NCBI GenBank assembly: GCA_030447905.1
Contig: JAUJNZ010000002.1
Span: forward strand, 230,569 to 294,568
Direction: 5' to 3'
Origin: Thermoleophilaceae bacterium
Lineage (GTDB): Bacteria; Actinomycetota; Thermoleophilia; Solirubrobacterales; Thermoleophilaceae
Length of the DNA: 64,000 nt
Part shown: positions 1-64,000 of the stretch, piece after piece
Layout: every line of letters starts with the position of its first letter
Position numbering within the stretch: position 1 is the stretch's first letter
Made by a program: the position numbers and the translations under genes
Notes under the pieces: model-generated
Databases searched by the model: none
Seen by the model: the letters and a program-made list of their open reading frames with translations, nothing else
What the model was told of the DNA's origin: nothing

Positions 1-1755
<1,755 letters not shown>

Positions 1756-1776
1756 CGGCCGCGCGAGCGGCGCGCG

Positions 1777-2874
1777 CTATTCCACGAGCTCGAGCCGGTC
1801 GCTCGGCGTGTGCCGCCGCCCCGCCTTGGCGCAGTCGCGGCCGTCCACGCGCACGACGTCGGCCGTGAAGTCGTTTGCGCCCCGCAGGAGCGCCGAGCCC
1901 ACTCCGTAGGAGTCCACGGGCGCCTCGAGCGCCTCGAAGCGGCGGATGCGGTCGGCGTCGAAGCCGCCCGAGGCGACGATCTTGATTCGCTCGTGGCCGG
2001 CCTCGTCGAGGGCCGCGCGTACCCGCTCGACGAGCCGGGGGTTGACCCCCGTCGGGTCGAAGGTGCCCATCTCGGTCCACAGGACCCGATCGACCATCGA
2101 CCCCGACGTGTCGAGGCGCACGCCCCAGAGCCGGTCGCCGAGCGCGTCGGCGACCTCGAGCGAGGTGCGCACGGAGTCGTTGTCGAAGTCGACGAGCACG
2201 ACGACGTTCATCTGGTCGGCGAAGTGCCGGGCGAAGGCGTCGGCCGCCGCGACGGTGTCTCCTCCGTAGGCGGCGATCAGCCCGTGAGGCACCGTCCCGA
2301 TCCCGCGGCCCCCCCACCACGAGGCCTGGGCGTCGGTCGAGACCCCGATCGCTCCGGCCACGTGCGCCGCCCACCCGTCGCCGGTCTGGACGAGCCAGTG
2401 GTCATGGCGCGCCGGGAAGAACAGGATCGGCTTGCCGGCCGCGGCGTCCACCACCTCCTTGACGTTGCGCATGACGAGCGTGCGGCGCGCCATGCAGCCG
2501 AGGTAGACGGTCTCGAGGTGGGCGAACAGCGAGTAGTCGCCCTCGACGTGCATGACCGGCTCGTGCGACGTGATCTCGTCGCCCTCGCGCAGCGCGTGGA
2601 CGGCCAGCCGGTCCCAGCCCTCCTCCCACGAGCCGTCGGCGCGACGCCGGCCAGAGCACAGCTTGAGGATGGTGATCGCCTCGTCGATCCCGCCGAGGAC
2701 GGCCTCCTTCTGCTGGAAGACCTGCATGACCACGTTGGGCCGGCGCCCCTCGGCCTCGAGCACCTCCTTTGAGAAGGTGAAGTAGGCGTCGGAGTAGTAG
2801 CCGTCGCGGATGCGCTCGACCGGGAGCTGGAAGACGCTCGGGTCGAGACGCTCGAGTACGGTGGTGAGCGACAT
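1777..2874 (-). CDS. pncB: nicotinate phosphoribosyltransferase
   Basis: Converts nicotinate plus PRPP to nicotinate mononucleotide in the Preiss-Handler NAD salvage pathway; cytoplasmic. The 365-residue protein belongs to the short bacterial form. Visible markers are DGYYSDAYF near residue 24 at the N-terminus, FFPARHDHW near 150, and the C-terminal phosphate-binding region containing VRLDTSGSM and IKIVASGGFD. The start is ATG at 2874. It is the last gene of a minus-strand run (M20 peptidase, pyk, DUF1385, pncB), 38 bases after the DUF1385 gene, so co-transcription is likely. Intact. Confidence 0.92.
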   Translation of the reverse strand: MSLTTVLERLDPSVFQLPVERIRDGYYSDAYFTFSKEVLEAEGRRPNVVMQVFQQKEAVLGGIDEAITILKLCSGRRRADGSWEEGWDRLAVHALREGDEITSHEPVMHVEGDYSLFAHLETVYLGCMARRTLVMRNVKEVVDAAAGKPILFFPARHDHWLVQTGDGWAAHVAGAIGVSTDAQASWWGGRGIGTVPHGLIAAYGGDTVAAADAFARHFADQMNVVVLVDFDNDSVRTSLEVADALGDRLWGVRLDTSGSMVDRVLWTEMGTFDPTGVNPRLVERVRAALDEAGHERIKIVASGGFDADRIRRFEALEAPVDSYGVGSALLRGANDFTADVVRVDGRDCAKAGRRHTPSDRLELVE

Positions 2875-2912
2875 GGAGGAAGTCTACGGGCGAATGCGCC
2901 GAGACGACCTCT

Positions 2913-3722
2913 TCAGCCGGCGCGCTCCACCCGCAGGATCTCCGCCAGCGCCGCCTCGCCGACCTCGAGCTGCTCCTCGGTCGGCTCGCGCGTCCCGAGC
3001 GCCCGCTGGAGCTCATAGCCCGGGCGGCGCACCGCGCGGGCGAGCGCCGTGTCGGGATGACGCTCGGCGAGGGCGAACAGCTCGATGGCAAAGGCGACGC
3101 TGCCGAGGGCGACCGCGGCATCCGCCCCGGGACCGCGCAGCCCGGCCCGGCGCACCGCCACGTTGCCGGCCACCGCGCTCCCCACGAGCGGAGCGACGAG
3201 GTTCGAGCCGCAGCGGTCGTGCTCCTTGGCCGCGTCCGCGGCACTGGCGTCGTCGTCCTCGTAGGCGGCGATCGCCTTGTGCTCGACGCCGTGATAGGCG
3301 GCGAGGTCGCCGCCGCGCAGCGCGAGGAGGGCGGGGAGGACGCCGATGCCGGCCACGAGCGCCTCGCGCCCCATGGTCCGCCGGGCGCCACCGCCGTGGC
3401 GGACCGCCTGGCCGGCGAGGGCCGCCGCGGCCATGGCGCCGACCGTCTTTGCGTCTTGCATGGGCAGGCGGGCGGCGGGCAGGGCGCGCTTGACGAGCGG
3501 GATGACCGCGATCGCCTCGGCGAGCTTCGTCACACCGCGCAGGCCGGGGATACGCTCGGTGGTGTGCCCGGCGAGGTCGGGCTTCGCCCCGGAGGCCACC
3601 TGCAACTCGCCCTCGGGGTCGCGGACCGCGGCGGCCCAGTGGGTCGGGCCGTGCACGAGCAGCCCGTTTCCGAGCGCCATACCGCCGAGACGCATCTTGT
3701 CGGGTGGGGTCGGTCGGGTCAC
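2913..3722 (-). CDS. DUF1385 family membrane protein
   Basis: 269-residue intact protein of the DUF1385 (YqhQ-like) family, of unknown biochemical role; relatives are predicted membrane proteins with conserved His/Cys/Glu residues. The diagnostic block is YHGVEHKAIAAYE followed about 15 residues later by HDRCGSNLV. Hydrophobic stretches around residues 90-135 and 165-200 could be membrane helices. The start is GTG at 3722, with an internal ATG (MRLGGMALGN) as an alternative. It lies 10 bases after pyk in the same operon. The family call is firm; the function is unknown. Confidence 0.85.
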   Translation of the reverse strand: MTRPTPPDKMRLGGMALGNGLLVHGPTHWAAAVRDPEGELQVASGAKPDLAGHTTERIPGLRGVTKLAEAIAVIPLVKRALPAARLPMQDAKTVGAMAAAALAGQAVRHGGGARRTMGREALVAGIGVLPALLALRGGDLAAYHGVEHKAIAAYEDDDASAADAAKEHDRCGSNLVAPLVGSAVAGNVAVRRAGLRGPGADAAVALGSVAFAIELFALAERHPDTALARAVRRPGYELQRALGTREPTEEQLEVGEAALAEILRVERAG

Positions 3723-3732
3723 GGTGGCGGTG

Positions 3733-5163
3733 TCAGGCCCTCGAAACCTCCGCAGAAGGCAGCTCCTGGACCTGGAGCAGGCTCGTCGTGCCGGGTCGGC
3801 CGCTCGGCAGTCCGGCGGTTATCCCCACCCGCTGACCAGGCACGCCCCAACCGAGCGCCACGACGCGTCCGGCGGCGTCGGCAATCAGCTCCTCGGTGAC
3901 CTCGTGCCGGCGCATGGAGGCCGCCTGGACGCCCCACATGAGGCTGCAGCGGCGTACGGTCTCGCGCCCGGGAGAGAGCGCGTAGATGGGCACGTCGGGG
4001 CGGTGGGCGGAGATGAGCCGCGCCGAGCGGCCCGAGAGCGTCGGGACGATCAGCGCCGAGAGGTTGAGGTCGCGGACCGCGCCGCACGCGTTGTAGGCGA
4101 TCGTGTAGGCGGGATCGCGGGCGTCGCGGTGAACGCGTCGTTCGTTCCACGCGGCGTACGGGGCGATCCGCTCCGTCCTCTCGGCCACCGCCGCCATGAT
4201 CTCGACCGCCTCGACCGGGTGCTCGCCGATCGCCGTCTCCTGGGAGAGCATGACCGCATCGGTGCCGTCGAGGATCGCGTTGGCCACGTCGGCGACCTCG
4301 GCGCGCGTCGGGCGCGAGGAGGTGACCATCGAGTCGAGCATCTGCGTCGCGGTGATCACCGGACGGGCGGCCTCACCGGCGGAGGCGATCACTCGCTTCT
4401 GGACCACCGGGCCTTCCTCGATCGGAAGCTCGATGCCTAGGTCGCCCCGAGCGACCATGATGCAGTCCGATACGCGGCATATCTCGTTTATCGACTCGAC
4501 CGCCTGCGGCTTCTCGATCTTGGCGATCAACGGCAGGCGGGTGTGGCCGCGGACCTGCTCGACGTCTTCTGGCCGGCGCACGAACGAGAGGGCGACGAGG
4601 TCGACGCCGATCTGCTCGCCGAACTCGAGCTGGCCAATGTCGTCCTCGGGGACCGCGGGCAGGTCGGCGAGCTCACCTGGCACGTTGAGGCCCTGACGGG
4701 AGGCCACCGCCCCGCCGATCTCCACGCAGGTGTCGATCTCGGACTCGCCCGCGCGGACCGATTCCACGCGCAGACGGACCGAGCCGTCGGCGAGGTAGAG
4801 GATCTCCCCGGGCTCGAGCGAGGTGGCGAGCCCCGGCCAGGAGACCGACATCCGCCGCGCGTCGCCGGGCTGATCGGAGTCGGCGACGAGCGTGAGCCCG
4901 TCTCCCGCCGCGAGCTCGGCCACGTCGTCCTCGATCGGCCCGATGCGGAGCTTCGGCCCCGGGAGGTCCTGGAGCAGGGCGACCTGGCGCCCGGCCTGGT
5001 CCGCCGCGCGCCGCAGGCGCTCGGCGGTCTCCGCGTGCTCGTCGCGTGTGCCGTGCGCGAAGTTGAGGCGGGCGACGTCCACGCCCGCTTCGACGAGGCG
5101 CCTGAGGGTCTCGGGATCACCGGAGGCCGGTCCGAGCGTGGCGACGATCTTCGTGCGGCGCAT
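3733..5163 (-). CDS. pyk: pyruvate kinase
   Basis: Last step of glycolysis: phosphoenolpyruvate + ADP to pyruvate + ATP. The 476-residue protein starts MRRTKIVATLGPAS at ATG 5163. It shows LIAKIEKPQAVESI and MVARGDLGIELP, which carry the catalytic Lys and the Mg-binding residues, and VITATQMLDSM, all classic pyruvate kinase motifs. Length is normal for the bacterial tetrameric enzyme with the C-terminal allosteric domain (ends near the HEVTEELI region). The start lies 4 bases after the M20 peptidase stop, so the two are translationally linked. Confidence 0.97.
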   Translation of the reverse strand: MRRTKIVATLGPASGDPETLRRLVEAGVDVARLNFAHGTRDEHAETAERLRRAADQAGRQVALLQDLPGPKLRIGPIEDDVAELAAGDGLTLVADSDQPGDARRMSVSWPGLATSLEPGEILYLADGSVRLRVESVRAGESEIDTCVEIGGAVASRQGLNVPGELADLPAVPEDDIGQLEFGEQIGVDLVALSFVRRPEDVEQVRGHTRLPLIAKIEKPQAVESINEICRVSDCIMVARGDLGIELPIEEGPVVQKRVIASAGEAARPVITATQMLDSMVTSSRPTRAEVADVANAILDGTDAVMLSQETAIGEHPVEAVEIMAAVAERTERIAPYAAWNERRVHRDARDPAYTIAYNACGAVRDLNLSALIVPTLSGRSARLISAHRPDVPIYALSPGRETVRRCSLMWGVQAASMRRHEVTEELIADAAGRVVALGWGVPGQRVGITAGLPSGRPGTTSLLQVQELPSAEVSRA

Positions 5164-5167
5164 CGGG

Positions 5168-6490
5168 TCAGCCCAGGACCTTCTCGACCAGCTGCGCGTA
5201 GAAGCGCGCCGCCAGCCCCAGGTCCTCGACGGGCACGCGCTCGTCGGCGCCGTGCACGAGCGGCGTGGCCTCGAACACGTTCATCCGGCGCTGCGGGAAG
5301 AAGCCGTAGGCGACGCAGTCGGGGAAGGCGTCTCGGAACCAGCGCGAGTCGCTGAAGCCCGGCAGGGCCACGGCGGCCGCCTCGGCGCCGGGGTCCTCTT
5401 CGGCCACGAAGGTCCGAATGTGGTCCATGAGCTCGGTCTCGATCGGCGAGCGGTTTCCGACCACGGTCTCGTCGAACTCGATCCGGTAGCCGTCCTCGCC
5501 GAGCACCTCGGCGACCGCCGCGCGCGCCTCCCGCTCCCCGAGACCGGGCGGGACCCGGCAGTCGACCATGAGCTCGGCGCGCGAGGGGATGACGTTGATC
5601 TTCTCCGACGCCCTGACCATGGTCGGCGCGAGCGTAACCGAGAGCAGGGGCCCGAGGACGACCGCCACGCGCGGGTCGACTTCCTCGATCTGCTCGATCG
5701 CCCCGGCGAGCGCGGCGTCGGAGCCATCGCCCGGATCCACACCCAGCGCGCCCAGCAGCGCCTCGGGCTCGGGGCTCAGGCGGTAGGAGGCTCGCCGCTC
5801 GCCGAGGCGCTCGATCAGCGGAGCGAGCTTGGTCAGCGCGTTGTCGCCGATCCGGGGCAGCGAGGCGTGGCCGGCGCGCCCCTCGGTCGAGAGCTTGAAG
5901 CGAAAGACGCCCTTCTCGGCTACGCACACCCCGTACACGCGGCGGCCGTCGAACTCGAGCACCTCGCCGGCGCCTTCGTTGACGACCAGGTCGCAGCGAA
6001 CCTTGTCGGGCTCTCGCTCGCACAGCCATCGGGCGCCGTGCTCGGCGCCGGCCTCCTCGTCGCAGGTGACGATGACCATCAGCTCTCCGCTCGCCGGTCG
6101 CCAGCCCTCCTCGGCGAGCGCCGTGGCGGCAGCGACCTCCGCCGCGAGCTGGCTCTTCATGTCGAGGGCGCCGCGGCCCCAGACGCAACCGTCGCGAACC
6201 TCGCCCGACCATGGGTCGACGCTCCACTCGCCGGGGTCGGCGAGGACCGTGTCGACGTGGGAGAGCAGGGCGAGCCGGGGGCCGTCGGAGGATGCCCGCA
6301 GGCGGGCCACGAGGTTCGGCCGCCCCTCTACCGCGTAGAGCAGCTCGCACTCGAAGCCGGCGCCCTCGAGCAGCTCCTTGAGAAAGAGCTGCGCGGCCTC
6401 CTCGTCGCCTGGCGGATTGACCGTCTTGAAGCGGATTAGGCGCTGGAGCAGGTCCGTGGTGCGCCGCTCGAGTTCCCCCGGCTCGGGCAT
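5168..6490 (-). CDS. M20 family metallopeptidase (ArgE/DapE-like)
   Basis: Zinc-dependent amidohydrolase/peptidase, probably 440 residues. Motifs include LLSHVDTVLA (first metal His and the Asp after it), WGRGALDMKSQLA (bridging Asp), TCDEEAGAEHG (catalytic Glu-Glu) and a C-terminal PLVHGADERVP with the last metal His. The open frame extends far upstream, but homology begins only at MPEPGELERRT (ATG 6490) or MLMPEP (ATG 6496); everything beyond is antisense to rarA. It heads the minus-strand operon with pyk and is divergent from rarA across 57 bases. The exact substrate (acyl-amino acid or dipeptide) cannot be told from sequence. Confidence 0.9.
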   Translation of the reverse strand: MPEPGELERRTTDLLQRLIRFKTVNPPGDEEAAQLFLKELLEGAGFECELLYAVEGRPNLVARLRASSDGPRLALLSHVDTVLADPGEWSVDPWSGEVRDGCVWGRGALDMKSQLAAEVAAATALAEEGWRPASGELMVIVTCDEEAGAEHGARWLCEREPDKVRCDLVVNEGAGEVLEFDGRRVYGVCVAEKGVFRFKLSTEGRAGHASLPRIGDNALTKLAPLIERLGERRASYRLSPEPEALLGALGVDPGDGSDAALAGAIEQIEEVDPRVAVVLGPLLSVTLAPTMVRASEKINVIPSRAELMVDCRVPPGLGEREARAAVAEVLGEDGYRIEFDETVVGNRSPIETELMDHIRTFVAEEDPGAEAAAVALPGFSDSRWFRDAFPDCVAYGFFPQRRMNVFEATPLVHGADERVPVEDLGLAARFYAQLVEKVLG

Positions 6491-6547
6491 GAGCATGAGT
6501 ATAAGAACAAGCCAACGTCGCTTTCGCCTGCTGCGAGAATCGCGCGC

Positions 6548-7933
6548 GTGCAGCAGCTCTTCCATACCGACGGGCCCGCTCCCGCACGCACTCCGGTGCC
6601 GCCCTCCGAACGGCCGCTCGCGGTGCGCCTGCGGCCGGTCTCGCTCGACGAGGTCGTCGGTCAGGAGCACCTCCTCGCCCCCGGCTCCGCACTGCGCCGC
6701 GCGGTCGAGGATGGACGGCCGCACTCGATGGTCCTCTACGGCCCGCCGGGCGCCGGCAAGACGACGATCGCCCGGCTGCTCGCCACCCACGCCGACGCCG
6801 CCTTCGAGGAGGCCTCGGCGGTAGAGGCCGGTCGCGCCGAGGTGCGCGCGGTCCTGGCGCGGGCGGAAGAACGCTACGCGGGCGGAGCCGGTCGTGGCAC
6901 GATCTTCTTTCTCGACGAGATCCACCGCTTCAACAAGGCTCAGCAGGACGCCCTGCTGCCCGCGGTCGAGGAGGGGCTCGTCACCCTGATCGGCGCGACC
7001 ACCGAGAACCCCTACTTCGAGGTGAACTCGGCACTGCTCTCGCGCGCGCGGGTGTACGAGCTGCGCGGGCTCGCCCACGACCACGTGCGGGAGCTGCTCG
7101 AGCGCGCGCTCGCCGATCCCGAGCGGGGGATCGGCGACCCGCCTCCCGTGGACGAGGAGGCGCTCGCGTTCCTGGCGGCGCGGTCGGGCGGCGATGCCCG
7201 TGCCGCCCTCGCCGCGCTCGAGCTCGCCTGCGCGACCGTGGCCGCCCGCGGCGAGAGCGAGCCGGACGCGGCCGAGGTCACGCTCGCCGACGCCGAGGAC
7301 GCGATGCAGCGCAAGGCCGTCCTCTACGACAAGGGCGGCGACCGCCACTACGACACGATCTCGGCCTGGATCAAGGCGACACGAGGCTCTGACCCCGACG
7401 CCTCCCTGCTCTACCTGGCCACGATGCTCGAGGGCGGCGAGGACCCGCGCTTCATCGCGCGGCGCATGGTCATCCTGGCCAGCGAGGACGTCGGCAACGC
7501 CGACCCGCGCGCGATCGAGATCGCGGTGGCCGCCGCGCACGCGGTCGAGCACGTGGGCCTGCCGGAGTGCGCGCACAACCTCGCTCAGGCGACGGTGTAC
7601 CTGGCGCTGGCGCCGAAGTCGAACGCCTCCTATCGCGCGCTCGCGGCGGCGCGCGCATGGGTGCGCGAGCACGGGACGCCCGCCATCCCCGGGCCACTGC
7701 GCAGCGCCGGGCACCCGGGGGAGCGTGAGCTCGGCCACGGAGCCGGCTACGAGTACCCGCACGATCTCCCGGGGGCCCACTCCGGTCAGGAGCTGATGCC
7801 GCCGGAGGCGGTCGGCGAGCGGTTCCTCGAGCTCTCCGACCAGGGAGAGGAGCCCGCCCTGGCCGCGCGCCTCGCCCAGATCCACCGAGGTCGCGCGGGC
7901 GCCCGGCCCGACGACGAGTCGACCGGCGCCTGA
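6548..7933 (+). CDS. rarA: replication-associated recombination protein A (MgsA/RarA AAA+ ATPase)
   Basis: AAA+ ATPase related to clamp loaders that acts at stalled replication forks. 461 residues from GTG 6548. The N-terminus has VRLRPVSLDEVVGQEHLL, Walker A is YGPPGAGKTTIARLLA near residue 60, Walker B is IFFLDEIHRFNKAQQD near 120, sensor 1 is IGATTENPYFE, and the C-terminal domain carries KATRGSDPDASLLYLATML. Length and order match the family. It is divergent from the M20 peptidase gene, and the GT-C gene follows 21 bases later on the same strand. Confidence 0.95.
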   Translation: MQQLFHTDGPAPARTPVPPSERPLAVRLRPVSLDEVVGQEHLLAPGSALRRAVEDGRPHSMVLYGPPGAGKTTIARLLATHADAAFEEASAVEAGRAEVRAVLARAEERYAGGAGRGTIFFLDEIHRFNKAQQDALLPAVEEGLVTLIGATTENPYFEVNSALLSRARVYELRGLAHDHVRELLERALADPERGIGDPPPVDEEALAFLAARSGGDARAALAALELACATVAARGESEPDAAEVTLADAEDAMQRKAVLYDKGGDRHYDTISAWIKATRGSDPDASLLYLATMLEGGEDPRFIARRMVILASEDVGNADPRAIEIAVAAAHAVEHVGLPECAHNLAQATVYLALAPKSNASYRALAAARAWVREHGTPAIPGPLRSAGHPGERELGHGAGYEYPHDLPGAHSGQELMPPEAVGERFLELSDQGEEPALAARLAQIHRGRAGARPDDESTGA

Positions 7934-7954
7934 GCGCAGGCCAGAGGCGGGACA

Positions 7955-9586
7955 TTGGGTCGCCGCCGGCTGGCTCTCGCGCTGCTCGCGTGCGTGCTCG
8001 TCGCCGCAGGCGGCCTGCGCGTGGCCGGGGGCGCCGACAAGCCGGAGTTCACGCACGACGAGTCGATCTCCTATCTCGCGGCCGCCTGCCACCAGGGCGA
8101 CTACGCCCGGATCACCGTCTACGCGGAGCCGCCGTTCGGCCGCTGGGTCGCGGCGTCGGAGTGGAAGGCGCTTCTGCGGCCCGACCGGGCCTTCTGCCTC
8201 GGCCAGATCAGCCGTGACCTCGCCCGCGAGGACATCCATCCGCCGCTCTACTTCTGGCTCCTCCACGGCTGGGGACTCGCCTTTGGCGTCGGCCTGTGGA
8301 CCGGCCTTTCGCTCAACATCGTGCTCGCGACGCTCACCGGGCTGGCGCTCTTCGGGCTCGCGCGACGCGTCCTGGGCGATCCGCTCGAGGGCGTCGCTGT
8401 GGCCGGAGTGTGGTCGTTCAGCCCGGCGGCGATCCGCGTCTTCGCCGAGGCGCGCCAGTACGAGCTGCTCGCGCTGATCTCCGTGCTGTTCGTCTGGCAG
8501 TGCGTCCGCTTCGCCGACCCGCCGACACGCACGCCGCGCCGCGACGCGGCCGGGCTGGCCGCACTCGCCGCCGCCGGGGCGCTCGCCCACTTCCTGTTCG
8601 CGCTCGTGGCTGCGGCCGGGGCCGGCCTGCTCGCCGTGTGGCTCTGGCGTCGGGAGCGCCGCCTGCTCGCCCCGGGGCTCGCTTCGATCGCCGCGGGGTA
8701 CGCGATCTTCTCGCTCGTCCATCCAGGGTTCCTCCTGTCGGTGGCCCGGGGGCGGGCTCAGGCGATCGAGCCGACCATGGCGCTCCTCGGGGCGCGGGCG
8801 GAGGCCACGGTGGAGACGTTGGCGGGGTTCCTGCTGCCTCCCCCGCTCGCCCCCGCGTGGGCGAGCGCGGTCGCCCTCGTGGCGCTCGCGGGGGCCACGG
8901 CCTGGGCGGTCACCGCCGCCCTGCGGCGCAAAGGAGCCGGTCCCGGCGCCGCCGCCATGCCGCTCGTCTTCGTCTGGCTGGCCGCCGCCCAGGCCGCCCT
9001 CTTCCTGACGTTCATGAGCCCGGGCAGCGGGATGGACTTCAAGCACCTGAGCGCGCTGTGGCCCTTCGCCGCCTTCGTGCCGATCCTCGCGCTCGGAGGC
9101 CTTCCCGGTCGGGTGCGCTTCCCGCTGGGGGCAGCCGGTGCGACCGCGCTGGCGACCGCTGCGACGATCGCGGCGCTCGGCCAGTTCCCGGCGCCCGGAC
9201 AGACCCCGCCGCGCCAGCTCGAGCGCAGCGAGCGGCTGGTGCTCGACAACGTCGCCCGCGGCGTGCTGCCACGGATCGTCTGGCGACTTCCCGACGACGC
9301 CCGCGTCTTCGCCGCCCATCAGCGCCATCTGCTCGAGCACCAGGAGGAGTGGCTGGGCGAGCTGGGCCCGGGGGCGCTCTACGTCGGCGGCCTGCCGCCC
9401 TCCGACCCGCGCTACGGCAACAGCGCGAGGCTCGGACGGCGGGTGGCCGAGGCGATCTCCGAGCGACACCGGCTCGTGCCGGTGCCCGGCCGCGCGCTCG
9501 GGGCCGGACGGATCTACCGGCTCGGTCCCGGGGGTCGGGTCGCCGGGGCGCCGCGCCGAGGCAGCCGGCTCCTTCGGGGCGTGTAA
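7955..9586 (+). CDS. GT-C fold membrane glycosyltransferase-like protein
   Basis: Polytopic membrane protein of 543 residues, from TTG 7955. The first helix (about 4-22) is followed by FTHDESISYL near residue 30, the acidic Asp-Glu motif that lies in the first external loop of GT-C/ArnT/PMT-type enzymes using lipid-linked sugars. About ten further hydrophobic stretches run from residue 90 to 415, then a soluble, basic C-terminal tail. It starts 21 bases after rarA. The class is supported by topology plus the loop motif; donor and acceptor are unknown. Confidence 0.75.
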   Translation: MGRRRLALALLACVLVAAGGLRVAGGADKPEFTHDESISYLAAACHQGDYARITVYAEPPFGRWVAASEWKALLRPDRAFCLGQISRDLAREDIHPPLYFWLLHGWGLAFGVGLWTGLSLNIVLATLTGLALFGLARRVLGDPLEGVAVAGVWSFSPAAIRVFAEARQYELLALISVLFVWQCVRFADPPTRTPRRDAAGLAALAAAGALAHFLFALVAAAGAGLLAVWLWRRERRLLAPGLASIAAGYAIFSLVHPGFLLSVARGRAQAIEPTMALLGARAEATVETLAGFLLPPPLAPAWASAVALVALAGATAWAVTAALRRKGAGPGAAAMPLVFVWLAAAQAALFLTFMSPGSGMDFKHLSALWPFAAFVPILALGGLPGRVRFPLGAAGATALATAATIAALGQFPAPGQTPPRQLERSERLVLDNVARGVLPRIVWRLPDDARVFAAHQRHLLEHQEEWLGELGPGALYVGGLPPSDPRYGNSARLGRRVAEAISERHRLVPVPGRALGAGRIYRLGPGGRVAGAPRRGSRLLRGV

Positions 9587-9683
9587 GGGACGCTCGGCTG
9601 ATCAACGCGCCACCGCGCGGGTCGACCGGTGCGAGCGGTGCTCGGGTCGCGCGCGCCGACCGTGGACCCTCACAATCCTTTCC

Positions 9684-11288
9684 GTGTCGACCGCCGGCGC
9701 CGCCCCCCCCAGGCCCCAGCTCGAATCGCTCAGCCCGACCACCGGCGAGCTCGTGGGCGTCGTGTCGCGGGCCGACGCCCGGAGCGTGCAGGCCGCCGTC
9801 GACGACGCCGCGGCGATCCAGCCCTTTTGGGCCGAGCTCCCGCTCGCAGACCGCGCCCGCTACATGCGCCGTGCGGCCCAGGTGGTCATAGATCGCACCG
9901 GCGAGCTCGGGGAGTTGATCGCACGCGAAGGCGGTCGGCCGCTCGCCGAGGCCCAGGCGCTCGAGCTCCTGCCGACCGTCGACGCGCTGCACTGGATCGC
10001 CGACCACGGCCCGCCCGTGCTGCGCGACGAGCGCGTACGTGCGCGGCAGATCTGGCTGCTCGGCAAGCGCCATCGCCACGTGCGCGAGCCACTCGGGGTC
10101 GTGGGGGTGATCTCCTCCTCCCGCTCCGCTTGGCTCGGGCCCTTCCTGCAGACGGCGATCGCCCTCATGGCCGGCAACGGGGTCGTGCTCAAGCCGGCGC
10201 CCGAGGCGGCGCTGGTGGGCGGGCGGGTCGAGCGCGCCTTCGTGCGCGCCGGGGTCCCCGAGGGACTCGTGGGCGTGGTGCACGGCGGGGCCGAGGCCGG
10301 GGAGTCGCTCGTCGAGGCGCGGGGGGTGGCGAAGGTCTTATTCTCCGGTTCGTCGGGGGCCGGGCGCCGGGTCGAGGTCGGCTGCTCGGGCCAGGCGCGA
10401 GGCGCGGTGCTCGAGCTCGGCGGCAAGGATCCCCAGCTCGTGCTCGCCGACGCGAGACTCGAGCGCGCGATCGCCGGGACGCTCTGGGGCGCCTTTGCCA
10501 ACGCGGGACAGTCGCGAGCTTCGATCGAGCGGGTCTACGTGGCGCGCGAGGTGGCCGAGCCGTTCTTGGAGGGACTCGTCCGCAGCGCCGGTGCGATGCG
10601 GCTCGGCGACCCCCTGGCGGCCGAGACCGAGGTCGGACCGCTGCTGTCTGCGGAGCGCTCCGAGCGCGTGCGCGAGGTCGTGGACGAGGCCGTCGCCGCC
10701 GGAGCGACGCTGCGCTGCGGCGGACCGACAGAGATCGCGGGGCTCGAACGCGCTGCCTTCTTCGCCCCCGCCGTCCTGACCGGGGTTAGCCGCGACGTGC
10801 GCGTGGCGCGGGAGCCCGTCTCCGGGCCGGTCGTGTATGTGACCTCCGTGGACTCCGAGGAGGAGGCAATCGCCCTGGCCAACGACTCGCCCTACGGCCT
10901 CGGCGCGTCGGTCTGGACCCGCGACCGCGCTCGCGGCGAGCGGATCGCCCGGCGGATTCAGGCCGGCATGGTGTGGGTCAACGACCACCGCTACTCGCAC
11001 GGCGCCGCCCAGTGCGCCTGGGGCGGGACCGGCGGCTCGGGCACGGGGCGCTTCCACGGCGAGCCGGGCTTTCGCGAGTGCGTCGAGATCAAGCTCGTCG
11101 CCTCGGACGCGGCGCGCTTCGCGCGCCCCTGGTGGCCGCCGCGCGCCCGCTCGCTGCCGGCCGCCGCCGAGGCGACGGCTCGCCTCCTCTACGGCCGTGA
11201 CCGGGACCGGGTGCCTGCGCTTCGCGCCGGTGCCCGCCCCCTGGCGCGCGCCGGCGGGCACGTTCTGCGGGAGCTGATCCGGTTTTAG
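9684..11288 (+). CDS. aldehyde-dehydrogenase-like protein lacking the catalytic Cys (probable pseudoenzyme)
   Basis: Aldehyde dehydrogenase superfamily fold, 534 residues from GTG 9684. NAD-domain features are kept: VVLKPAPEA near 167, FSGSSGAGRRV near 220 and VLELGGKDPQLV with the active-site Glu at 244. The nucleophile motif, normally NAGQxC, reads NAGQSRAS: Arg278 sits where Cys should be. The oxyanion Asn motif (PWN) reads SSSRSAW, and the later ExFGPV reads PVSGPV. The frame is intact over its whole length, so a conserved non-catalytic role is more likely than decay. A roughly 50-residue C-terminal extension rich in Arg/Ala follows the usual end. The CGA codon differs from a Cys codon by two bases. 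Confidence 0.85.
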   Translation: MSTAGAAPPRPQLESLSPTTGELVGVVSRADARSVQAAVDDAAAIQPFWAELPLADRARYMRRAAQVVIDRTGELGELIAREGGRPLAEAQALELLPTVDALHWIADHGPPVLRDERVRARQIWLLGKRHRHVREPLGVVGVISSSRSAWLGPFLQTAIALMAGNGVVLKPAPEAALVGGRVERAFVRAGVPEGLVGVVHGGAEAGESLVEARGVAKVLFSGSSGAGRRVEVGCSGQARGAVLELGGKDPQLVLADARLERAIAGTLWGAFANAGQSRASIERVYVAREVAEPFLEGLVRSAGAMRLGDPLAAETEVGPLLSAERSERVREVVDEAVAAGATLRCGGPTEIAGLERAAFFAPAVLTGVSRDVRVAREPVSGPVVYVTSVDSEEEAIALANDSPYGLGASVWTRDRARGERIARRIQAGMVWVNDHRYSHGAAQCAWGGTGGSGTGRFHGEPGFRECVEIKLVASDAARFARPWWPPRARSLPAAAEATARLLYGRDRDRVPALRAGARPLARAGGHVLRELIRF

Positions 11289-11306
11289 GGGAGCTGGCTG
11301 CGTTGG

Positions 11307-12119
11307 CTAGGCCGCCGCCCGCGCCGTCGGAGTCAGCCGCAGCCGGTCGGGCAGAAACGGTATGACCGCCCGCTTCACGTACTCGGCTCCGCCCGCCACG
11401 AGCGCCTTGCGGACCATCGCCGGCGGGAGCGGCGAGAAGCCGTACTGGCGCCGGATTGCGTCCGGAAGCAGGGCGACCGTTATGAAGTTGACGGTCTCGA
11501 GCAGCGGCCGCGCTAGCCACGGGACGGGCGGCTCCAAGACGATCTGGCGCGCCCGCCGGCGCGCCCAGTCGGTGACCACGAGCGTGCCGCCCTCGAGCAT
11601 CTCGCGCCGGTAGGTGCGCAGCTCGTGCAGGGTGTCGGGCATGTCCCCGTCCCGCAGGCCGAAGAGGCGCCCGACGAGCTTGTAGTCCTCCCAGTAGCCC
11701 GTCTGCTCGCGCTCGCTCAACGCCCGCACGTACTTCGGGTAGACGACGAGCCCGGAGTCGACGAGCGTGAACAGGACCCACAGCAGGAGGTCGGGCTGGT
11801 CGGCGCGGTAGGGAGTGCCGGCCGGAAAGGGGCCGGCGTCCTCCTTGAGCCGCCCGCGTACGCGCGCGTGCATGGCGCGCACCTGGGCGGTCACCCGGTC
11901 GGCCTCCTCGCGCGAGCCCCAGCCGATCGTGCTCATGACCTCGGCCGTGCGAGCGAGGCGGCCATAGGGGTCGTCGAGGCTCTCGGAGTGAGCGAGCAGA
12001 CCCGCGACTGCGAGCGGATGGGCGGCCTGCATGAGGAGCGCGCGCGGCCCGGCGAGCGCCATCGCGCGCTCGCGGTGCATGCGCCGAAGCATCGAGTCGT
12101 CGCTGAAGTAGCTCTCCAT
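11307..12119 (-). CDS. oxygenase MpaB / DUF2236 family protein
   Basis: 270-residue intact protein of the DUF2236 family. The family includes MpaB and rubber-degrading latex-clearing protein, haem-containing oxygenases. Visible markers are [19 protein letters not shown] near residue 20 (containing the conserved His), [20 protein letters not shown] near 43, and [20 protein letters not shown] near 110. The start is ATG at 12119, divergent from the precorrin-2 dehydrogenase-like gene at 12156 with only 36 bases between, so the two promoters overlap. The substrate is unknown. Confidence 0.85.
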
Positions 12120-12155
12120 CCTGTTGATCGTACGGCGCGTAGACTGGGTTGGACC

Positions 12156-12911
12156 ATGCCCGCCCAGGCCTACATCGGCAAGGAGTGCATCTGCCAGTTC
12201 CGGCGCGGGCTGTGCGACCAGACCTGCGTCCAGGGGATGCTCGAGACGCCCTTCTACATGGCGTGCCTGAAGCTCACCGGGCGCCGCTGCCTGGTCGTCG
12301 GTGGCGGTGACGTCGGACTCGAGAAGGTCGAGGGCCTCCTCGCCTGTGACGGCGAGGTGACCCTTGTCTCTCCGGAGGCGGTACCGCCGCTCCGCGAGCT
12401 CGCCGAGGAGGGCTCGATCCGCTGGGAGGCGCGGGAGTACCGCACCTCCGACCTCGACCGGACCTTCATGGTGATCGCCTCCACCGGCGACACCGACGTG
12501 AACATACGCGTCTGGGAGGAGGCGGAGGAGCGCGCGATGCTCGTCAACGTCGTCGACGTGCCCCCGCTGTGCAACTTCATCCTGCCGGCGATCGTGCGCA
12601 CCGGGCCGCTCGCCATAGCCATCTCCACCGCGGGAGCGTCGCCCGCGTTGGCCAAGCGCATCAAGGCGGAGATCGCCGACGAGTACGGCGAGCCGTACGC
12701 GCGCCTGGCCGAGCTCCTCAACGAGGTGCGCGGCTGGGCCAAGGGCAACCTGCCCACCTACGGCGACCGCAAGGTCTTCTTCGAATCTATCGTCGGCGGC
12801 GAGCCCGATCCGGTCGAGCTGCTGCGCCAGGGCGACGAGCCCGCGGTGCGCGATCTGATCGAGCGCGCACGCGCCGACACCGAGGCACGACTCGAGTCCA
12901 CCGCGGCCTAG
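12156..12911 (+). CDS. precorrin-2 dehydrogenase (sirohaem synthase N-domain type) with Cys-rich N-terminus
   Basis: NAD-dependent oxidation of precorrin-2 to sirohydrochlorin, possibly also ferrochelation, as in Met8/CysG N-domains. 251 residues from ATG 12156. The Rossmann motif is [20 protein letters not shown] near residue 44. Further markers are [12 protein letters not shown] (catalytic-Asp region), [17 protein letters not shown] and [16 protein letters not shown]. Unusually, about 40 residues precede the Rossmann domain and contain four cysteines (11, 13, 20, 24; spacing CxCx6CxxxC), which could bind zinc or an iron-sulphur centre. It fits with the cobA-hemD fusion 8 kb downstream, which supplies precorrin-2. 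Confidence 0.85.
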
Positions 12912-12944
12912 GACTCGAGCCGCGCCTGCGCGCGGACGTGAGCT

Positions 12945-13631
12945 TCAGCTCGTGCGCAGTAGCCGGTTGAAGAACGAGCGGTAGCGCTGCAGAGCGACGC
13001 GCAGGTCCTCGGTCGAGGCCTCGCCCCCGCTCGCCCACTGGGCCTCCAGATCCTTGCGCTCCCGCGCGAAGCCGTCGGCGAGGCGCTGCATGACATCGGC
13101 GACGAGCTCGTCGGCCTCCTGCACGCAGCGCTGCGGCTCGTCGACGAAGCCGACCTGCACATCCTGCCAGCGACGCTCGAAGTCGCTGGCGTCCGCGTCG
13201 GGGAGGAGGGGCGTCGAACCCGAGTCGCCGGGGGTGGCGGTGCTCGTCGCTGCGGTCTGGGTCGCGGGTGCGCCGGCTCCTTGTGCGTCGGCGTGCGTGG
13301 GCGGGGCGCCGCCCTCGGTCCGCTCGACGCCGCCCTGGGTCGGCTGGGCCGGAGCGCCCGGGGAGCCCTGCGGCGCCGCCGGTTCGGCCGGGCCCGTGGT
13401 GGCGCCCGGGGCCGGCGGTGCGGCTCCGCTGGTCGCAGCGCCGGCGGGAGCGGGCTGTTGCCCGGGAGCCTCCTCCACGGAGGGCGACTGGCGTTGCCAT
13501 GTCGACCCGCCGGTGGGCGGCGGACCGGCGGGCGGGGTCTCTTCGCGCGGGGCGGCCTCGCCCGCCTCCCCGCCGGCGCCGCTCGAGGCGATGTCGTTGG
13601 TTCGGATCGGTTCCTCCCTCTGCCGTTCCAT
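12945..13631 (-). CDS. Pro/Ala-rich hypothetical protein with C-terminal FVD/LV-type domain
   Basis: 228-residue protein of unknown function. The first half (about 1-120) is low complexity, rich in Pro, Ala, Gly and Thr, and looks disordered. The C-terminal third holds RRWQDVQVGFVDEPQRCVQE and ADELVADVMQRLADGF, then GEASTEDLRVALQRYRSFF. The same two blocks occur in the gene just upstream (13631-14269), so these are tandem paralogues. Its ATG shares one base with the TGA of that gene (TGATG), indicating translational coupling. No membrane helix is seen here. A related domain is common in actinobacterial proteins, but I cannot assign a role. Confidence 0.7.
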   Translation of the reverse strand: MERQREEPIRTNDIASSGAGGEAGEAAPREETPPAGPPPTGGSTWQRQSPSVEEAPGQQPAPAGAATSGAAPPAPGATTGPAEPAAPQGSPGAPAQPTQGGVERTEGGAPPTHADAQGAGAPATQTAATSTATPGDSGSTPLLPDADASDFERRWQDVQVGFVDEPQRCVQEADELVADVMQRLADGFARERKDLEAQWASGGEASTEDLRVALQRYRSFFNRLLRTS

Positions 13632-14269
13632 CACCGCACCTCCTCCCGGTGGCCACCGCCCCCGGGCTCGCTGTCGTGGCCCGTTGTGTCGCGCCGACCC
13701 CCGTTCGCTCCGGCTGCGCCGCTCGTCACGCGCGTCTCGAGCAGCTCCTCGAACAGGGCGCGGTAGTGCACGGTCGCCTGGCGCAGGTCCTCCGTGCTCG
13801 CCTCGCCGCGCTCGTTGCGCTCGGCGATGTGCCCGGCGGCGCGGTAGTTCTCGACGACGTGCGGGTGATCGACCGATACGTCGTCGGCCCGCTGGTCGAA
13901 GTCGTCGACCGGATAGCCGCGCTGGCGCATGACCTCGCGCACGAGGTGGTCGGACTCCTTGACGGCCTCCTGGGGTGCGTCGACGAACCGGCCCTGAACG
14001 CCGCGCCACTGCTCGGCGAATCGCTCGCGCTGCTCGGGCTCGAGCTGTCGTATCTCGAGGCCCTGCCGGCGCTCCTCGCGCTCCCTGAGCTTGGCCTCGG
14101 CCTGCTTGCGATCGCCGTGTTGCTCGAGCGCCCGGTCGTACTCGGGTCCGAAGCGCTCCTTGAGCTGCTTGGTCCGGCGCCGGCGAGCGCCGATCGCGGC
14201 GACCGCCCCTCCGACCGCGAGCAGTACGACGACAGCCACGACGATGGCGATGATCACGCCCGTGTCCAT
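13631..14269 (-). CDS. single-pass membrane protein with FVD/LV-type domain
   Basis: 212-residue protein. One strong N-terminal membrane helix (about 5-26, GVIIAIVVAVVVLLAVGG) is followed by a basic stretch and a charged, probably coiled-coil region (35-80). A conserved block follows, QWRGVQGRFVDAPQEAVKES and SDHLVREVMRQRGYP, and then GEASTEDLRQATVHYRALFE. These last blocks match the downstream paralogue. The start is ATG 14269, divergent from moaC across about 130 bases. It is probably anchored in the membrane with the repeat domain in the cytoplasm; function unknown. Confidence 0.7.
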   Translation of the reverse strand: MDTGVIIAIVVAVVVLLAVGGAVAAIGARRRRTKQLKERFGPEYDRALEQHGDRKQAEAKLREREERRQGLEIRQLEPEQRERFAEQWRGVQGRFVDAPQEAVKESDHLVREVMRQRGYPVDDFDQRADDVSVDHPHVVENYRAAGHIAERNERGEASTEDLRQATVHYRALFEELLETRVTSGAAGANGGRRDTTGHDSEPGGGGHREEVR

Positions 14270-14400
14270 ACCGTCTCCTCTCCCAGTGGGGGCGTCTCCC
14301 CCGCGTGAGGTGATGATGTCCTTCAGCCCACGATCTCAAACGGGAGTCAAACATGTGGACGGCGCCTCCCCTGGCCTCCGCAGTCCTAGACTCGGGGCTC

Positions 14401-14886
14401 GTGGCCGGCGATCGCCTGACCCACCTCGACCCGAGCGGCGCCGCGCGCATGGTCGACGTGGGGCACAAGGCGGTCACCGACCGCCGGGCGACGGCGCGCG
14501 CCGTGGTGCGGATGGAACCCAGCACGGCCGCTGCGGTGGCCCGCGGCGACGCGCCCAAGGGCGACGTAGTGGGGACGGCGCGGATCGCCGGGATCCAGGC
14601 CGCCAAGCGCACCGCCGAGCTCATCCCGCTCTGCCACCCCCTGGCCCTGTCGTTCGTCGACGTGCGGGTCGAGGTGGACGCCGAGCGCGGACGCGTCGGA
14701 CTGGAGGCCGAGGCGCGCACCACGGGGCAGACCGGGGTCGAGATGGAGGCGATGTGTGCGTGCTCGGTCGCCGCGCTGACGGTCTACGACATGGTCAAGG
14801 GAATCGAGCGCGGGGTTGAGGTGGCCGAGCTGCGGCTCGTCGAGAAGACCGGTGGTAAAGAGGACTGGCGCGCGCGACCGGACTGA
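14401..14886 (+). CDS. moaC: cyclic pyranopterin monophosphate synthase accessory protein MoaC
   Basis: Second half-reaction of the first step of molybdenum cofactor synthesis (3',8-cyclo-7,8-dihydro-GTP to cPMP). Markers are THLDPSGAARMVDVGHKAVT at the N-terminus, LIPLCHPLALSFVDV, and GVEMEAMCACSVAALTVYDM with the active-site Lys just after (VKGIER). I chose GTG 14401 because family members start just before this THxDxxGxxxMVDV block; ATG 14353 would add 16 unsupported residues. Followed 23 bases later by a MogA/MoaB gene in the same operon. Confidence 0.93.
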   Translation: MAGDRLTHLDPSGAARMVDVGHKAVTDRRATARAVVRMEPSTAAAVARGDAPKGDVVGTARIAGIQAAKRTAELIPLCHPLALSFVDVRVEVDAERGRVGLEAEARTTGQTGVEMEAMCACSVAALTVYDMVKGIERGVEVAELRLVEKTGGKEDWRARPD

Positions 14887-14909
14887 CGGCCGTCACCTAA
14901 CCTTCTCGT

Positions 14910-15374
14910 GTGCGCGCCGCGGTCGTCACGGTCTCGAGCACCCGCGCGCGGGGCGAGGGCGAGGACGTCTCCGGACCGGCGCTGGTGGAGCTCTGCGAGG
15001 CCGCCGGTCTCGAGACCCGGCACGAGGTCGTCCCCGACGAGCGCGCCACGATCGCCCGGGCGCTGCGGCGACTCGCCGACGAAGAGGACTTCCGCTTCGT
15101 GTTCACCGCGGGGGGGACGGGGATGACGGCCGACGACGTGACTCCGGAGGCCACGCGCGACGTCATCGACCGCGAGGCGCCCGGGTACGCCGAGACCATG
15201 CGCGCCGAGTCGCGCCGCTTCACGCCGTTCGGCATCCTCACGCGCGGGGTCTCGGGCATACGGGGGCGGACCCTGATCATCAACTTCCCCGGCTCGCCCA
15301 AGGCGTCGGGGGAGCTTTGGCCCGTGGTCGGCCCGACGCTGCCGCACGCGGCGAAGACGCTCGAGCGTGCTTGA
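14910..15374 (+). CDS. MogA/MoaB family molybdopterin adenylyltransferase
   Basis: 154-residue protein of the MoaB/Mog fold that adenylylates molybdopterin or has a related role in cofactor synthesis. Markers are AAVVTVSSTRARGEGEDVSG at the start, FVFTAGGTGMTADDVTPEA in the middle (the nucleotide/pterin-binding GGTG) and LIINFPGSPKASGE near the end. The start is GTG 14910. Its last eight bases overlap the start of ccmA. Whether it acts as MogA or MoaB cannot be decided from this window. Confidence 0.9.
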   Translation: MRAAVVTVSSTRARGEGEDVSGPALVELCEAAGLETRHEVVPDERATIARALRRLADEEDFRFVFTAGGTGMTADDVTPEATRDVIDREAPGYAETMRAESRRFTPFGILTRGVSGIRGRTLIINFPGSPKASGELWPVVGPTLPHAAKTLERA

Positions 15375-16095
15375 GGCTCCCGTCGCGGGCGTGGAGCCTT
15401 CCGCCGGCGGTCCGTCGCCGGCCGTCGAGCTCGAGAACCTCGAGCGCCGCTACGGCGAGCGCCTCGCGCTCGAGGGAGTGAGCGCTCGGCTCGGGCCGGG
15501 CCAGACGCTCGCCGTGCTCGGCGCCAACGGGGCGGGGAAGTCGACGCTGCTGCGGGTGCTCGCCACGCTGCTGCGTCCGCACGGCGGGACAGCGCGGATC
15601 CTCGGCGCGAGCCTGCCCGAGGAAGCCATCGCGGTACGCGGCCGCGTCGGCTACGTGGGCCACGAGCCGCTCCTCTACCGCGAGCTGACCGGACGCGAGA
15701 ACCTCCGCTTCCATGCCCGCCTCCACCGAGCGGGACCCGAGCGCGTCGAGGAGCTGCTCGTCGCGACGGGCATGGAGCGCCGCGCCGACGAGCCGGTCGC
15801 CGAGCTGTCGCAGGGCATGCGCCAGCGCGTCGCCGTGGCGCGTACCCTCCTCGGCGATCCGCCGCTGCTGCTGCTCGACGAGCCGCGGGCCAACCTCGAC
15901 CCGGCGGCCGCCGAGCTGCTCGAGCCCCTGGTGGGCCGGGCGTCCGGCCGTGCCCGGGTGATCGTCACCCACGATCTCGAGGCCGGGCTCGCCGAGTCGG
16001 ATCTGGTACTCGGGTTACGGGCGGGGCGCCAGGTCGTGTACGAGCCCGCCGGCCGCGCCGACGCGCCCGCCCTCGCGCGGGCAGTCTTCTCGTGA
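15367..16095 (+). CDS. ccmA: haem ABC exporter ATP-binding protein CcmA
   Basis: ATPase of the CcmAB transporter used in system I cytochrome c maturation. 242 residues starting at TTG 15367, overlapping the previous gene by 8 bases. Walker A is LGANGAGKSTLLRVLATLL near residue 56, the signature motif is LSQGMRQRVAVAR near 150, and Walker B is PLLLLDEPRANLDPAAAELL. The length, the short form and the direct linkage to ccmB, ccmC and a ccmD-like gene distinguish it from other ABC ATPases. Confidence 0.9.
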   Translation: MLEAPVAGVEPSAGGPSPAVELENLERRYGERLALEGVSARLGPGQTLAVLGANGAGKSTLLRVLATLLRPHGGTARILGASLPEEAIAVRGRVGYVGHEPLLYRELTGRENLRFHARLHRAGPERVEELLVATGMERRADEPVAELSQGMRQRVAVARTLLGDPPLLLLDEPRANLDPAAAELLEPLVGRASGRARVIVTHDLEAGLAESDLVLGLRAGRQVVYEPAGRADAPALARAVFS

Positions 16096-16136
16096 CGTCG
16101 ATGCGCCGGTTCTCCCCCCCGTAGGATCGCGCCGTC

Positions 16137-16811
16137 GTGGTCGTCGACGCGCTCGCCATCCTTCGCAAGGACATCCGCGTCGAGCTGCGCGCCCGCGAGG
16201 CCGTGCCGGCGATGGCGCTCTTCACGGTCACCGCGTTCGTCCTCTTTCACTTCGGCTTCGACCGCGACCGGCTCGACGGCGACGTGGCGGCCGGAACCCT
16301 CTGGGTCACCCTGCTCCTCGCCACCGTGCTGGGGGTGAACCGGCTGTACGCAGCCGAGCGCGAGCAGGGTGGCCTCGAGGCGATGCTGCTCGCCCCGATC
16401 GACCGCACGGCGATCTTCCTGGCCAAGGCGGCCGCGCTCCTGCTCTACCTCGTCGCCCTCGAGCTCGTCGCCGTACCCGCCTTTGGGCTGTTGCTGCTCG
16501 GCCCCGACCTGGTCGGATCGCTGCCCGAGCTGGGGGCGTTGCTGCTCGTCGCCGACATCGGCCTCGCCGCGACCGGCGCGCTCGTCGGGGCGCTGGCGGC
16601 CGAGACGCGCGCCCGCGAGCTGATCGGGCCGCTGCTGCTGCTCCCGCTTGTGGTGCCGCTGGCGATCGCCGGGGCGCAGGCCACCGAGCCCCTCTTCACC
16701 GCTCCGGGGGTCGCCGAGAACCTCGGTCGCTGGCTGGGACTGATGGGCCTCTACGCTACGATTTTCGTACTTCTGTCGGTGGCCCTTTTCGACTTCCTCC
16801 TGGAGGACTGA
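16137..16811 (+). CDS. ccmB: haem exporter membrane protein CcmB
   Basis: Membrane partner of CcmA in cytochrome c maturation. 224 residues from GTG 16137 with about six hydrophobic helices. Characteristic features are LRKDIRVELRAREAVPAM at the N-terminus and VNRLYAAEREQGGLEAMLLA near residue 62, followed by helices ending in FDFLLED. Start and stop fit between ccmA and ccmC (41 and 5 bases away). Confidence 0.92.
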   Translation: MVVDALAILRKDIRVELRAREAVPAMALFTVTAFVLFHFGFDRDRLDGDVAAGTLWVTLLLATVLGVNRLYAAEREQGGLEAMLLAPIDRTAIFLAKAAALLLYLVALELVAVPAFGLLLLGPDLVGSLPELGALLLVADIGLAATGALVGALAAETRARELIGPLLLLPLVVPLAIAGAQATEPLFTAPGVAENLGRWLGLMGLYATIFVLLSVALFDFLLED

Positions 16812-16816
16812 CCAAC

Positions 16817-17578
16817 TTGTACGGCCGGGCTCTCGCGCCCCTCGCCCTGGGCACGGCCGCCGCCTCGGCGGTCGCCTTCGGCTTGGTCTTCTTCTACGCC
16901 CCGCTCGACGCGGATCAGGGCTTCATCCAGAAGATCTTCTACCTGCACGTGCCGATGGCGATCGTGGCGCTGCTCGGCTTCCTGGCCGGCGGGGTGATGG
17001 CGGCCATGCACCTGCGCACGCGCGACCGGGTCTGGGACATGCGGTCGTACGTCGCCATCCACCTGTCCATCATCCTCGGCTTGGGCGTGCTCGTGACCGG
17101 GTCGATCTGGGCCAAGGCGTCGTGGGGCCACTGGTGGGTGTGGGACGAGCCGATGCTCGTCTCGTTTTTGATCGTCTTCCTGCTGTACGCCGTCTACCAG
17201 CCGCTGCGCTTCTCGATCGACGACCCCGGGCGCCAGGCCCGCTACGCCTCGGTGTTCGCCATCGCGGGCGCGGCGTTCACCGTGCTCAACTTCGTCGCCG
17301 TCCGAATGGCCGCCGCCTACACGCACCCGCGCGTCTTCTCGCAGACGGGCGGCAACATGCCGGCCGACATGTTCCTCACCTTCCTGGTCTCGCTGGGCGC
17401 CATGGCCCTGCTGTTCGCCACGCTCTGGACGCTCGAGCTGGCCTCGAAGAACGCGGCCGAGCGGCTGCGGCGCGTGCGGAGGCGGCTGGAGCGAGAGGCC
17501 GAGCACGCCGAGGCCGGCGAGCGGCTCGCACGACCGGAGCCCGCCCCGCCGATCCGCCCGGCTGCGGCGTCCCGCTGA
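16817..17578 (+). CDS. ccmC: cytochrome c biogenesis protein CcmC
   Basis: Integral membrane haem-handling protein that passes haem to CcmE. 253 residues from TTG 16817, with six predicted helices. The tryptophan-rich WWD-type motif reads KASWGHWWVWDEPMLVS near residue 97, flanked by the conserved His residues in FYLHVPMAIVAL and YTHPRVFSQTGG. The C-terminus has a charged tail (RRVRRRLERE). The stop overlaps the next start by one base (TGATG). No ccmE or ccmF is in the window. Confidence 0.92.
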   Translation: MYGRALAPLALGTAAASAVAFGLVFFYAPLDADQGFIQKIFYLHVPMAIVALLGFLAGGVMAAMHLRTRDRVWDMRSYVAIHLSIILGLGVLVTGSIWAKASWGHWWVWDEPMLVSFLIVFLLYAVYQPLRFSIDDPGRQARYASVFAIAGAAFTVLNFVAVRMAAAYTHPRVFSQTGGNMPADMFLTFLVSLGAMALLFATLWTLELASKNAAERLRRVRRRLEREAEHAEAGERLARPEPAPPIRPAAASR

Positions 17579-17742
17579 TGCCCGCGCTGCCGCTCGAGTC
17601 CGCCGGCGCCTACGTCGCGGCCGCGTACATAGTCTTCCTGGCGCTCGTGGTGATCTACGTGGCCATCATCGGCCGCAAGGTCGGTCGCCTCGAGCGCGAG
17701 CTCACCGAGCTCGACGATGTGACCCGGGACCGCGAGCGGTGA
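17578..17742 (+). CDS. ccmD: small CcmD-like membrane protein
   Basis: 54-residue protein with one membrane helix (YVAAAYIVFLALVVIYVAII) and a charged cytoplasmic tail (GRKVGRLERELTELDD). CcmD in other bacteria is the same size and architecture and helps release haem-loaded CcmE. Its ATG shares a base with the ccmC stop and its TGA overlaps the hemA GTG, so it is embedded between two coupled genes. Assigned mainly by position, size and topology. Confidence 0.75.
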   Translation: MPALPLESAGAYVAAAYIVFLALVVIYVAIIGRKVGRLERELTELDDVTRDRER

Positions 17743-19109
17743 GCGCCACGGGCGCTTCGGACCGCACGGCCGTCGGCCCCGGCCTGCTCGCGCTCGGCGT
17801 CTCGCACAAGACCGCTCCGCTCGCGCTGCGAGAGCGCCTAGCCCTCCCCGAGGGCCGCGCCACCGGCGTCCTCTCGGAGCTCGTGGCCGGCGAGGCCGTC
17901 GGGGAGGCGGTCGTCCTGTCCACCTGCAACCGGACGGAGCTCTACCTCCACGCCGCCGACCCCGTCGAGGCGGAGTCGGCAGCGCTCGCGGCCCTCTCGC
18001 GCCAGGCCGGCATTCCGCCCACCGAGCTCTTTGGGCACCTCTACGCCATGCGCGGGCTCGAGGCCGTGGCCCACCTGTTCGAGGTCGCGGCGGGCCTCGA
18101 CTCGATGATCGTCGGCGAGGCCGAGATCCAGGGGCAGGTCAAGCGCGCCTACGAGCTCGCCCTCGTCGAGGGCGTGACCGGGCCGCTCACCAACCGCCTC
18201 TTCCGCGACGCGCTCGGTGCCGGCAAGCGCGTCCGCACCGAGACCGCCGTCGGGCGGGCGCGGGTGTCGGTGGCCTCGGTGGCGGTCGAGCTCGCGCGCG
18301 AGGTGCTCGGCGACCTCGCCGAGCGGCGGGTGCTCGTTATCGGGGCCGGTGAGAACGGCGAGCTGACCGCTCGGGCGCTGGGCCAGGCCGGCGTGTCGAC
18401 GACCTTCGTGGCCAACCGCCACTACGACCGCGCCATCGGGCTGGCTCAGCGCTTCGGCGGCGAGGCCGTGCGCTTCGACGACCTCCCCCACGAGCTGACG
18501 CGCGCCGACATCGTCGTCAGCGCGACGGGCTCTCCCCATCAGATCGTCGGTCGAGAGGAGCTCGAGCTCGTGGTCGCCGAGCGAGCGGAGCGCCCCCTGC
18601 TTTTGGTCGACATCGCCGTACCGCGCGACGTCGACTCGGCCGTGCGCGAGCTCCCGGGCATCGCCCTCTACGACATGGACGACCTCCAGCGCGAGGTGGC
18701 GCGCAAGCTGTCGGGGCGAGAGGCCGAGGCCGGCCGGGCGCGGGTGATCCTCGACCGGGAGGTCGCGCGGTTCGCAGACTGGCTCGCGAGCCTCGAGGTC
18801 GTGCCCACGATCGCCGCGCTGCGGGAGCGCGGGGAAGCGGTCGTGGAGCATGTCCTGGCCGAGAACGCGGGACGGTGGGAGTCCCTCTCCGAGGCCGATC
18901 GTGCGCGGGTCGAGGTGCTCGCCCGGGCGGTCGTGCGCCGGCTCCTGCACGAGCCGACGATGCGCCTCAAGCGGGCAGAGGAGGGCTCATACCTCCAGGT
19001 GCAGGCGGTGCGCGAGCTGTTCGGCCTCGAGCCCGAGGGCGCCGAGCTCGACGCGGGCGCGGCCGAGGTGACCGACCTCGCCACACGGCGGCGCCTTCGG
19101 CCGGGTTAG
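17739..19109 (+). CDS. hemA: glutamyl-tRNA reductase
   Basis: First committed step of C5 tetrapyrrole synthesis: glutamyl-tRNA(Glu) to glutamate-1-semialdehyde with NADPH. 456 residues from GTG 17739 (GTGA overlap with the ccmD-like stop). Catalytic Cys in VVLSTCNRTELYLHA near residue 52; DSMIVGEAEIQGQVKRAYE near 120; NADPH Rossmann motif VLVIGAGENGELTARAL near 198; dimerisation helix with LARAVVRRLLHEPTMRLK near the C-terminus. It begins a hemA-hemC-cobA/hemD block. Confidence 0.97.
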   Translation: MSATGASDRTAVGPGLLALGVSHKTAPLALRERLALPEGRATGVLSELVAGEAVGEAVVLSTCNRTELYLHAADPVEAESAALAALSRQAGIPPTELFGHLYAMRGLEAVAHLFEVAAGLDSMIVGEAEIQGQVKRAYELALVEGVTGPLTNRLFRDALGAGKRVRTETAVGRARVSVASVAVELAREVLGDLAERRVLVIGAGENGELTARALGQAGVSTTFVANRHYDRAIGLAQRFGGEAVRFDDLPHELTRADIVVSATGSPHQIVGREELELVVAERAERPLLLVDIAVPRDVDSAVRELPGIALYDMDDLQREVARKLSGREAEAGRARVILDREVARFADWLASLEVVPTIAALRERGEAVVEHVLAENAGRWESLSEADRARVEVLARAVVRRLLHEPTMRLKRAEEGSYLQVQAVRELFGLEPEGAELDAGAAEVTDLATRRRLRPG

Positions 19110-19119
19110 CTGCGGCGCG

Positions 19120-20091
19120 GTGCCGGGCCAGAGCGCGGGGCTGCGGCTCGCCACGCGGACCAGCGCGCTGGCGCTGGCGCAGGCCCGGCTGGTGGCGGGG
19201 ATGATCGAGGCGGTCGAGCCGGGCGTTGCGGTCGAGCTCGTGCCCGTGCGGACCTCGGGCGACGAGCGTCCCCCCCGGGCGGCCCCCGAGGCGCCGGTCG
19301 TCGCCGGCCCCGGAGACAAGTCTCGCTTCGTCAAGGAGATCGAGGAGATGCTGCTGGCGGGCGCGGCCGACCTCGCAGTGCACTCGGCCAAGGACGTCCC
19401 GGGCGAGCTCCCCGAAGACCTCGCGATCGTCGGCGTCCCGGCGCGAGCCGACCCCCGGGACGCCGTCTGCGGGGCAGAATCGATCGCCGCCCTCCCGGCG
19501 GGAGCGCGGGTCGGCACGAGCAGCCTGCGCCGGCGGGCCCAGCTCCTCGCCGCGCGGGAAGACCTCGAGGTACGCGAGCTGCGCGGAAACGTCGACACCC
19601 GGTTGCGACGACTCGGGGAGGGCGATTACGACGCCGTGGTGCTCGCCCTCGCGGGGCTCGAGCGACTCGGGCTGCAGACGGGAGAGCCGGTCGACTCGGC
19701 GGTCATGACCCCCGCCCCGGGCCAGGGCTGCCTCGCGCTCGAGGCCCGCGCCGGCGACAAGCGGATGATCGAGCTGGCCGCGGCCGTGACCGACGACCAG
19801 GCGCTCGGAGCGCTGACCGCAGAGCGAGCGGTGACCGCAGCGCTCGAGGCGACCTGCGACACGCCGATCGGCGTGCACGCCGAGTTGACCGACGGGGGCG
19901 GCGAGCTGACGGTCGCGAGCTTCGTCGGCCGTCCGGACGGGAGCGCGTGGCTGCGCGACTCCGTCGCGGGCGATGCCCAGGCGCCGGCCGAGCTCGGGCG
20001 CCTCGCGGGGGAGCGGCTGCTGGCGGCGGGCGCGGCGGACGTACTGGCCGGCGAAGGCGATTCCAGTCGCGGTCGCGGCCGACCTCTGTGA
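19120..20091 (+). CDS. hemC: hydroxymethylbilane synthase (porphobilinogen deaminase)
   Basis: Polymerises four porphobilinogen units to hydroxymethylbilane. 323 residues from GTG 19120, 10 bases after hemA. It shows RLATRTSALALAQARLV near the N-terminus, LAVHSAKDVPGELP with the catalytic-type Asp, GTSSLRRRAQLL for substrate binding, and ATCDTPIGVHAEL containing the cysteine that carries the dipyrromethane cofactor. The loop between residues about 45 and 65 is longer than usual (PPRAAPEAPVVAGPGDK). Intact. Confidence 0.95.
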   Translation: MPGQSAGLRLATRTSALALAQARLVAGMIEAVEPGVAVELVPVRTSGDERPPRAAPEAPVVAGPGDKSRFVKEIEEMLLAGAADLAVHSAKDVPGELPEDLAIVGVPARADPRDAVCGAESIAALPAGARVGTSSLRRRAQLLAAREDLEVRELRGNVDTRLRRLGEGDYDAVVLALAGLERLGLQTGEPVDSAVMTPAPGQGCLALEARAGDKRMIELAAAVTDDQALGALTAERAVTAALEATCDTPIGVHAELTDGGGELTVASFVGRPDGSAWLRDSVAGDAQAPAELGRLAGERLLAAGAADVLAGEGDSSRGRGRPL

Positions 20092-20146
20092 GGGAGCCGC
20101 GATCCGTGAGCCTGGGCGGTACCCGCCCTCTACCGTAGGCACCGCC

Positions 20147-21706
20147 ATGGAGGAACACGACGAGGCCGAGGCCGGGACGGTCTACCTGGTCGGCGCGGGG
20201 CCGGGCGATCCCGGCCTCATGACCCGGCGAGCGCTCGAGCTCGTGCGGGCCGCAGACTCGATCCTGTACGACCGCCTGATCCCCGCCGGGGCGCTCGGTG
20301 GTGCGCGGGACGACGCCGATCTGCGCTACGTCGGCAAGCGCCCAGGAGCGTCCTCGATCGGTCAGGAGGAGATCGGCGCCCTGCTCGTCGAGCTGGCCCG
20401 TGCCGGCCGCTCGGTCGTCCGGCTCAAGGGCGGCGACCCGTTCGTGTTCGGGCGCGGCGGCGAGGAGGCCCAGGCGCTCGTCGCGGCCGGCATCCCGTTC
20501 GAGGTCGTGCCGGGCGTGACGGCGGGTGTCGCGGCGCCGGCGTATGCCGGGGTGCCGGTTACCCACCGCGATGACGCCTCGGCGGTCGCCTTCGTGACCG
20601 GCCACGAAGACCCGGCCAAGCCCGAGAGCACGCTCGACTGGGGTGCGCTCGCGGCCTTTCCGGGCACGCTCGTACTCTTCATGGGCGTCGGCAGGCTCGC
20701 CGAGATCGCCGAGCGCCTAGTCGCCGGCGGACGCTCGCCCCGCGAGCCGGTCGCCGTGGTCGAGCGCGGGACGCTGCCCGGCCAGCGGACGGTCTCGGGG
20801 GCGCTGGCGGACATCGGCGAGCGGGTCGAGGAGGCGGGGATCCGCCCGCCCGCGATCACCGTCGTCGGGGCCGTGGCCGAGCTGCGCGGGGAGCTCGCCT
20901 GGTTCGAGCGGCGGCCGCTGTTCGGTCTCACCGTCGCGGTCACGCGCGCGCGGGCCCAGGCGAGCGGGCTGTCGGCGCGGCTGGGCGCGCTCGGGGCGGA
21001 GGTCGTCGAGGCGCCGGCGATCCGGATCGTGGCGCGCCCGCGCGACCGGGGCGAGGTCGCCGCCGCGGTCGGGCGCGTAGAGGACTACTCGCTCGTGTGC
21101 GTGACCAGCCCCAACGGCGCCGAGCTCCTGCTCGACGCGCTCGCTGGGGCCGATCGCGACGCGCGCGCCCTCGCCGGCGCGACGGTCGCGGCGATCGGTC
21201 CGGGCACGGCGCGGGCGCTGGCCGCTCGCGGCATCCGCGCCGACGTGGTCCCCGAGCGGTCGATCGCCGAGGCGCTCGTCGAGGCCTTGGCCGACGTGGC
21301 GGTCGAGGGACGGCGCGTGCTGGTCGCCCGCGCCGCCGAGGCGCGCGACGTCCTCCCCGACGCGCTGCAGGAGCGCGGGGCGGTGGTCGACGTCGTCGCC
21401 CTCTACGACACCGTCCCCGAGCCGCTCGGCGCCCCGGCACTCGACGGGCTCGCCCGCGCCGACTACGTGACCTTCACTGCGAGCTCGACCGTCGACTCGC
21501 TGCTCGACGCGCTCGCCGCGGCCGGAGCGTCGTTCCCGCCTCGCGCGCGGCTCGTGAGCATCGGCCCGGTCACGAGCGACACCGCGCGCGACCGCGGCCT
21601 CGAGGTGGCGGTCGAGGCCGAGCGCCACGACCTCGACGGGCTCGTCGAGGCCCTGGTCGCCGACGTCCGCGGCGTTGCCTTACCCGCCCGCGGCGGCGCA
21701 TCGTGA
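20147..21706 (+). CDS. cobA-hemD: uroporphyrinogen-III C-methyltransferase / uroporphyrinogen-III synthase fusion
   Basis: Bifunctional protein of 519 residues from ATG 20147. Residues about 10-255 are the SAM-dependent methyltransferase CobA (VYLVGAGPGDPGLMT, VVRLKGGDPFVFGRGGEE, EVVPGVTAGVAAPAYAG, EPVAVVERGT). Residues about 260-515 are HemD (VAVTRARAQASGLSARL, VCVTSPNGAELLL, VTFTASSTVDSL, VSIGPVTSDTARDRG). The fusion makes uroporphyrinogen III and diverts part of it to precorrin-2 for sirohaem or cobalamin. Such fusions are known in Gram-positive bacteria. Its stop overlaps the next GTG start. Confidence 0.95.
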   Translation: MEEHDEAEAGTVYLVGAGPGDPGLMTRRALELVRAADSILYDRLIPAGALGGARDDADLRYVGKRPGASSIGQEEIGALLVELARAGRSVVRLKGGDPFVFGRGGEEAQALVAAGIPFEVVPGVTAGVAAPAYAGVPVTHRDDASAVAFVTGHEDPAKPESTLDWGALAAFPGTLVLFMGVGRLAEIAERLVAGGRSPREPVAVVERGTLPGQRTVSGALADIGERVEEAGIRPPAITVVGAVAELRGELAWFERRPLFGLTVAVTRARAQASGLSARLGALGAEVVEAPAIRIVARPRDRGEVAAAVGRVEDYSLVCVTSPNGAELLLDALAGADRDARALAGATVAAIGPGTARALAARGIRADVVPERSIAEALVEALADVAVEGRRVLVARAAEARDVLPDALQERGAVVDVVALYDTVPEPLGAPALDGLARADYVTFTASSTVDSLLDALAAAGASFPPRARLVSIGPVTSDTARDRGLEVAVEAERHDLDGLVEALVADVRGVALPARGGAS

Positions 21707-22503
21707 TCATCACCCTGCTCACCGACTACGGCCACGACGACGAGTTCGTCGGCGTCTGCCATGCCGTGATCCGCGGCATCCACCCCGGCGCCGAGATCGT
21801 CGACCTGACGCACGCGATCCCCCGCCACGCCGCGCGTCAGGGGGCGGTCGTCCTGCGCGACACGCTGCCCTACCTCCCCCCGGGGGTCCACGTCGGCGTG
21901 GTCGACCCGCAGGTGGGCACCGAGCGGCGGGCGCTCGCGCTTCGCTGCGCCGACGGGCGCATCCTCGTCGGGCCCGACAACGGACTGCTGAGCCTCGCCT
22001 GGGCGAAGGCGGGCGGGGTCGTCGAGGCGGTCGACGCCAGCCGGTCCCGTCACCGGCTCGAGCCGGTCTCGGCGACCTTCCACGGCCGCGACCTGTTCGC
22101 CCCGGTCGCCGCGCACCTGGCCGCCGGGGAACCCCTGGCCGAGGCCGGCGAGCCGCTCGACCCCCGCGAGCTCTCGTCCGTCGAGCTCCCGGCCGCCCGG
22201 CGGGACGGCTCGACGCTCGTCGCCCACGCCCTGAGCATCGACCGCTTCGGCAACGTGTCGCTCAACGCGGGCGTCGACGACCTCGCCGCCCCCCGGCTCG
22301 AGATCGGGGACACGATGGAGATCGAGTCGCGCGGCGAGCGCTTCCTCGCCCGCTTAGCCGGCACCTTCGCCGACGTCGAGGCCGGCGAGCTGATCGTCTA
22401 TGAGGACGCCTACCGGTCGCTCGCCATCGCCGTCAACCTGGGCGACGCGGCGAGGACCCTCCACATCCAGCTCGACGACGAGGTGCGACTGTTGCCGCGC
22501 TGA
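21703..22503 (+). CDS. SAM hydroxide adenosyltransferase (S-adenosylmethionine hydrolase, DUF62)
   Basis: Member of the fluorinase/chlorinase-like DUF62 family, which hydrolyses SAM to adenosine and methionine. 266 residues from GTG 21703 (GTGA overlap with cobA-hemD). Markers are ITLLTDYGHDDEFVGVCHAV at the N-terminus with the Asp that holds the SAM ribose, VDLTHAIPRHAARQGAVVL, VGVVDPQVGTERRALAL, VGPDNGLLS, TFHGRDLFAPVAAHLA and a C-terminal SIDRFGNVSLN block. Its position directly after a SAM-using methyltransferase is intriguing. Confidence 0.9.
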   Translation: MIITLLTDYGHDDEFVGVCHAVIRGIHPGAEIVDLTHAIPRHAARQGAVVLRDTLPYLPPGVHVGVVDPQVGTERRALALRCADGRILVGPDNGLLSLAWAKAGGVVEAVDASRSRHRLEPVSATFHGRDLFAPVAAHLAAGEPLAEAGEPLDPRELSSVELPAARRDGSTLVAHALSIDRFGNVSLNAGVDDLAAPRLEIGDTMEIESRGERFLARLAGTFADVEAGELIVYEDAYRSLAIAVNLGDAARTLHIQLDDEVRLLPR

Positions 22504-23246
22504 GGGCGGGGGCCCGGATCGGGAGGCCCCGACTCCACCTGCGCGAGACCGACTCGACGAACGCGCGGGCCAAGGTGCTCGCGAGCGGGGGCGCGGCGCA
22601 CGGGACGCTCGTCACCGCGGGCGCCCAGACCGCGGGTCACGGGCGCCTCGGGCGCGCGTGGGTCGCGCCCGCGGGCTCGGCGGTGCTGGCCTCTGTGGTG
22701 CTGCGCGAGCTCGGAGAGGGCGCCGCACTGCTGCCCCTCGTCGCCGCGGTCGCGGCGTGTGAGGCGTGCGAGCGCTGCGCCGCCGTGGAGGCCACGATCA
22801 AGTGGCCGAACGACGTCTGGATCGACAGGCGCAAGGTGGCCGGAATCCTGCTCGAGGCTCGACCGCGGGAGGGCTGGGCCGTGCTCGGGATCGGGCTCAA
22901 CGTGACGACTCGAGCGGAGCAGCTGCCCGAGGAGCTTCGCGCGACCGCGACGTCGCTGGCCATCGCCGCCGGAGCGCAGGAGTCGACGGTACCTGCGGTC
23001 GAGGCGGTGCTGGCCGCGCTCCTCGAGGCGCTCGAGCTGGGCATGGACGACCGACCCGAGGAGGTCTTCGCCGCGTGGCGCGAGCGCGATGCCCTGTACG
23101 GGCGGTCGGTGCGCTGGGAGGGAGGCGAGGGGATCGCCGAGGGGATCGACGCCTCGGGCGCGCTACTGGTGTCTACGCCCGGCGGGAGGGTCGAGCTGCA
23201 GGCCGGAGAGGTCGCGCTCGTTCGCCCGACCTCGGAGGAGCATTGA
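22500..23246 (+). CDS. birA: biotin-[acetyl-CoA-carboxylase] ligase
   Basis: Attaches biotin to carboxyl-carrier proteins via biotinyl-AMP. It shows LRETDSTNARAKVLA at the start, TAGAQTAGHGRLGRAWVAPA (GRGRxxR-like adenylate loop), IKWPNDVWIDRRKVAGILLE and VLGIGLNV. It is a class I enzyme without an N-terminal DNA-binding domain. The conserved ETDSTN lies upstream of the first GTG (22575), so translation must start earlier; the only plausible codon is CTG 22500, overlapping the previous stop. That gives 248 residues. Confidence 0.88.
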   Translation: MRAGARIGRPRLHLRETDSTNARAKVLASGGAAHGTLVTAGAQTAGHGRLGRAWVAPAGSAVLASVVLRELGEGAALLPLVAAVAACEACERCAAVEATIKWPNDVWIDRRKVAGILLEARPREGWAVLGIGLNVTTRAEQLPEELRATATSLAIAAGAQESTVPAVEAVLAALLEALELGMDDRPEEVFAAWRERDALYGRSVRWEGGEGIAEGIDASGALLVSTPGGRVELQAGEVALVRPTSEEH

Positions 23247-23264
23247 GCATGCGCGAGGGTGCTC

Positions 23265-23915
23265 CTACCGCACGACCTTGATGTTGAAGTCGGCGGTACC
23301 CAGCGCACCCATCAGGCGCAGCCAGAGCAGCAGGTAGCCCTCGGTGCCGCGGGCGGCGGAGATGTCGCCGAGGTCGACGACCGATTCGTCCGGCCAGCCG
23401 AAGCCGCGCAGCAGCTCGCGGACCTGATCCTTGGCGTGGTCGTCGTCCCCGCAGACGAAGACGTCGCTGTTGCCGCCGGCCCGCGACGGGTCGACCATCA
23501 CAAGACGGTTGATGGTATTGAGCGCCTTGACCACCCTTGTCTCGGGGAAGGCGCGCTGGATCTGCTCGCCGAGGCTGTCGGTGACCGAGACCGTCAGCGA
23601 CGGCGGCATACCCTGGGAGAAGTCGAGCGGGTTTGCGACGTCCACGAGCACCTTGCCCGCGAGGTTCTCCGCCCCGGCGGCACTCAGGGCATCGAGCGAG
23701 GCGGCTCCGGCCGTGCAGTTGAAGACCAGCTCGGCCTCGGCCGCGGCCTCCCTGAAGGTCCCGTGCGAGGCCCGCCCGACCGATTCAGCGGCCCAGCGGG
23801 TCGCGACCTCGTTGTCGCGGGACCGCGAGCCCATCGCGACCTCGTGGCCGAGGCGCGCGAGCGCGTCGGCGAGCGTCCGGCCGACCATTCCCGTTCCCAG
23901 CACCGCGACCTTCAT
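23265..23915 (-). CDS. NAD(P)-binding F420 oxidoreductase-like protein (Fno family)
   Basis: 216-residue Rossmann protein. The N-terminal VAVLGTGMVGRTLADALARL is followed by VAMGSRSRDNE, the phosphate-binding region that suits NADP. Further markers are LVDVANPLDFSQGMPPSL and VVKALNTINRLVMVDP, as in NADPH:F420 oxidoreductases and relatives. The C-terminus (LLLWLRLMGALGTADFNIKV) is typical for the small actinobacterial members, which may use F420 or act as other dinucleotide-dependent reductases. It is convergent with birA and marks the end of the core block. Confidence 0.8.
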   Translation of the reverse strand: MKVAVLGTGMVGRTLADALARLGHEVAMGSRSRDNEVATRWAAESVGRASHGTFREAAAEAELVFNCTAGAASLDALSAAGAENLAGKVLVDVANPLDFSQGMPPSLTVSVTDSLGEQIQRAFPETRVVKALNTINRLVMVDPSRAGGNSDVFVCGDDDHAKDQVRELLRGFGWPDESVVDLGDISAARGTEGYLLLWLRLMGALGTADFNIKVVR

Positions 23916-24287
23916 GGTTGCTTGTCCTTTGCTCTCCCGGAACGGCGCCGCGAACTCTATTCCCCGCGCGAGGGCAGGCGGCCGCTCGTGGGGGCTCGGG
24001 GGTGAGGCACACTCGATGTTGGCCGGGACGTGCCGCGAGGGGCCCCCGCAAGGAACAGAAGTGCCTGTCGACCATCAGCGACCGCGTCCCGCGCGCCGGA
24101 TTCGCCTTCAGGCCACGACTTGCCCCGTGGGCCGGGACGGGCTGCGCTGTCCCGCTTTCACGCGGAAGGGGGAGCGGCGGCAACCACAGAAGTGACGCTC
24201 GGTCGGTATCCGAAGCGACGAGCGCACGGACGCCGTACCGGGCGGAGGCGGGCGACATCTCGACGGCGTCTAAGGCATGCCGCCTCG
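23916..24287. other. non-coding stretch at the left edge of the accessory region
   Basis: 372 bases between the F420-reductase-like gene and the protease gene. I find no open frame with protein-like content, no tRNA-like fold and no convincing terminator. It marks the change from tightly packed core genes to the looser accessory region. Confidence 0.5.
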
Positions 24288-25094
24288 TCAACCGTCTTGC
24301 CCGCGTACTTGCTCGACCGCTTCCCGCTGGCGCTCGGCGTAGCCGACGGAGTCGAACGGGGGCAGTAGCTCGTCGAACCAGTCTCGAAGCGGGTCGAGCA
24401 TGACCGCCAAGCCGTAACTGATGATTCGCTGGTACTGAGTGCGGACGGTGCCGCGCTCCTCCGAGACCTCCTCGTGGGCATCCAGGGTGGTGGAGCTGTC
24501 GAAGTTCTCTGCAGCTAAGGCGGTGACCATTTGAGGGGCGCCAGGGCGGAAAAGCGGCCCGCCGCTGAGACCGGCCGGGGAAGGGATACTCATTTCGCCG
24601 GCTAGGTACTCGTACCCAGCGTGGCTTCGGTACTGGAAGAAGCGCTGGTAGTGACCCGTGAACAGACGTGCGGTCGGCACGCGCGCGTCTTGACCGAGCA
24701 CGTTCTCGGGATACCCGAAAGCGTGGAACTCCTCTCCGAGCGAGAAGTTCCCAACTGACCCCCAGAAGGGCTCGGTCGGCGCCGCCTCGTCTGCGGCCCA
24801 CAAGATGGCCAGATCCGCAGTGTCATGCCTAACTACCTTGACTACAGGCTTCAGGGGATGGCGAATCGCTGTCCACTTGTGTTCGTCTCCCTCTCGGACG
24901 TACTCGATCGGACCGTTTCCCGGGACCCAGACTGCAATCTGGCCTGTCGGTAGATCGCCTACGCAGTGGGCCGCCGTGACAAAGGCGTGGGCGTCCCGGA
25001 ACGCGAAGCATGAACCCAAGAAGCTCTCCATCAAACCCCGGGAACTCGTTCGGATGAGGAGGCCCGTCGCCGTGATCGGACTGAATGACCGCAT
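24288..25094 (-). CDS. trypsin-like serine protease
   Basis: Chymotrypsin-fold protease of 268 residues with an intact catalytic triad: His43 in FVTAAHCVGDL, Asp94 in HDTADLAIL and Ser177 in PAGLSGGPLF. The start is taken as ATG 25094; the frame is open further up but has no recognisable content. There is no clear signal peptide, so it may be cytoplasmic, as are many defence-linked trypsin-like proteases. It lies first in the accessory block, beside nuclease genes. The family call is firm; the role in the island is inference. Confidence 0.8.
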   Translation of the reverse strand: MRSFSPITATGLLIRTSSRGLMESFLGSCFAFRDAHAFVTAAHCVGDLPTGQIAVWVPGNGPIEYVREGDEHKWTAIRHPLKPVVKVVRHDTADLAILWAADEAAPTEPFWGSVGNFSLGEEFHAFGYPENVLGQDARVPTARLFTGHYQRFFQYRSHAGYEYLAGEMSIPSPAGLSGGPLFRPGAPQMVTALAAENFDSSTTLDAHEEVSEERGTVRTQYQRIISYGLAVMLDPLRDWFDELLPPFDSVGYAERQREAVEQVRGQDG

Positions 25095-25611
25095 GAAGCG
25101 AGAGCCTATGGCCGTATCGGCCGCGTCGTCGACTTGACTGGTCCCGCTCAACACGGCGACGCCAGTACTCGGCGCTTCACAGCCACCCTCGAGGTGCCGT
25201 TCCTCGCGACCGCCCAGCAGGGGCGCGAGCGACGGTGGCCGCGGTACGGCGAAGCGCGGCTCGCGCCGCTGCGCTCGACCAGCGTCGTCCGCGGGTCGGT
25301 CCGTTGATGACGCAAAGGGCGGACCGATCGGCAGCTCAAGCCGCCCATTGAGCAACGGCTGTAGGTGCCCGCGCCCGCTCGTCCACTCCGACTTCGCGGT
25401 GTCGCCCGCCCTTCCGCATCGAACAAGCCGTGCCTGCTGCATAGCCATTCCGGCCACCGAGTGGGCCCGGCTCGCTGCGCATTGTGCTGCGGACCTCTTG
25501 GGTGCCCTGGCTGCGCCTGGACGATCTGGACGACCTCGCCGCGGGTTTGTGGTTCTCCCGCAGGATGCGCGCACCATCTGGGCGCGGCGTGCTCTCCATA
25601 CGATAAGTGCG
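25095..25611. other. gene-free stretch between divergent protease and nuclease genes
   Basis: 517 bases upstream of both the protease (minus) and the Mrr-like gene (plus). Open frames cross it on both strands but show no conserved motifs and probably are chance frames in high-GC DNA. It should hold the promoters of both genes; I cannot point to specific boxes. Confidence 0.45.
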
Positions 25612-26321
25612 ATGGCCGGCGAGCGCGACTGGAAGCAATACGAGAACCAGATCTACGAACGTCTGAAGGAGATGGCCGGTGAGGACGCCGCGGTCGAGCC
25701 CGACGCGTCCCTGCCCGGTCGGTTCAGCCGAGTCGACCGGCAGGTCGACGTCCATGTCCGGGGAAGCTTCGCCGGCGCCATTGCGAGCGGCACCATGGCG
25801 GTGGACTGCAAGTGCTTCACGCGCAAGGTCAACGTCAAGGACGTCGAGGCCTTCATGGGCTCGTCGACGACGTCGGCACGGACTTCGGGCTCCTGGTGAC
25901 CACCGAGGGCTTCAGCCAGGCAGCCAAGAACCGTGCCGAAGCGCGCGGGATGAGGATCGACATCGTCCCTTACGACGAGCTCTCAGACTGGGAGCCGCCG
26001 TTCCGGTTCTGCGACGTCTGCACGGACTGGGACTCCGATCGTGCACCCGGCGGCGTGTACATCGATCGCTTCGTGGGTGGGCACGAGCCGCCCGGAGTGG
26101 AGCTCGTCGTGGGAGCGGGTGCCTGTGACCGCTGCCAGACGCTCTACATGGAGTGCAACTGCGGCACCGTGAACCATGTGGTCGAGTTTCAGCACGGCGA
26201 GTGGCTCGAGTGCGAGGGCGGATGCGGCGTGGAGTGGAAGGCGGAAGTCGAGGTCGACCGCAAGGGCGTGCCGGTCACGATCAACCCACACGAGCAGGTC
26301 GAGTTCCGGCGCGGTTCCTGA
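25612..26321 (+). pseudogene. Mrr-like restriction endonuclease with C-terminal zinc-ribbon region (frameshifted)
   Basis: Frame one (from ATG 25612) gives QYENQIYERLKEM, RQVDVHVR with Asp46 and MAVDCKCFTRKVNVKDVEAF with Asp65-x-Lys67, a PD-(D/E)XK nuclease core like the Mrr catalytic domain. At about 25860 the conserved continuation (VDDVGTDFGLLVTTEGFSQ, AAKNRAEARGMRIDIVPYDE) moves to the next frame; adding one G in the GGG run after the Phe-Met codons restores it. The second half has CDVC, CDRC, CNC and CEGGC pairs suggesting zinc binding. Restored, the protein is about 236 residues. It may be a true frameshift or a base-calling error, since the motifs are intact. Confidence 0.75.
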
Positions 26322-26758
26322 CCCGGGCCAACGGATTATGGCCGGGCGGCTTCGGCCAGCTCCGAGTCGGATCGTGGCAGAGAGATACGCGGGCGCGTAC
26401 TAGCGCAGGCCGCTTGTCGCGACCGTCCGGCTGCACGACCTATCGCACTACGCGCCGGACGGATCAGCCGTCGGGCTCGGCACTACTGCCTCGCGCGAGA
26501 AGTGGCAGCGAGCCCGCCGGACGCCCTGCCCGCCGAGGGATCGCTCTGTGGGACGGGACGCCGCAGTCGGGACGAATGTCGTCCGCATCGAAGGACAACG
26601 CCCTCTGGTCGGCAGACTCCGCAGTGCCAATCCGAATGCTCATTGCGCTTGCAGGAACCTGCCCTGCGAGCCGCTTCGCGTCAGCGGAGCGCCGGGGCGA
26701 TGAGTCCGCCCCGCTCGAACGGTCAAGAGCAGTGTCACTTCGAAACAGGAGGCTCTCA
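26322..26758. other. gene-free stretch before the dihydrofolate-reductase-like gene
   Basis: 437 bases with no frame that looks like protein on either strand. It must contain the promoter of the downstream gene. A purine-rich AGGAGG just before ATG 26759 (around 26748) is a clear ribosome binding site. Confidence 0.45.
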
Positions 26759-27376
26759 ATGCAGACCGCCAACCCAGACACCACCTGTCACATGTCGATC
26801 TCGCTCGACGGTTTCGTCGCCGGGCCGGATCAGAGCCGGGAGAATCCGCTGGGAAAGCGCGGCAGGGAGGTCCATAGCTGGCACCTCGGCGACGAGCGCG
26901 CCAACGAGGCGGATGAGATCGCGGCCGGCTGGCTCATGCGCCCGCGAGGCGCCTACCTCATGGGCCGCAACATGTTCGGGCCGATCCGCGGGGCGTGGGA
27001 GGAGGACTGGCGCGGCTGGTGGGGGCCCGAGCCGCCGTACCACGCACCGGTGTTCGTGCTGACCCATCACGCCCGCGAGCCGATCAAGATGGAGGGCGGG
27101 ACGACCTTCCACTTCGTCACCGACGGCTTCGACGCCGCCTACGCACAGGCGCGTGAGACGGCCGGCGACGACGGCGTAGACATCGCGGGCGGCGCCTCCA
27201 CCGTTCGGCAGGCGCTCGTCGCAGGGGTCGTCGACGAGCTCACGCTCGACATCGCCCCAGTCCTGCTCGGGTCCGGCGAGCGGATCTTCGACGGCGTCGA
27301 TTCTCTCGGGATGGAGCCCATCGACGTACTGCATTCGCCGCTGGCCACGCACATCCGCTACCTCCGAGCAAGCTGA
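26759..27376 (+). CDS. dihydrofolate reductase family protein (RibD C-terminal-like)
   Basis: 205-residue intact protein of the DHFR/RibD-C family, NADPH-dependent reductases of mixed function. Visible markers are MSISLDGFVAGPDQSRENPL at the N-terminus, AYLMGRNMFGPIRGAW in the middle, VFVLTHHAREPI and a C-terminal VDIAGGASTVRQALVAGVVD and DELTLDIAPVLLGSGERIF. The start is ATG 26759 with an AGGAGG about 7 bases upstream. Common in actinobacteria as a lone gene, and not obviously linked to the nucleases around it. Confidence 0.85.
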   Translation: MQTANPDTTCHMSISLDGFVAGPDQSRENPLGKRGREVHSWHLGDERANEADEIAAGWLMRPRGAYLMGRNMFGPIRGAWEEDWRGWWGPEPPYHAPVFVLTHHAREPIKMEGGTTFHFVTDGFDAAYAQARETAGDDGVDIAGGASTVRQALVAGVVDELTLDIAPVLLGSGERIFDGVDSLGMEPIDVLHSPLATHIRYLRAS

Positions 27377-27685
27377 AGGCCGACTCTCGGTACGTCTACC
27401 AGTCACCGCTCCGAGTCTCTCGATGCGGACGGCCAGCGACCTACTTCGGGCGTGCCGCAGGGGAAGGTTCACCGGGACTGTGTGTCGCAGGGGCATCGGC
27501 TTGTGGGACGGCGGTTGTGGCCCGCCCCCCTCCCATCAGGGGGCGCCCACTGCTCCAACCACGCGGAAGCCTTGGCGATCGAAACCACCCTCAGACGCGC
27601 CTGCTGATCGTCAGGCCGCCTGCTGACTGCTCGCGCTCCTCCTCTGCGATCTGTTTGCTGGGTTGGGCTCGACACCCAACGACGT
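27377..27685. other. gene-free stretch before the HNH-like gene
   Basis: 309 bases without a supported gene. I looked here for an inverted repeat like the one bounding the second HNH-like gene at 50.2 kb and did not see one. Confidence 0.4.
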
Positions 27686-28529
27686 ATGGTCCGACTCGTG
27701 GACCCGTGCCTCTTCTGCCGACAGGTGCGCAAGCTCTCGAAGGAGCATCTTTGGCCTATGTGGGCGCGTCAGACGTTCACCGAAAGCGAGCGATCGGAGC
27801 TGATTCCTCATTCGGTCGAAACACAAGGCGGCGTTCTCGTTGAGACCTGGGACGCGCCGGTCTTCAGCGCAACCGAAAAAGTGGTCTGTGAGGAATGCAA
27901 CAACGGCTGGATGGGCGCCCTGGAGCAGCGAGCGAAGGATCACGCCGAGCCCATGCTGCTCGGGGAACCGCAGACCCTTAATCGAGAGGCGAAGGTAAGC
28001 CTCTCGATGTGGGCGTATCTGAAGATGCTCCTTGTCCAGCAAGTGGACGAGCCCGTCCTTCCCAGGGAGAGCTACGAGACGTTCTACGCAATTCAAGGCG
28101 AGGATCTACTCCCGCTCAACACGAGCGTTTTCATTGCTCATCACGTCGGCGCGCCAGGGCCAGTACCAGCACCGTCTGCTCGCGCCACGCGGCACAGATA
28201 CTCCAGAGTTCTTTATCGGCACCTTTACGGTGCGTCAGCTCGTCATTCAGATCGCAAAGAACTTCACGGCGCACGAGCCCGCGCTCTTTGAGCGGGATCC
28301 TCGGGTCGAAGGGTGCGACGACCTAATCTGGCCGGCAACAGACGACGTCGTGAGCTGGCCTCGCGATCGAGGCCTAGACGATGGGGCGCTTTCCGTGTTT
28401 ACCGGCCCACAGCCGAGCCGAAGGCGCAGATGGACGGCGCAGCGGACGGTCAATGCACACAAACGTGCCAAGAGTCGCGCGCGTCGCAAAGCCGCGCGCC
28501 AGCAGAGGAGCCAACGTCGGCGACCCTGA
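27686..28529 (+). pseudogene. HNH-like CxxC protein, copy 1 (frameshifted)
   Basis: The N-terminus has CLFCRQVRKLSKEHLWPMW and then VCEECNNGWMGALEQRAKDH, matching the HNH-like protein at 50187-50990 (CVFCGGKDLTKEHVWPAW, VCATCNHGWMNDLENQAK). The two CxxC pairs and the Glu-His of KEH suggest a treble-clef HNH nuclease fold. After about 28150 the similarity moves to another frame (RQGQYQHRLLAPRGTDTP, FTVRQLVIQIAKNF), so a frameshift in the GGCGCGCC run separates the halves; restoring one CG unit would join them. Start ATG 27686 or GTG 27698. The C-terminus is strongly basic. Restored length is about 280 residues. Confidence 0.7.
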
Positions 28530-28661
28530 CATCAAGGTCATGCGGCGATCTTGTCATCACCGCGGATGACACCCACTGGCGAGACGGGCCACCGGCTTTC
28601 GCTTGTCATGACACGGAGTTGTCTGCACGACTGCTGCTTTGCGCGACAGGCAGCTGGCCCG

Positions 28662-29351
28662 TTACACGATCGCGGCCGGAACGATGGCCAGCGCGTCGGT
28701 CTGGTCGTGCGCTCGGAGGAGGTCAACCACCCACCCCGGGAGCCCATAGGGAGCTTCGTTGGCCGGACGCTCCATCAGGTCCCATGCTTCGTCATAGCTT
28801 GCGAACTCCTGTGGGCCGAGCATCTTGCGCGTCCATGGCTTCCCCTCGTTATCCATATGGCCTTGGAATGCCCTCATGGCGAGGGTGACGTGGTTGCGAG
28901 GGACGACGGAGAAGTGGGAACGTGAGCCCGCGTCCCCAAGCGTGACCAGGACGACCCAGGAGTCCGCTGCCGGGTCTGCAAAGGTGAGGAGGTCGTCGCT
29001 GAGAGTGAAGTCGCCGCGGGAGCGAGCCTTCACCTGGACGCCGCAGGTCCGCGAGTCTTGAAACCTGTGCGCGTAGAGATCGATGCTAGGTGCTCCGCGG
29101 CGGGGCAGGTCGACCATCCATCCGCGGATCGCGAGTTCCGCTGCCACGGCGTACTCGCCAGCGTCGCCCTTCTGGTGAGAGGAAAGATTGCGCTCGATCC
29201 GACTTCCTCCTTCACGACAAGTGCTTTGCCGTTCCCTCCCGATGTGGATAGCGCCTCGGGCGCCCGAGCAGACTTGCACGCTACCGGTGCGCGCGAGGAA
29301 GAGCAGCGTGGTCGTGCTTCGGCATCGCGGAGAAGGCGCACGTATCTGCAA
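28662..29351 (-). CDS. PD-(D/E)XK nuclease-like protein
   Basis: Up to 229 residues. The core HQKGDAGEYAVAAELAIRGW, then GAPSIDLYAH and CGVQVKARSR, fits a PD-(D/E)XK fold with Glu66 or Glu72, Asp91 and Gln106-x-Lys108. The helix-strand order resembles small restriction-like or Holliday-junction-type nucleases (Sxx-Ex..D..QxK). The C-terminal half (FSVVPRNHVTLAM and the region after) is unplaced. The start is uncertain: ATG 29351 adds about 55 residues before the conserved core, and GTG near 29282 is an alternative. It sits between the HNH-like and HEPN-like genes on the opposite strand. Confidence 0.65.
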   Translation of the reverse strand: MQIRAPSPRCRSTTTLLFLARTGSVQVCSGARGAIHIGRERQSTCREGGSRIERNLSSHQKGDAGEYAVAAELAIRGWMVDLPRRGAPSIDLYAHRFQDSRTCGVQVKARSRGDFTLSDDLLTFADPAADSWVVLVTLGDAGSRSHFSVVPRNHVTLAMRAFQGHMDNEGKPWTRKMLGPQEFASYDEAWDLMERPANEAPYGLPGWVVDLLRAHDQTDALAIVPAAIV

Positions 29352-29493
29352 CCCGCCCGCGCGCCACCAAGACTAAGCAGACTGGGCGTCGAGTCACGTT
29401 CCCAGTGAGAGGACTCCGTTCGGTGGGTCACGCTTTTCTACGGCGCGCGATAGATGCCAAGTCGGCCGCTGTAGTGCGCGGTACGGTGGCAGG

Positions 29494-30249
29494 ATGGAAC
29501 TTCGTGCAGCGATTCTCGAGAGGCTCGCGACACCGGGGATCGAGACCCGTTTCGGTGATCCGTACTTCCCACAAGGGACCATGCAGGCGCTCGGTTGTCG
29601 GCCGCCGGACTTCTGGGAGGCGGTGTGGGGCCTGCTGAGCGACGGCCTGGTCTACATAGACCCTGCTGGGCAAGCTCACGCCCCGACATGGGACAACTGG
29701 CACTGGCGGCTATCGGCCCGAGGCATCCAAGCGGCCACCGCCGGGTCCTGGGAGCCGCGCGATCCCGAGGGCTACCTGCGACGACTGCGACGTCGAGCGC
29801 CCGATCTCGACGACGCCGCCGAGGTCTACGTCCGCGAAGCGCTTAGCGCGTTCAATGCCCGCTGTTTTCTGGCCTGCTCGGTCATGCTCGGCGTGGCGTC
29901 CGAGCAAGTTTTCGGCCGGCTGAGCGCCGCGTTCGTCGGCGCGAGCGGCGACGACGCCGCACCGCTGCGCAAGCTGCTCGAGAACCCGAGGGCCACGTAC
30001 TCTCAGCGTTTCGTCGAGTTCCGCAAGCGCATCGAGCCGCGACGCTCGGAACTGCCGCCCGGCCTTGCCGACAGCTTGACGTTGGACGCCGTCGCCGACC
30101 TGTTACGGGTGACGCGCAACGAGGCCGGCCACCCGACGGGCGAGATGGTCGACGAGGACACCGCGTATACGCACCTCCAGATGTCGGGCCGGTTCCTCGT
30201 AAAGATGACCGACCTGGCCCGGCACTTCGAGACCGCCGCGGTCGCGTAG
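29494..30249 (+). CDS. HEPN-like protein with N-terminal winged-helix-like region
   Basis: 251-residue intact protein, not matched to a named family with certainty. The C-terminal half is helical (EVYVREALSAFNARCFLACS, MLGVASEQVFGRLSAAF) and ends in LLRVTRNEAGHPTG, where Arg208-x4-His213 is the RX4-6H motif of HEPN RNases and DUF4145-type proteins. The N-terminal 90 residues (LGCRPPDFWEAVWGLLSDGL) look like a winged-helix segment. HEPN proteins are frequent toxins and defence effectors. The next gene (30384) is a nuclease-like protein on the same strand, 134 bases on. Confidence 0.6.
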   Translation: MELRAAILERLATPGIETRFGDPYFPQGTMQALGCRPPDFWEAVWGLLSDGLVYIDPAGQAHAPTWDNWHWRLSARGIQAATAGSWEPRDPEGYLRRLRRRAPDLDDAAEVYVREALSAFNARCFLACSVMLGVASEQVFGRLSAAFVGASGDDAAPLRKLLENPRATYSQRFVEFRKRIEPRRSELPPGLADSLTLDAVADLLRVTRNEAGHPTGEMVDEDTAYTHLQMSGRFLVKMTDLARHFETAAVA

Positions 30250-30383
30250 GCGATCTCCGGGCGTGACGACGCGCCGCGCGGCGTAGCCGCCGACGGGCAC
30301 CTCTACGGCTTCGAATGATCTGCGGCACGGGGGTGCAGCGGCGCTCGTCAGCCTTCGATAAACGCAGGCGGTAGCTTCCCGTC

Positions 30384-30845
30384 ATGTCCCATCGGAGCGA
30401 CTCCAGCGCCCAGCGCGACGCGGAGGCCCTGATCCGCGTTAAGGTCGCTGAGCACATCGGCAGAAGCCTCTCATCGGCAACCGTCGAGCTCAGCGGCGGT
30501 GCACGGGTGCAGGTCGACGGGGCAGCTTCTGATGGGTCTGTTCTCGTCGAGATCTTCGCCCACCAAGGCCCGCTGAAGAGCGGACAGCGCCACAAGGTGG
30601 CCCAAGACGCTCTCAAGCTCATCACGCTCGGACGTGGTCGACCTGACGCTGAGCTCTTCATCGCCTTCGGTGACACCGAGGCCGCGGCCTACGCGACGAA
30701 GGGGACGTGGCTGTCCGAAGCCCTCGCCACCTGGGGGGTCACCGTCCTGGTCGTAGAACTCGACCAGGCGGTCCGTCAGGGGATTCGCGCCGCTCAAGTG
30801 CGGCAGGAGATGATCAACCCGGCCGCCCCGCGTGCGGCGCCCTGA
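30384..30845 (+). CDS. small nuclease-like hypothetical protein
   Basis: 153 residues from ATG 30384. The central pattern VQVDGAASDGSVLVEIFAHQ, then GPLKSGQRHKVAQDALKLI, has Asp45, Glu56, His60 and Lys65/Lys71 in an order that recalls a PD-(D/E)XK core (D, then E-x-h-A-H-x-G). The rest has short helices and strands (ELFIAFGDTEAAAYA, VTVLVVELDQAVRQGI). No signal or membrane helix. It follows the HEPN-like gene and precedes the integrase, so it may belong to the same mobile module. The fold is inferred from spacing only. Confidence 0.5.
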   Translation: MSHRSDSSAQRDAEALIRVKVAEHIGRSLSSATVELSGGARVQVDGAASDGSVLVEIFAHQGPLKSGQRHKVAQDALKLITLGRGRPDAELFIAFGDTEAAAYATKGTWLSEALATWGVTVLVVELDQAVRQGIRAAQVRQEMINPAAPRAAP

Positions 30846-30976
30846 TCGGGCCGCTGCGAACCCGTAATTCGTCCCGCGAGCGCGTCGCAACGCCGCATGG
30901 CGCAGCGCTCTCGCTCCGCGCGATCTGCGTCAGGCGGTGCGGCGGGGGCTCGCCAGTGTCATGAAGCCAGGCCTGC

Positions 30977-31677
30977 TCAGAGGCGCAGCCCCGCGCTCGC
31001 CGGCATCATCGGTGCTCTTCGGGCATGCACCGCATTGATGATCTCGGCGTTGTCGATGCCCTGCAGGTAGGTCGATGTGACGCCGAGATCGGTGTGGCCT
31101 AGCTGGCGCTGGATGATGTTGAGCGGCACGCCCTCGCGAGCCATCTCGATGGCATGAGCATGGCGCAGCTGGTGGGGGCAAAGCGGCGGCGCACGCCGGC
31201 CTGGGCGGCGAGCCGCCGCAGCTGACAGCGGGCGGCGCTGGCGGTCCACGGCCGCCCCGCTGAGGGACCGTCGATCACGCAGAAGAGCGCTCCGACCGGC
31301 ATCGTGGCTCGACGAGATAGCCACGGCCGCAGCTGTTCCCAGCCCCAGTCGTCCATGCCGACCTCGCGTCGCTTGTCTCCCTTGCCGTGGCGGACGAGCA
31401 TGGCGCCGCGGCGCTCTTCGAGATCGGTCTCCGCGAGGGCAAGCGCCTCATGGATCCGGAGCCCGGCACGCCAGAGCACGACGATCATTCCGCGCAGGCG
31501 ATCGCCGTAAATGGTCCCGCCGGCTTGGCGCATCACGGCGACGATCTCCTCCACGCGCGGCGGATCGGCCGGGTAGCGCATCCCCTTGTTCGCGGGCGGG
31601 CGCCCCGTGTGGTAGCCGGGCATGGTGGCCGGCGAGCGCCGACGTCCCGCCCGGTCGAGAGTCTGAAGTGCGGACAT
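30977..31677 (-). pseudogene. tyrosine recombinase / integrase (frameshifted)
   Basis: Starts MSALQTLDRAGRRRSP at ATG 31677. Catalytic residues can be followed: Arg74 in RAGLRIHEALALAE, Lys99 in RHGKGDKRREV, then in the next frame HQLRHAHAIEMAREG (HxxR), LGHTDLGVTSTYLQG with the second His and the Tyr nucleophile. The frame change is near 31177, where the CCCCC run before the CAC codon is one C short of what the protein needs. Restored length is about 230 residues, with a very short N-terminal region and no full core-binding domain. It sits at the right end of the nuclease-rich segment, as expected for a mobile island. Confidence 0.8.
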
Positions 31678-32060
31678 GGTCCCTCCCACGTAGAGCAGCA
31701 ACGACACGGCTGCTCTACCAGGCGGCGCCATGTGCGCTGGTCGTGCCACGCGGAACCAATGCCCAAGGCGCAGGCTGTGGCTGTGACGGACAAAGGTCCG
31801 GGTACGCCCGGCGCCCGCGTGCCGCCGAAGGCGGCTCTCCGCGGCCAAGGATGCTCCAGCGCATCCGCGTGGCGCTCAGCGGAGCGAGCCGGGCGGGAGC
31901 GGCGCGCGGAGGCGCTCGAGGTCCGCGTGCAGGCGAGATTGAGCGCGTCGAAGGCGTGGTCGCGGCCCCGGGGGAGCAATAGTCAAGCGCCCTGCGGCTT
32001 TGTCGCGCGCGCCGATCGGGTACTTCTATCCGCACCGACCTCGACGAACGGACCTCGCCC

Positions 32061-33203
32061 ATGGCGAAGCGGACCTCATCCGCGGTGCACACGGTCGACC
32101 TCGACCTTCACCCCAACGAGGCCTCGGACCTCCTGCCCGTCGATAACGAGCGCATCCTCGACGCGCACGGGTGGGGTCGAGCGTTCTGGACGGTGCTCGA
32201 TGAGGGAGCGGTCGAGAACTGCGTCGCCTTGGTCGGTCACTCGGGGGGTGACGAGGAGGAGGGCGCCTGGGACATCGCCCGTCCACGCTTCCGTGTCGAG
32301 CGCAACGAGGAGGCCACAGAGGACGCCGAGGCTTGCGCCCGCCGGGACGGCTGGGTCTACCTTGTCGGTTCGCACTACGGCGGCAAGTCGGGCCCGCTCG
32401 AGGGCAAGCGGGCGTTTCTCGCGCGCTTCCGGGAGGACGACCACTCGGGGGTGGTCGATGCCCCCAAGGTGGAGATGCAGGTGGCCACGAACAAGTTCAG
32501 GCTTCACCGCGCCGTCAACGACGCGCTCGCCGCCTTCGGTCCCGAGCTGCTCGGTCCCGGGCCCAAGGCGCGCAAGCGGTTCCTCGCCAAGAAGCCGGAG
32601 GGGGTCGGCAAGCGGGCACGCGGGCGTGTGCTCAAGACCGACGTGCCGATCAACGTGGAGGGCGCTGCCTTCGACGATGAGGGCGCGCTGCTGCTCGGTC
32701 TGCGCTATCCGGTCACCGCCGAGGGCAACCCGATCATCGCCGAGCTCATGGGCATCGAGCGGCTGTTCGAGGACCGCCGCGCCGCGCCGGTCGCGCGGCG
32801 TTTCTGGGTCGTCCGCAACGTCGGGACCAACCAGGAGCCCGTCGGCTTCCGCGCGCTGCACCGGCGCGGGCGCGAGCTTCACGCGATCGTCGGAAACCTC
32901 GACTCGGTCGGCAAGCAAAGCACGCTGCTGGAGGACCATCCCGAGGGGGCCAAGGCGATGTGCAGCCACGTCCGGCTCAAGCTCTCGCGCGCCAAGGACG
33001 GCGGTCCGGTCGAGGCCGAGACCGTCCAGACCTTCGACCTGCCCAACGTCGAGGGACTCGCGGCGGGCTCGGCCGGTCGCTTCTACTACGTGACCGACGA
33101 GGATGACCGCGTGCACATGCGCCTCATGCGCCGCGAGACGGCGCAGCGCACGCGAAACAGTCCTACGAGCGCTGCCGGGGTGGTCAAGGCCGGCGCAAAG
33201 TAA
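32061..33203 (+). CDS. DUF3616 domain protein
   Basis: 380-residue intact protein of a beta-propeller-like family (DUF3616) of unknown function. Markers are VYLVGSHYGGKSGPLEGKRA near residue 98, VPINVEGAAFDDEGALLLGL near 194 (the NxEGxAxxxxGxLLxGLR pattern) and GRFYYVTDEDDRVHMRL near the end. No signal peptide at the chosen ATG 32061. It stands alone between the integrase and the K+ channel gene and has normal high-GC codon use. Confidence 0.8.
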   Translation: MAKRTSSAVHTVDLDLHPNEASDLLPVDNERILDAHGWGRAFWTVLDEGAVENCVALVGHSGGDEEEGAWDIARPRFRVERNEEATEDAEACARRDGWVYLVGSHYGGKSGPLEGKRAFLARFREDDHSGVVDAPKVEMQVATNKFRLHRAVNDALAAFGPELLGPGPKARKRFLAKKPEGVGKRARGRVLKTDVPINVEGAAFDDEGALLLGLRYPVTAEGNPIIAELMGIERLFEDRRAAPVARRFWVVRNVGTNQEPVGFRALHRRGRELHAIVGNLDSVGKQSTLLEDHPEGAKAMCSHVRLKLSRAKDGGPVEAETVQTFDLPNVEGLAAGSAGRFYYVTDEDDRVHMRLMRRETAQRTRNSPTSAAGVVKAGAK

Positions 33204-33369
33204 GCCGGCGGGTCCTCGCCTCGCGCTACGGTTCCGTCGTCGAGGACGGGCTAGCGACTCCAGCTCGGAGACCTGATGGTTCTTGGGCGTGCACTGAGGG
33301 CGCCATCCAGGCCGGGGGCCCGACGAGCGCCCGATCGACTACCCGTGTCGAGTCGCTCGCAGCGATCGC

Positions 33370-34407
33370 TCACGCGGGGGTTCGTGTCTCTGTTGTCGCG
33401 CACAGACAGAGCAGCCGATCGTCCGCCTCGATTTGCCCGGCACGTTCGTCGTCGAAGCCGATGACCTCGTCGTCGCGGATGACCGCCACGAGCAGTTGGT
33501 CGCGCGGTCGCGTTCCCTCCGCTCCGATCTCCTCGGCGCGAGGCGGGCGTTCCACTATGTCGAGGCCGGATCCCGCGTCGAGAAGATCCTCGAGCACCCT
33601 CACAGTGGTCGGGGAATGTGTCGCGATCCCGAGCAGCCGCCCCGCCGCGCCAGAGGAGGTGATCACCGAGTCGGCGCCGCTCTCGCGGAGCAGATGCACG
33701 TTCTCGGCCTCCCTCACCGCCGAGACAATGGTGGCGCGCCGGTTGAGCTCCCGTGCGGTCAGCGTCACGAGGACGGATGTGTCGTCGCGGTCGGGCGCGA
33801 CCACGACCGCGCTGGCGTGCTCGACCTCAGCCTGATGGAGCACCCCCGCGCTCGCGGCGCTCCCGATGATCCCCGCGAAACCGTCCGCGTTCGCTCGGTC
33901 GATCACGTCGGAGCGCTCGTCGATCACCACGATCTGTTTCGGGTCGAGCCCCTTGCCGGTCAGCGCGTCGATCGCGCTCCGACCCTTGGTCCCGTACCCG
34001 CAGATGATGATGTGGTCGTGCAATCGCCTGCTCCAGCGCCGTAGACGAATCATGTGACGGCTGCGCTCGGTGAGGATCTCGACCGTCGTTCCCACGAGCA
34101 GGACGAGAAACAGCACTCGCGCCGGCGTCACGACCAGCGTAGTGACGAGTCGCGCGCCGTCGCTCACCGGCGTGATGTCGCCATAGCCGGTCGTGGTGAC
34201 GCTGACGCTGGCGTAGTAGAGGGCGTCGAGGAAGGACACGCCGTCGCCGGCCGCATCGGTGTAGCCCGCGCGCCCGACGTAGGCCACCACTGCGATGAAG
34301 AGGATCGTCCCCGAGGCCACGGCGAACCGCGTCGCGAGCAGCCGGAAGGGACCGGGCTCTGTCCGCGGCAGTCGGATCCTTTGAGCGCTCGACCTGCCCT
34401 CGGCCAC
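33370..34407 (-). CDS. two-helix potassium channel with NAD-binding RCK (TrkA-N/TrkA-C) domains
   Basis: 345 residues from ATG 34407. Two membrane helices (about 27-45 and 87-109) flank a pore loop with the selectivity filter TTTGYGD at 71-77. The cytoplasmic part begins with the Rossmann motif IIICGYGTKGRSAID near 133 (TrkA-N/RCK), with VVIDERSD binding the ribose, and ends in a TrkA-C-like domain (DQLLVAVIRDDEVIGF). Architecture matches MthK/Kch-type ligand-gated K+ channels. Intact, with no linked partner gene. Confidence 0.9.
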   Translation of the reverse strand: MAEGRSSAQRIRLPRTEPGPFRLLATRFAVASGTILFIAVVAYVGRAGYTDAAGDGVSFLDALYYASVSVTTTGYGDITPVSDGARLVTTLVVTPARVLFLVLLVGTTVEILTERSRHMIRLRRWSRRLHDHIIICGYGTKGRSAIDALTGKGLDPKQIVVIDERSDVIDRANADGFAGIIGSAASAGVLHQAEVEHASAVVVAPDRDDTSVLVTLTARELNRRATIVSAVREAENVHLLRESGADSVITSSGAAGRLLGIATHSPTTVRVLEDLLDAGSGLDIVERPPRAEEIGAEGTRPRDQLLVAVIRDDEVIGFDDERAGQIEADDRLLCLCATTETRTPA

Positions 34408-34541
34408 CGGAGGAACCTACCTGTGACGCGGACGTGTAAACCAGCGTACGGCCTCGACAGTCGCGCGACGATCGCGTCCGGGCGCGCGGCCGCTGCGCAC
34501 TCGATCAAGTACCTGCCGGCGCGCGAGAGCTAGCGGATCGC

Positions 34542-36184
34542 TCAGGCGAGTAGATGCTCGAGCTCTCGACCGAGCTCGGGCCGGCGCCAGTTCGACCCGG
34601 CTGTTGTCTCGATGAGCAGCTCAGCACGCCCCGGCGCAAGGTCGAGCGTCGCGACGTGGTTTTCGTAGCTTGGATCGCCCACGATCCGCCAGCAGATCCT
34701 CTGGCCCGCAGAGCCAACCAGCCGGGCGAGCAGGCGACCTATCGCTCCCCCGCGCGCGAGAGTTCGCAACCCGCATCGTGACTTCTCTCGGGGGCGAGCT
34801 CCTTGCGATAGGAGAGAGCAGACGACTTGCCAGACCGCGCTGCGGGCTCCGGTGCCCACCCGGAAGCCGACCTCGGCGAGGTAGGAGTGGTGCACGTCGC
34901 CTGAGAGCAGGAGGAGAGACCTCGGAGGTGCTCCCAGGCCGCCCGTCGCAGCCGTCTCGAGGAGAGCTGTGACCCGTCGAAAGGAAGCCTGAAAGGAGGC
35001 CCAGTGGTCGAGCACCGCGACGCGGCGCAAGCGCTCGCCGAGTCGGGCTACCCACCCGCCCCACGCGCCATCGCAGATCGCCTCGTTCCACGCCTCGAGG
35101 TGGTGGAGGCCATGACCCAGTAGGAAGGGGGACCGAGCTAGTGAGCAGGAGGTGATCGAAGTCACCGCTCGCATGCTCTTCGATCCAAGCCCATTCCTCG
35201 TCGTCGACCATGCGCCTCTGTCCTGGGGCGAGCTCCCGCCCGGCACGGGAGTCGATCACGATCAGGCGGCTGTGTCCGAGATCGCGGCAGAAGCTCCACC
35301 GGCTAGCCCCCGCCTGTCGGTCGGCGTCGCGTGCAAAGGCGCGGAGGACCTCGGCCGCATCGTCTGCGGCGCACACACGGTCGAGCACGTCGCTCTGGGC
35401 GAGCTCTCCTGGTCCAGGTTGCCGAGGTGCTGATAGATCCAGTAGGCCACGAGCCCGTCGGTCACCCGCCGCTCGTACCACGGCTCGCGGCGCTTCTCAT
35501 CGAGCCACTGCTGGGAGATCTTCACTCGGCGTGGATCTCGTGGTCGTCGAAGACCATGAGCGTCGGCACCGTCGAGAGCAGCCACCGGATGGCCGGCTCG
35601 CTCCACGCCTCGCGGTAGGCGAGCGCAAACTCCGAGAATCCGTATACCTCGTCCTTCGGCGAGGGGTCGGTGTCTTCGCGGGAGCAGTCACCGCCTTCAT
35701 AGCCGGGGGACAGATCGTCGGCGTAGATCTGGTCGCCGAGCATGAGCAGCGCATCGGGCCAGGTTTCGGGAGGGGACTTGGCCATTCGCAGTGCGAGCGC
35801 CTCTGAGCGCGTCGATGCCGTGCCCGCGCGGGTCTTGCGAGGCCGGGAGCGTGAAGGGGGGCTCATGCGGTAAGGACATTCGGCAAGAACCGAAGGTGAG
35901 CCTGAAGGCACTGCTCGCTCCTGGCGTTCGTATCGAACTAGGGGAAAGTCGGAGCCTGGCTCAGGCCATCGACGCTCTCCGTCGAGTTCGACGCCGTAGA
36001 GGTGCTCTGATCCCGGCTCGAGTCCGACCACGTGGACGACCGCGTAGTGGTGGCCCTCGACCTCGAAGGTGCGGGCGGTCGCTCCCGCGACCGCGACCTC
36101 ACACGGGGCGCTCGTCTCCACCCATACCGTCGCCTCGGACTCACTGACGTAGCGGAGGATCGGCCCGAGCAGAAGAGACGGCAC
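34542..36184 (-). pseudogene. PhoD-like metallophosphatase (several frameshifts)
   Basis: Alkaline phosphatase D-like enzyme broken into at least five frame segments. The N-terminal part (from ATG 36184) has LGPILRYVSESEATVWVETS and DALLMLGDQIYADDLSPGYE (metal-binding Asp), then LMVFDDHEIHAE (metal-binding Asp-His). Later frames give ISQQWLDEKRREPWY, RLIVIDSRAGRELAPGQRRM, LLLLSGDVHHSYLAEVGFR (metal-binding His pair) and a last block ending near 34545 (LDLAPGRAELLIETTA). All metal motifs survive, which argues for very recent or artefactual indels. Restored length would be about 540 residues. Confidence 0.8.
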
Positions 36185-36899
36185 GCGGGGAACCTACAGC
36201 GCCGAGGTGGACCGGCCGCCGCGCCGAGCGACCCTGGGCAGAGTCGCGCGAGGCTGAGATCGCGGTACTCGATGATCCGCCTGAGTTGGGCGACCCAGCC
36301 GCAGTCGACAGCGCACTCGACGACGATTACGTGGGCGTACTGCCGACGAGGGCGACGGTCGAGCAGTACGCGAAGTGGTCGGCGAGACCATGTTGCACCG
36401 TCTCTCGCACGCTGGGTTGGCGTTGGTGTGGAGTTGAAAGACGGGTGCCTGAACCTCGGGGACATTGCCGAGAAGGCGAACGTTCTCATCGATGGCCTCT
36501 GGCCGGTGCTGGGGTGGCCGGCGGAGTGCTCGCGACCACCGCGTTGCCGCGCTTGTCGTCTCCAAGGGGGCAAAGCACCTCACCGGCACGGCCCAGATCA
36601 GGGTCGTCGGGCTTGTCCGGTCGGTAGCCGGCACCCGCATCCCCCAGCGCGGAGCGTAAAGGCCAGGCAATCGTGCGACGCGACCCTGCCTAGTTTCCGA
36701 GATCTTGCTGCGCTCTCGCTTCGCCGCGAACAGGAGCCGCGCCGCGCCGCGAGTGGGGGCGTGACGTCCCGCGCCGCGCTACGCGGCCTGCCTCCGGAGC
36801 CGCGTCGGACCGAGCCGTGCGTCGCCGTGGTCGGCGCCCGCCCCGGCGGCGCATGCGGTGTGCCTGGAAGGTGCCGCCAGACCGATTGCACCGAAGCCG
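36185..36899. other. no gene recognised
   Basis: About 700 bases upstream of the PhoD-like gene. Several overlapping frames exist on both strands but none contains a recognisable domain. It could be a decayed gene, given the frameshifts on both sides; I cannot tell which strand. Confidence 0.4.
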
Positions 36900-37465
36900 A
36901 GGAGCACCGGCGTGCCGGAGCTCGTCGAGGGCGCCGTCGGTGAGCACGGCGTGCCCCACCCCGAGCACCATGAAGACGACCGCGAAATAAAGGTGGAGGA
37001 TCAGCCACGTCCCGGTTCGGATGGGCAGGCGCGGTAGGTCGCGCCAAGGATGACCGTCGCGATCAGGCGATCAGCGCGATGAGCGCCATACGCTCGCGTG
37101 GGTCCATCCGGCGACATGGCGAAGAGCGTGTCGTCGACCTCCACGAGGAACAGCGCGCCCACGTGAGCGACGACCAGGCTCAGCACGACGGTCCCGAGCA
37201 CGCGATGCCAGCGCAGGCGGCGTCGACCGGCGGCGCCGCCCCGGGCGCCGGCACGCGCGGCGAGGAACGGCTGAAGCGCCAGGGCCGATACCGCGAGCGC
37301 ACCTGCGGCCGTCGAGAGGACGAGCGCCGCAGGCGCGGCGGACAGATGGAAGTCGGACAGCGCGAGGACGAGCGGCAGCGCGGCAAGCGCCGCCACGGCG
37401 GTGGCGGACGCGAGCCGGCGCGCGCGCGGCCGAGCGCCGGAGGAAAGCCGGGCCGCGTCAGCCAT
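36900..37465 (-). pseudogene. ferric-reductase-like transmembrane protein (frameshifted)
   Basis: The first frame (ATG 37465) has three hydrophobic stretches and LRWHRVLGTVVLSLVVAHVG with a His suited to bind haem. The continuation jumps to another frame (RMALIALIA), back again (TVILGATYR) and then to a third, WLILHLYFAVVFMVLGVGHA, with two further His residues. This layout matches cytochrome-b-like ferric reductase/NADPH-oxidase membrane domains. Its ATG overlaps the stop of the dioxygenase-like gene upstream by 8 bases, so the two were an operon. The end is only approximately placed. Confidence 0.6.
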
Positions 37466-38023
37466 CGCGGGCGAGCGTCAGGTTGACCGTCGCGCGCTTG
37501 TCGTCGAGGTCGACGACCCGGCGAATGAAGACCTGCTCGAACCACTCGCCGTCGTAGGCGACATAGATGTTCGGCTGCCGAACTGCGGCACGGTGGGGGC
37601 GGTCTCGATGCGGTAGCGACCGTCCTCGCCGGTCCGCACGGTGGCGCGGTTGTCGGTCTCGGCGCCGGTCTCGGTCGCAAGCCAGACCTGGATCGGGACG
37701 CCGGCAAGCGGCCGGCACCCTTGGCCGAGCGCACGCGACCGGTGATCACGAAGCCGTCGCCGAGCGACGCGACGGCAGGGGCATCGGGATGTAGTTGTTG
37801 TCGCCGCCGGGATTGCTCTCGGTCGCCTCGCAGTCGCGCCGCCTCGAGGTCTCAGCGCCCGCGCCGGGCTGGCCGCCCGCGCACCGGGCGCCGCCGGGCC
37901 TGCGCTGACGCTTCCTACATCGCTCGCCCCCGTTCCCGAGATCTCGCTGGTCGCAAGGGCGAAGGCGATCCCAGCAGTTGCGAGCGTCAGCGCCAGGCCG
38001 AGCAAGCGGGATCGGGGAGTCAT
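37458..38023 (-). pseudogene. intradiol-dioxygenase-like secreted protein (frameshifted)
   Basis: Starts MTPRSRLLGLALTLATAG, a likely signal peptide, from ATG 38023. After a region that changes frame (CEATESNPGGDNNYIP, then VITGRVRSAKG), the core LAGVPIQVWLATETGAETDN and TGEDGRYRIETAPTVPQFG are in one frame and NIYVAYDGEWFEQVFIRRVV, then DLDDKRATVNLTLARDG, in the next. This matches the beta-sandwich of intradiol ring-cleavage dioxygenase-like proteins, here of the type often found beside ferric-reductase-like membrane proteins. At least three indels. The motifs are well preserved. Confidence 0.65.
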
Positions 38024-38278
38024 CAGGCTTGCCACTCGCCGACGGCTCGCCGCGACGGCCGGTGCGGCTGCTCCAAGGACACGTGGACAAGGCTTAGCGG
38101 TTTCGTCTAAACGCCGCCTCAGGCTGAGAAGGCGGGCAGCGGCATGACTGAGTCCTCAGTCTGGAGTCCCTGCAGCCCGACGCTCTGCCGGCTGGCAGTC
38201 CTCGCACCCGAGCGCCGGGCTTTCGCACTTGGCTTCGCGCGGGAGCGGGCCCGCGCCCTTCGCCTGGCGCGTGGTCGA

Positions 38279-38449
38279 TCAGACGACCTCGAAGTGGCGT
38301 GAGGCGACCTCCCTACCTCCTCTGGCGTCGGATCGCCGCTCGCGAGGAGCTCTCCGAGGTCGCGCATGTAGTTCTCCCAGCCGGCCGGCGTGTTGAAGTT
38401 GAGGAAACGGACTGGCTCCTCGCTTGTGTTCGAGAAGGTGTGGACAGGA
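38279..38449 (-). pseudogene. cupin gene, C-terminal fragment cut off by an IS256-like insertion
   Basis: The minus strand reads PVHTFSNTSEEPVRFLNFN, then TPAGWENYMRDLGELLASGD, and ends EVASRHFEVV before a stop at 38279, with one more frame change near 38300. This is the typical last third of a cupin (VHTFxNxxxEPxRFLNxxxPxGxE). It continues directly from the N-terminal fragment at 39809-40076, which ends IPPGTV, if the intervening element is removed. Confidence 0.75.
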
Positions 38450-38464
38450 GCTTGTCCTTGCAAT

Positions 38465-38488
38465 CCGTAGAACTTGGAGGCGGCGGTC
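38465..38488 (+). repeat. left inverted repeat of the IS256-like element
   Basis: 24 bases reading CCGTAGAACTTGGAGGCGGC then GGTC. The reverse complement of 39777-39798 reads CCGTGGAACTTCGGCGGCGG then TC. The two align over nearly the whole length with one two-base gap. Confidence 0.75.
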
Positions 38489-38561
38489 TTCCGCCTCGTC
38501 CGGCTCCGATGGGAGCTTGACGAGCGCGACCAAGTCCTACGAGACGAGGAGGAACCGCCGC

Positions 38562-39708
38562 ATGAAGACCGTAACGACCGATCCGGCCGCCACCCCGTGC
38601 GCGACGGCCGACGAGCTGCCCGCGCGCGCGTGCAGGAGGCCCTCGGCGAACTCGCCGGCGCCGCCAAGGAGGCTTGATGGCTCTGTCGGTCGGCGTCGGG
38701 CTCGGAGTGCTGCACGAGCTCATGGAGGCCGAGGTCGAGGAGGTCGTCGGCCCTAAAGGCAAGCACGATCCCGCTCGAGAGGCCAAGCGCCACGGCCACG
38801 AGCCGACGTCCGGCCCGGCGCCCGCAGGGTCCTGATCAGCCGTCCTCGCGTGCGAAGCGCCGACGACGAGCGCGAGGCTGCCCTCGCCACCTTCTCCCAC
38901 TTCGCGGCGCGCGATCCCCTCTCAGACGTCGTGCTCCAGCGCATGCTGTGCGGCGTCTCGACGCGTCGCCTCCAGCACCGGCGAGCCGCTTGAGGCGGTC
39001 GAGCGCTGGATGAGGTCGTCGGTTCGCACTCGTGGCCAAGACCGCCGAGAACCTCGCCGCGATGAGCCGGCGCCTCGACGACGTGCGCGCGGTGCTGATG
39101 CTCGACGGGATCGAGCTCAAGGGCCACTGCGCCGTGGTGGCGCTCGATCACCACCGAGGGCGTCAACGGGCTCTGGGAAGTCGACCGAGAAGCCGCCGTG
39201 GCCACCGCGCTGCTGGCGTGTCGACCGCGGCCTCGACCCTCCCAGGGTGTCCTCGCCGTGATCGACGGCGCGAAGGCGCTCTGCAAGGCGGTGCGCGACG
39301 TGCTCGGCACGAAGACGCCCATCCAGCGCTGCATCCGCCACAAGGAGCGGAATGTCCAAGACCACTACCCGAGCGTGACCGGGCGAGCGTCCGCCGCCTG
39401 CGGCGAGGTCGGGACGCACCAGGCTCGGGAAGAGCTTGCCGTCCTCGCGTCCGAGCTCGAGCGCCTGCCGCCGCGCTGCGGAGGGCTCGAGGAGACCCTG
39501 ACCATCAAGGCTCGCGGCACCCTCAAGCGCACGCTCCAGAGCACGAACCCGTGCGAGTCGATGATCGAGTGCGTCCGGCGATCCTCGCGCAACGTCAAGC
39601 GCTGGCAGTCGGGCGAGAAGGTGCGCTGGACAGCCGCCGGGCTCGAGGCCGATGCAGTTCCGACGCGTGATCGGCTACCGGACCAAGCTGCGTCGCCATC
39701 GAGGGTGA
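38562..39708 (+). pseudogene. IS256-family (mutator type) transposase, frameshifted
   Basis: Begins at ATG 38562 behind a strong GAGGAGGAA site. Segments in changing frames include LGVLHELMEAEVEEVVGPKG and KHDPAREAKRHGHE (N-terminal domain), VAKTAENLAAMSRRLDDVRA and VLMLDGIELKGHCAVVAL (first catalytic Asp), VLAVIDGAKALCKAVRDVLG (second Asp), IQRCIRHKERNVQDHYP (CxxHKxRN), STNPCESMIECVRRSSRNVK (catalytic Glu) and MQFRRVIGYRTKLRRH before the stop at 39708. At least four frame changes over about 380 codons. All DDE motifs are recognisable, but the protein cannot be made as written. Confidence 0.85.
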
Positions 39709-39776
39709 GTTGACCGTCCCATCACCGACCACGGCGCAGGAGGTCGTCGCCTGTCCCGCTTGAGATGATTCACCAG

Positions 39777-39798
39777 GACCGCCGCCGAAGTTCCACGG
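39777..39798 (-). repeat. right inverted repeat of the IS256-like element
   Basis: 22 bases that pair with the left repeat at 38465-38488. It lies 10 bases inside the shared GGACAG flank. Confidence 0.75.
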
Positions 39799-39808
39799 CG
39801 ATCGGGCC

Positions 39809-40076
39809 GGACAGTGCCGGGAGGGATGCAGACGAAGGACCCTGCTTCGAGCTCGAGGGTGTCCTCGGCGAGTTTCACGGTCAGGACGCCCTGGAGCACA
39901 TAGAACATGTCGTGCAGATGACGATGCCGGTGGGGCGGCGGTCCCGCGAAGCCTGGCTGGGCCACCGCCTCGCCGAGATAGAGAGAGCCGGCGGTGTCTT
40001 CGCCTGTCGCCTTGATCGTGACGGCCGACGGGCCGCCGATGTGCTCGGCCTGGCCGGGGCGGTGGACTACTGCCAT
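39809..40076 (-). pseudogene. cupin gene, N-terminal fragment cut by the IS256-like insertion
   Basis: From ATG 40076 (MAVVHRPGQAEHIGG) the frame gives GPPPHRHRHLHDMFYVLQGV with the metal-binding His cluster of a cupin, and ends in a second cupin motif with AGSFVCIPPGTV. It then runs into the inverted repeat of the IS256-like element and a stop at 39675. The missing HTFSN...EPVRFLN part lies 1.4 kb away at 38279-38449. An intact single-domain cupin of about 145 residues can be rebuilt. Confidence 0.8.
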
Positions 40077-40299
40077 GTGGTGTCTCCTTCGACGCTTCGG
40101 TCGTTCGTGCCTCGAGGTCCAGACGCTCCCAGACCGGCTGAGGTCGAGCGACGGGGGCCGCCCGGCATCCATACCGCAGGCGTCGTCGAGGCGCACTCAG
40201 GCCGGGTGCCCCGCTTGCGCTTCGCGCGAATTCCGGAGCTGACCAACCGCTCCTAGTGGGAGGTCGCATACCCCAGCATGGAGTCGCCCTTGGTGTGAA

Positions 40300-40634
40300 T
40301 CAGCGTTTTGGCGGGAGAGAGCGGGCGTACGCGACGCCCCGCCTGACCCACGGCTCGAGCTGGCGCTTGGTCCGCAGGCCCTCGACGTCGACTCGTAGCC
40401 AACCCTGCATCGGGCGCCCGCGCATCTCGAAGGGCCGGGCATGCGGCTTGGTGACGAGCGCGTCGGTGTCCTTCGGGTCGACACGCACCATCAGACCGCC
40501 CTGGCCGCTGGCCCCCACCGACATATTGCCGCCGACAGGAAGGCGAGACCTCCGAACATCTTCTTCTCCGTGACGTCGGGGTTGCCGGCGACGAGCTCCC
40601 GTATGCGGTTGGCGAGATCTTCGTCGTAGGCCAC
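40300..40634 (-). pseudogene. TfoX N-terminal-domain family protein (frameshifted)
   Basis: Starting at GTG 40634 the frame reads MAYDEDLANRIRELVAGNPD and VTEKKMFGGLAFL. It then changes frame near 40538 to GGNMSVGASGQGGLMVRVDP, KPHARPFEMRGRPMQGWLRV and a stop at 40300. This is the TfoX-N fold (about 110 residues), found in small proteins of unclear function and in competence regulators. One base near the CTGTCGGCGG run is missing or extra. Motifs are otherwise intact. Confidence 0.75.
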
Positions 40635-40689
40635 TCGGTCATCATCGTCTATACAGCAGAGACAGCGCTAAAGACCAGCGGTAGCCCGG

Positions 40690-40955
40690 TCAGCCGACCT
40701 CCAAGTACCTTTGCAGCGCCTTCGAATAACGGCGGAGGTGGTCTCGTGGTCGCGCTCGGCTCGTTGGGCGAGCGCCTGGCGTAGTTCGGGGTCGAGCCGC
40801 ACGGACTCGACGGCGGCGGGACCCGAGCCGATCGCTGGCCGTCCGGCGCGACGGCGCATCGTCTGCTCAACGTCGTACCCAGCCTCGGCCTTATCGGCGA
40901 GCTCGGCGATAATGGGCTTGCCGCTGGCGGTCCGGCCGTGAGCCTCTTTTCCCAT
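40690..40955 (-). pseudogene. ribbon-helix-helix antitoxin-like protein (frameshifted at its end)
   Basis: ATG 40955 starts MGKEAHGRTASGKPI. The C-terminal part RLDPELRQALAQRAERDHET, then TSAVIRR, is a typical RHH/CopG DNA-binding and dimerisation motif. After TSAVIRR one missing G (an AAGGCG run that should be AAGGGCG) shifts the frame; restored, it ends ALQRYLEVG at 40690, whereas the uncorrected frame reads on to 40668. It follows the toxin-like gene at 40959 by three bases, so the two form a pair. About 88 residues when restored. Confidence 0.7.
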
Positions 40956-40958
40956 CGG

Positions 40959-41194
40959 TCAGCCTCGGGGGAGCAGCGGCTCGTACCTCGGACGCATCTT
41001 CATCGCGTGAATCGCCAGCTCCGAGCCGTCGTCAGGCATGATGGTGACAACTGCGAGCAGGTTGGCGCTGCGTCCTGGGCCGAGTAGAGGCGAGTGTCGT
41101 CGTCTTGCTGATATGTCGCAAGCGCATGTCTGGCAGCGGGTTCGATGTCGCCGTCGGCGACGCCGTGCCTGCGCGCCGACGGGTGGACTTCCAC
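40959..41194 (-). pseudogene. toxin-like partner protein (frameshifted)
   Basis: ATG 41194 starts MEVHPSARRHGVADGDIEPA and ARHALATYQQDDDTRLY. The frame then changes near 41080 to GPGRSANLLAVVTIMPDDGS and ELAIHAMKMRPRYEPLLP before the stop at 40959. The small size, the LLxVVxIxxDDGxELxIHAMxMRxKY pattern and the RHH gene 3 bases downstream suggest a RelE/BrnT-size toxin of a type II module with the toxin first. The pattern is widespread in actinobacteria, but I cannot name the family with certainty. Confidence 0.6.
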
Positions 41195-41285
41195 CGCTCA
41201 AGCGTACTACGAACCTCGGTGGCAGAGGAGCACGCTGGACGACCCCGAACGCTCCGCTGACCCAGGAAGCTGGCCTAAGTTCGGC

Positions 41286-41918
41286 TCATCGCTCAGGCTT
41301 GACCCCGATCAACAAGGCCATCTCGAGCCACTTCCAGTAACAGTCGACGTCCTCGAAACCGACTTCGCGGAGCCAGCGCAGCTGGGTCTCGACGTCGACG
41401 AGGCGGTCGGAGGGGTCTTCCCACTCGAGCGGCTCGCCGATCGCCTCGTAGAAGCGCCGATGAAGACGTGCGGTCGGCGAGGCGACGTGCTCGAAGTTGG
41501 CGAAGACGCCGCCCGGCTCGAGCCCGGCGAAGATCTCCGCGTAGAGCGACCGCTTCCGATCGTCCTCGAGGTGGTGGATCGCGAGCGAGGATATGACGCT
41601 GTCGAATCGACCTCGATCGGGAAGCGGCTCGGCGAGGTCGTGATAGAGGACTTCTACCGGTTGGTCGGCGAAGCGCTCGCGGGCACGCTCGAGCATCGGC
41701 TCGGAGACATCGGCAGCGACGGCCACGCTCTCCGGCCGGTCGGCGCGCACGAGGGCTAGCAAGCGCCCGTCGCCAGTACCGAGGTCGAGGATCCGGCGAG
41801 CGCCGCGTGGGACGTGCTCGAGCAGGACACTCTCGCCCTCTGCCCTATGGGGGACGGTGTGCACAAGCGCGAGGTAGTGGTCGACGTGCTCGCTTTTCTT
41901 CCACTCGTTGGCGGCCAC
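41286..41918 (-). CDS. class I SAM-dependent methyltransferase
   Basis: 210 residues from GTG 41918 (VAANEWKKSEHVDHYLALVH). The SAM-binding motif is RRILDLGTGDGRLLALVRAD near residue 45. Later motifs are VAVAADVSEPMLERARERF, DSVISSLAIHHLEDDRK and ILEPGGVFANFEHV-like text around residue 140. The C-terminus (CYWKWLEMALLIGVKPE) closes the fold. Intact. The substrate is unknown; there is no operon partner. Confidence 0.85.
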   Translation of the reverse strand: MAANEWKKSEHVDHYLALVHTVPHRAEGESVLLEHVPRGARRILDLGTGDGRLLALVRADRPESVAVAADVSEPMLERARERFADQPVEVLYHDLAEPLPDRGRFDSVISSLAIHHLEDDRKRSLYAEIFAGLEPGGVFANFEHVASPTARLHRRFYEAIGEPLEWEDPSDRLVDVETQLRWLREVGFEDVDCYWKWLEMALLIGVKPER

Positions 41919-42046
41919 GACCGCATGGTGACGCCTGGGCTCCACACCATGTAAGGCTCCTACCCGCTGCCGGCCACCTGGCGAGCCGATCGACCTGGCG
42001 CTCGCCGCCCCGCCGAGGGAGTTCAGCGCTTCAGGACGTCCGCCGG

Positions 42047-42472
42047 TCAGCGCTCGAGCTCCGGGGGCAGGGCGCTGGGCCCGGCGGGATAGAGCCAGCG
42101 GAGCTCTTCCTCGGACATCTCCAGGGTGTTGGCCGGCTCGGGCGGCGCACCGACCGCCAGCCAGAGCTGATCGTCCGCCGTGTCGTTGAAGAGCTGGCGC
42201 ACGGATGGCGGCTCGACGGCCAGCGCGTCGCTCGGCCGCAGAGAGAGGAGGTCGCCTTCCACGCGGACGCGTCCCCGCCCCTCGAGCAGGAGGTAAAGCT
42301 CGACCTGCCTGCGATGGCGGTGGCGTGTCGATGCCTCTCCGGGGCGGAGGCGCCACAGGCGAGCCCCGAGCGTCGACACCTCGAGCTGCCTGGCGAGGTC
42401 CGTGTTGAGCACACCCATCTGGTTGGACGGGCGCCAGTGGGCCTCGGTGCTGGGAAGCAGGTGGTAGGGCAT
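42047..42472 (-). CDS. cupin domain protein
   Basis: 141 residues from ATG 42472 (MPYHLLPSTEAHWRPSNQMG). The core GEASTRHRHRRQVELYLLLE, then GRGRVRVEGDLLSLRPSDAL and AVEPPSVRQLFNDTADDQLW, follows the cupin two-motif pattern with two or three His for metal binding. Intact and separate from the split cupin at 38-40 kb. Function unknown. Confidence 0.75.
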   Translation of the reverse strand: MPYHLLPSTEAHWRPSNQMGVLNTDLARQLEVSTLGARLWRLRPGEASTRHRHRRQVELYLLLEGRGRVRVEGDLLSLRPSDALAVEPPSVRQLFNDTADDQLWLAVGAPPEPANTLEMSEEELRWLYPAGPSALPPELER

Positions 42473-42561
42473 GTGGGGTTCCTCTCTGCGGCGCTCTCCG
42501 GACCGCCGCGCGCGCCGTCGACGGCTGCCTACGCGGGGCTCACGGCGTCCGGTCGCGCGTC

Positions 42562-43637
42562 TCATCGCTGCGGCCCATTCGGCTCTCCGCGCGGACGTAC
42601 GCCACTTCTGTAGTTGTCCTCCGACTTTGGCGAAGTATGCGGGGGCGTCCGTCGCACTGCGCCCGCAAGCTCGCTGTCGCGGCCCTCTCCCGCGCTGTCA
42701 TTCAGGCCCTCGCGGAAGCCGCTGCGCCAGCTGGGATGGCGCGGACGCCAGCCAAGCTCGCGCTTGGCCTTCTCGTTGGACGCTCCGCGGCTCTGGGTCA
42801 TGAGCGAGACCCCCACCTCGCCGGTCGCGAGCCGGCCCATCCACAGGGGATGCGGCGCGGCGACTTTGCCCCGAGCGCCTCGGCGAGGTGAGGAAGCCAC
42901 TGCGAGACCGCGGCGGGCTCGTCGTCGACGACGTTGTAGATGCCCGGCGCGCCGCCCTCGATCGCGGCGAGCGTGGCCGCCACCGCGTCGTCGACGTGCT
43001 TGAACGACCAGTGCCCGGCGCCGTCGCCGACGATCGGAAAGCGGCGGCGGACCAGATCGGCGTGCTGGCCGCCCGCGGCGATCGAGGTACCCGGGCCGTA
43101 GAGGGCGCCGTAGCGCAGCACAAGCCCCTCGATGCCGTCCGCGCTCGTGACGGCGCTCTCCAGGTGGCGGATCGCCTCGAGCGTACGGCTCATCGCCTGT
43201 GGGGGGCTCGGGTCGAGGGGATCGCCCTCGGTCTTGACCCAGCCGCCCTCGCGGGCATACGGCCAGCCGGCGAAGCTCTGGGCCACGAACCGTCGCGTGC
43301 CGCTCTGGCGGGCGGCGGCCAGGAGCGCGTCGGTGCCCTCGGTCCGCAGCCGGTTGGTCAGCTCGAAGTCGCGGTCGAAGCGGCGCAGGTTGCCTCCCAT
43401 CTCAGACAGCGCGGTCATCTGGTGCACCACCACGTCGGGGCGCGCTGCGCTCACCGCCTCCATCACGGCCTCGGGTGAGAGCCCGTCGGCGACGGCCGGA
43501 TCGGCGCCGAGCGCCCGGAGGGCGTCTGCCTTCGCGGGCGTGCGGGTCAGCGCGGTCACCTCATGCCCGCCGTCGAGAAGGAGGGGGACCAGCCTGCTGC
43601 CGATGACGCCGGTCGCACCTGCGACGAACACCTTCAT
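42562..43637 (-). pseudogene. NAD(P)-dependent epimerase/dehydratase-like protein (frameshifted)
   Basis: From ATG 43637, MKVFVAGATGVIGSRLVPLL is the Rossmann GxTGxIG motif, with VVVHQMTALSEMGGNLRRF, VAQSFAGWPYAREGGWVKTE and LVLRYGALYGPGTSIAAGG typical of extended SDR epimerases. The end shifts frame near 42865: the expected LWMGRLATGEVGVSLMTQSR and SNEKAKRELGWRPRHPSWR continue in the next frame. The restored length is about 310-350 residues. Only the C-terminal substrate-domain end is affected. Confidence 0.8.
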
Positions 43638-44021
43638 GCTGTGCTCCTGTATCGCTCTCGTCCCTGAGACGAGATAGGCCTGCGCGGCGTGACAGGCGCA
43701 GCGTCACGCCAGACGTGCGCGTCTCGTCTGCACCGCTAGACATGGGCGAGATGGGCGGCAGTCGAGAGGCAGAGCTCCACACGCGGCTGCGGCCGCTCCT
43801 GCACGAACATTGGCGCGCCGGAGCTGACCACCGCGGCCCGGTCACAGCTCGTCGGGCGCGCTGATTCGGTGTGGTTTGAGCGCGCGCTCGGCGCGGAAAC
43901 GGCGTTCTCGATCTCCCATGTGCAAGCGGTCGGCCGTCTAAGGGCGGCCGGGCTTTCCCTTCGCGAACCGCGACAGGCGCCCGGCGCGAGCGCCGCGGCT
44001 CGGACGCAGGGAGCCGGTCGG
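43638..44021. other. no convincing gene
   Basis: 384 bases between the epimerase start and the PIN-toxin stop. A 40-codon frame from ATG 43743 reads LRPLLHEHWRAGAD but shows no known domain. It should contain the epimerase promoter. Confidence 0.4.
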
Positions 44022-44441
44022 TTACGCGACCCTGACCGTGGCGACCTCTATCAGCGTCTGGAGACCGTCGAAGTCGGCGGGGTTGCGGGTGTAGAGCGGG
44101 AGCTCGGCGGCGAGTGCGGTCGCGGCGATCAGCAGGTCGAGCGCTCGCCGGCCACGCGCCTTGCGGCCCCCCGAGGCGACCTCGGCGTACAGCCGGCCGT
44201 AGGCGCGGGCGGCGGCGGCATCGAACGGGATGGCATCGAACGTCGCCTCCGCGCGCTGCAGCCGGTCCTGGCGGCGGGCTCGCTCGGTCGGGTCGCCGGC
44301 GGCGTGAGGACCGGCGGCGAGCTCTGCAAGCGTGACCGCGGCGATCGCCATCTCCGGCGGTAGCGCGTCGCGCGCTGCGTGCTCGATGTCGATTACGACC
44401 GACGTGTCGATGAGCCCCCGGAGCGTGGGTGGGTCAGGCAC
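44022..44441 (-). CDS. vapC: PIN-domain toxin (VapC type)
   Basis: 139-residue PIN RNase. The acidic active site is visible: Asp12 and nearby acids in GLIDTSVVIDIEHAARD, the Glu in VTLAELAAG, and the later RRALDLLIAATALAAELPLY and TRNPADFDGL with Asp residues. It overlaps the antitoxin gene by 8 bases, toxin second. Intact. Cleaves tRNA or other RNA in known members and is held in check by its partner. Confidence 0.88.
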   Translation of the reverse strand: MPDPPTLRGLIDTSVVIDIEHAARDALPPEMAIAAVTLAELAAGPHAAGDPTERARRQDRLQRAEATFDAIPFDAAAARAYGRLYAEVASGGRKARGRRALDLLIAATALAAELPLYTRNPADFDGLQTLIEVATVRVA

Positions 44442-44688
44442 GCGGCGCCGGGTTCTGATCCGCGAGACGGTCGATATCGGCGCGGAACCGCGCGGCGTCG
44501 ATCGCCGCGGCGTGAGAGAACGTGGCGAGCGCGACCTCTCGGCTCACGTATCGGCGGCGGCGAACGGGACGCAGCTCGCCGACCGCGACCCCGTTGCGAG
44601 TCACGACGAAGCTCTCCCCGGAGTCGAGGCCCCGCATTACGTCGCCGCTCTGGTTGCGCAGCTGCCGCTGGGTGATCTCCCGCGCCAC
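44434..44688 (-). CDS. type II antitoxin, Phd/prevent-host-death type
   Basis: 84 residues from ATG 44688: MAREITQRQLRNQSGDVMRG, then GESFVVTRNGVAVGELRP, the N-terminal DNA-binding and dimer fold of Phd/YefM-type antitoxins. The C-terminus (ALATFSHAAAIDAARFRADI) would wrap the PIN toxin. Translationally coupled to vapC by an 8-base overlap. The pair usually regulates its own promoter just upstream of 44688. Confidence 0.85.
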   Translation of the reverse strand: MAREITQRQLRNQSGDVMRGLDSGESFVVTRNGVAVGELRPVRRRRYVSREVALATFSHAAAIDAARFRADIDRLADQNPAPRA

Positions 44689-44940
44689 AACAGGTATCGT
44701 AGCACCTGTGCGACGGGCCTAGGCGGCTTCTTCCTGCGCGGCGTCGGCTCTGCGCTCCTGGTCAAATAGATCTGCTTCCAATGCCCTGATCTCCGCCGTC
44801 TCGGCGCCCTTGTGGCGCGTCAGGCGGCGAGAATAGGGTCGGTACTCCTCGCTGCAGCTTCGCCCGCTAAGTGGCAGCGTCCTCGCGGGGAGCAAGGCGA
44901 CCCGCGCGCGAGCCTGCCGATTGGCATCTACGCGGCGCGA

Positions 44941-45280
44941 TCACTCCAGGTCCCAGCCGAAGTAGACCTCTACCTTGCGGATCTTGTTTCCCTCGAACGT
45001 GAGCACCTCGTATTGCGGAATCGGCTCCCGTCGGTCCTCACGCTCTCGTAGGTCACGACAACCTCATCATCGACTTCGAAGAGCCGGACGAACTCGAAGC
45101 TCTCTATCAGCTCGGCGTTCGGCCAGCACCGCTCGAAGTACTTCGCCCGGTCGATGCCCACGTCGCAGGGCTGTAGAAGGCGAAGTCGTCGGTCAAGAGA
45201 TCCTCGACGACGCGACGATCGCCGGATTCGTAAGCGGCGTACGCGTCGCGGATGAGGCTCAAGCGGTTACTGGCAGGCAA
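44941..45280 (-). pseudogene. SnoaL-like (NTF2 fold) protein, frameshifted twice
   Basis: Starts at TTG 45280 behind a strong AGGAGGAG site and reads LSLIRDAYAAYESGDRRVVE and DLLTDDFAFYSP. It then shifts frame near 45165 to GIDRAKYFERCWPNAELIES and FEFVRLFEVDDEVVVTYESV, and again near 45030 to EVLTFEGNKIRKVEVYFGWD before TGA at 44941. The second shift is repaired by one G in ACGAGG. The restored protein is about 113 residues with an NTF2-like fold used by many small isomerases and hydrolases. Confidence 0.7.
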
Positions 45281-45478
45281 AGCTCCTCCTCGCTCGGTGG
45301 GTTTGGGAGCGTTGACCTCTTCCGCCCGCCGGACTCATCGGTGTCTCGGTTTGTGCGAGAACGTGACTGCGCCGCCGCGGCGACGCACCGAGAAGGTCAC
45401 CTTTTCATCCTCATGGGTTCCGGCGGGCTTCGGCATGCTTGGCGGTGGGTGACGGCGAGCGACAAATCTCCGGAAGGT

Positions 45479-46105
45479 ATGAGCATCGTCCGTCGTCGGC
45501 TTTCTCTCCCGTTCGGGGAGCTGCGTCTCCTCCAGCCCGGCGAGGCCGCCGAGCTACCCGACGAAGGGCCCGTCGAGTGGGCGCCGCTCGTCCCGTATTG
45601 GTCTGTCCTGTGGCGCAGCGGCGTGGCGCTGGGGCGCGAGCTGGCCGGCTCGGGGCTCGCCGGAATGGGCGTCGTCGAGCTCGGCTGCGGGCTCGGCGTC
45701 CCGAGCCTCGTCGCCGCCCGCGCAGGCGCCGCGGTGCTCGCGACGGACGGGTGCGCCGAAGCGCTCGAACTGGTGGAGCAGAACGCGCGCGAGAACGGTC
45801 TCCACGTTGCGACCGCCTGCGTCGACTGGGGCTGCGCCGACGAGCTGGTCGCTCGCGGCCCGTTCGACCTGGTGCTCGCCGCCGACGTGCTCTACGAGCG
45901 GGCCAGCGTCGCGCTGCTCCTGTCGCTCTTGCCGCACCTCGGTCGCGAGGTGTGGCTCGCCGACCCCGGCCGGTCGGTGGCCGTCGAGTTCCTCGAGCAC
46001 GCCCGTCGCGACTGGTCGGTGGCAACGAGCGTCAGGGACGGGATGGGCATCCACCGGCTGCGGGCAATCTCGCCAGCGGGGACGCTCGGTCTCCCTTTGC
46101 GCTAA
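45479..46105 (+). CDS. class I methyltransferase (lysine/nicotinamide N-methyltransferase-like)
   Basis: 208 residues from ATG 45479. It shows VEWAPLVPYWSVLWRSGVAL followed by GMGVVELGCGLGVPSLVAAR near residue 63 (SAM-binding GxGxG), VLATDGCAEALELVEQNARE and FDLVLAADVLYERASVALLL. This order (W-x-S-x-xL-A, then ELGxGxGxPS, then ADVLY) is that of the METTL/KMT-type protein methyltransferase family. The end overlaps the convergent VOC gene by 4 bases. Intact. Confidence 0.8.
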   Translation: MSIVRRRLSLPFGELRLLQPGEAAELPDEGPVEWAPLVPYWSVLWRSGVALGRELAGSGLAGMGVVELGCGLGVPSLVAARAGAAVLATDGCAEALELVEQNARENGLHVATACVDWGCADELVARGPFDLVLAADVLYERASVALLLSLLPHLGREVWLADPGRSVAVEFLEHARRDWSVATSVRDGMGIHRLRAISPAGTLGLPLR

Positions 46106-46443
46106 GTGGCCGGTGCTGGCGCGGCGGCCAGCGCGAAGGGACTGCCCTCGGAGTCCCGGCAGACGGCCCAGCGCTCGCCGGGGTGGATGACCGACCCGCC
46201 GAGCTCCCGGACGCGCTCGAGTGTCGTGGCCAGGTCGGCGACGGTGAAGTACGGGAGGGAAGCGGTATCGCCAGGCCCGGGACCACGCTCGTGGATCCCG
46301 AGGCGGAGGCTGTCGGTGTCGGTCTCCCATCCGCTTCCGGCGGCGGCAGGCCTGGGCGTGAGGTCGACGCCGAGCACTCCACGCCAGAAGCGGCGGGCAC
46401 GACCGGGGTCGTCGGCCGGGAACTCGATCAGAGGCGCGGGCAT
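46102..46443 (-). CDS. VOC (glyoxalase/bleomycin-resistance) superfamily protein
   Basis: 113 residues from ATG 46443: MPAPLIEFPADDPGRARRFW, then RGVLGVDLTP, the first beta-alpha-beta unit of a VOC fold; LPYFTVADLATTLERVRELG and GSVIHPGERWAVCRDSEGSP, the second. The closing FALAAAP... ends the protein. Metal-binding His/Glu positions are partly present. Tail-to-tail with the methyltransferase. Intact. Confidence 0.8.
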   Translation of the reverse strand: MPAPLIEFPADDPGRARRFWRGVLGVDLTPRPAAAGSGWETDTDSLRLGIHERGPGPGDTASLPYFTVADLATTLERVRELGGSVIHPGERWAVCRDSEGSPFALAAAPAPAT

Positions 46444-46577
46444 GGCCACGAGTATGGCCGCAGCCTTACGTGCTTGGCTGATCCTTCGCGCCGCGAACCC
46501 AGAGCTCACGACATCGGGGACGGCACTGCTCCGTACGCGAAGCACAGAGCGTGCGAGGTGTCAGGCGCAAGGCAACT

Positions 46578-47111
46578 ATGATCGCTGCCGTGGCCGGCTC
46601 GGCGACCACGCGCGCCGCTCCCACCGACGCGACCCGCGAGGAGCTCATGCGGGAGGCCGGGCGGGCGTGGAGCGATGCCCGCCGCCTGCTGTTCGTCTGC
46701 CTGGGAAACGTCTGTCGGAGCCCGTTCGCGGAGGGGCTCGCGCTGGGTCAGATCGGAAGCCGGCACGCGATCTCAGCCGGCCACTACCCGGTCTCCGGCC
46801 GCCGACCGCCCGAGGTCGCCGTCACTACCGCGCAGAAGTTCGGCGTCGACCTGGCGGCACACCGCTCGCGCGTGCTCTCCCGGGGCATGCTGGAGGAGGC
46901 CGACACGGTCTTCGTCTTCGACCAGGAGAACTACGAGGCCGTCATCTCCCACCACCCGGGCGCCCTTGGGCGCACTCACCTGCTCGGCGCCTTGTGCCAC
47001 GAGGGACCACTTCACATCGCCGATCCGTTCGGCGGCCCGGCTTCGCTCTATGAGTCCGTCTACCGCCGGATCGCGGGCGCGATCGCCGCGGGGGAAGACG
47101 CTCGCACGTGA
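46578..47111 (+). CDS. low molecular weight protein tyrosine phosphatase
   Basis: 178 residues from ATG 46578. The phosphate-binding loop is FVCLGNVCRSPFAEGLA, with Cys41 as nucleophile and Arg47. ISAGHYPVSGRRPPEVAV follows, and the general-acid Asp lies in HIADPFGGPASLY near the C-terminus. About 35 extra residues precede the loop compared with the classic family. Such enzymes can act on protein tyrosine phosphate or, in some cases, on arsenate. Confidence 0.88.
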   Translation: MIAAVAGSATTRAAPTDATREELMREAGRAWSDARRLLFVCLGNVCRSPFAEGLALGQIGSRHAISAGHYPVSGRRPPEVAVTTAQKFGVDLAAHRSRVLSRGMLEEADTVFVFDQENYEAVISHHPGALGRTHLLGALCHEGPLHIADPFGGPASLYESVYRRIAGAIAAGEDART

Positions 47112-47247
47112 AAGGTGGTCGACGCGCGATGCCAGAGGAATATCTCCCTCCTCGCGGCCAGCGGGATCGCGAAAATCCCGCGAGGACCTCTGTGTCACGA
47201 TCCGGCGGCGACAACCCGTGTGACCCGGTCAGCGAGGGAGCAGAGCG

Positions 47248-47607
47248 ATGGAGGCGACGACGTCCCGAACCCCGCAGGAGGTCTTACAGCACCATGGCGA
47301 GGTGCTGATGGCGGAGGACCTCGACGGGATCGTCAGCGACTACGCGGAGGATGCCCTGTTCATCACCCCGGACGGCGTGCTGCGCGGCAAGGAAGGCGTC
47401 CGCGAAGGCTTCGTGAAGATGCTGGGCGATCTTCCGGGCGCGAGTTGGGACCTGCCCACGCAGATCTTCGAGGACGACGTCCTGCTGCTCGAGTGGAAGG
47501 CAGAGTCGGAGACGGTCAAGGTGGAGGACGGAATCGACACCTTCGTCTTCCGTGACGGTCTGATCCGGGTCCAGACCGTTCGCTACACGTTGATCTCGAA
47601 GGACTGA
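47248..47607 (+). CDS. SnoaL/NTF2-like protein
   Basis: 119 residues from ATG 47248 with a GGGAG just upstream. It shows QHHGEVLMAEDLDGIVSDYA, then EDALFITPDGVLRGKEGVRE, the opening of a cone-shaped NTF2 fold, and closing strands VLLLEWKAESETVKVEDGID and TFVFRDGLIRVQTVRYTLI. The alcohol dehydrogenase gene follows after 6 bases, so they are co-transcribed. Enzymatic role unknown. Intact. Confidence 0.8.
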   Translation: MEATTSRTPQEVLQHHGEVLMAEDLDGIVSDYAEDALFITPDGVLRGKEGVREGFVKMLGDLPGASWDLPTQIFEDDVLLLEWKAESETVKVEDGIDTFVFRDGLIRVQTVRYTLISKD

Positions 47608-47613
47608 GCGACG

Positions 47614-48639
47614 ATGCGGGCGGTTCGACTCCACAAGTACGGGGAGGCTCCGGTCGTCGAGGAGGTAGCTGAGCCGCAGATCGCCGATCCATTCGACGTG
47701 ATCGTCCGCATCGGCGGTGCGGGCCTCTGTCGCACTGACCTGCACATCATCGAAGGGCAGTGGAAGAAGAAGAGCGGCGTCGAACTGCCCTACACGCTGG
47801 GGCACGAGAACGCGGGCTGGGTGCACGAGGTGGGCAGCGCGGTCGCGAACGTGGCGGAAGGCGATGCGGTTATCGTGCATCCGCTGATCACCTGCGGGCT
47901 CTGCCGGGCCTGCCGCGAGGGTGACGATATGCACTGTGCGGCCGGCCTCTTCCCCGGCATCGACACGAACGGCGGCTTTGCGGAGCTGCTGAAGACGAAC
48001 GCGCGGGCGGTGGTCAAGCTCCCTCCGGGGGTCGAGCCCAAGGACGTCGCAGCCCATGCCGATGCCGGTCTTACGGCCTATCACGCCGTCAAGAAGGCGA
48101 CGAAGATCCTCTACCCCGGCAGCACGGCCGTGGTGATCGGGGCGGGAGGGCTGGGTCACATCGGAATCCAGTCGCTGAAGGTGCTGACCGGCGCTCGGGT
48201 GGTCGTGGTCGACCGTTCGGAGGGCTCGCTCGAGTTGGCGCGGGAGTGCGGCGCGGACGACGTGATCCTCGCCGACGGAGGCGAGGTCGAGGCCGTGCGC
48301 GAGCGCACGGACGGGCTCGGCGCCGAAGCGGTGCTCGACTTCGTCGGCGAGGGCGGCGCCCTCGAGGACAGCATCGCGATGCTGCACGAGGCCGGGACCC
48401 ACTACGTGATCGGGTACGGGGGGGTCCTCAGCGTGCCGGCGATCGACATCATCGCGGCCGAGATCAACGTTATGGGCAGCCTGGTCGGGACCTACAACGA
48501 CCTGGCCGAGCTGATGACGCTCGAGGCCGAGGGGAAGGTCGCGCTGCACACCTCGACCTACCCGCTTGACGCGGCCAACGACGCGATAGAGGACCTAGAC
48601 GCTGGTCGCTTGCACGGAAGGGGCATCCTGGTCCCCTGA
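47614..48639 (+). CDS. zinc-dependent alcohol dehydrogenase (MDR superfamily)
   Basis: 341 residues from ATG 47614. Catalytic zinc ligands are visible in GAGLCRTDLHIIEG (Cys, Asp) and LGHENAGWVHEVG (His, Glu). The structural-zinc loop reads CGLCRACREGDDMHC, with four Cys. The NAD-binding motif is VVIGAGGLGHIGIQSLKVL near residue 172, with VVVDRSEGSLELA giving NAD preference (acidic Asp). Six bases after the SnoaL-like gene. Intact. Confidence 0.93.
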   Translation: MRAVRLHKYGEAPVVEEVAEPQIADPFDVIVRIGGAGLCRTDLHIIEGQWKKKSGVELPYTLGHENAGWVHEVGSAVANVAEGDAVIVHPLITCGLCRACREGDDMHCAAGLFPGIDTNGGFAELLKTNARAVVKLPPGVEPKDVAAHADAGLTAYHAVKKATKILYPGSTAVVIGAGGLGHIGIQSLKVLTGARVVVVDRSEGSLELARECGADDVILADGGEVEAVRERTDGLGAEAVLDFVGEGGALEDSIAMLHEAGTHYVIGYGGVLSVPAIDIIAAEINVMGSLVGTYNDLAELMTLEAEGKVALHTSTYPLDAANDAIEDLDAGRLHGRGILVP

Positions 48640-48688
48640 GGGCGGCCGATGAGTTCGGGTGCCGGTCGCGGTCTCTAGGAGGAGAAAT

Positions 48689-48719
48689 CGGCGCGGAGCC
48701 CTCAAGCCGCCCCGCGCCG
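48689..48719 (+). other. hairpin between alcohol dehydrogenase and DUF1428 genes
   Basis: An 8-base stem (48689-48696 CGGCGCGG with 48712-48719 CCGCGCCG) around a 15-base loop. No T-run follows, so it is not a classical Rho-independent terminator; it may separate the two transcription units or act as a stabiliser. Confidence 0.45.
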
Positions 48720-48753
48720 TCTATCCACCACCCCTTACCTGAGGAGATCTAAC

Positions 48754-49116
48754 ATGGCCCAGTACGTCGATGGATTCGTGGTGCCCGTTCCGGAGGACAA
48801 CCTCGACGCCTACCTCCGCATCGCGGGCGAGGCGGCCGAGATCTGGCGCGAGCACGGCGCACTGGAAGTCCGGGAGTGCGTCGCCGACGACGTGAAGATG
48901 GGCGAGGTCACGTCGTTCCCGCGAAGCGTCCAGATCGAGCAGGGCGAAACCGTCGTGTTCGCGTGGATCGTGTTCGAGTCGCGTGAGCATCGCGACCGCG
49001 TCAACGACGCGGTGATGAAGGACCCGCGCCTCGCGGACATGATGAAACCGGAGGCCATGCCCTTCGACGGCAAGCGCATGATCTACGGCGGCTTCAACGT
49101 CGCCGTCGAGGGCTGA
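48754..49116 (+). CDS. DUF1428 family protein
   Basis: 120 residues from ATG 48754, preceded by GAGGAG about 7 bases upstream. It shows YVDGFVVPVPEDNLDAYLRI at the N-terminus, REHGALEVRECVADDVKMGE, VVFAWIVFESREHRDRVNDA and MPFDGKRMIYGGFNV at the end, matching DUF1428, a ferredoxin-like (dimeric alpha-beta) domain of unknown function. Intact. Confidence 0.88.
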   Translation: MAQYVDGFVVPVPEDNLDAYLRIAGEAAEIWREHGALEVRECVADDVKMGEVTSFPRSVQIEQGETVVFAWIVFESREHRDRVNDAVMKDPRLADMMKPEAMPFDGKRMIYGGFNVAVEG

Positions 49117-49227
49117 ACGGCTTCGCTTCCCTTCCCGCTCGCGCCGGCACCAGCGCTAACCGCCTGCCGGCCACGAGTCTCGAGCTCGCGCCCCGGGGGC
49201 GCACGGGCTCGAGACTCAAACGCGGGA

Positions 49228-49734
49228 TCAGCCCGACTCCAGCTCCGCCAGCAGCTCGTCGAGGCGCTCGTAGGTCTCGTTGAGCCCGCTCTCCATCCCC
49301 GAGCCGAGCATCCCGTCGCGCTCCTCGGTCGTGTAGAAGAGCGAGACGGTCGTCACCTTGGTGCGCTCGCCGAGGTTTTCGAAGGTCGCCGTCTCGAGGC
49401 TGACGTAGCCCGCCATAGGCTCCCACTCGAAGGTCTGAACGATCCGCTCGGGCGGCGTGACCTCGCGGTAGCTGCCGCGGAAGGCCTCCTCGCTGCCGTC
49501 GGGATTGCGCGCGACGAACCGCCAGTCGCCGCCCGCCCGGACGTCCATCTTGTCGACCGTGACGGTCATGCCCCGGGGCCCCCACCACTGCGGGATGAGG
49601 TCGGGGTCGGTATAGACCGCGAAGACCCGGTCTCGCGGCGCGTCGAAGACCCGCTCGACGTGGATCTCCCGATCTGAGGGGGTGGTGATCGTCGCCGCTT
49701 TGGCGGCGGCCGGCTCCTGCCGTGCGTCCGTCAT
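49228..49734 (-). CDS. SRPBCC (AHA1/START-like) domain protein
   Basis: 168 residues from ATG 49734: IHVERVFDAPRDRVFAVYTD, then PDLIPQWWGPRGMTVTVDKM, the usual opening of the Bet v1/AHA1 fold; later FRGSYREVTPPERIVQTFEW and a C-terminal helix. Its ATG shares a base with the ArsR stop (TAATG), so the pair is co-translated, a common arrangement of an ArsR regulator with an SRPBCC partner. The ligand is unknown. Intact. Confidence 0.88.
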   Translation of the reverse strand: MTDARQEPAAAKAATITTPSDREIHVERVFDAPRDRVFAVYTDPDLIPQWWGPRGMTVTVDKMDVRAGGDWRFVARNPDGSEEAFRGSYREVTPPERIVQTFEWEPMAGYVSLETATFENLGERTKVTTVSLFYTTEERDGMLGSGMESGLNETYERLDELLAELESG

Positions 49735-50069
49735 TACGTCTCTCCTTTCGTGCGCTCGAGGAGCTCCCCGAGGCGATCGAGGCGGCCGTCCAGCATCCGC
49801 CGGTAGCCCTCGATCCATCGTTGGATGTCGTCCAGGTCACGGGGACCGAGGCTGCACCGGCGGACCCGGCCGACCTTCTCGGTCGTTACGAGCCCTGCCT
49901 CCTCCAGGACCAGGACGTGCTTCTTCAGCCCGGTCAGCGACATCTCGAACGGCTCCGCGAGCTCAGTGATCGTGGCGCTGTGGCGGCCGAGGCGCTCGAG
50001 GATTCCCCTCCGCACCGGGTCCGCGAGCGCCGCGAAGGCGTGGTCGAGATGGTGCTGATGCTGAACCAT
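49734..50069 (-). CDS. ArsR family transcriptional regulator
   Basis: 112 residues from ATG 50069 (MVQHQHHLDHAF); an ATG at 50081 would add four. The winged-helix motif reads HAFAALADPVRRGILERLGR and ITELAEPFEMSLTGLKKHVL, then VLEEAGLVTTEKVGRVRRCS. It lacks the metal-binding CxC of classic ArsR proteins, so it probably does not sense metals. A 22-base palindrome (50059-50080) overlaps the start region and may be its own operator. The gene is upstream of the SRPBCC partner. Confidence 0.88.
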   Translation of the reverse strand: MVQHQHHLDHAFAALADPVRRGILERLGRHSATITELAEPFEMSLTGLKKHVLVLEEAGLVTTEKVGRVRRCSLGPRDLDDIQRWIEGYRRMLDGRLDRLGELLERTKGET

Positions 50070-50080
50070 GTGGTTCAGCA
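50059..50080. promoter_or_regulatory. palindrome over the start of the ArsR gene (possible operator)
   Basis: Nine-base arms TGCTGAACC and GGTTCAGCA are perfect inverted repeats around ATGT. It overlaps both candidate start codons of the ArsR gene. ArsR-family dimers bind palindromes of this size near their own promoters; binding here is inferred from symmetry and position. Confidence 0.5.
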
Positions 50081-50154
50081 TACAGGAGAGCCAACGAGGC
50101 GCAGCAACCCCGTTCTCCGGGGAAGAGCCAAGCCGCTTGACATGTGGCTAAACG

Positions 50155-50181
50155 GGGCGATTATCCCATCTCTGTAGAGGA
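50155..50181 (+). repeat. left terminal inverted repeat of the IS1595-type element
   Basis: 27 bases beginning GGGCGATTATCCCATCTCTG. The reverse complement of 53131-53157 begins GGGCGACTATCCCATCGTTG. They differ at three positions. Confidence 0.8.
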
Positions 50182-50186
50182 AGGAG

Positions 50187-50990
50187 CTAAGCTACATGGC
50201 GCGTGACAGGTCGGGTCGGAGTCTCGAAGGACTCTCCGAAGGCGAGCATGCCCTCGTCGGTCAGCGCGGGACGGGGATAGAAGGTCATTCCTCCCTCAGC
50301 GGGCCAGATTCTGTAGACGGGGAACTGGCGCGCGTGGGTCAATCCGAGCCCGCGGAGGGTCGAGGTCATGAGCTGAATTGCCAGCTGACCGACGCCCAAG
50401 GTCGCCCCGTACATGTTCGATCCATCCGGGTAATCGGCGGTCCAGGGTACGTCTGGAATACGGAGGCCTAGAGCGGCGCGGCGGTGATACGTCATGAAGC
50501 GCGTTCCCGCGTACGGTGCGAGCCAGACGTGGAAGTGCGGTAGGACTTCTCGGCGCTCGTACAGCCAGCGGTAGTGCTCATCCGGGATAGCGCGGGGACT
50601 ATCGGATGAGGCGAACTCAAACATCATCACCGTCTTCCATGCCCAGAGCGCGAGCGTCTTGCGCGTGGCCGGGTAGAGAGTGCGACCACGACCCTCAAGC
50701 ATGGGCAATAGGGCCGGTTTCGCCTGGTTCTCTAGGTCGTTCATCCAGCCGTGGTTGCACGTGGCGCAGACTCGCCTCACCGTCGCGTGGAAGGGTGGGG
50801 CGGTGAAGGGCGAGCGCTCGTGCACGTCGTCCTGAACCTCCGCCCAGTTGACGTGGCGCGCCATCTTCGCCTGCGCTTGCGTCGCCTTAGCGAGCCACGC
50901 GGGCCAGACGTGCTCCTTCGTCAGGTCTTTGCCCCCACAGAAGACGCAACGGCGCTTCGATCGGATCGCGCCGTCCTCTTGCTCGGCCAT
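50187..50990 (-). CDS. HNH-like CxxC protein, copy 2 (transposon passenger)
   Basis: 267-residue intact protein. Zinc-knuckle Cys15/Cys18 in CVFCGGKDLTKEHVWPAW with His27, then Cys75/Cys78 in VCATCNHGWMNDLENQAK, give an HNH/treble-clef-like layout. The middle and end (GVGQLAIQLMTSTLRGLGL) match the frameshifted copy at 27686-28529 (VRQLVIQIAKNF), so this is a family of its own. It ends six bases inside the left terminal repeat boundary of the element, so it is a passenger gene. Nuclease activity is likely but not shown. Confidence 0.75.
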   Translation of the reverse strand: MAEQEDGAIRSKRRCVFCGGKDLTKEHVWPAWLAKATQAQAKMARHVNWAEVQDDVHERSPFTAPPFHATVRRVCATCNHGWMNDLENQAKPALLPMLEGRGRTLYPATRKTLALWAWKTVMMFEFASSDSPRAIPDEHYRWLYERREVLPHFHVWLAPYAGTRFMTYHRRAALGLRIPDVPWTADYPDGSNMYGATLGVGQLAIQLMTSTLRGLGLTHARQFPVYRIWPAEGGMTFYPRPALTDEGMLAFGESFETPTRPVTRHVA

Positions 50991-51094
50991 ACTGGCTCCT
51001 TCGACGATGGGTTTTCCCCGAGCTGCCCTGCTCTTGGCGGAGGATGGGCGGCTCGGGGCCTAACCCGGGCAAGGTAGGGTTCTGAGCGGACGCG

Positions 51095-51262
51095 ATGGCC
51101 AAGAAGCTGCCCAAAGAGGAGCCGACCCAGAAAACCCGGCCTCGCGGGAAGGACGCTGAGGGCAAGCCGGCGAAGCCCGAGACGATCCCCGTGCCGACGC
51201 GCGGAGAGTTCTTCCGCGACTTGAAGAAGATCGCGAAGGGTGGGGACAACTCGTCCCGCTGA
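51095..51262 (+). CDS. small basic hypothetical protein
   Basis: 55 residues from ATG 51095. N-terminus KKLPKEEPTQKTRPRGKDAE is Lys/Pro-rich, then IPVPTRGEFFRDLKKIAKG. Similar short proteins with a PxPxRxEFFxDLxKxAK pattern occur near transposons and restriction genes, but I know no function. Its end overlaps the next small frame (51240). Divergent from the HNH gene by about 105 bases. Confidence 0.55.
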   Translation: MAKKLPKEEPTQKTRPRGKDAEGKPAKPETIPVPTRGEFFRDLKKIAKGGDNSSR

Positions 51263-51473
51263 TGCCGTGCCGGTCTTCCTGGACAGGGTGCGGGATACAG
51301 GAGAAACCGGCGTCATAGTCGGCGGCACGGTCGGTTTTGTCGTCGGCTCCCTGCGCTACTGGCGAACGGGCATTGGCCTCGACGCGATGCTCAAAGTGGG
51401 GGGCGTAGGGGCCTATTTCGGCTTCGCGGGCGGGGCCGTTGGCGTCATTGCTGAGATTCTCGCCCAAGCCTGA
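51240..51473 (+). CDS. small membrane protein
   Basis: Up to 77 residues from GTG 51240 (a second GTG at 51267 would give a shorter form). Two hydrophobic helices read VGGTVGFVVGSLRYW and AYFGFAGGAVGVIAEILA. It overlaps the end of the 55-residue gene by 23 bases. Unknown role; the overlap may indicate coupling in the transposon passenger unit. Confidence 0.5.
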   Translation: MGTTRPADAVPVFLDRVRDTGETGVIVGGTVGFVVGSLRYWRTGIGLDAMLKVGGVGAYFGFAGGAVGVIAEILAQA

Positions 51474-51512
51474 AGGCGCCGACGGCGCCTGCCGATTACA
51501 GTACGGAGTCCG

Positions 51513-51950
51513 ATGAAGCGGAAGCTGATCCTGCTAGGCATAGCGCTAGCCGTGGCCGCTGCCATCGGCCTGGTTGCCAACGTGCTCAACCTCGACCAGC
51601 GCTTTCTCAGCGCGCTTGTGGGTGCCGCCATCGCCCTACTTGTGGCCTTCGGACTGCCCTTCGCCTTCAGCGTCCCGGTCGAGGGTCGCAACCGCATGCA
51701 GCCTCAAGAAGCCGCAGTTGTTGCAGACGATCACGAGGACTGGGAAGCCGTGCCCAACGATCATGGCTTTCGACTCTCCAACGGCTTGCAGCAGCCCCTC
51801 CTCTTGAGCGATGCCCCAGTCATGCCGACCACACGCTGGGCAGAGTCCGCCTCCACCACCTTTGCGGTTGAGGTTCGCGACGAGTTTCGTGAGGTCAGCC
51901 ATCCCGTTCTTCCATTGGAAGCTCTAATCGGCAACGGCTCGAGCGAGTAG
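51513..51950 (+). CDS. possible two-helix membrane protein (overlaps antisense zinc-ribbon gene)
   Basis: From ATG 51513, KLILLGIALAVAAAIGLVAN and ALVGAAIALLVAFGLPFAFS look like real membrane helices. The remainder lies opposite the zinc-ribbon gene at 51636-51902, which is better supported, so the downstream part is probably not coding. The first 40 residues may be a real small protein; the full frame is doubtful. Confidence 0.3.
   Translation: MKRKLILLGIALAVAAAIGLVANVLNLDQRFLSALVGAAIALLVAFGLPFAFSVPVEGRNRMQPQEAAVVADDHEDWEAVPNDHGFRLSNGLQQPLLLSDAPVMPTTRWAESASTTFAVEVRDEFREVSHPVLPLEALIGNGSSE
51636..51902 (-). CDS. small zinc-ribbon protein (copy A)
   Basis: 88 residues from ATG 51902: LCPACGRHDWGIAQEEGLLQ and later VLVIVCNNCGFLRLHAV. 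The two CxxC pairs with a preceding Trp and following LRxHA match the second small protein at 52879-53112 (CSACGHDQWD, VCTNCGHVRFHSAQH). The pair flanks the transposase. They may bind zinc and nucleic acid. Intact. Confidence 0.65.
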   Translation of the reverse strand: MADLTKLVANLNRKGGGGGLCPACGRHDWGIAQEEGLLQAVGESKAMIVGHGFPVLVIVCNNCGFLRLHAVATLDRDAEGEGQSEGHK

Positions 51951-52879
51951 CGTCTCGAAATCCGCCCGCCGATCGTCGCGGTGATTGAGCCGCCACGCGT
52001 ACTCGTTGAGGTATCCCTGTAGCCACTTGCGGGAGACGCCGTGGTAGTTCCCCGCGATCCCGTTCTTCACGTTGCCGAAGAAACCTTCCACGGTATTCGT
52101 ATGGACGTCTCCGCTCGCGTAGACTCGCTCTGAGTGAGCGATCGTCTCATGTTCGCCCGGATGGCCCATCTTGTGGTAGCCGACCCAATCGTCGGTCACG
52201 AGCCGCGCGTTCGGGTGGACGTGCTTGCGCACCGCATCGGGGGCGCGCTCGCCAGCTTGACTAACGAGCAGGCGGGCCTTGCCGTCGCGCTGGATGACGC
52301 CAACCACGGGCGTCTTGCGAGCCTTCGCCCAGGTGATCGCCTCCGGGCGCGTCATGCCGCGCGTCTGAGACGCCTTCGGCTTTCCACCCCACCACGTCTC
52401 ATCGGCCTCGACAGTCTCGCCCTGCTCGCCAAGCGGCGCCTCGGCTTCCTGCGCCATGAGGTTGTTGCGGATCAGGTTCAGCATCCGCCACGCGGTCTTG
52501 TAGGTCACGCCCAGCTCCGCTCTAGGTGCTTGGCGGACACTCCGCACTTTGTGCTCGTCATGAGGTAGCAGGCATAGAACCAGAGAACGAGCGAGGTCGA
52601 GGACTTGTGGAAGATCGTGCCCGCCGTGGGCTGAATGTGATGGCCGCAGGCCGTGCAAGTCCACGACTGCCGACGTTGCGCCGTCGCGTAGCGCTTGAAG
52701 GACCGGCGCTTATCGCACTTCGGGCAGTGGGCGTGTTCTCCGTCGTCGGAGAAGCGCGAGCGCCAAAGGTGCTCTAGGCAGGCGTCGTCGTCGGGGAACT
52801 CCCGCATGAACTCCATGAGCGAGTAGCGCGAGGACGACGACTTGGCGCGCTGAGGATCTTTCCTATCGACTGGCGGCAT
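51924..52879 (-). pseudogene. IS1595-family (ISXO2-like) transposase, frameshifted
   Basis: From ATG 52879: DACLEHLWRSRFSDDGEHAH, then a zinc ribbon CPKCDKRRSFKRY...CTACGHHIQPTAGTIF. The conserved DDE part continues in the next frame from about 52515: VTYKTAWRMLNLIRNNLM, VEADETWWGGKPK (first Asp), ARLVTDDWVGYHKMGH (second Asp) and HTNTVEGFFGNVKNGIAG (catalytic Glu region). One G is missing in a GGG run before the LGV codons. Restored length is about 318 residues. The start overlaps the copy B zinc-ribbon stop (TGATG). Confidence 0.82.
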
Positions 52880-53112
52880 CAGTAGCCCTGCGCTCGGTTC
52901 TCAATGTGCTGAGCAGAGTGGAAGCGGACGTGCCCGCAATTGGTGCAGACCAGCGCGAGCACCTCAAGCTCCTCCCCGAGGGTGGTGACGGCATGCCCGT
53001 AGTCCCATTGATCGTGGCCGCACGCTGAGCAGCGAGGGTTGATCCTCGCCGCGTTGAGCTGCATGACCAGTCGAGCTACGCGGTCGGAACGCTGGGTGGG
53101 CTCGTTTGCCAT
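52879..53112 (-). CDS. small zinc-ribbon protein (copy B)
   Basis: 77 residues from ATG 53112: VARLVMQLNAARINPRCSAC, then GHDQWDYGHAVTTLGEELEV and LALVCTNCGHVRFHSAQHI. Its CxxC pairs align with copy A at 51636-51902. Its stop overlaps the transposase ATG by one base. The start is 19 bases inside the right inverted repeat, so its promoter must lie in or beyond the repeat. Confidence 0.65.
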   Translation of the reverse strand: MANEPTQRSDRVARLVMQLNAARINPRCSACGHDQWDYGHAVTTLGEELEVLALVCTNCGHVRFHSAQHIENRAQGY

Positions 53113-53130
53113 GCAGGCATCTTACCACAA

Positions 53131-53157
53131 TCCTCTACAACGATGGGATAGTCGCCC
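53131..53157 (-). repeat. right terminal inverted repeat of the IS1595-type element
   Basis: 27 bases pairing with 50155-50181 at 24 positions. Immediately outside lies the promoter region of the second ArsR gene at 53182. Confidence 0.8.
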
Positions 53158-53181
53158 TACGCGGTCACATATAATCGCGGC

Positions 53182-54002
53182 ATGGACGCGGTGTTCAGAT
53201 CCCTCGCCGATCCGACGCGCCGGAGCCTGCTCGACGAGCTGTTCGAGCGAGACGGGCAGACCCTCAGCGCGTTCGAGGCGCGGTTGCCGATGACGCGCTT
53301 CGGCGTCATGAAGCACCTGCGGGTGCTGGAGGAGGCGGGTCTCGTGGTCACGCGCAGGCGCGGGCGCGAGAACTCCACTTCCTGAACCCCGTCCCGATCC
53401 GCCTCGTCCACGACCGCTGGGTGAGCAAGTACGCCGAGCCCTGGGCCGCGACGCTCAGCGGACTCAAGCAACGATTGGAGGAGAAGACGATGGAGAAGGT
53501 GTTCGAGATCTACATCAAGACCACGCCGGAGCGTCTGTGGGAGGCGATCACCGACAGCGAGAGGCGGCGATACAACTTCGGCGTCGGCGTCGAAACGGAC
53601 TGGACGCCGGGCTCGCGCTACGAGGGCGTCCACCCGATGGCGCCCGGGCCACTGCTCGAGGGCGAGAACCTGGAGGTCGATCCGCCCCGGCGGCTCGTCC
53701 AGAGCTTCACGGCGCTCTGGAGCGAGGACGCGAAGGCCGAGGGAACCTCGAGGGTGACCTGGGAGATCGAGGCGGTCGGCGACTCGTGCCGGCTGACCGT
53801 CATCCACGACCAGCCGCGCGAGGGCGCAAACGCCGAGCTCTACGGCGGCTGGCCGCAGATCCTTTCCGGCCTGAAGACGCTGCTCGAGACCGGGGAGTCA
53901 CTTACCACCCCGGCTCGCTCCGCTATGGGGAAGGCGCGGAAGCGGCTGTCTAAGCGCCGCGAAGTCAGAGCTCCGGACATCCTGACGAACGAGCGAGGCT
54001 GA
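53182..54002 (+). pseudogene. ArsR regulator fused to SRPBCC domain (frameshifted)
   Basis: Frame one starts at ATG 53182: VFRSLADPTRRSLLDELFER, then RFGVMKHLRVLEEAGLVVTR, a winged-helix ArsR domain. A missing base near 53374 ends it early at 53385. The continuation LHFLNPVPIRLVHDRWVSKY is in the next frame and leads into an SRPBCC domain (KVFEIYIKTTPERLWEAITD, GVGVETDWTPGSRYEGVHP, VIHDQPREGANAELYGGWPQ). The restored protein is about 273 residues. ArsR-SRPBCC fusions are known in actinobacteria. Confidence 0.8.
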
Positions 54003-54004
54003 AA

Positions 54005-54658
54005 ATGGCAACCGAACAAGACGAACTGATCTACGGCCGGATCTCCTCGGAAACCGTGCGCGAGGCCACCGGTCGCGGCTGGGAAGGGTGGCTCGATGCG
54101 CTCGCGCAGCGGGCGCCGCGGCCTGGAGCCACAAGGAGATCGTGGACTACCTCGAGCGCGAGCACCTCGAGGTCGGCTCGGGCTGGTGGCGACGTCGATC
54201 ACGGTCGCCTACGAGCAGGCCCGCGGCAAGCGGGCCGCGGGCGAGACCGCCGCGGGCTTCCAGGTCGGCGTCCAGCGAAGCGTCGCCACGACGGCGACGG
54301 AGGCGTGGGAGCTGATCACCTCGCAGCCGAGCTGTGGCTGGGCGAGGGGGCGTCCGTGGCCTTCGACGAGGGCGAGCGGTATGAGGTGCAATCGGGGAAC
54401 GGCGGTCCCGGCTCGAGCGGCGAGATCCGCGTCGTGAAACCCGGCGACCGCCTGCGAATGACCTGGCAGCCGGCGGGCTGGCCGGCACCGGCGACGCTTC
54501 AGCTCACGCTCTCGGAGACAAGGTCCGGAAAGACCGCAATCCACGCGCAGCTGGAGAAGCTCCCCGACGCCGACGCTCGCGAGGCGGTGCGTAAGCGCTG
54601 GCGCGAGGCACTCGAGCGGATCGCCACGGCGGCCGCATCAGCGGCCCCGGCCAGGTAG
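54005..54658 (+). pseudogene. DUF4287 plus SRPBCC protein (at least three frameshifts)
   Basis: The start MATEQDELIYGRISSETVRE and GRGWEGWLDAL is frame one. The next block, AAWSHKEIVDYLEREHLEVG, is in a second frame, ITVAYEQARGKRAAGETAAG and FQVGVQRSVATTATEAWELI in a third, and LWLGEGASVAFDEGERYEVQ back in the first. N-terminal part is the DUF4287-type domain, C-terminal an SRPBCC-like fold ending in KLPDADAREAVRKRWREALE. It starts two bases after the previous gene. Motifs are well kept despite the indels. Confidence 0.7.
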
Positions 54659-54660
54659 CG

Positions 54661-55620
54661 GTGGGCGACCGGGTCCTCTCTGCCAAGGACATCGTGGTCT
54701 CCACGGGGTCTGAGCCCATCGTTCCTCCGGTGCCCGGGCTGCGCGAGCTCGCCGGGGTCTGGACCAACCGCGAGGCGACCGGGCTCAGGGCGGTGCCCGA
54801 GCGTCTGATCGTCCTCGGCGCGGGACCGGTTGGGGTCGAGATGGCCCAGGCCGTGCGGCGGTTGGGCGCGCCGGTCGCGATCGTCGAGGGCACTGACCAC
54901 GTCCTTCCGCGCGAGCCTCGGCAGCTCGGGGACGCCCTCGGGAGGCCCTCGCGGGCGAGGCGATCGAGCTGCACTTCGGACAGCACGCCTCGGGGGCGCG
55001 GCGCGAGGGGACGACTACGTGATCGCCTTTCCGGACGGAGGCGAGCTTCGCGGCGACCGCCTGCTCGTGGCGACCGGCCGCCGGCCCCGGGCGCAGGGCC
55101 TCGGGCTCGAGAGACGATCGGGATCGAGCCGGGGCCACACGGGATCGAGGTCGACACACGCATGTCCGCCGGTGAAGGGGTCTGGGCGATCGGCGACGTG
55201 ACCGGCACCTGGCCGCTCACCTACGTCGGCAAGTACCAGGGGCGCGTGGCCGCCGCGAACATCCTCGGCGAGCCCCGCGAGGCGAGCTACGGGGCCGTGC
55301 CGCGCGTCGTGTTCACCGATCCGCAGGCCGCTGCGGTGGGGGAGGCGGAGGGACCGGTGACCGCCACGGTCCCCGTGTCGGATGTTCCGCGCGCCGCCAC
55401 CTACACGCGGGACTACGACAAGCGCCCGGGCTTTCTCACCGGCGCCTACGCGCTCGGACCCGAGGCCGGCGAGTGGCTCCAGCAGGCGACGCTCGCCATC
55501 CGCGCGAAGGTCCCGCTCGAGATCATGGCGGACACGATCCAGCCCTTCCCGACCTTCTCGGAGATCTTCCTACACGGGTTGACGGCGCTCGGCGCGAAAG
55601 CTCCCACCCGGGCCGGTTGA
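54661..55620 (+). pseudogene. pyridine-nucleotide-disulphide oxidoreductase-like flavoprotein, truncated and frameshifted
   Basis: Begins mid-protein: KDIVVSTGSEPIVPPVPG is normally about 130 residues into a lipoamide-dehydrogenase-like enzyme, so the N-terminal FAD-binding GxGxxG and the redox CxxxxC are absent. It then shows VLGAGPVGVEMAQAVRRLG (NAD-binding), a frame change to DDYVIAFPDGGELRGDRLLV and ATGRRPRAQGLG, then back to EGVWAIGDVTGTWPLTYVGK, VFTDPQAAAVG and a dimerisation domain ending at 55620. No start codon or upstream half is present, so this is a decayed remnant. Confidence 0.75.
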
Positions 55621-55780
55621 CCGGGGCCCACGCGCCGGGGCCTTACCGTCCGTCGGCGCCCTCACCCTCCGCCGCGTGCGGGCACGCTCGTGCTCGCCTC
55701 TCCGCCCGAGCTCCCAACCTATCGCTGCCCGAGACGGGCGGGCGCCACAGTGGCGTATCTCCGTATCGCGAGCCGCGCGA

Positions 55781-56038
55781 TCACATCATCACCTCATCGA
55801 CGTAGCAGTACCGCCACGCCTCGCCGGGCTCGATCGAACCGACGAGCGGGTGCTCTGACTGGTGCGCGTGCCTGGTCGCGTGGCAGTTCTTCGAGGAGTC
55901 GCAGCAGCCGACGTGCCCGCAGACCAGGCACAGGCGCAGGTGCACCCACGAGTCGCCCGTCTTGAGGCAGTCCTCGCAGCCGTCGGCCTCGGCGAAGACG
56001 GCGCGGACCTGGTCGAGATGAGAGCAGGAGGGATCCAT
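55781..56038 (-). CDS. UBP-type zinc-finger domain protein
   Basis: 85 residues from ATG 56038: CSHLDQVRAVFAEADGCEDC, then WVHLRLCLVCGHVGCCDSSK and NCHATRHAHQSEHPLVGSIE. The Cys/His spacing is that of the zf-UBP fold, which binds zinc and, in eukaryotes, ubiquitin C-termini; bacterial members are common in actinobacteria with unknown ligand. An upstream ATG (56113) would add 25 unlikely residues. Intact; same strand as lon, downstream of it. Confidence 0.85.
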   Translation of the reverse strand: MDPSCSHLDQVRAVFAEADGCEDCLKTGDSWVHLRLCLVCGHVGCCDSSKNCHATRHAHQSEHPLVGSIEPGEAWRYCYVDEVMM

Positions 56039-56131
56039 CACGCCGATCGCTCCTCCACCATGAAAGTCGTCGCCAAGCTCGAGCTCACTGCATCCTCCTT
56101 TTCGCTCTCGCACGCTCGCGCCGGCGGGTGC

Positions 56132-58426
<2,295 letters not shown>

Positions 58427-58476
58427 AGGTGTCTCCGTTCGGTGTTCGGGCGCTCACCCGAGCGCCGCGACTCCAG

Positions 58477-58496
58477 TATAACTGCCAATAGTTATA
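58477..58496. promoter_or_regulatory. inverted repeat in the lon-marR intergenic region
   Basis: Perfect seven-base arms TATAACT and AGTTATA around GCCAAT. It is AT-rich in a GC-rich genome and lies between divergent promoters. The size suits a dimeric MarR-type regulator; the likely binder is the adjacent MarR protein. Confidence 0.55.
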
Positions 58497-58512
58497 GCGA
58501 CAAATCGTTATC

Positions 58513-58526
58513 CGATGGTACCATCG
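58513..58526. promoter_or_regulatory. perfect palindrome at the start of the marR gene
   Basis: CGATGGTACCATCG is a perfect 14-base palindrome and contains the candidate ATG (58515) of the MarR gene. It may be a second operator site or chance symmetry at the start codon. Confidence 0.4.
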
Positions 58527-59024
58527 CCCAAAGTGTGTCCGCCGGCCTCACGCCCAGCGCCGTCTTTCGATCGCTCCCCCGACTCGGGCGCATGCCACCT
58601 GCTCATCCTTCGCCTGGCGCGCGCAGCGGCGGTACGGCTCGGCGCCGCGCTCGCCGAGCTCGAGATGCATCCGCACGAGTTCGCCGTCCTCCACGGGCTC
58701 GCCGAGGACGGCCCGGTCTCCCAGGGGCGCCTCGGTGAGATCCTCCGCGTCCACGCCAGCAACCTGGTGGCCGTCATCGACGGCCTCGAAGCCGAAGAGC
58801 TGGTCGTTCGCCGCCGCGATCCGGTCGACCGGCGTCGCTACCTCGTGGATCTAACCGCTCGAGGCCACCGCCGCCTCGAGCAGGCCCGACACCTTGCACA
58901 GGAGATCGAGGACGACCTACTCGCTCCTCTCGCCGAGGACGAGCGGCGCGGCCTGCACTCTTATCTGACCCGGGTCGCCGCGCACGCGTGCGCGGCAGGC
59001 CGAGGCAGTCGGCGCTCGTGCTGA
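58515..59024 (+). CDS. MarR family transcriptional regulator
   Basis: 169 residues from ATG 58515 (GTG 58533 is a possible later start). The winged helix reads MHPHEFAVLHGLAEDGPVSQ, then GRLGEILRVHASNLVAVIDG and LEAEELVVRRRDPVDRRRYL. The N-terminal 28 residues are weakly conserved. It is divergent from lon, and the two palindromes in between are probable binding sites for autoregulation and perhaps for control of lon. Intact. Confidence 0.88.
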   Translation: MVPSPKVCPPASRPAPSFDRSPDSGACHLLILRLARAAAVRLGAALAELEMHPHEFAVLHGLAEDGPVSQGRLGEILRVHASNLVAVIDGLEAEELVVRRRDPVDRRRYLVDLTARGHRRLEQARHLAQEIEDDLLAPLAEDERRGLHSYLTRVAAHACAAGRGSRRSC

Positions 59025-59056
59025 TCCGCTTGCGCGGGCGGACGAGAGGGCAGCGC

Positions 59057-59377
59057 TCAGCCGGCGCGACGAGCCCGGCGAGCCTGTTCGCGCGCGAGGA
59101 TCTCGTGCTCCTCGACGAGCGCGAGATCGGCCGCGCCGACGTCGCCGCGCAGGAGGTCTTCGGCCCGCCGGCCCGGCGACCCGCCCAGCCGGCGCAGCGA
59201 CCTGTTCCGGCGGTCGGCCGGACCCACCCGACGATCGGGGACCGCAGCCGCTGTCTCGACGAGCACGTGCTCCTGCCGATCGCCGATGGCCGCGGCGCGT
59301 CCCAGGCTCCAGGCGAACACGCCGACGACTCCGGTCGCGACGACCCAACCGCCGATGAGAATGATCGCAAGGCTCAT
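59057..59377 (-). CDS. small single-helix membrane protein
   Basis: 106 residues from ATG 59377. One N-terminal helix (SLAIILIGGWVVATGVVGVF), then a charged, Arg-rich soluble part (VGPADRRNRSLRRLGGSPGR). The tail is mainly hydrophilic with LVEEHEILAREQARRA. No known family recognised; expressed alone or with the gene at 59521 (same strand). Confidence 0.45.
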   Translation of the reverse strand: MSLAIILIGGWVVATGVVGVFAWSLGRAAAIGDRQEHVLVETAAAVPDRRVGPADRRNRSLRRLGGSPGRRAEDLLRGDVGAADLALVEEHEILAREQARRARRAG

Positions 59378-59520
59378 GTGCAGGTCTCCTCCCCGTCCGT
59401 ACGCTGGTTCAGCAGCGAGCGGATGCTCGCCTCGACGAACGTTCGAGGTCTTCTCGGACGGACCGGCGATTCCGTCGCCCCGGCGCAGATTCGCGGCGCC
59501 AGCCGCGCTCGCTGCCCGAC

Positions 59521-59802
59521 TCAGGACGACGTGCCGAAGCCCTCGCGGGCCTCGCGCACCAGCGCGACCGCCTCGGGGAACAGGCTCCCCATCGCCCGGC
59601 GGATCTCGTCGGCCTGCTGATCGGCGTTTCCCTGGAGGTTGAGCCGGTTGATTCCGGCGACCGTCATGTCGACCGCCAGCTTGATCGCGTTGTCGGCCCA
59701 AGCGACCTTCTGGGCGCCCTGCATCTGCTCGGCGAACTCCGTCATCCTCCGGCGCAGCTCCTCGGGGTCGCCGAAGAGGCCGAAGGGGTCTTCCGAGGAC
59801 AT
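59521..59802 (-). CDS. hypothetical protein
   Basis: 93 residues from ATG 59802: DPFGLFGDPEELRRRMTEFA, then EQMQGAQKVAWADNAIKLAV and DMTVAGINRLNLQGNADQQA. Mostly helical, acidic, with a conserved-looking centre; no signal or membrane helix. Divergent from the SDR gene across 45 bases. Function unknown. Confidence 0.55.
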   Translation of the reverse strand: MSSEDPFGLFGDPEELRRRMTEFAEQMQGAQKVAWADNAIKLAVDMTVAGINRLNLQGNADQQADEIRRAMGSLFPEAVALVREAREGFGTSS

Positions 59803-59847
59803 GGCTGCAGTGTAGTCGCCGGGTGACTCCCGCTAGCCTCCGCCTCC

Positions 59848-60651
59848 GTGCCGCTCCCGCCCCCGGCCCCCGACTCGACCTGCCTGATCACCGGCGCCTC
59901 CTCCGGGATCGGCTCCGAGATCGCACGCCATCTCGCCCGGCGCGGGCACGGCGTCACGCTCGTGGCACGCCGGGAGGAGCGCCTGCGCGAGCTCGCCGAC
60001 GAGCTAGGGCAGGCGCACGCGGTCCGCGCCGAGGTCGTGGGCGCGAGCGTCGCCGACCACGACGCCCGCGCCGAGCTCGCCGCCGAGATCGAGCGGCGCG
60101 GTCTCACCGTAGAGACCCTCGTCAACAATGCGGGCTACGGAAGCGCCGGTCGATTCCAGGACCTCGACCCCGACGGCGAGGAGGGCATGGTCCGCCTCAA
60201 CGTCGAGGCGGTCGTCGGCTTCTGCGGGATCTACGCCTCGAGGATGGTCGACCGTGGGCGGGGTGTCATTCTGAACGTGGCCTCGACGGCGGCCTTCCAG
60301 CCGCTCCCCTACCAGGCGACCTATGCCGCCAGCAAGTCCTTCATCAGCTCCTTCAGCGAAGCCCTGTACGTCGACCTGGCCGGGACGGGAGTGACCGTCA
60401 CGGTCCTCTACCCGGGCCCCACAAGGACCGAGTTCGACGAGGAATCCGGCATGGGGTCCTTCGATCAGCTCCCCTCCTTCCTCGTCGACGATCCGGGCGA
60501 CGTGGCGCGCGCCGCCGTCGAGGGCATCGAGGCCGGCAGGCGCTCGGTCGTGCCCGGTGCCCACAACGTCATCAGCGCGCTCGGCGGCCGGTTTGCCCCC
60601 CGCAGCGTGCTGCTCCCGGCGCTGGGCCGGCTCTACCCGTTCGGGCGGTGA
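59848..60651 (+). CDS. short-chain dehydrogenase/reductase
   Basis: 267 residues from GTG 59848. Cofactor motif ITGASSGIGSEIARHLARRG, then LVARREERLRELADELG (suggesting NADPH); TLVNNAGYGSAGRFQDL; catalytic Ser in LNVASTAAFQPLPYQATYAA and Tyr-x3-Lys in YAASKSFISSFSEAL. This is the classical SDR type similar to DltE/YqjQ-like reductases. It ends in a GTGA overlap with the hydrolase gene. Intact. Confidence 0.93.
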   Translation: MPLPPPAPDSTCLITGASSGIGSEIARHLARRGHGVTLVARREERLRELADELGQAHAVRAEVVGASVADHDARAELAAEIERRGLTVETLVNNAGYGSAGRFQDLDPDGEEGMVRLNVEAVVGFCGIYASRMVDRGRGVILNVASTAAFQPLPYQATYAASKSFISSFSEALYVDLAGTGVTVTVLYPGPTRTEFDEESGMGSFDQLPSFLVDDPGDVARAAVEGIEAGRRSVVPGAHNVISALGGRFAPRSVLLPALGRLYPFGR

Positions 60652-61466
60652 CGGGCGCGACCGCGCAGACCGGCACCATCGAGGCATCGGGGCTGGAGCT
60701 TCACTACGCCGAGCAGGGACACGGCGAGGCCGTCGTGCTCGTCCACGGGACGGCCGTGGGGCGGGAGCTCTGGCGAGAGGTCGCGAGCGCCCTTGGCGAG
60801 AGGATGCGGACGATCACCTACGACCGCCGCGCCTACGGCGACAGCGGGGCACCGGAGCCCTACACCGGGACGACCGTCGCCGAGCAGGCCGAGGACGCGG
60901 CCGGGCTGATCGAGGGGCTCGAGTCCGTGCCCGCGGTGGCGTGCGGTCACGACCTCGGCGCGCTCGTCGCGCTCGACCTGCTGCGCCGCCACCGCGGGCT
61001 CGTGCGGGGCGCCGTGGTGATCGAGCCGCCCCTGCTCGCGCTCTCTCCCACCGGGCCGGCGGCGGTCTCCGCGCTGCGCGAGGCGATCGAGGCGGGCGCG
61101 CGCGATGCCGACGACCCGGCGGCCGGCGCGGTCGATGCGTACCTTCGAGAGACGGCGGGCGAGGAGGTGTTCGACGCGCTGGGCCCCGACCGGCTGCGCG
61201 CCGCGCGCGCGGCCGCGCGCGCCGTCGCCGCCGACCTCGGGGCCGCGCCCACCTTCGCGTTCGGGCGCCGCGAGCTGCGGGCGATCGACGCGCCCGTGGC
61301 GGTGATGGTCGGGTCCCGCAGCGCTCCGATCCGCCGAGAGGTCGGGCGGGCCCTGGCGGGCCTGCTCGGGAGCTCCACCCTGCACGAGCCCGACACCGGC
61401 CACCTGGTGCCGCTCGAGGCGCCGGAGGCGGTCGCGCGGGCGGTGGCGGAGGTCGCGGCAAGGTGA
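60648..61466 (+). CDS. alpha/beta-hydrolase with Asp nucleophile (epoxide hydrolase-like)
   Basis: 272 residues from GTG 60648. Oxyanion HGTAVGRELW near residue 33, TYDRRAYGDSGAPEPYTG, then the nucleophile elbow ACGHDLGALVALDLL with Asp102 in the place of the usual Ser, as in epoxide hydrolases and haloalkane dehalogenases. The acid and His are in PDTGHLVPLEAP near the end. GTGA overlaps with the genes on both sides, so it is translationally coupled. Intact. Confidence 0.88.
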   Translation: MTGATAQTGTIEASGLELHYAEQGHGEAVVLVHGTAVGRELWREVASALGERMRTITYDRRAYGDSGAPEPYTGTTVAEQAEDAAGLIEGLESVPAVACGHDLGALVALDLLRRHRGLVRGAVVIEPPLLALSPTGPAAVSALREAIEAGARDADDPAAGAVDAYLRETAGEEVFDALGPDRLRAARAAARAVAADLGAAPTFAFGRRELRAIDAPVAVMVGSRSAPIRREVGRALAGLLGSSTLHEPDTGHLVPLEAPEAVARAVAEVAAR

Positions 61467-62647
61467 CGTCGCCGCGCGCGTTGCTCTGCGGCCTCGCCCG
61501 CTCCGCGGCGATGGGAGTCGTTGTCGTCTTGGCGGCCTGTGGCGGGGAAGGGACGGGCGGGTCGCCGCCTCCGATGGCTGAGCCGATCCCCGCGCCCGGT
61601 GGCCGGACACAGGCTCGCGAGCCCGAGCGCGACGGCGAAAGCCGCCCCGAGCGCGCCCGAGGCGGCCCGCGCGTCGAGACGATCGTCACCGGGCTCGACA
61701 CGCCCTGGGAGATCGCCTTTCTGCCCGACGGTCGTGCGCTCGTCACCGAGCGCCCCGGGCGTGTCCGACTGCTCTCGGCCGGCGGCGAGCTTCGCCGTGA
61801 GCCGGTGGCCCAGGTCGAGGTCTCGCCGATCGGCGAGGGTGGCCTGCTCGGCCTCGCCGTCGATCCGCGCTTTCGGCGCAACCGGTTCGTATATCTCTAC
61901 CGCACGTCCCGCGACGACATCGAGATCCTCCGCTACAAGCTCGAGGGGGAGGAGCTCGTAGAAGAGCGAAAGATCCTCGGCGGCATAGATGTCGGCCCGA
62001 TCCACGACTCGGGGCGCCTTCGCTTCGGTCCCGACGAGCGGCTGTACATCAACACGGGCGACGCCGGCAACGCCCGACTGGCGCAGGATCCCCGCAGCCT
62101 GAACGGCAAGACCCTGCGCATGGAGCCGGAGGCCTACCGCGGCGAGGGCGGCCGCCCGGAGGTCTTCACCCTCGGCCATCGCAACGGTCAGGGGCTCGAC
62201 TGGCAGCCGGGCTCGGGGCGCCTGTTCGAGACCGAGCACGGCCCGGTCGGGTTCGACGAGGTCAACGTCCTCGAGCAGGGCGAGAACTACGGCTGGCCCG
62301 AGGCCGTCGGGCCCGAGCAGCGGCGAAGCCGCTTCGCCGCGCCGATCGCGATCTACGAGGACGCGATCGCCCCTTCGGGCGCCTCCTTCGTGTCGATGCC
62401 CGGCTCGGAGTGGACGGGCGACTTCGTGTTGGCCGGCCTGATCGGGGAGCAGCTTCGCCGCCTCAGCCTCGACGGCACGCGCGTGACCGCGAACGAGCCG
62501 CTGCTCGAGGGCGAGTACGGGCGCCTGCGAACCGTGCGCGAGGGACCCGACGGCGCCCTCTATGTGCTCACGAGCAACCGCGACGGCCGCGGCGAGCCGA
62601 CCGCCGAAGACGACCGCATCCTCCGCATCGTGCCGCCTGCGGCCTGA
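61463..62647 (+). CDS. PQQ-dependent sugar dehydrogenase-like lipoprotein
   Basis: 394 residues from GTG 61463. The N-terminal signal VVVVLAACGGEG carries a lipobox (LAAC) for lipidation. A Gly/Pro-rich linker follows, then a six-bladed propeller with LDTPWEIAFLPDGRALVTER, RPGRVRLLSAGG, GEGGLLGLAVDPRF, LRFGPDERLYINTGDAGNAR, LGHRNGQGLDWQPGSGRLFE and NVLEQGENYGWPEAVGPEQ. This is the soluble glucose/aldose dehydrogenase (YliI-like) family. It overlaps the hydrolase stop by 4 bases. The electron acceptor is unknown. Confidence 0.92.
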   Translation: MTSPRALLCGLARSAAMGVVVVLAACGGEGTGGSPPPMAEPIPAPGGRTQAREPERDGESRPERARGGPRVETIVTGLDTPWEIAFLPDGRALVTERPGRVRLLSAGGELRREPVAQVEVSPIGEGGLLGLAVDPRFRRNRFVYLYRTSRDDIEILRYKLEGEELVEERKILGGIDVGPIHDSGRLRFGPDERLYINTGDAGNARLAQDPRSLNGKTLRMEPEAYRGEGGRPEVFTLGHRNGQGLDWQPGSGRLFETEHGPVGFDEVNVLEQGENYGWPEAVGPEQRRSRFAAPIAIYEDAIAPSGASFVSMPGSEWTGDFVLAGLIGEQLRRLSLDGTRVTANEPLLEGEYGRLRTVREGPDGALYVLTSNRDGRGEPTAEDDRILRIVPPAA

Positions 62648-62799
62648 CCTCGTGTCGCGCGTAATCGACGTCAGGAACACGCCGGTTGACGTGCCAACTT
62701 ATCGGTGGAGCAGGCTGAGCTCGGCGAGCCCTCACGCGACCATGCGCCCGCGTCTGGTCCCTATAGTCGCGGTCATGCCCGAGACCGCAGGGCGCTGAG

Positions 62800-62991
62800 T
62801 TGACGCCCCTGACCCCCGAGCAGCGCCGCACGCGCGCCCGCGTCGAGACGTTGATCCGGTTGGCCGCACCGGGCCTCGACCTGGTGCTCGCCTTCGGCGA
62901 CCGGCTCTCGCGCCTGGTCGAGCCGGAGGACCACGAGTACTACCCGCCGCGTGAAGCGCCGATCAAGTCCCCGCCGGCTCGGCCCAGATGA
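62800..62991 (+). CDS. small hypothetical protein
   Basis: 63 residues from TTG 62800: RARVETLIRLAAPGLDLVLA, FGDRLSRLVEPEDHEYYPPR. Its last bases overlap the start of the next gene (ATGA), so the two are co-translated. One moderately hydrophobic helix; no known family. About 150 bases separate it from the sugar dehydrogenase gene. Confidence 0.6.
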   Translation: MTPLTPEQRRTRARVETLIRLAAPGLDLVLAFGDRLSRLVEPEDHEYYPPREAPIKSPPARPR

Positions 62992-63911
62992 CGGACGCGG
63001 CCTCCGACCAGCTCGCCTGGGAGGCGCGCCGGAGGCCTTTCGCGGCGGGCGCGGCGGTGCTGGCCGCGCTGCTCTTCTTCGGCGGGAACGTCTATCTCAG
63101 CGCAGCCGTGGGGCAGCAGCCGCGTGGCATCGGTCAACAGCTCGCCGTACTCGACCGCGAATCCACCGACTACCTGGTCGCTGCCATGCTGCTGGCCGGC
63201 GCCTACCTGCTCCTCGGCCTAACGCTCGCGTTCCTCTACCGAGCGATCAAGCACCGCCGCCCCCAGCTTCCGACCGCGGCGTTGGCCTTGACGGTCTTCG
63301 GGGCGGTCGTCGCGCCGGTCGTCGCCGTGGTCACCCAGGTGGCGGCGCAGGACCTCGCGGCCGAGTTTCTGGCCTCAGGGCCACGCACGGCGGCTCGGGC
63401 CAACGACCTCCGGCGCGACTCCACCGCGCTGCAGATCGTCAGCGGATTCGGCTTCGCGGCCAACCTGGCCCTCGGTGTGGCCATGGTGCTCATATGCCTG
63501 AACGCACTCCGGTCCGGGCTGCTGAGCCGCTTCATGGGCGCGCTCGGGGTCGGCATCGGGATCCTGCTCGCCGTCCCGCTGATCGGCAACCGCCTCGTGC
63601 CTCTGCTCTTTCTGTTCTGGCTCGGAGCGCTGGCAGCCGTCCTGCTCGATCGCTGGCCCGGCGGACGCGGACGGGCCTGGGACACCGGAGAGGCCACGCC
63701 ATGGCCGAGCATGGCCGAGCAGAACGCCGCGCTCAAGCGCCGGCGCGAGGCGCTCGACCGCGACGGCGATCCAGACAGCACCGAGGAGGACCGCGAGACA
63801 TACGCCGGTGCGGACGACGCCCCGAAGACGACGGGCGCGGATGTCCAGAGCGGCAACGGCGCCCGGGCGGCGCCGTCGCGCGCGAAGCGCAAGCGCGGTC
63901 GCCGTCGCTGA
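62988..63911 (+). CDS. polytopic membrane protein (DUF4386-like)
   Basis: 307 residues from ATG 62988. Six hydrophobic helices between residues 18 and 225 (GAAVLAALLFFGGNVYLSAA, LVAAMLLAGAYLLLGLTLAF, VFGAVVAPVVAVVTQVA, IVSGFGFAANLALGVAMVLI, MGALGVGIGILLAVPLIG, LVPLLFLFWLGALAAVLLD), then an acidic and finally basic soluble tail (RAAPSRAKRKRGRRR). The pattern is like DUF4386 proteins. Function unknown. Intact. Confidence 0.75.
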   Translation: MTDAASDQLAWEARRRPFAAGAAVLAALLFFGGNVYLSAAVGQQPRGIGQQLAVLDRESTDYLVAAMLLAGAYLLLGLTLAFLYRAIKHRRPQLPTAALALTVFGAVVAPVVAVVTQVAAQDLAAEFLASGPRTAARANDLRRDSTALQIVSGFGFAANLALGVAMVLICLNALRSGLLSRFMGALGVGIGILLAVPLIGNRLVPLLFLFWLGALAAVLLDRWPGGRGRAWDTGEATPWPSMAEQNAALKRRREALDRDGDPDSTEEDRETYAGADDAPKTTGADVQSGNGARAAPSRAKRKRGRRR

Positions 63912-64000
63912 TCTCGCGCCCGGCGCCGCAGCGGGACGCACAGGCGGATGCCAGCTCGATCCAGGCCCGAGAACGAGAACGGGGCCGCCCGCTGGGCGAC

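Follow-up and report, generated by a model that had tools for sequence, protein, structure and literature searches.

A passenger-carrying IS1595 element in the operator of an ArsR-SRPBCC operon, and the choice of target among its relatives

Introduction

In a stretch of 64,000 nucleotides from a Thermoleophilaceae bacterium (here called the window), some 3 kb of DNA lies between two ArsR genes. The locus raises the question of what this segment is, how it came to lie where it does, and whether its position reflects a choice of target that its relatives share.

The concept of the transporter IS (tIS) was introduced with the IS1595 family (PMC3129680, PMC11891212); PMC3129680 cites Siguier et al., 2009 for it. 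ISNha5 is an IS1595 tIS that carries a transcription regulator (PMC11891212).

The element and its ends

The segment is a real IS1595 tIS, and ordinary as such. Two marks of the family are present: a DDE transposase of the IS1595/ISXO2 type and terminal inverted repeats (TIRs). Of the 27 positions in the repeats at 50155-50181 and 53131-53157, 24 match, and no inverted pair in the region is better; the number of chance pairs as good in 3.9 kb is estimated at less than 1e-4. Comparison with relatives places the true ends one base inside this pair, which gives an element of 3,001 bp (50156-53156) with the TIR GGCGAYTATCCC. The inverted-repeat search and the sequence give the left TIR as GGCGATTATCCCATCTCTGTAGAGGA (50156-50181, + strand) and the right as GGCGACTATCCCATCGTTGTAGAGGA (53131-53156, - strand), and relatives of the element have the form GGYAANTATCCC. 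Outside the ends lie the left copy, CTAAACGG (50148-50155, +), and the right copy, CTACGCGG (53157-53164, +), of a target-site duplication. These two agree at 6 of 8 bases; in relatives the repeats in this position are exact over 8 bp, and 8-bp duplications, mostly exact, bound 57 related elements. A first-pass annotation of this DNA had described a 3-kb transposon of the IS1595 type that has terminal repeats and carries passenger genes. That description is upheld. ORFs and profile searches likewise confirm the gene content that it had listed: an HNH-like ORF, small ORFs, two zinc-ribbon ORFs and the transposase.

The insertion site

The DNA on the right of the element is widespread, its homologues being found in many related genomes (81-85% identity for the best eight). 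It encodes the target operon (53182-54002, +), consisting of a frameshifted ArsR gene (53182-53385; NF033788, E 5e-14), here ArsR2, and the gene of an AHSA1/SRPBCC protein (53421-54002; PF08327, E 5e-18). The promoter of this operon is split between the two sides of the element. On the left are the -35 hexamer TTGACA (50137-50142, +), now severed from its gene, and TGTGG (50143-50147, +), the left half of an operator palindrome. On the right are the other operator half, TCACA, and the -10 hexamer of ArsR2, TATAAT (together 53165-53175, +). Thus, the window reads TTGACATGTGG-CTAAACGG before the element and CTACGCGG-TCACATATAAT, then ATG, after it.

At least nine relatives (L087-L095, L097) have the empty site, with the -35 hexamer intact and a sequence that varies little from TTGACA-TGTGACC..GGTCAC-TAnnnT, after which comes the ArsR start codon. 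Their 18-nt spacer between -35 and -10 is the palindromic operator (TGTGAC-NNNNNN-GTCAC). When the element and one 8-mer are excised in silico, the relatives' promoter and spacing are restored; the element is therefore a single insertion in the right-hand ArsR-SRPBCC operator, with duplication copies that differ at two positions. The uninterrupted site, which the first-pass annotation had proposed to look for, thus exists in relatives, and the element is a later insertion. Read from sequence, the comparison establishes an IS1595 tIS inserted between -35 and -10, at the center of a palindromic operator.

The mismatched flanks, only 6/8 identical, could also mean that the two ends come from separate insertion events and were brought together when copies recombined. 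This is very improbable: the flanks jointly rebuild one promoter, with an 18-nt spacer and operator as in the relatives, and the genome (2.58 Mb in 25 contigs) contains no second copy of the element. Hybrid flanks were rejected on the ground that the relatives' empty site rebuilds one promoter, and we keep to a single insertion.

The two ArsR genes noted at the outset on either side of the element are both present, but they are not equivalent. The right-hand promoter holds the element; the left-hand gene is a neighbor only. A perfect palindrome with 8-bp arms, GCTGAACC-ATGT-GGTTCAGC (50060-50079), overlaps the start codon of the left-hand gene, and relatives of that gene have a similar palindrome, TGAACC..GGTTCA, at the gene start. 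The palindrome at 50060-50079 is therefore probably the left-hand gene's own operator.

The transposase

The transposase is encoded in two frames. Its C-terminal part, with the DDE domain (51924-52664, -), matches PF12762 (E 5e-30) and NF033547 (E 3e-40; 138 bits vs. a cut-off of 75), and its N-terminal part, a zinc ribbon in another frame (52505-52879, -), matches PF12760 above its cut-off (E 6e-7). As relatives have an intact single ORF, a single base must be out of step near 52530, a 1-nt frameshift that splits the gene. With its frame broken, the window copy may be immobile.

Frameshifts are clustered at 52500-55200 of the window, where they affect the transposase, ArsR2 and SRPBCC-like frames near 54.0-54.7 kb, unlike the ORFs upstream of 52.5 kb, which look intact. 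They may be local assembly errors or decay after promoter loss. The two are indistinguishable here, also for the transposase, because the downstream ArsR and SRPBCC genes are frameshifted too.

Passenger genes and related elements

An alignment of twelve transposases, scanned against 84,980 species, yielded 79 loci. From this first scan and from the organism's own genome, 58 elements in several phyla could be bounded by TIRs and a duplication, which is an exact 8-bp repeat in 54, a 7/8 match in three and 6/8 in the window. All are 1.9-4.1 kb long and none is a bare IS; hence passengers are the rule in the clade of the window element. Bare IS1595 elements (1.0-1.1 kb) were confined to a subsequent sample, which was more distant. 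The initial remark that passengers are rarely described for IS1595 is not supported by this count, nor by the published tIS (PMC3129680, PMC11891212). A more distant IS1595 element lies elsewhere in the organism's own genome (L011, contig C13; 3,365 bp, with the exact 8-bp duplication CTCCTGAT).

One passenger of the window element is an HNH-like protein of 267 aa (50187-50990, -; CxFC..EHxWPxW..CxxCNxGWM), with homologues in the IS1595 elements L107, L108, L123 and L140. In 13 homologues the CxxC..EH..CxxCN motif is invariant or nearly so. Profile searches gave this protein no Pfam or NCBIfam match, its predicted model found no fold match in the PDB, and a search for the gene in viral contigs returned nothing. 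A second member of the family (33% identity) is encoded at 27608-28288 (+) of the window, with no IS1595 transposase seen adjoining it.

Zinc-ribbon ORF 1 (77 aa; 52879-53112, -), identified from the ORF list and by profile and protein searches, lies between the right TIR and the transposase. Zinc-ribbon ORF 2 (88 aa; 51636-51902, -) is a weak paralogue of it (37% identity, E 9e-4), and for both genes a protein search of 201 genomes found weak homologues only. Two further frames, known as ORFs only, encode putative membrane proteins: a small one of 77 aa (51240-51473, +), to which profile searches assigned no family, and one of 145 aa (51513-51950, +), which overlaps zinc-ribbon ORF 2. Because the 145-aa frame and zinc-ribbon ORF 2 overlap, part or more of one of them is probably non-coding.

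The window element thus encloses additional ORFs, and among the related elements the HNH gene and other passengers have been exchanged from element to element; the commonest passenger elsewhere, by ORF clustering, is an unnamed protein of 250-320 aa (19 elements). The HNH-like and zinc-ribbon genes would be exchangeable passengers in the mechanism that we propose. Recurrence of the repeats with the same gene set, on which the first-pass annotation had staked its reading, was found in part: similar ends, a small convergent ORF and HNH or other passengers are widespread, but the exact gene set, above all the zinc-ribbon genes, has not turned up elsewhere. Searched as a whole, the element gave one 63-base match, in the transposase, among plasmids and no match among phages.

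A small convergent gene

One ORF stands apart from the exchangeable set. It encodes a small basic protein of 55 aa (51095-51262, +; QKTxxxGxxIPVPxRxxFxxxLxKxA) convergent to the transposase, and ORF clustering places members of its cluster in 43 of the 58 delimited elements. The alignment conserves QxTPKGxxIPVPxRxxFxxxLrKxA. In 201 genomes of the order the family has 33 matches; by our own count, 27 of them have a PF12762 match on the other strand no more than about 1.2 kb away, and of the remaining six, two are at contig ends. Pfam and NCBIfam have no model that matches the members tested. The predicted structure, of moderate confidence (pLDDT 73), has two short strands and a helix.

High GC content yields many chance ORFs, and the overlap of the 145-aa ORF with a zinc-ribbon ORF on the opposite strand is what one would expect of such frames. 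That all the small ORFs, the convergent one included, are spurious is nonetheless scarcely credible, since the motif of the convergent ORF is kept across phyla (21-50% identity to the window copy) and a similar one makes up the C-terminal tail of a trypsin-like protein carried by elements of Acidobacteriota (clearest in L162 and L168). The frames at 51240-51473 and 51513-51950, on the other hand, may be spurious. Trypsin-like or similar passengers of 350-377 aa are found in four IS1595 elements of Acidobacteriota (L162, L168, L151, L154). The small convergent basic protein belongs to the mobile unit, as its recurrence shows, and the transposase is probably its partner or its target.

The choice of target

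Is the operator in the window an isolated target? The target operon is also found beside L133 and L137, with an AHSA1/SRPBCC protein after ArsR in both, and the ArsR gene beside L148. The window element, L133 (Chloroflexi), L137 and L148 (both Acidimicrobiales) share one 8-bp target in this operator, the ArsR genes that follow are orthologous, and all four have ends of the GGY type. On the transposase tree these four need 4 changes, at least three of them forced by well-supported branches. (The row of L178 is frameshifted, and its placement in the tree is meaningless.) When 399 genomes of the same class were searched with a pattern for the operator/TIR junction, no second ArsR-operator insertion was found; the matches with two mismatches look like chance, and only the window's own junctions are convincing.

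Other elements recur at other sites. Class-1 elements, whose ends begin with CAC, lie exactly in TGTG-N8-CACA in 14 of 15 cases, and the remaining one is in GTG-N8-CAC; 475 kb of flanking DNA contains the full sequence two times, a background of 4e-6 per position. The LexA box GAAC-N4-GTTC follows the duplication at exactly 4 nt in L122, L123, L124 and L127 and is 7 nt from it in L120 and L150, and L126 has a box with one mismatch at 4 nt. Three of these (L120, L124, L127) precede imuB-type polymerase genes (PF00817). LexA-like boxes lie within 60 nt of 8 of the 58 elements, vs. 0.23% of background positions, and TTGAC is found near the duplication in 15 of 42 vs. 6% of the background. Many class-2 insertions have neither operator nor LexA box.

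In a second sample, 23 insertions outside the first set have symmetrical outer flanks as well (42/92 vs. 24.3 when shuffled, 0/5000). This sample includes another class-1 element, in TGTG-N8-CACG (L305), and one whose duplication has a LexA box at 4 nt (L254). On natural insertions, then, insertion favors symmetrical sequences. In Dormibacterota, L142 and L144 share one promoter, TTGACGCACTAC-N8-TGTGTAATAT, in which they lie in opposite orientations; it, too, looks like an operator.

Survival could shape such a pattern. Insertion might be nearly random apart from a weak symmetrical preference, with insertions in genes being lost and those in dispensable regulatory DNA persisting. All the insertions come from natural genomes and have been filtered by selection, which also favors promoters over genes; a symmetrical preference is in any case expected of a dimeric transposase, and the wider IS1595 sample is symmetrical too. 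Selection against insertions in genes does contribute, but it predicts neither identical positions nor fixed distances. As the whole explanation it is unlikely, failing for four elements from three or more transposase lineages, in hosts of two phyla, at the identical operator position, for the fixed 4-nt distance to the LexA box, and for the 14 of 15 in TGTG-N8-CACA.

A preference of the elements themselves is the reading that we favor, and operators may be recognized as such, by the transposase or together with the small protein. In the proposed mechanism, its own DDE transposase would have mobilized the element through the GGCGAYTATCCC ends, creating an 8-bp target duplication. The insertion point, as the empty site in relatives shows, is the middle of the palindromic operator, with -35 of the ArsR-SRPBCC operon on one side and -10 on the other. 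Transposases of the clade would recognize the target by sequence symmetrical about the 8-bp cut. The natural matches that they prefer would often be operators of regulated promoters, namely ArsR operators, sites adjacent to LexA boxes and TGTG-N8-CACA; their recurrence is shown, and direct recognition we infer. A stronger version, in which a clade of IS1595 transposons has evolved specificity for transcription-factor operators, with a dedicated small partner that perhaps aids target choice or couples transposition to a host regulator, is a tentative idea that we think somewhat less probable than its negation. The account as a whole, a passenger-carrying IS1595 tIS, an operator insertion, a preference for symmetrical targets and a small partner protein, we regard as the best explanation and as quite probable.

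Comparison with known elements

Like the window element, IS1595 tIS such as ISNha5 have a DDE transposase with an N-terminal zinc ribbon, terminal repeats, 8-bp duplications and passenger genes. Dispensability of the passengers for movement is a tIS trait that is putative for the window passengers. Unlike the published tIS, the window clade mostly has a conserved small convergent ORF beside the transposase, and its insertions cluster in operators and SOS promoters. ISApl4 (IS1595 family, IS1016 group; PMC12561309) also has an IS1595-family transposase and 8-bp direct repeats, but it is 712 bp long, without passengers, and has A/T-rich targets and no operator preference. The Mutator-like elements TnGBS, ISLre2 and ISKra4 (PMC3942029) likewise insert at a fixed distance from promoters; their transposase is unrelated, however, and they insert 15-17 bp upstream of the sigma-A -35 and not in an operator between -35 and -10. 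The literature that we searched, with incomplete coverage, contains no description of operator targeting by IS1595 elements or of the conserved small convergent ORF; both features look undescribed.

Conclusion

If the account holds, transposons that settle in operators would spare genes and at the same time rewire regulated promoters or exploit them. If the specificity resides in the transposase, the subclades would form a natural series from which to learn how target reading by a DDE transposase works. With the small protein there is also a concrete candidate for a new cofactor of transposition, and the choice of landing site by these elements becomes a testable question.
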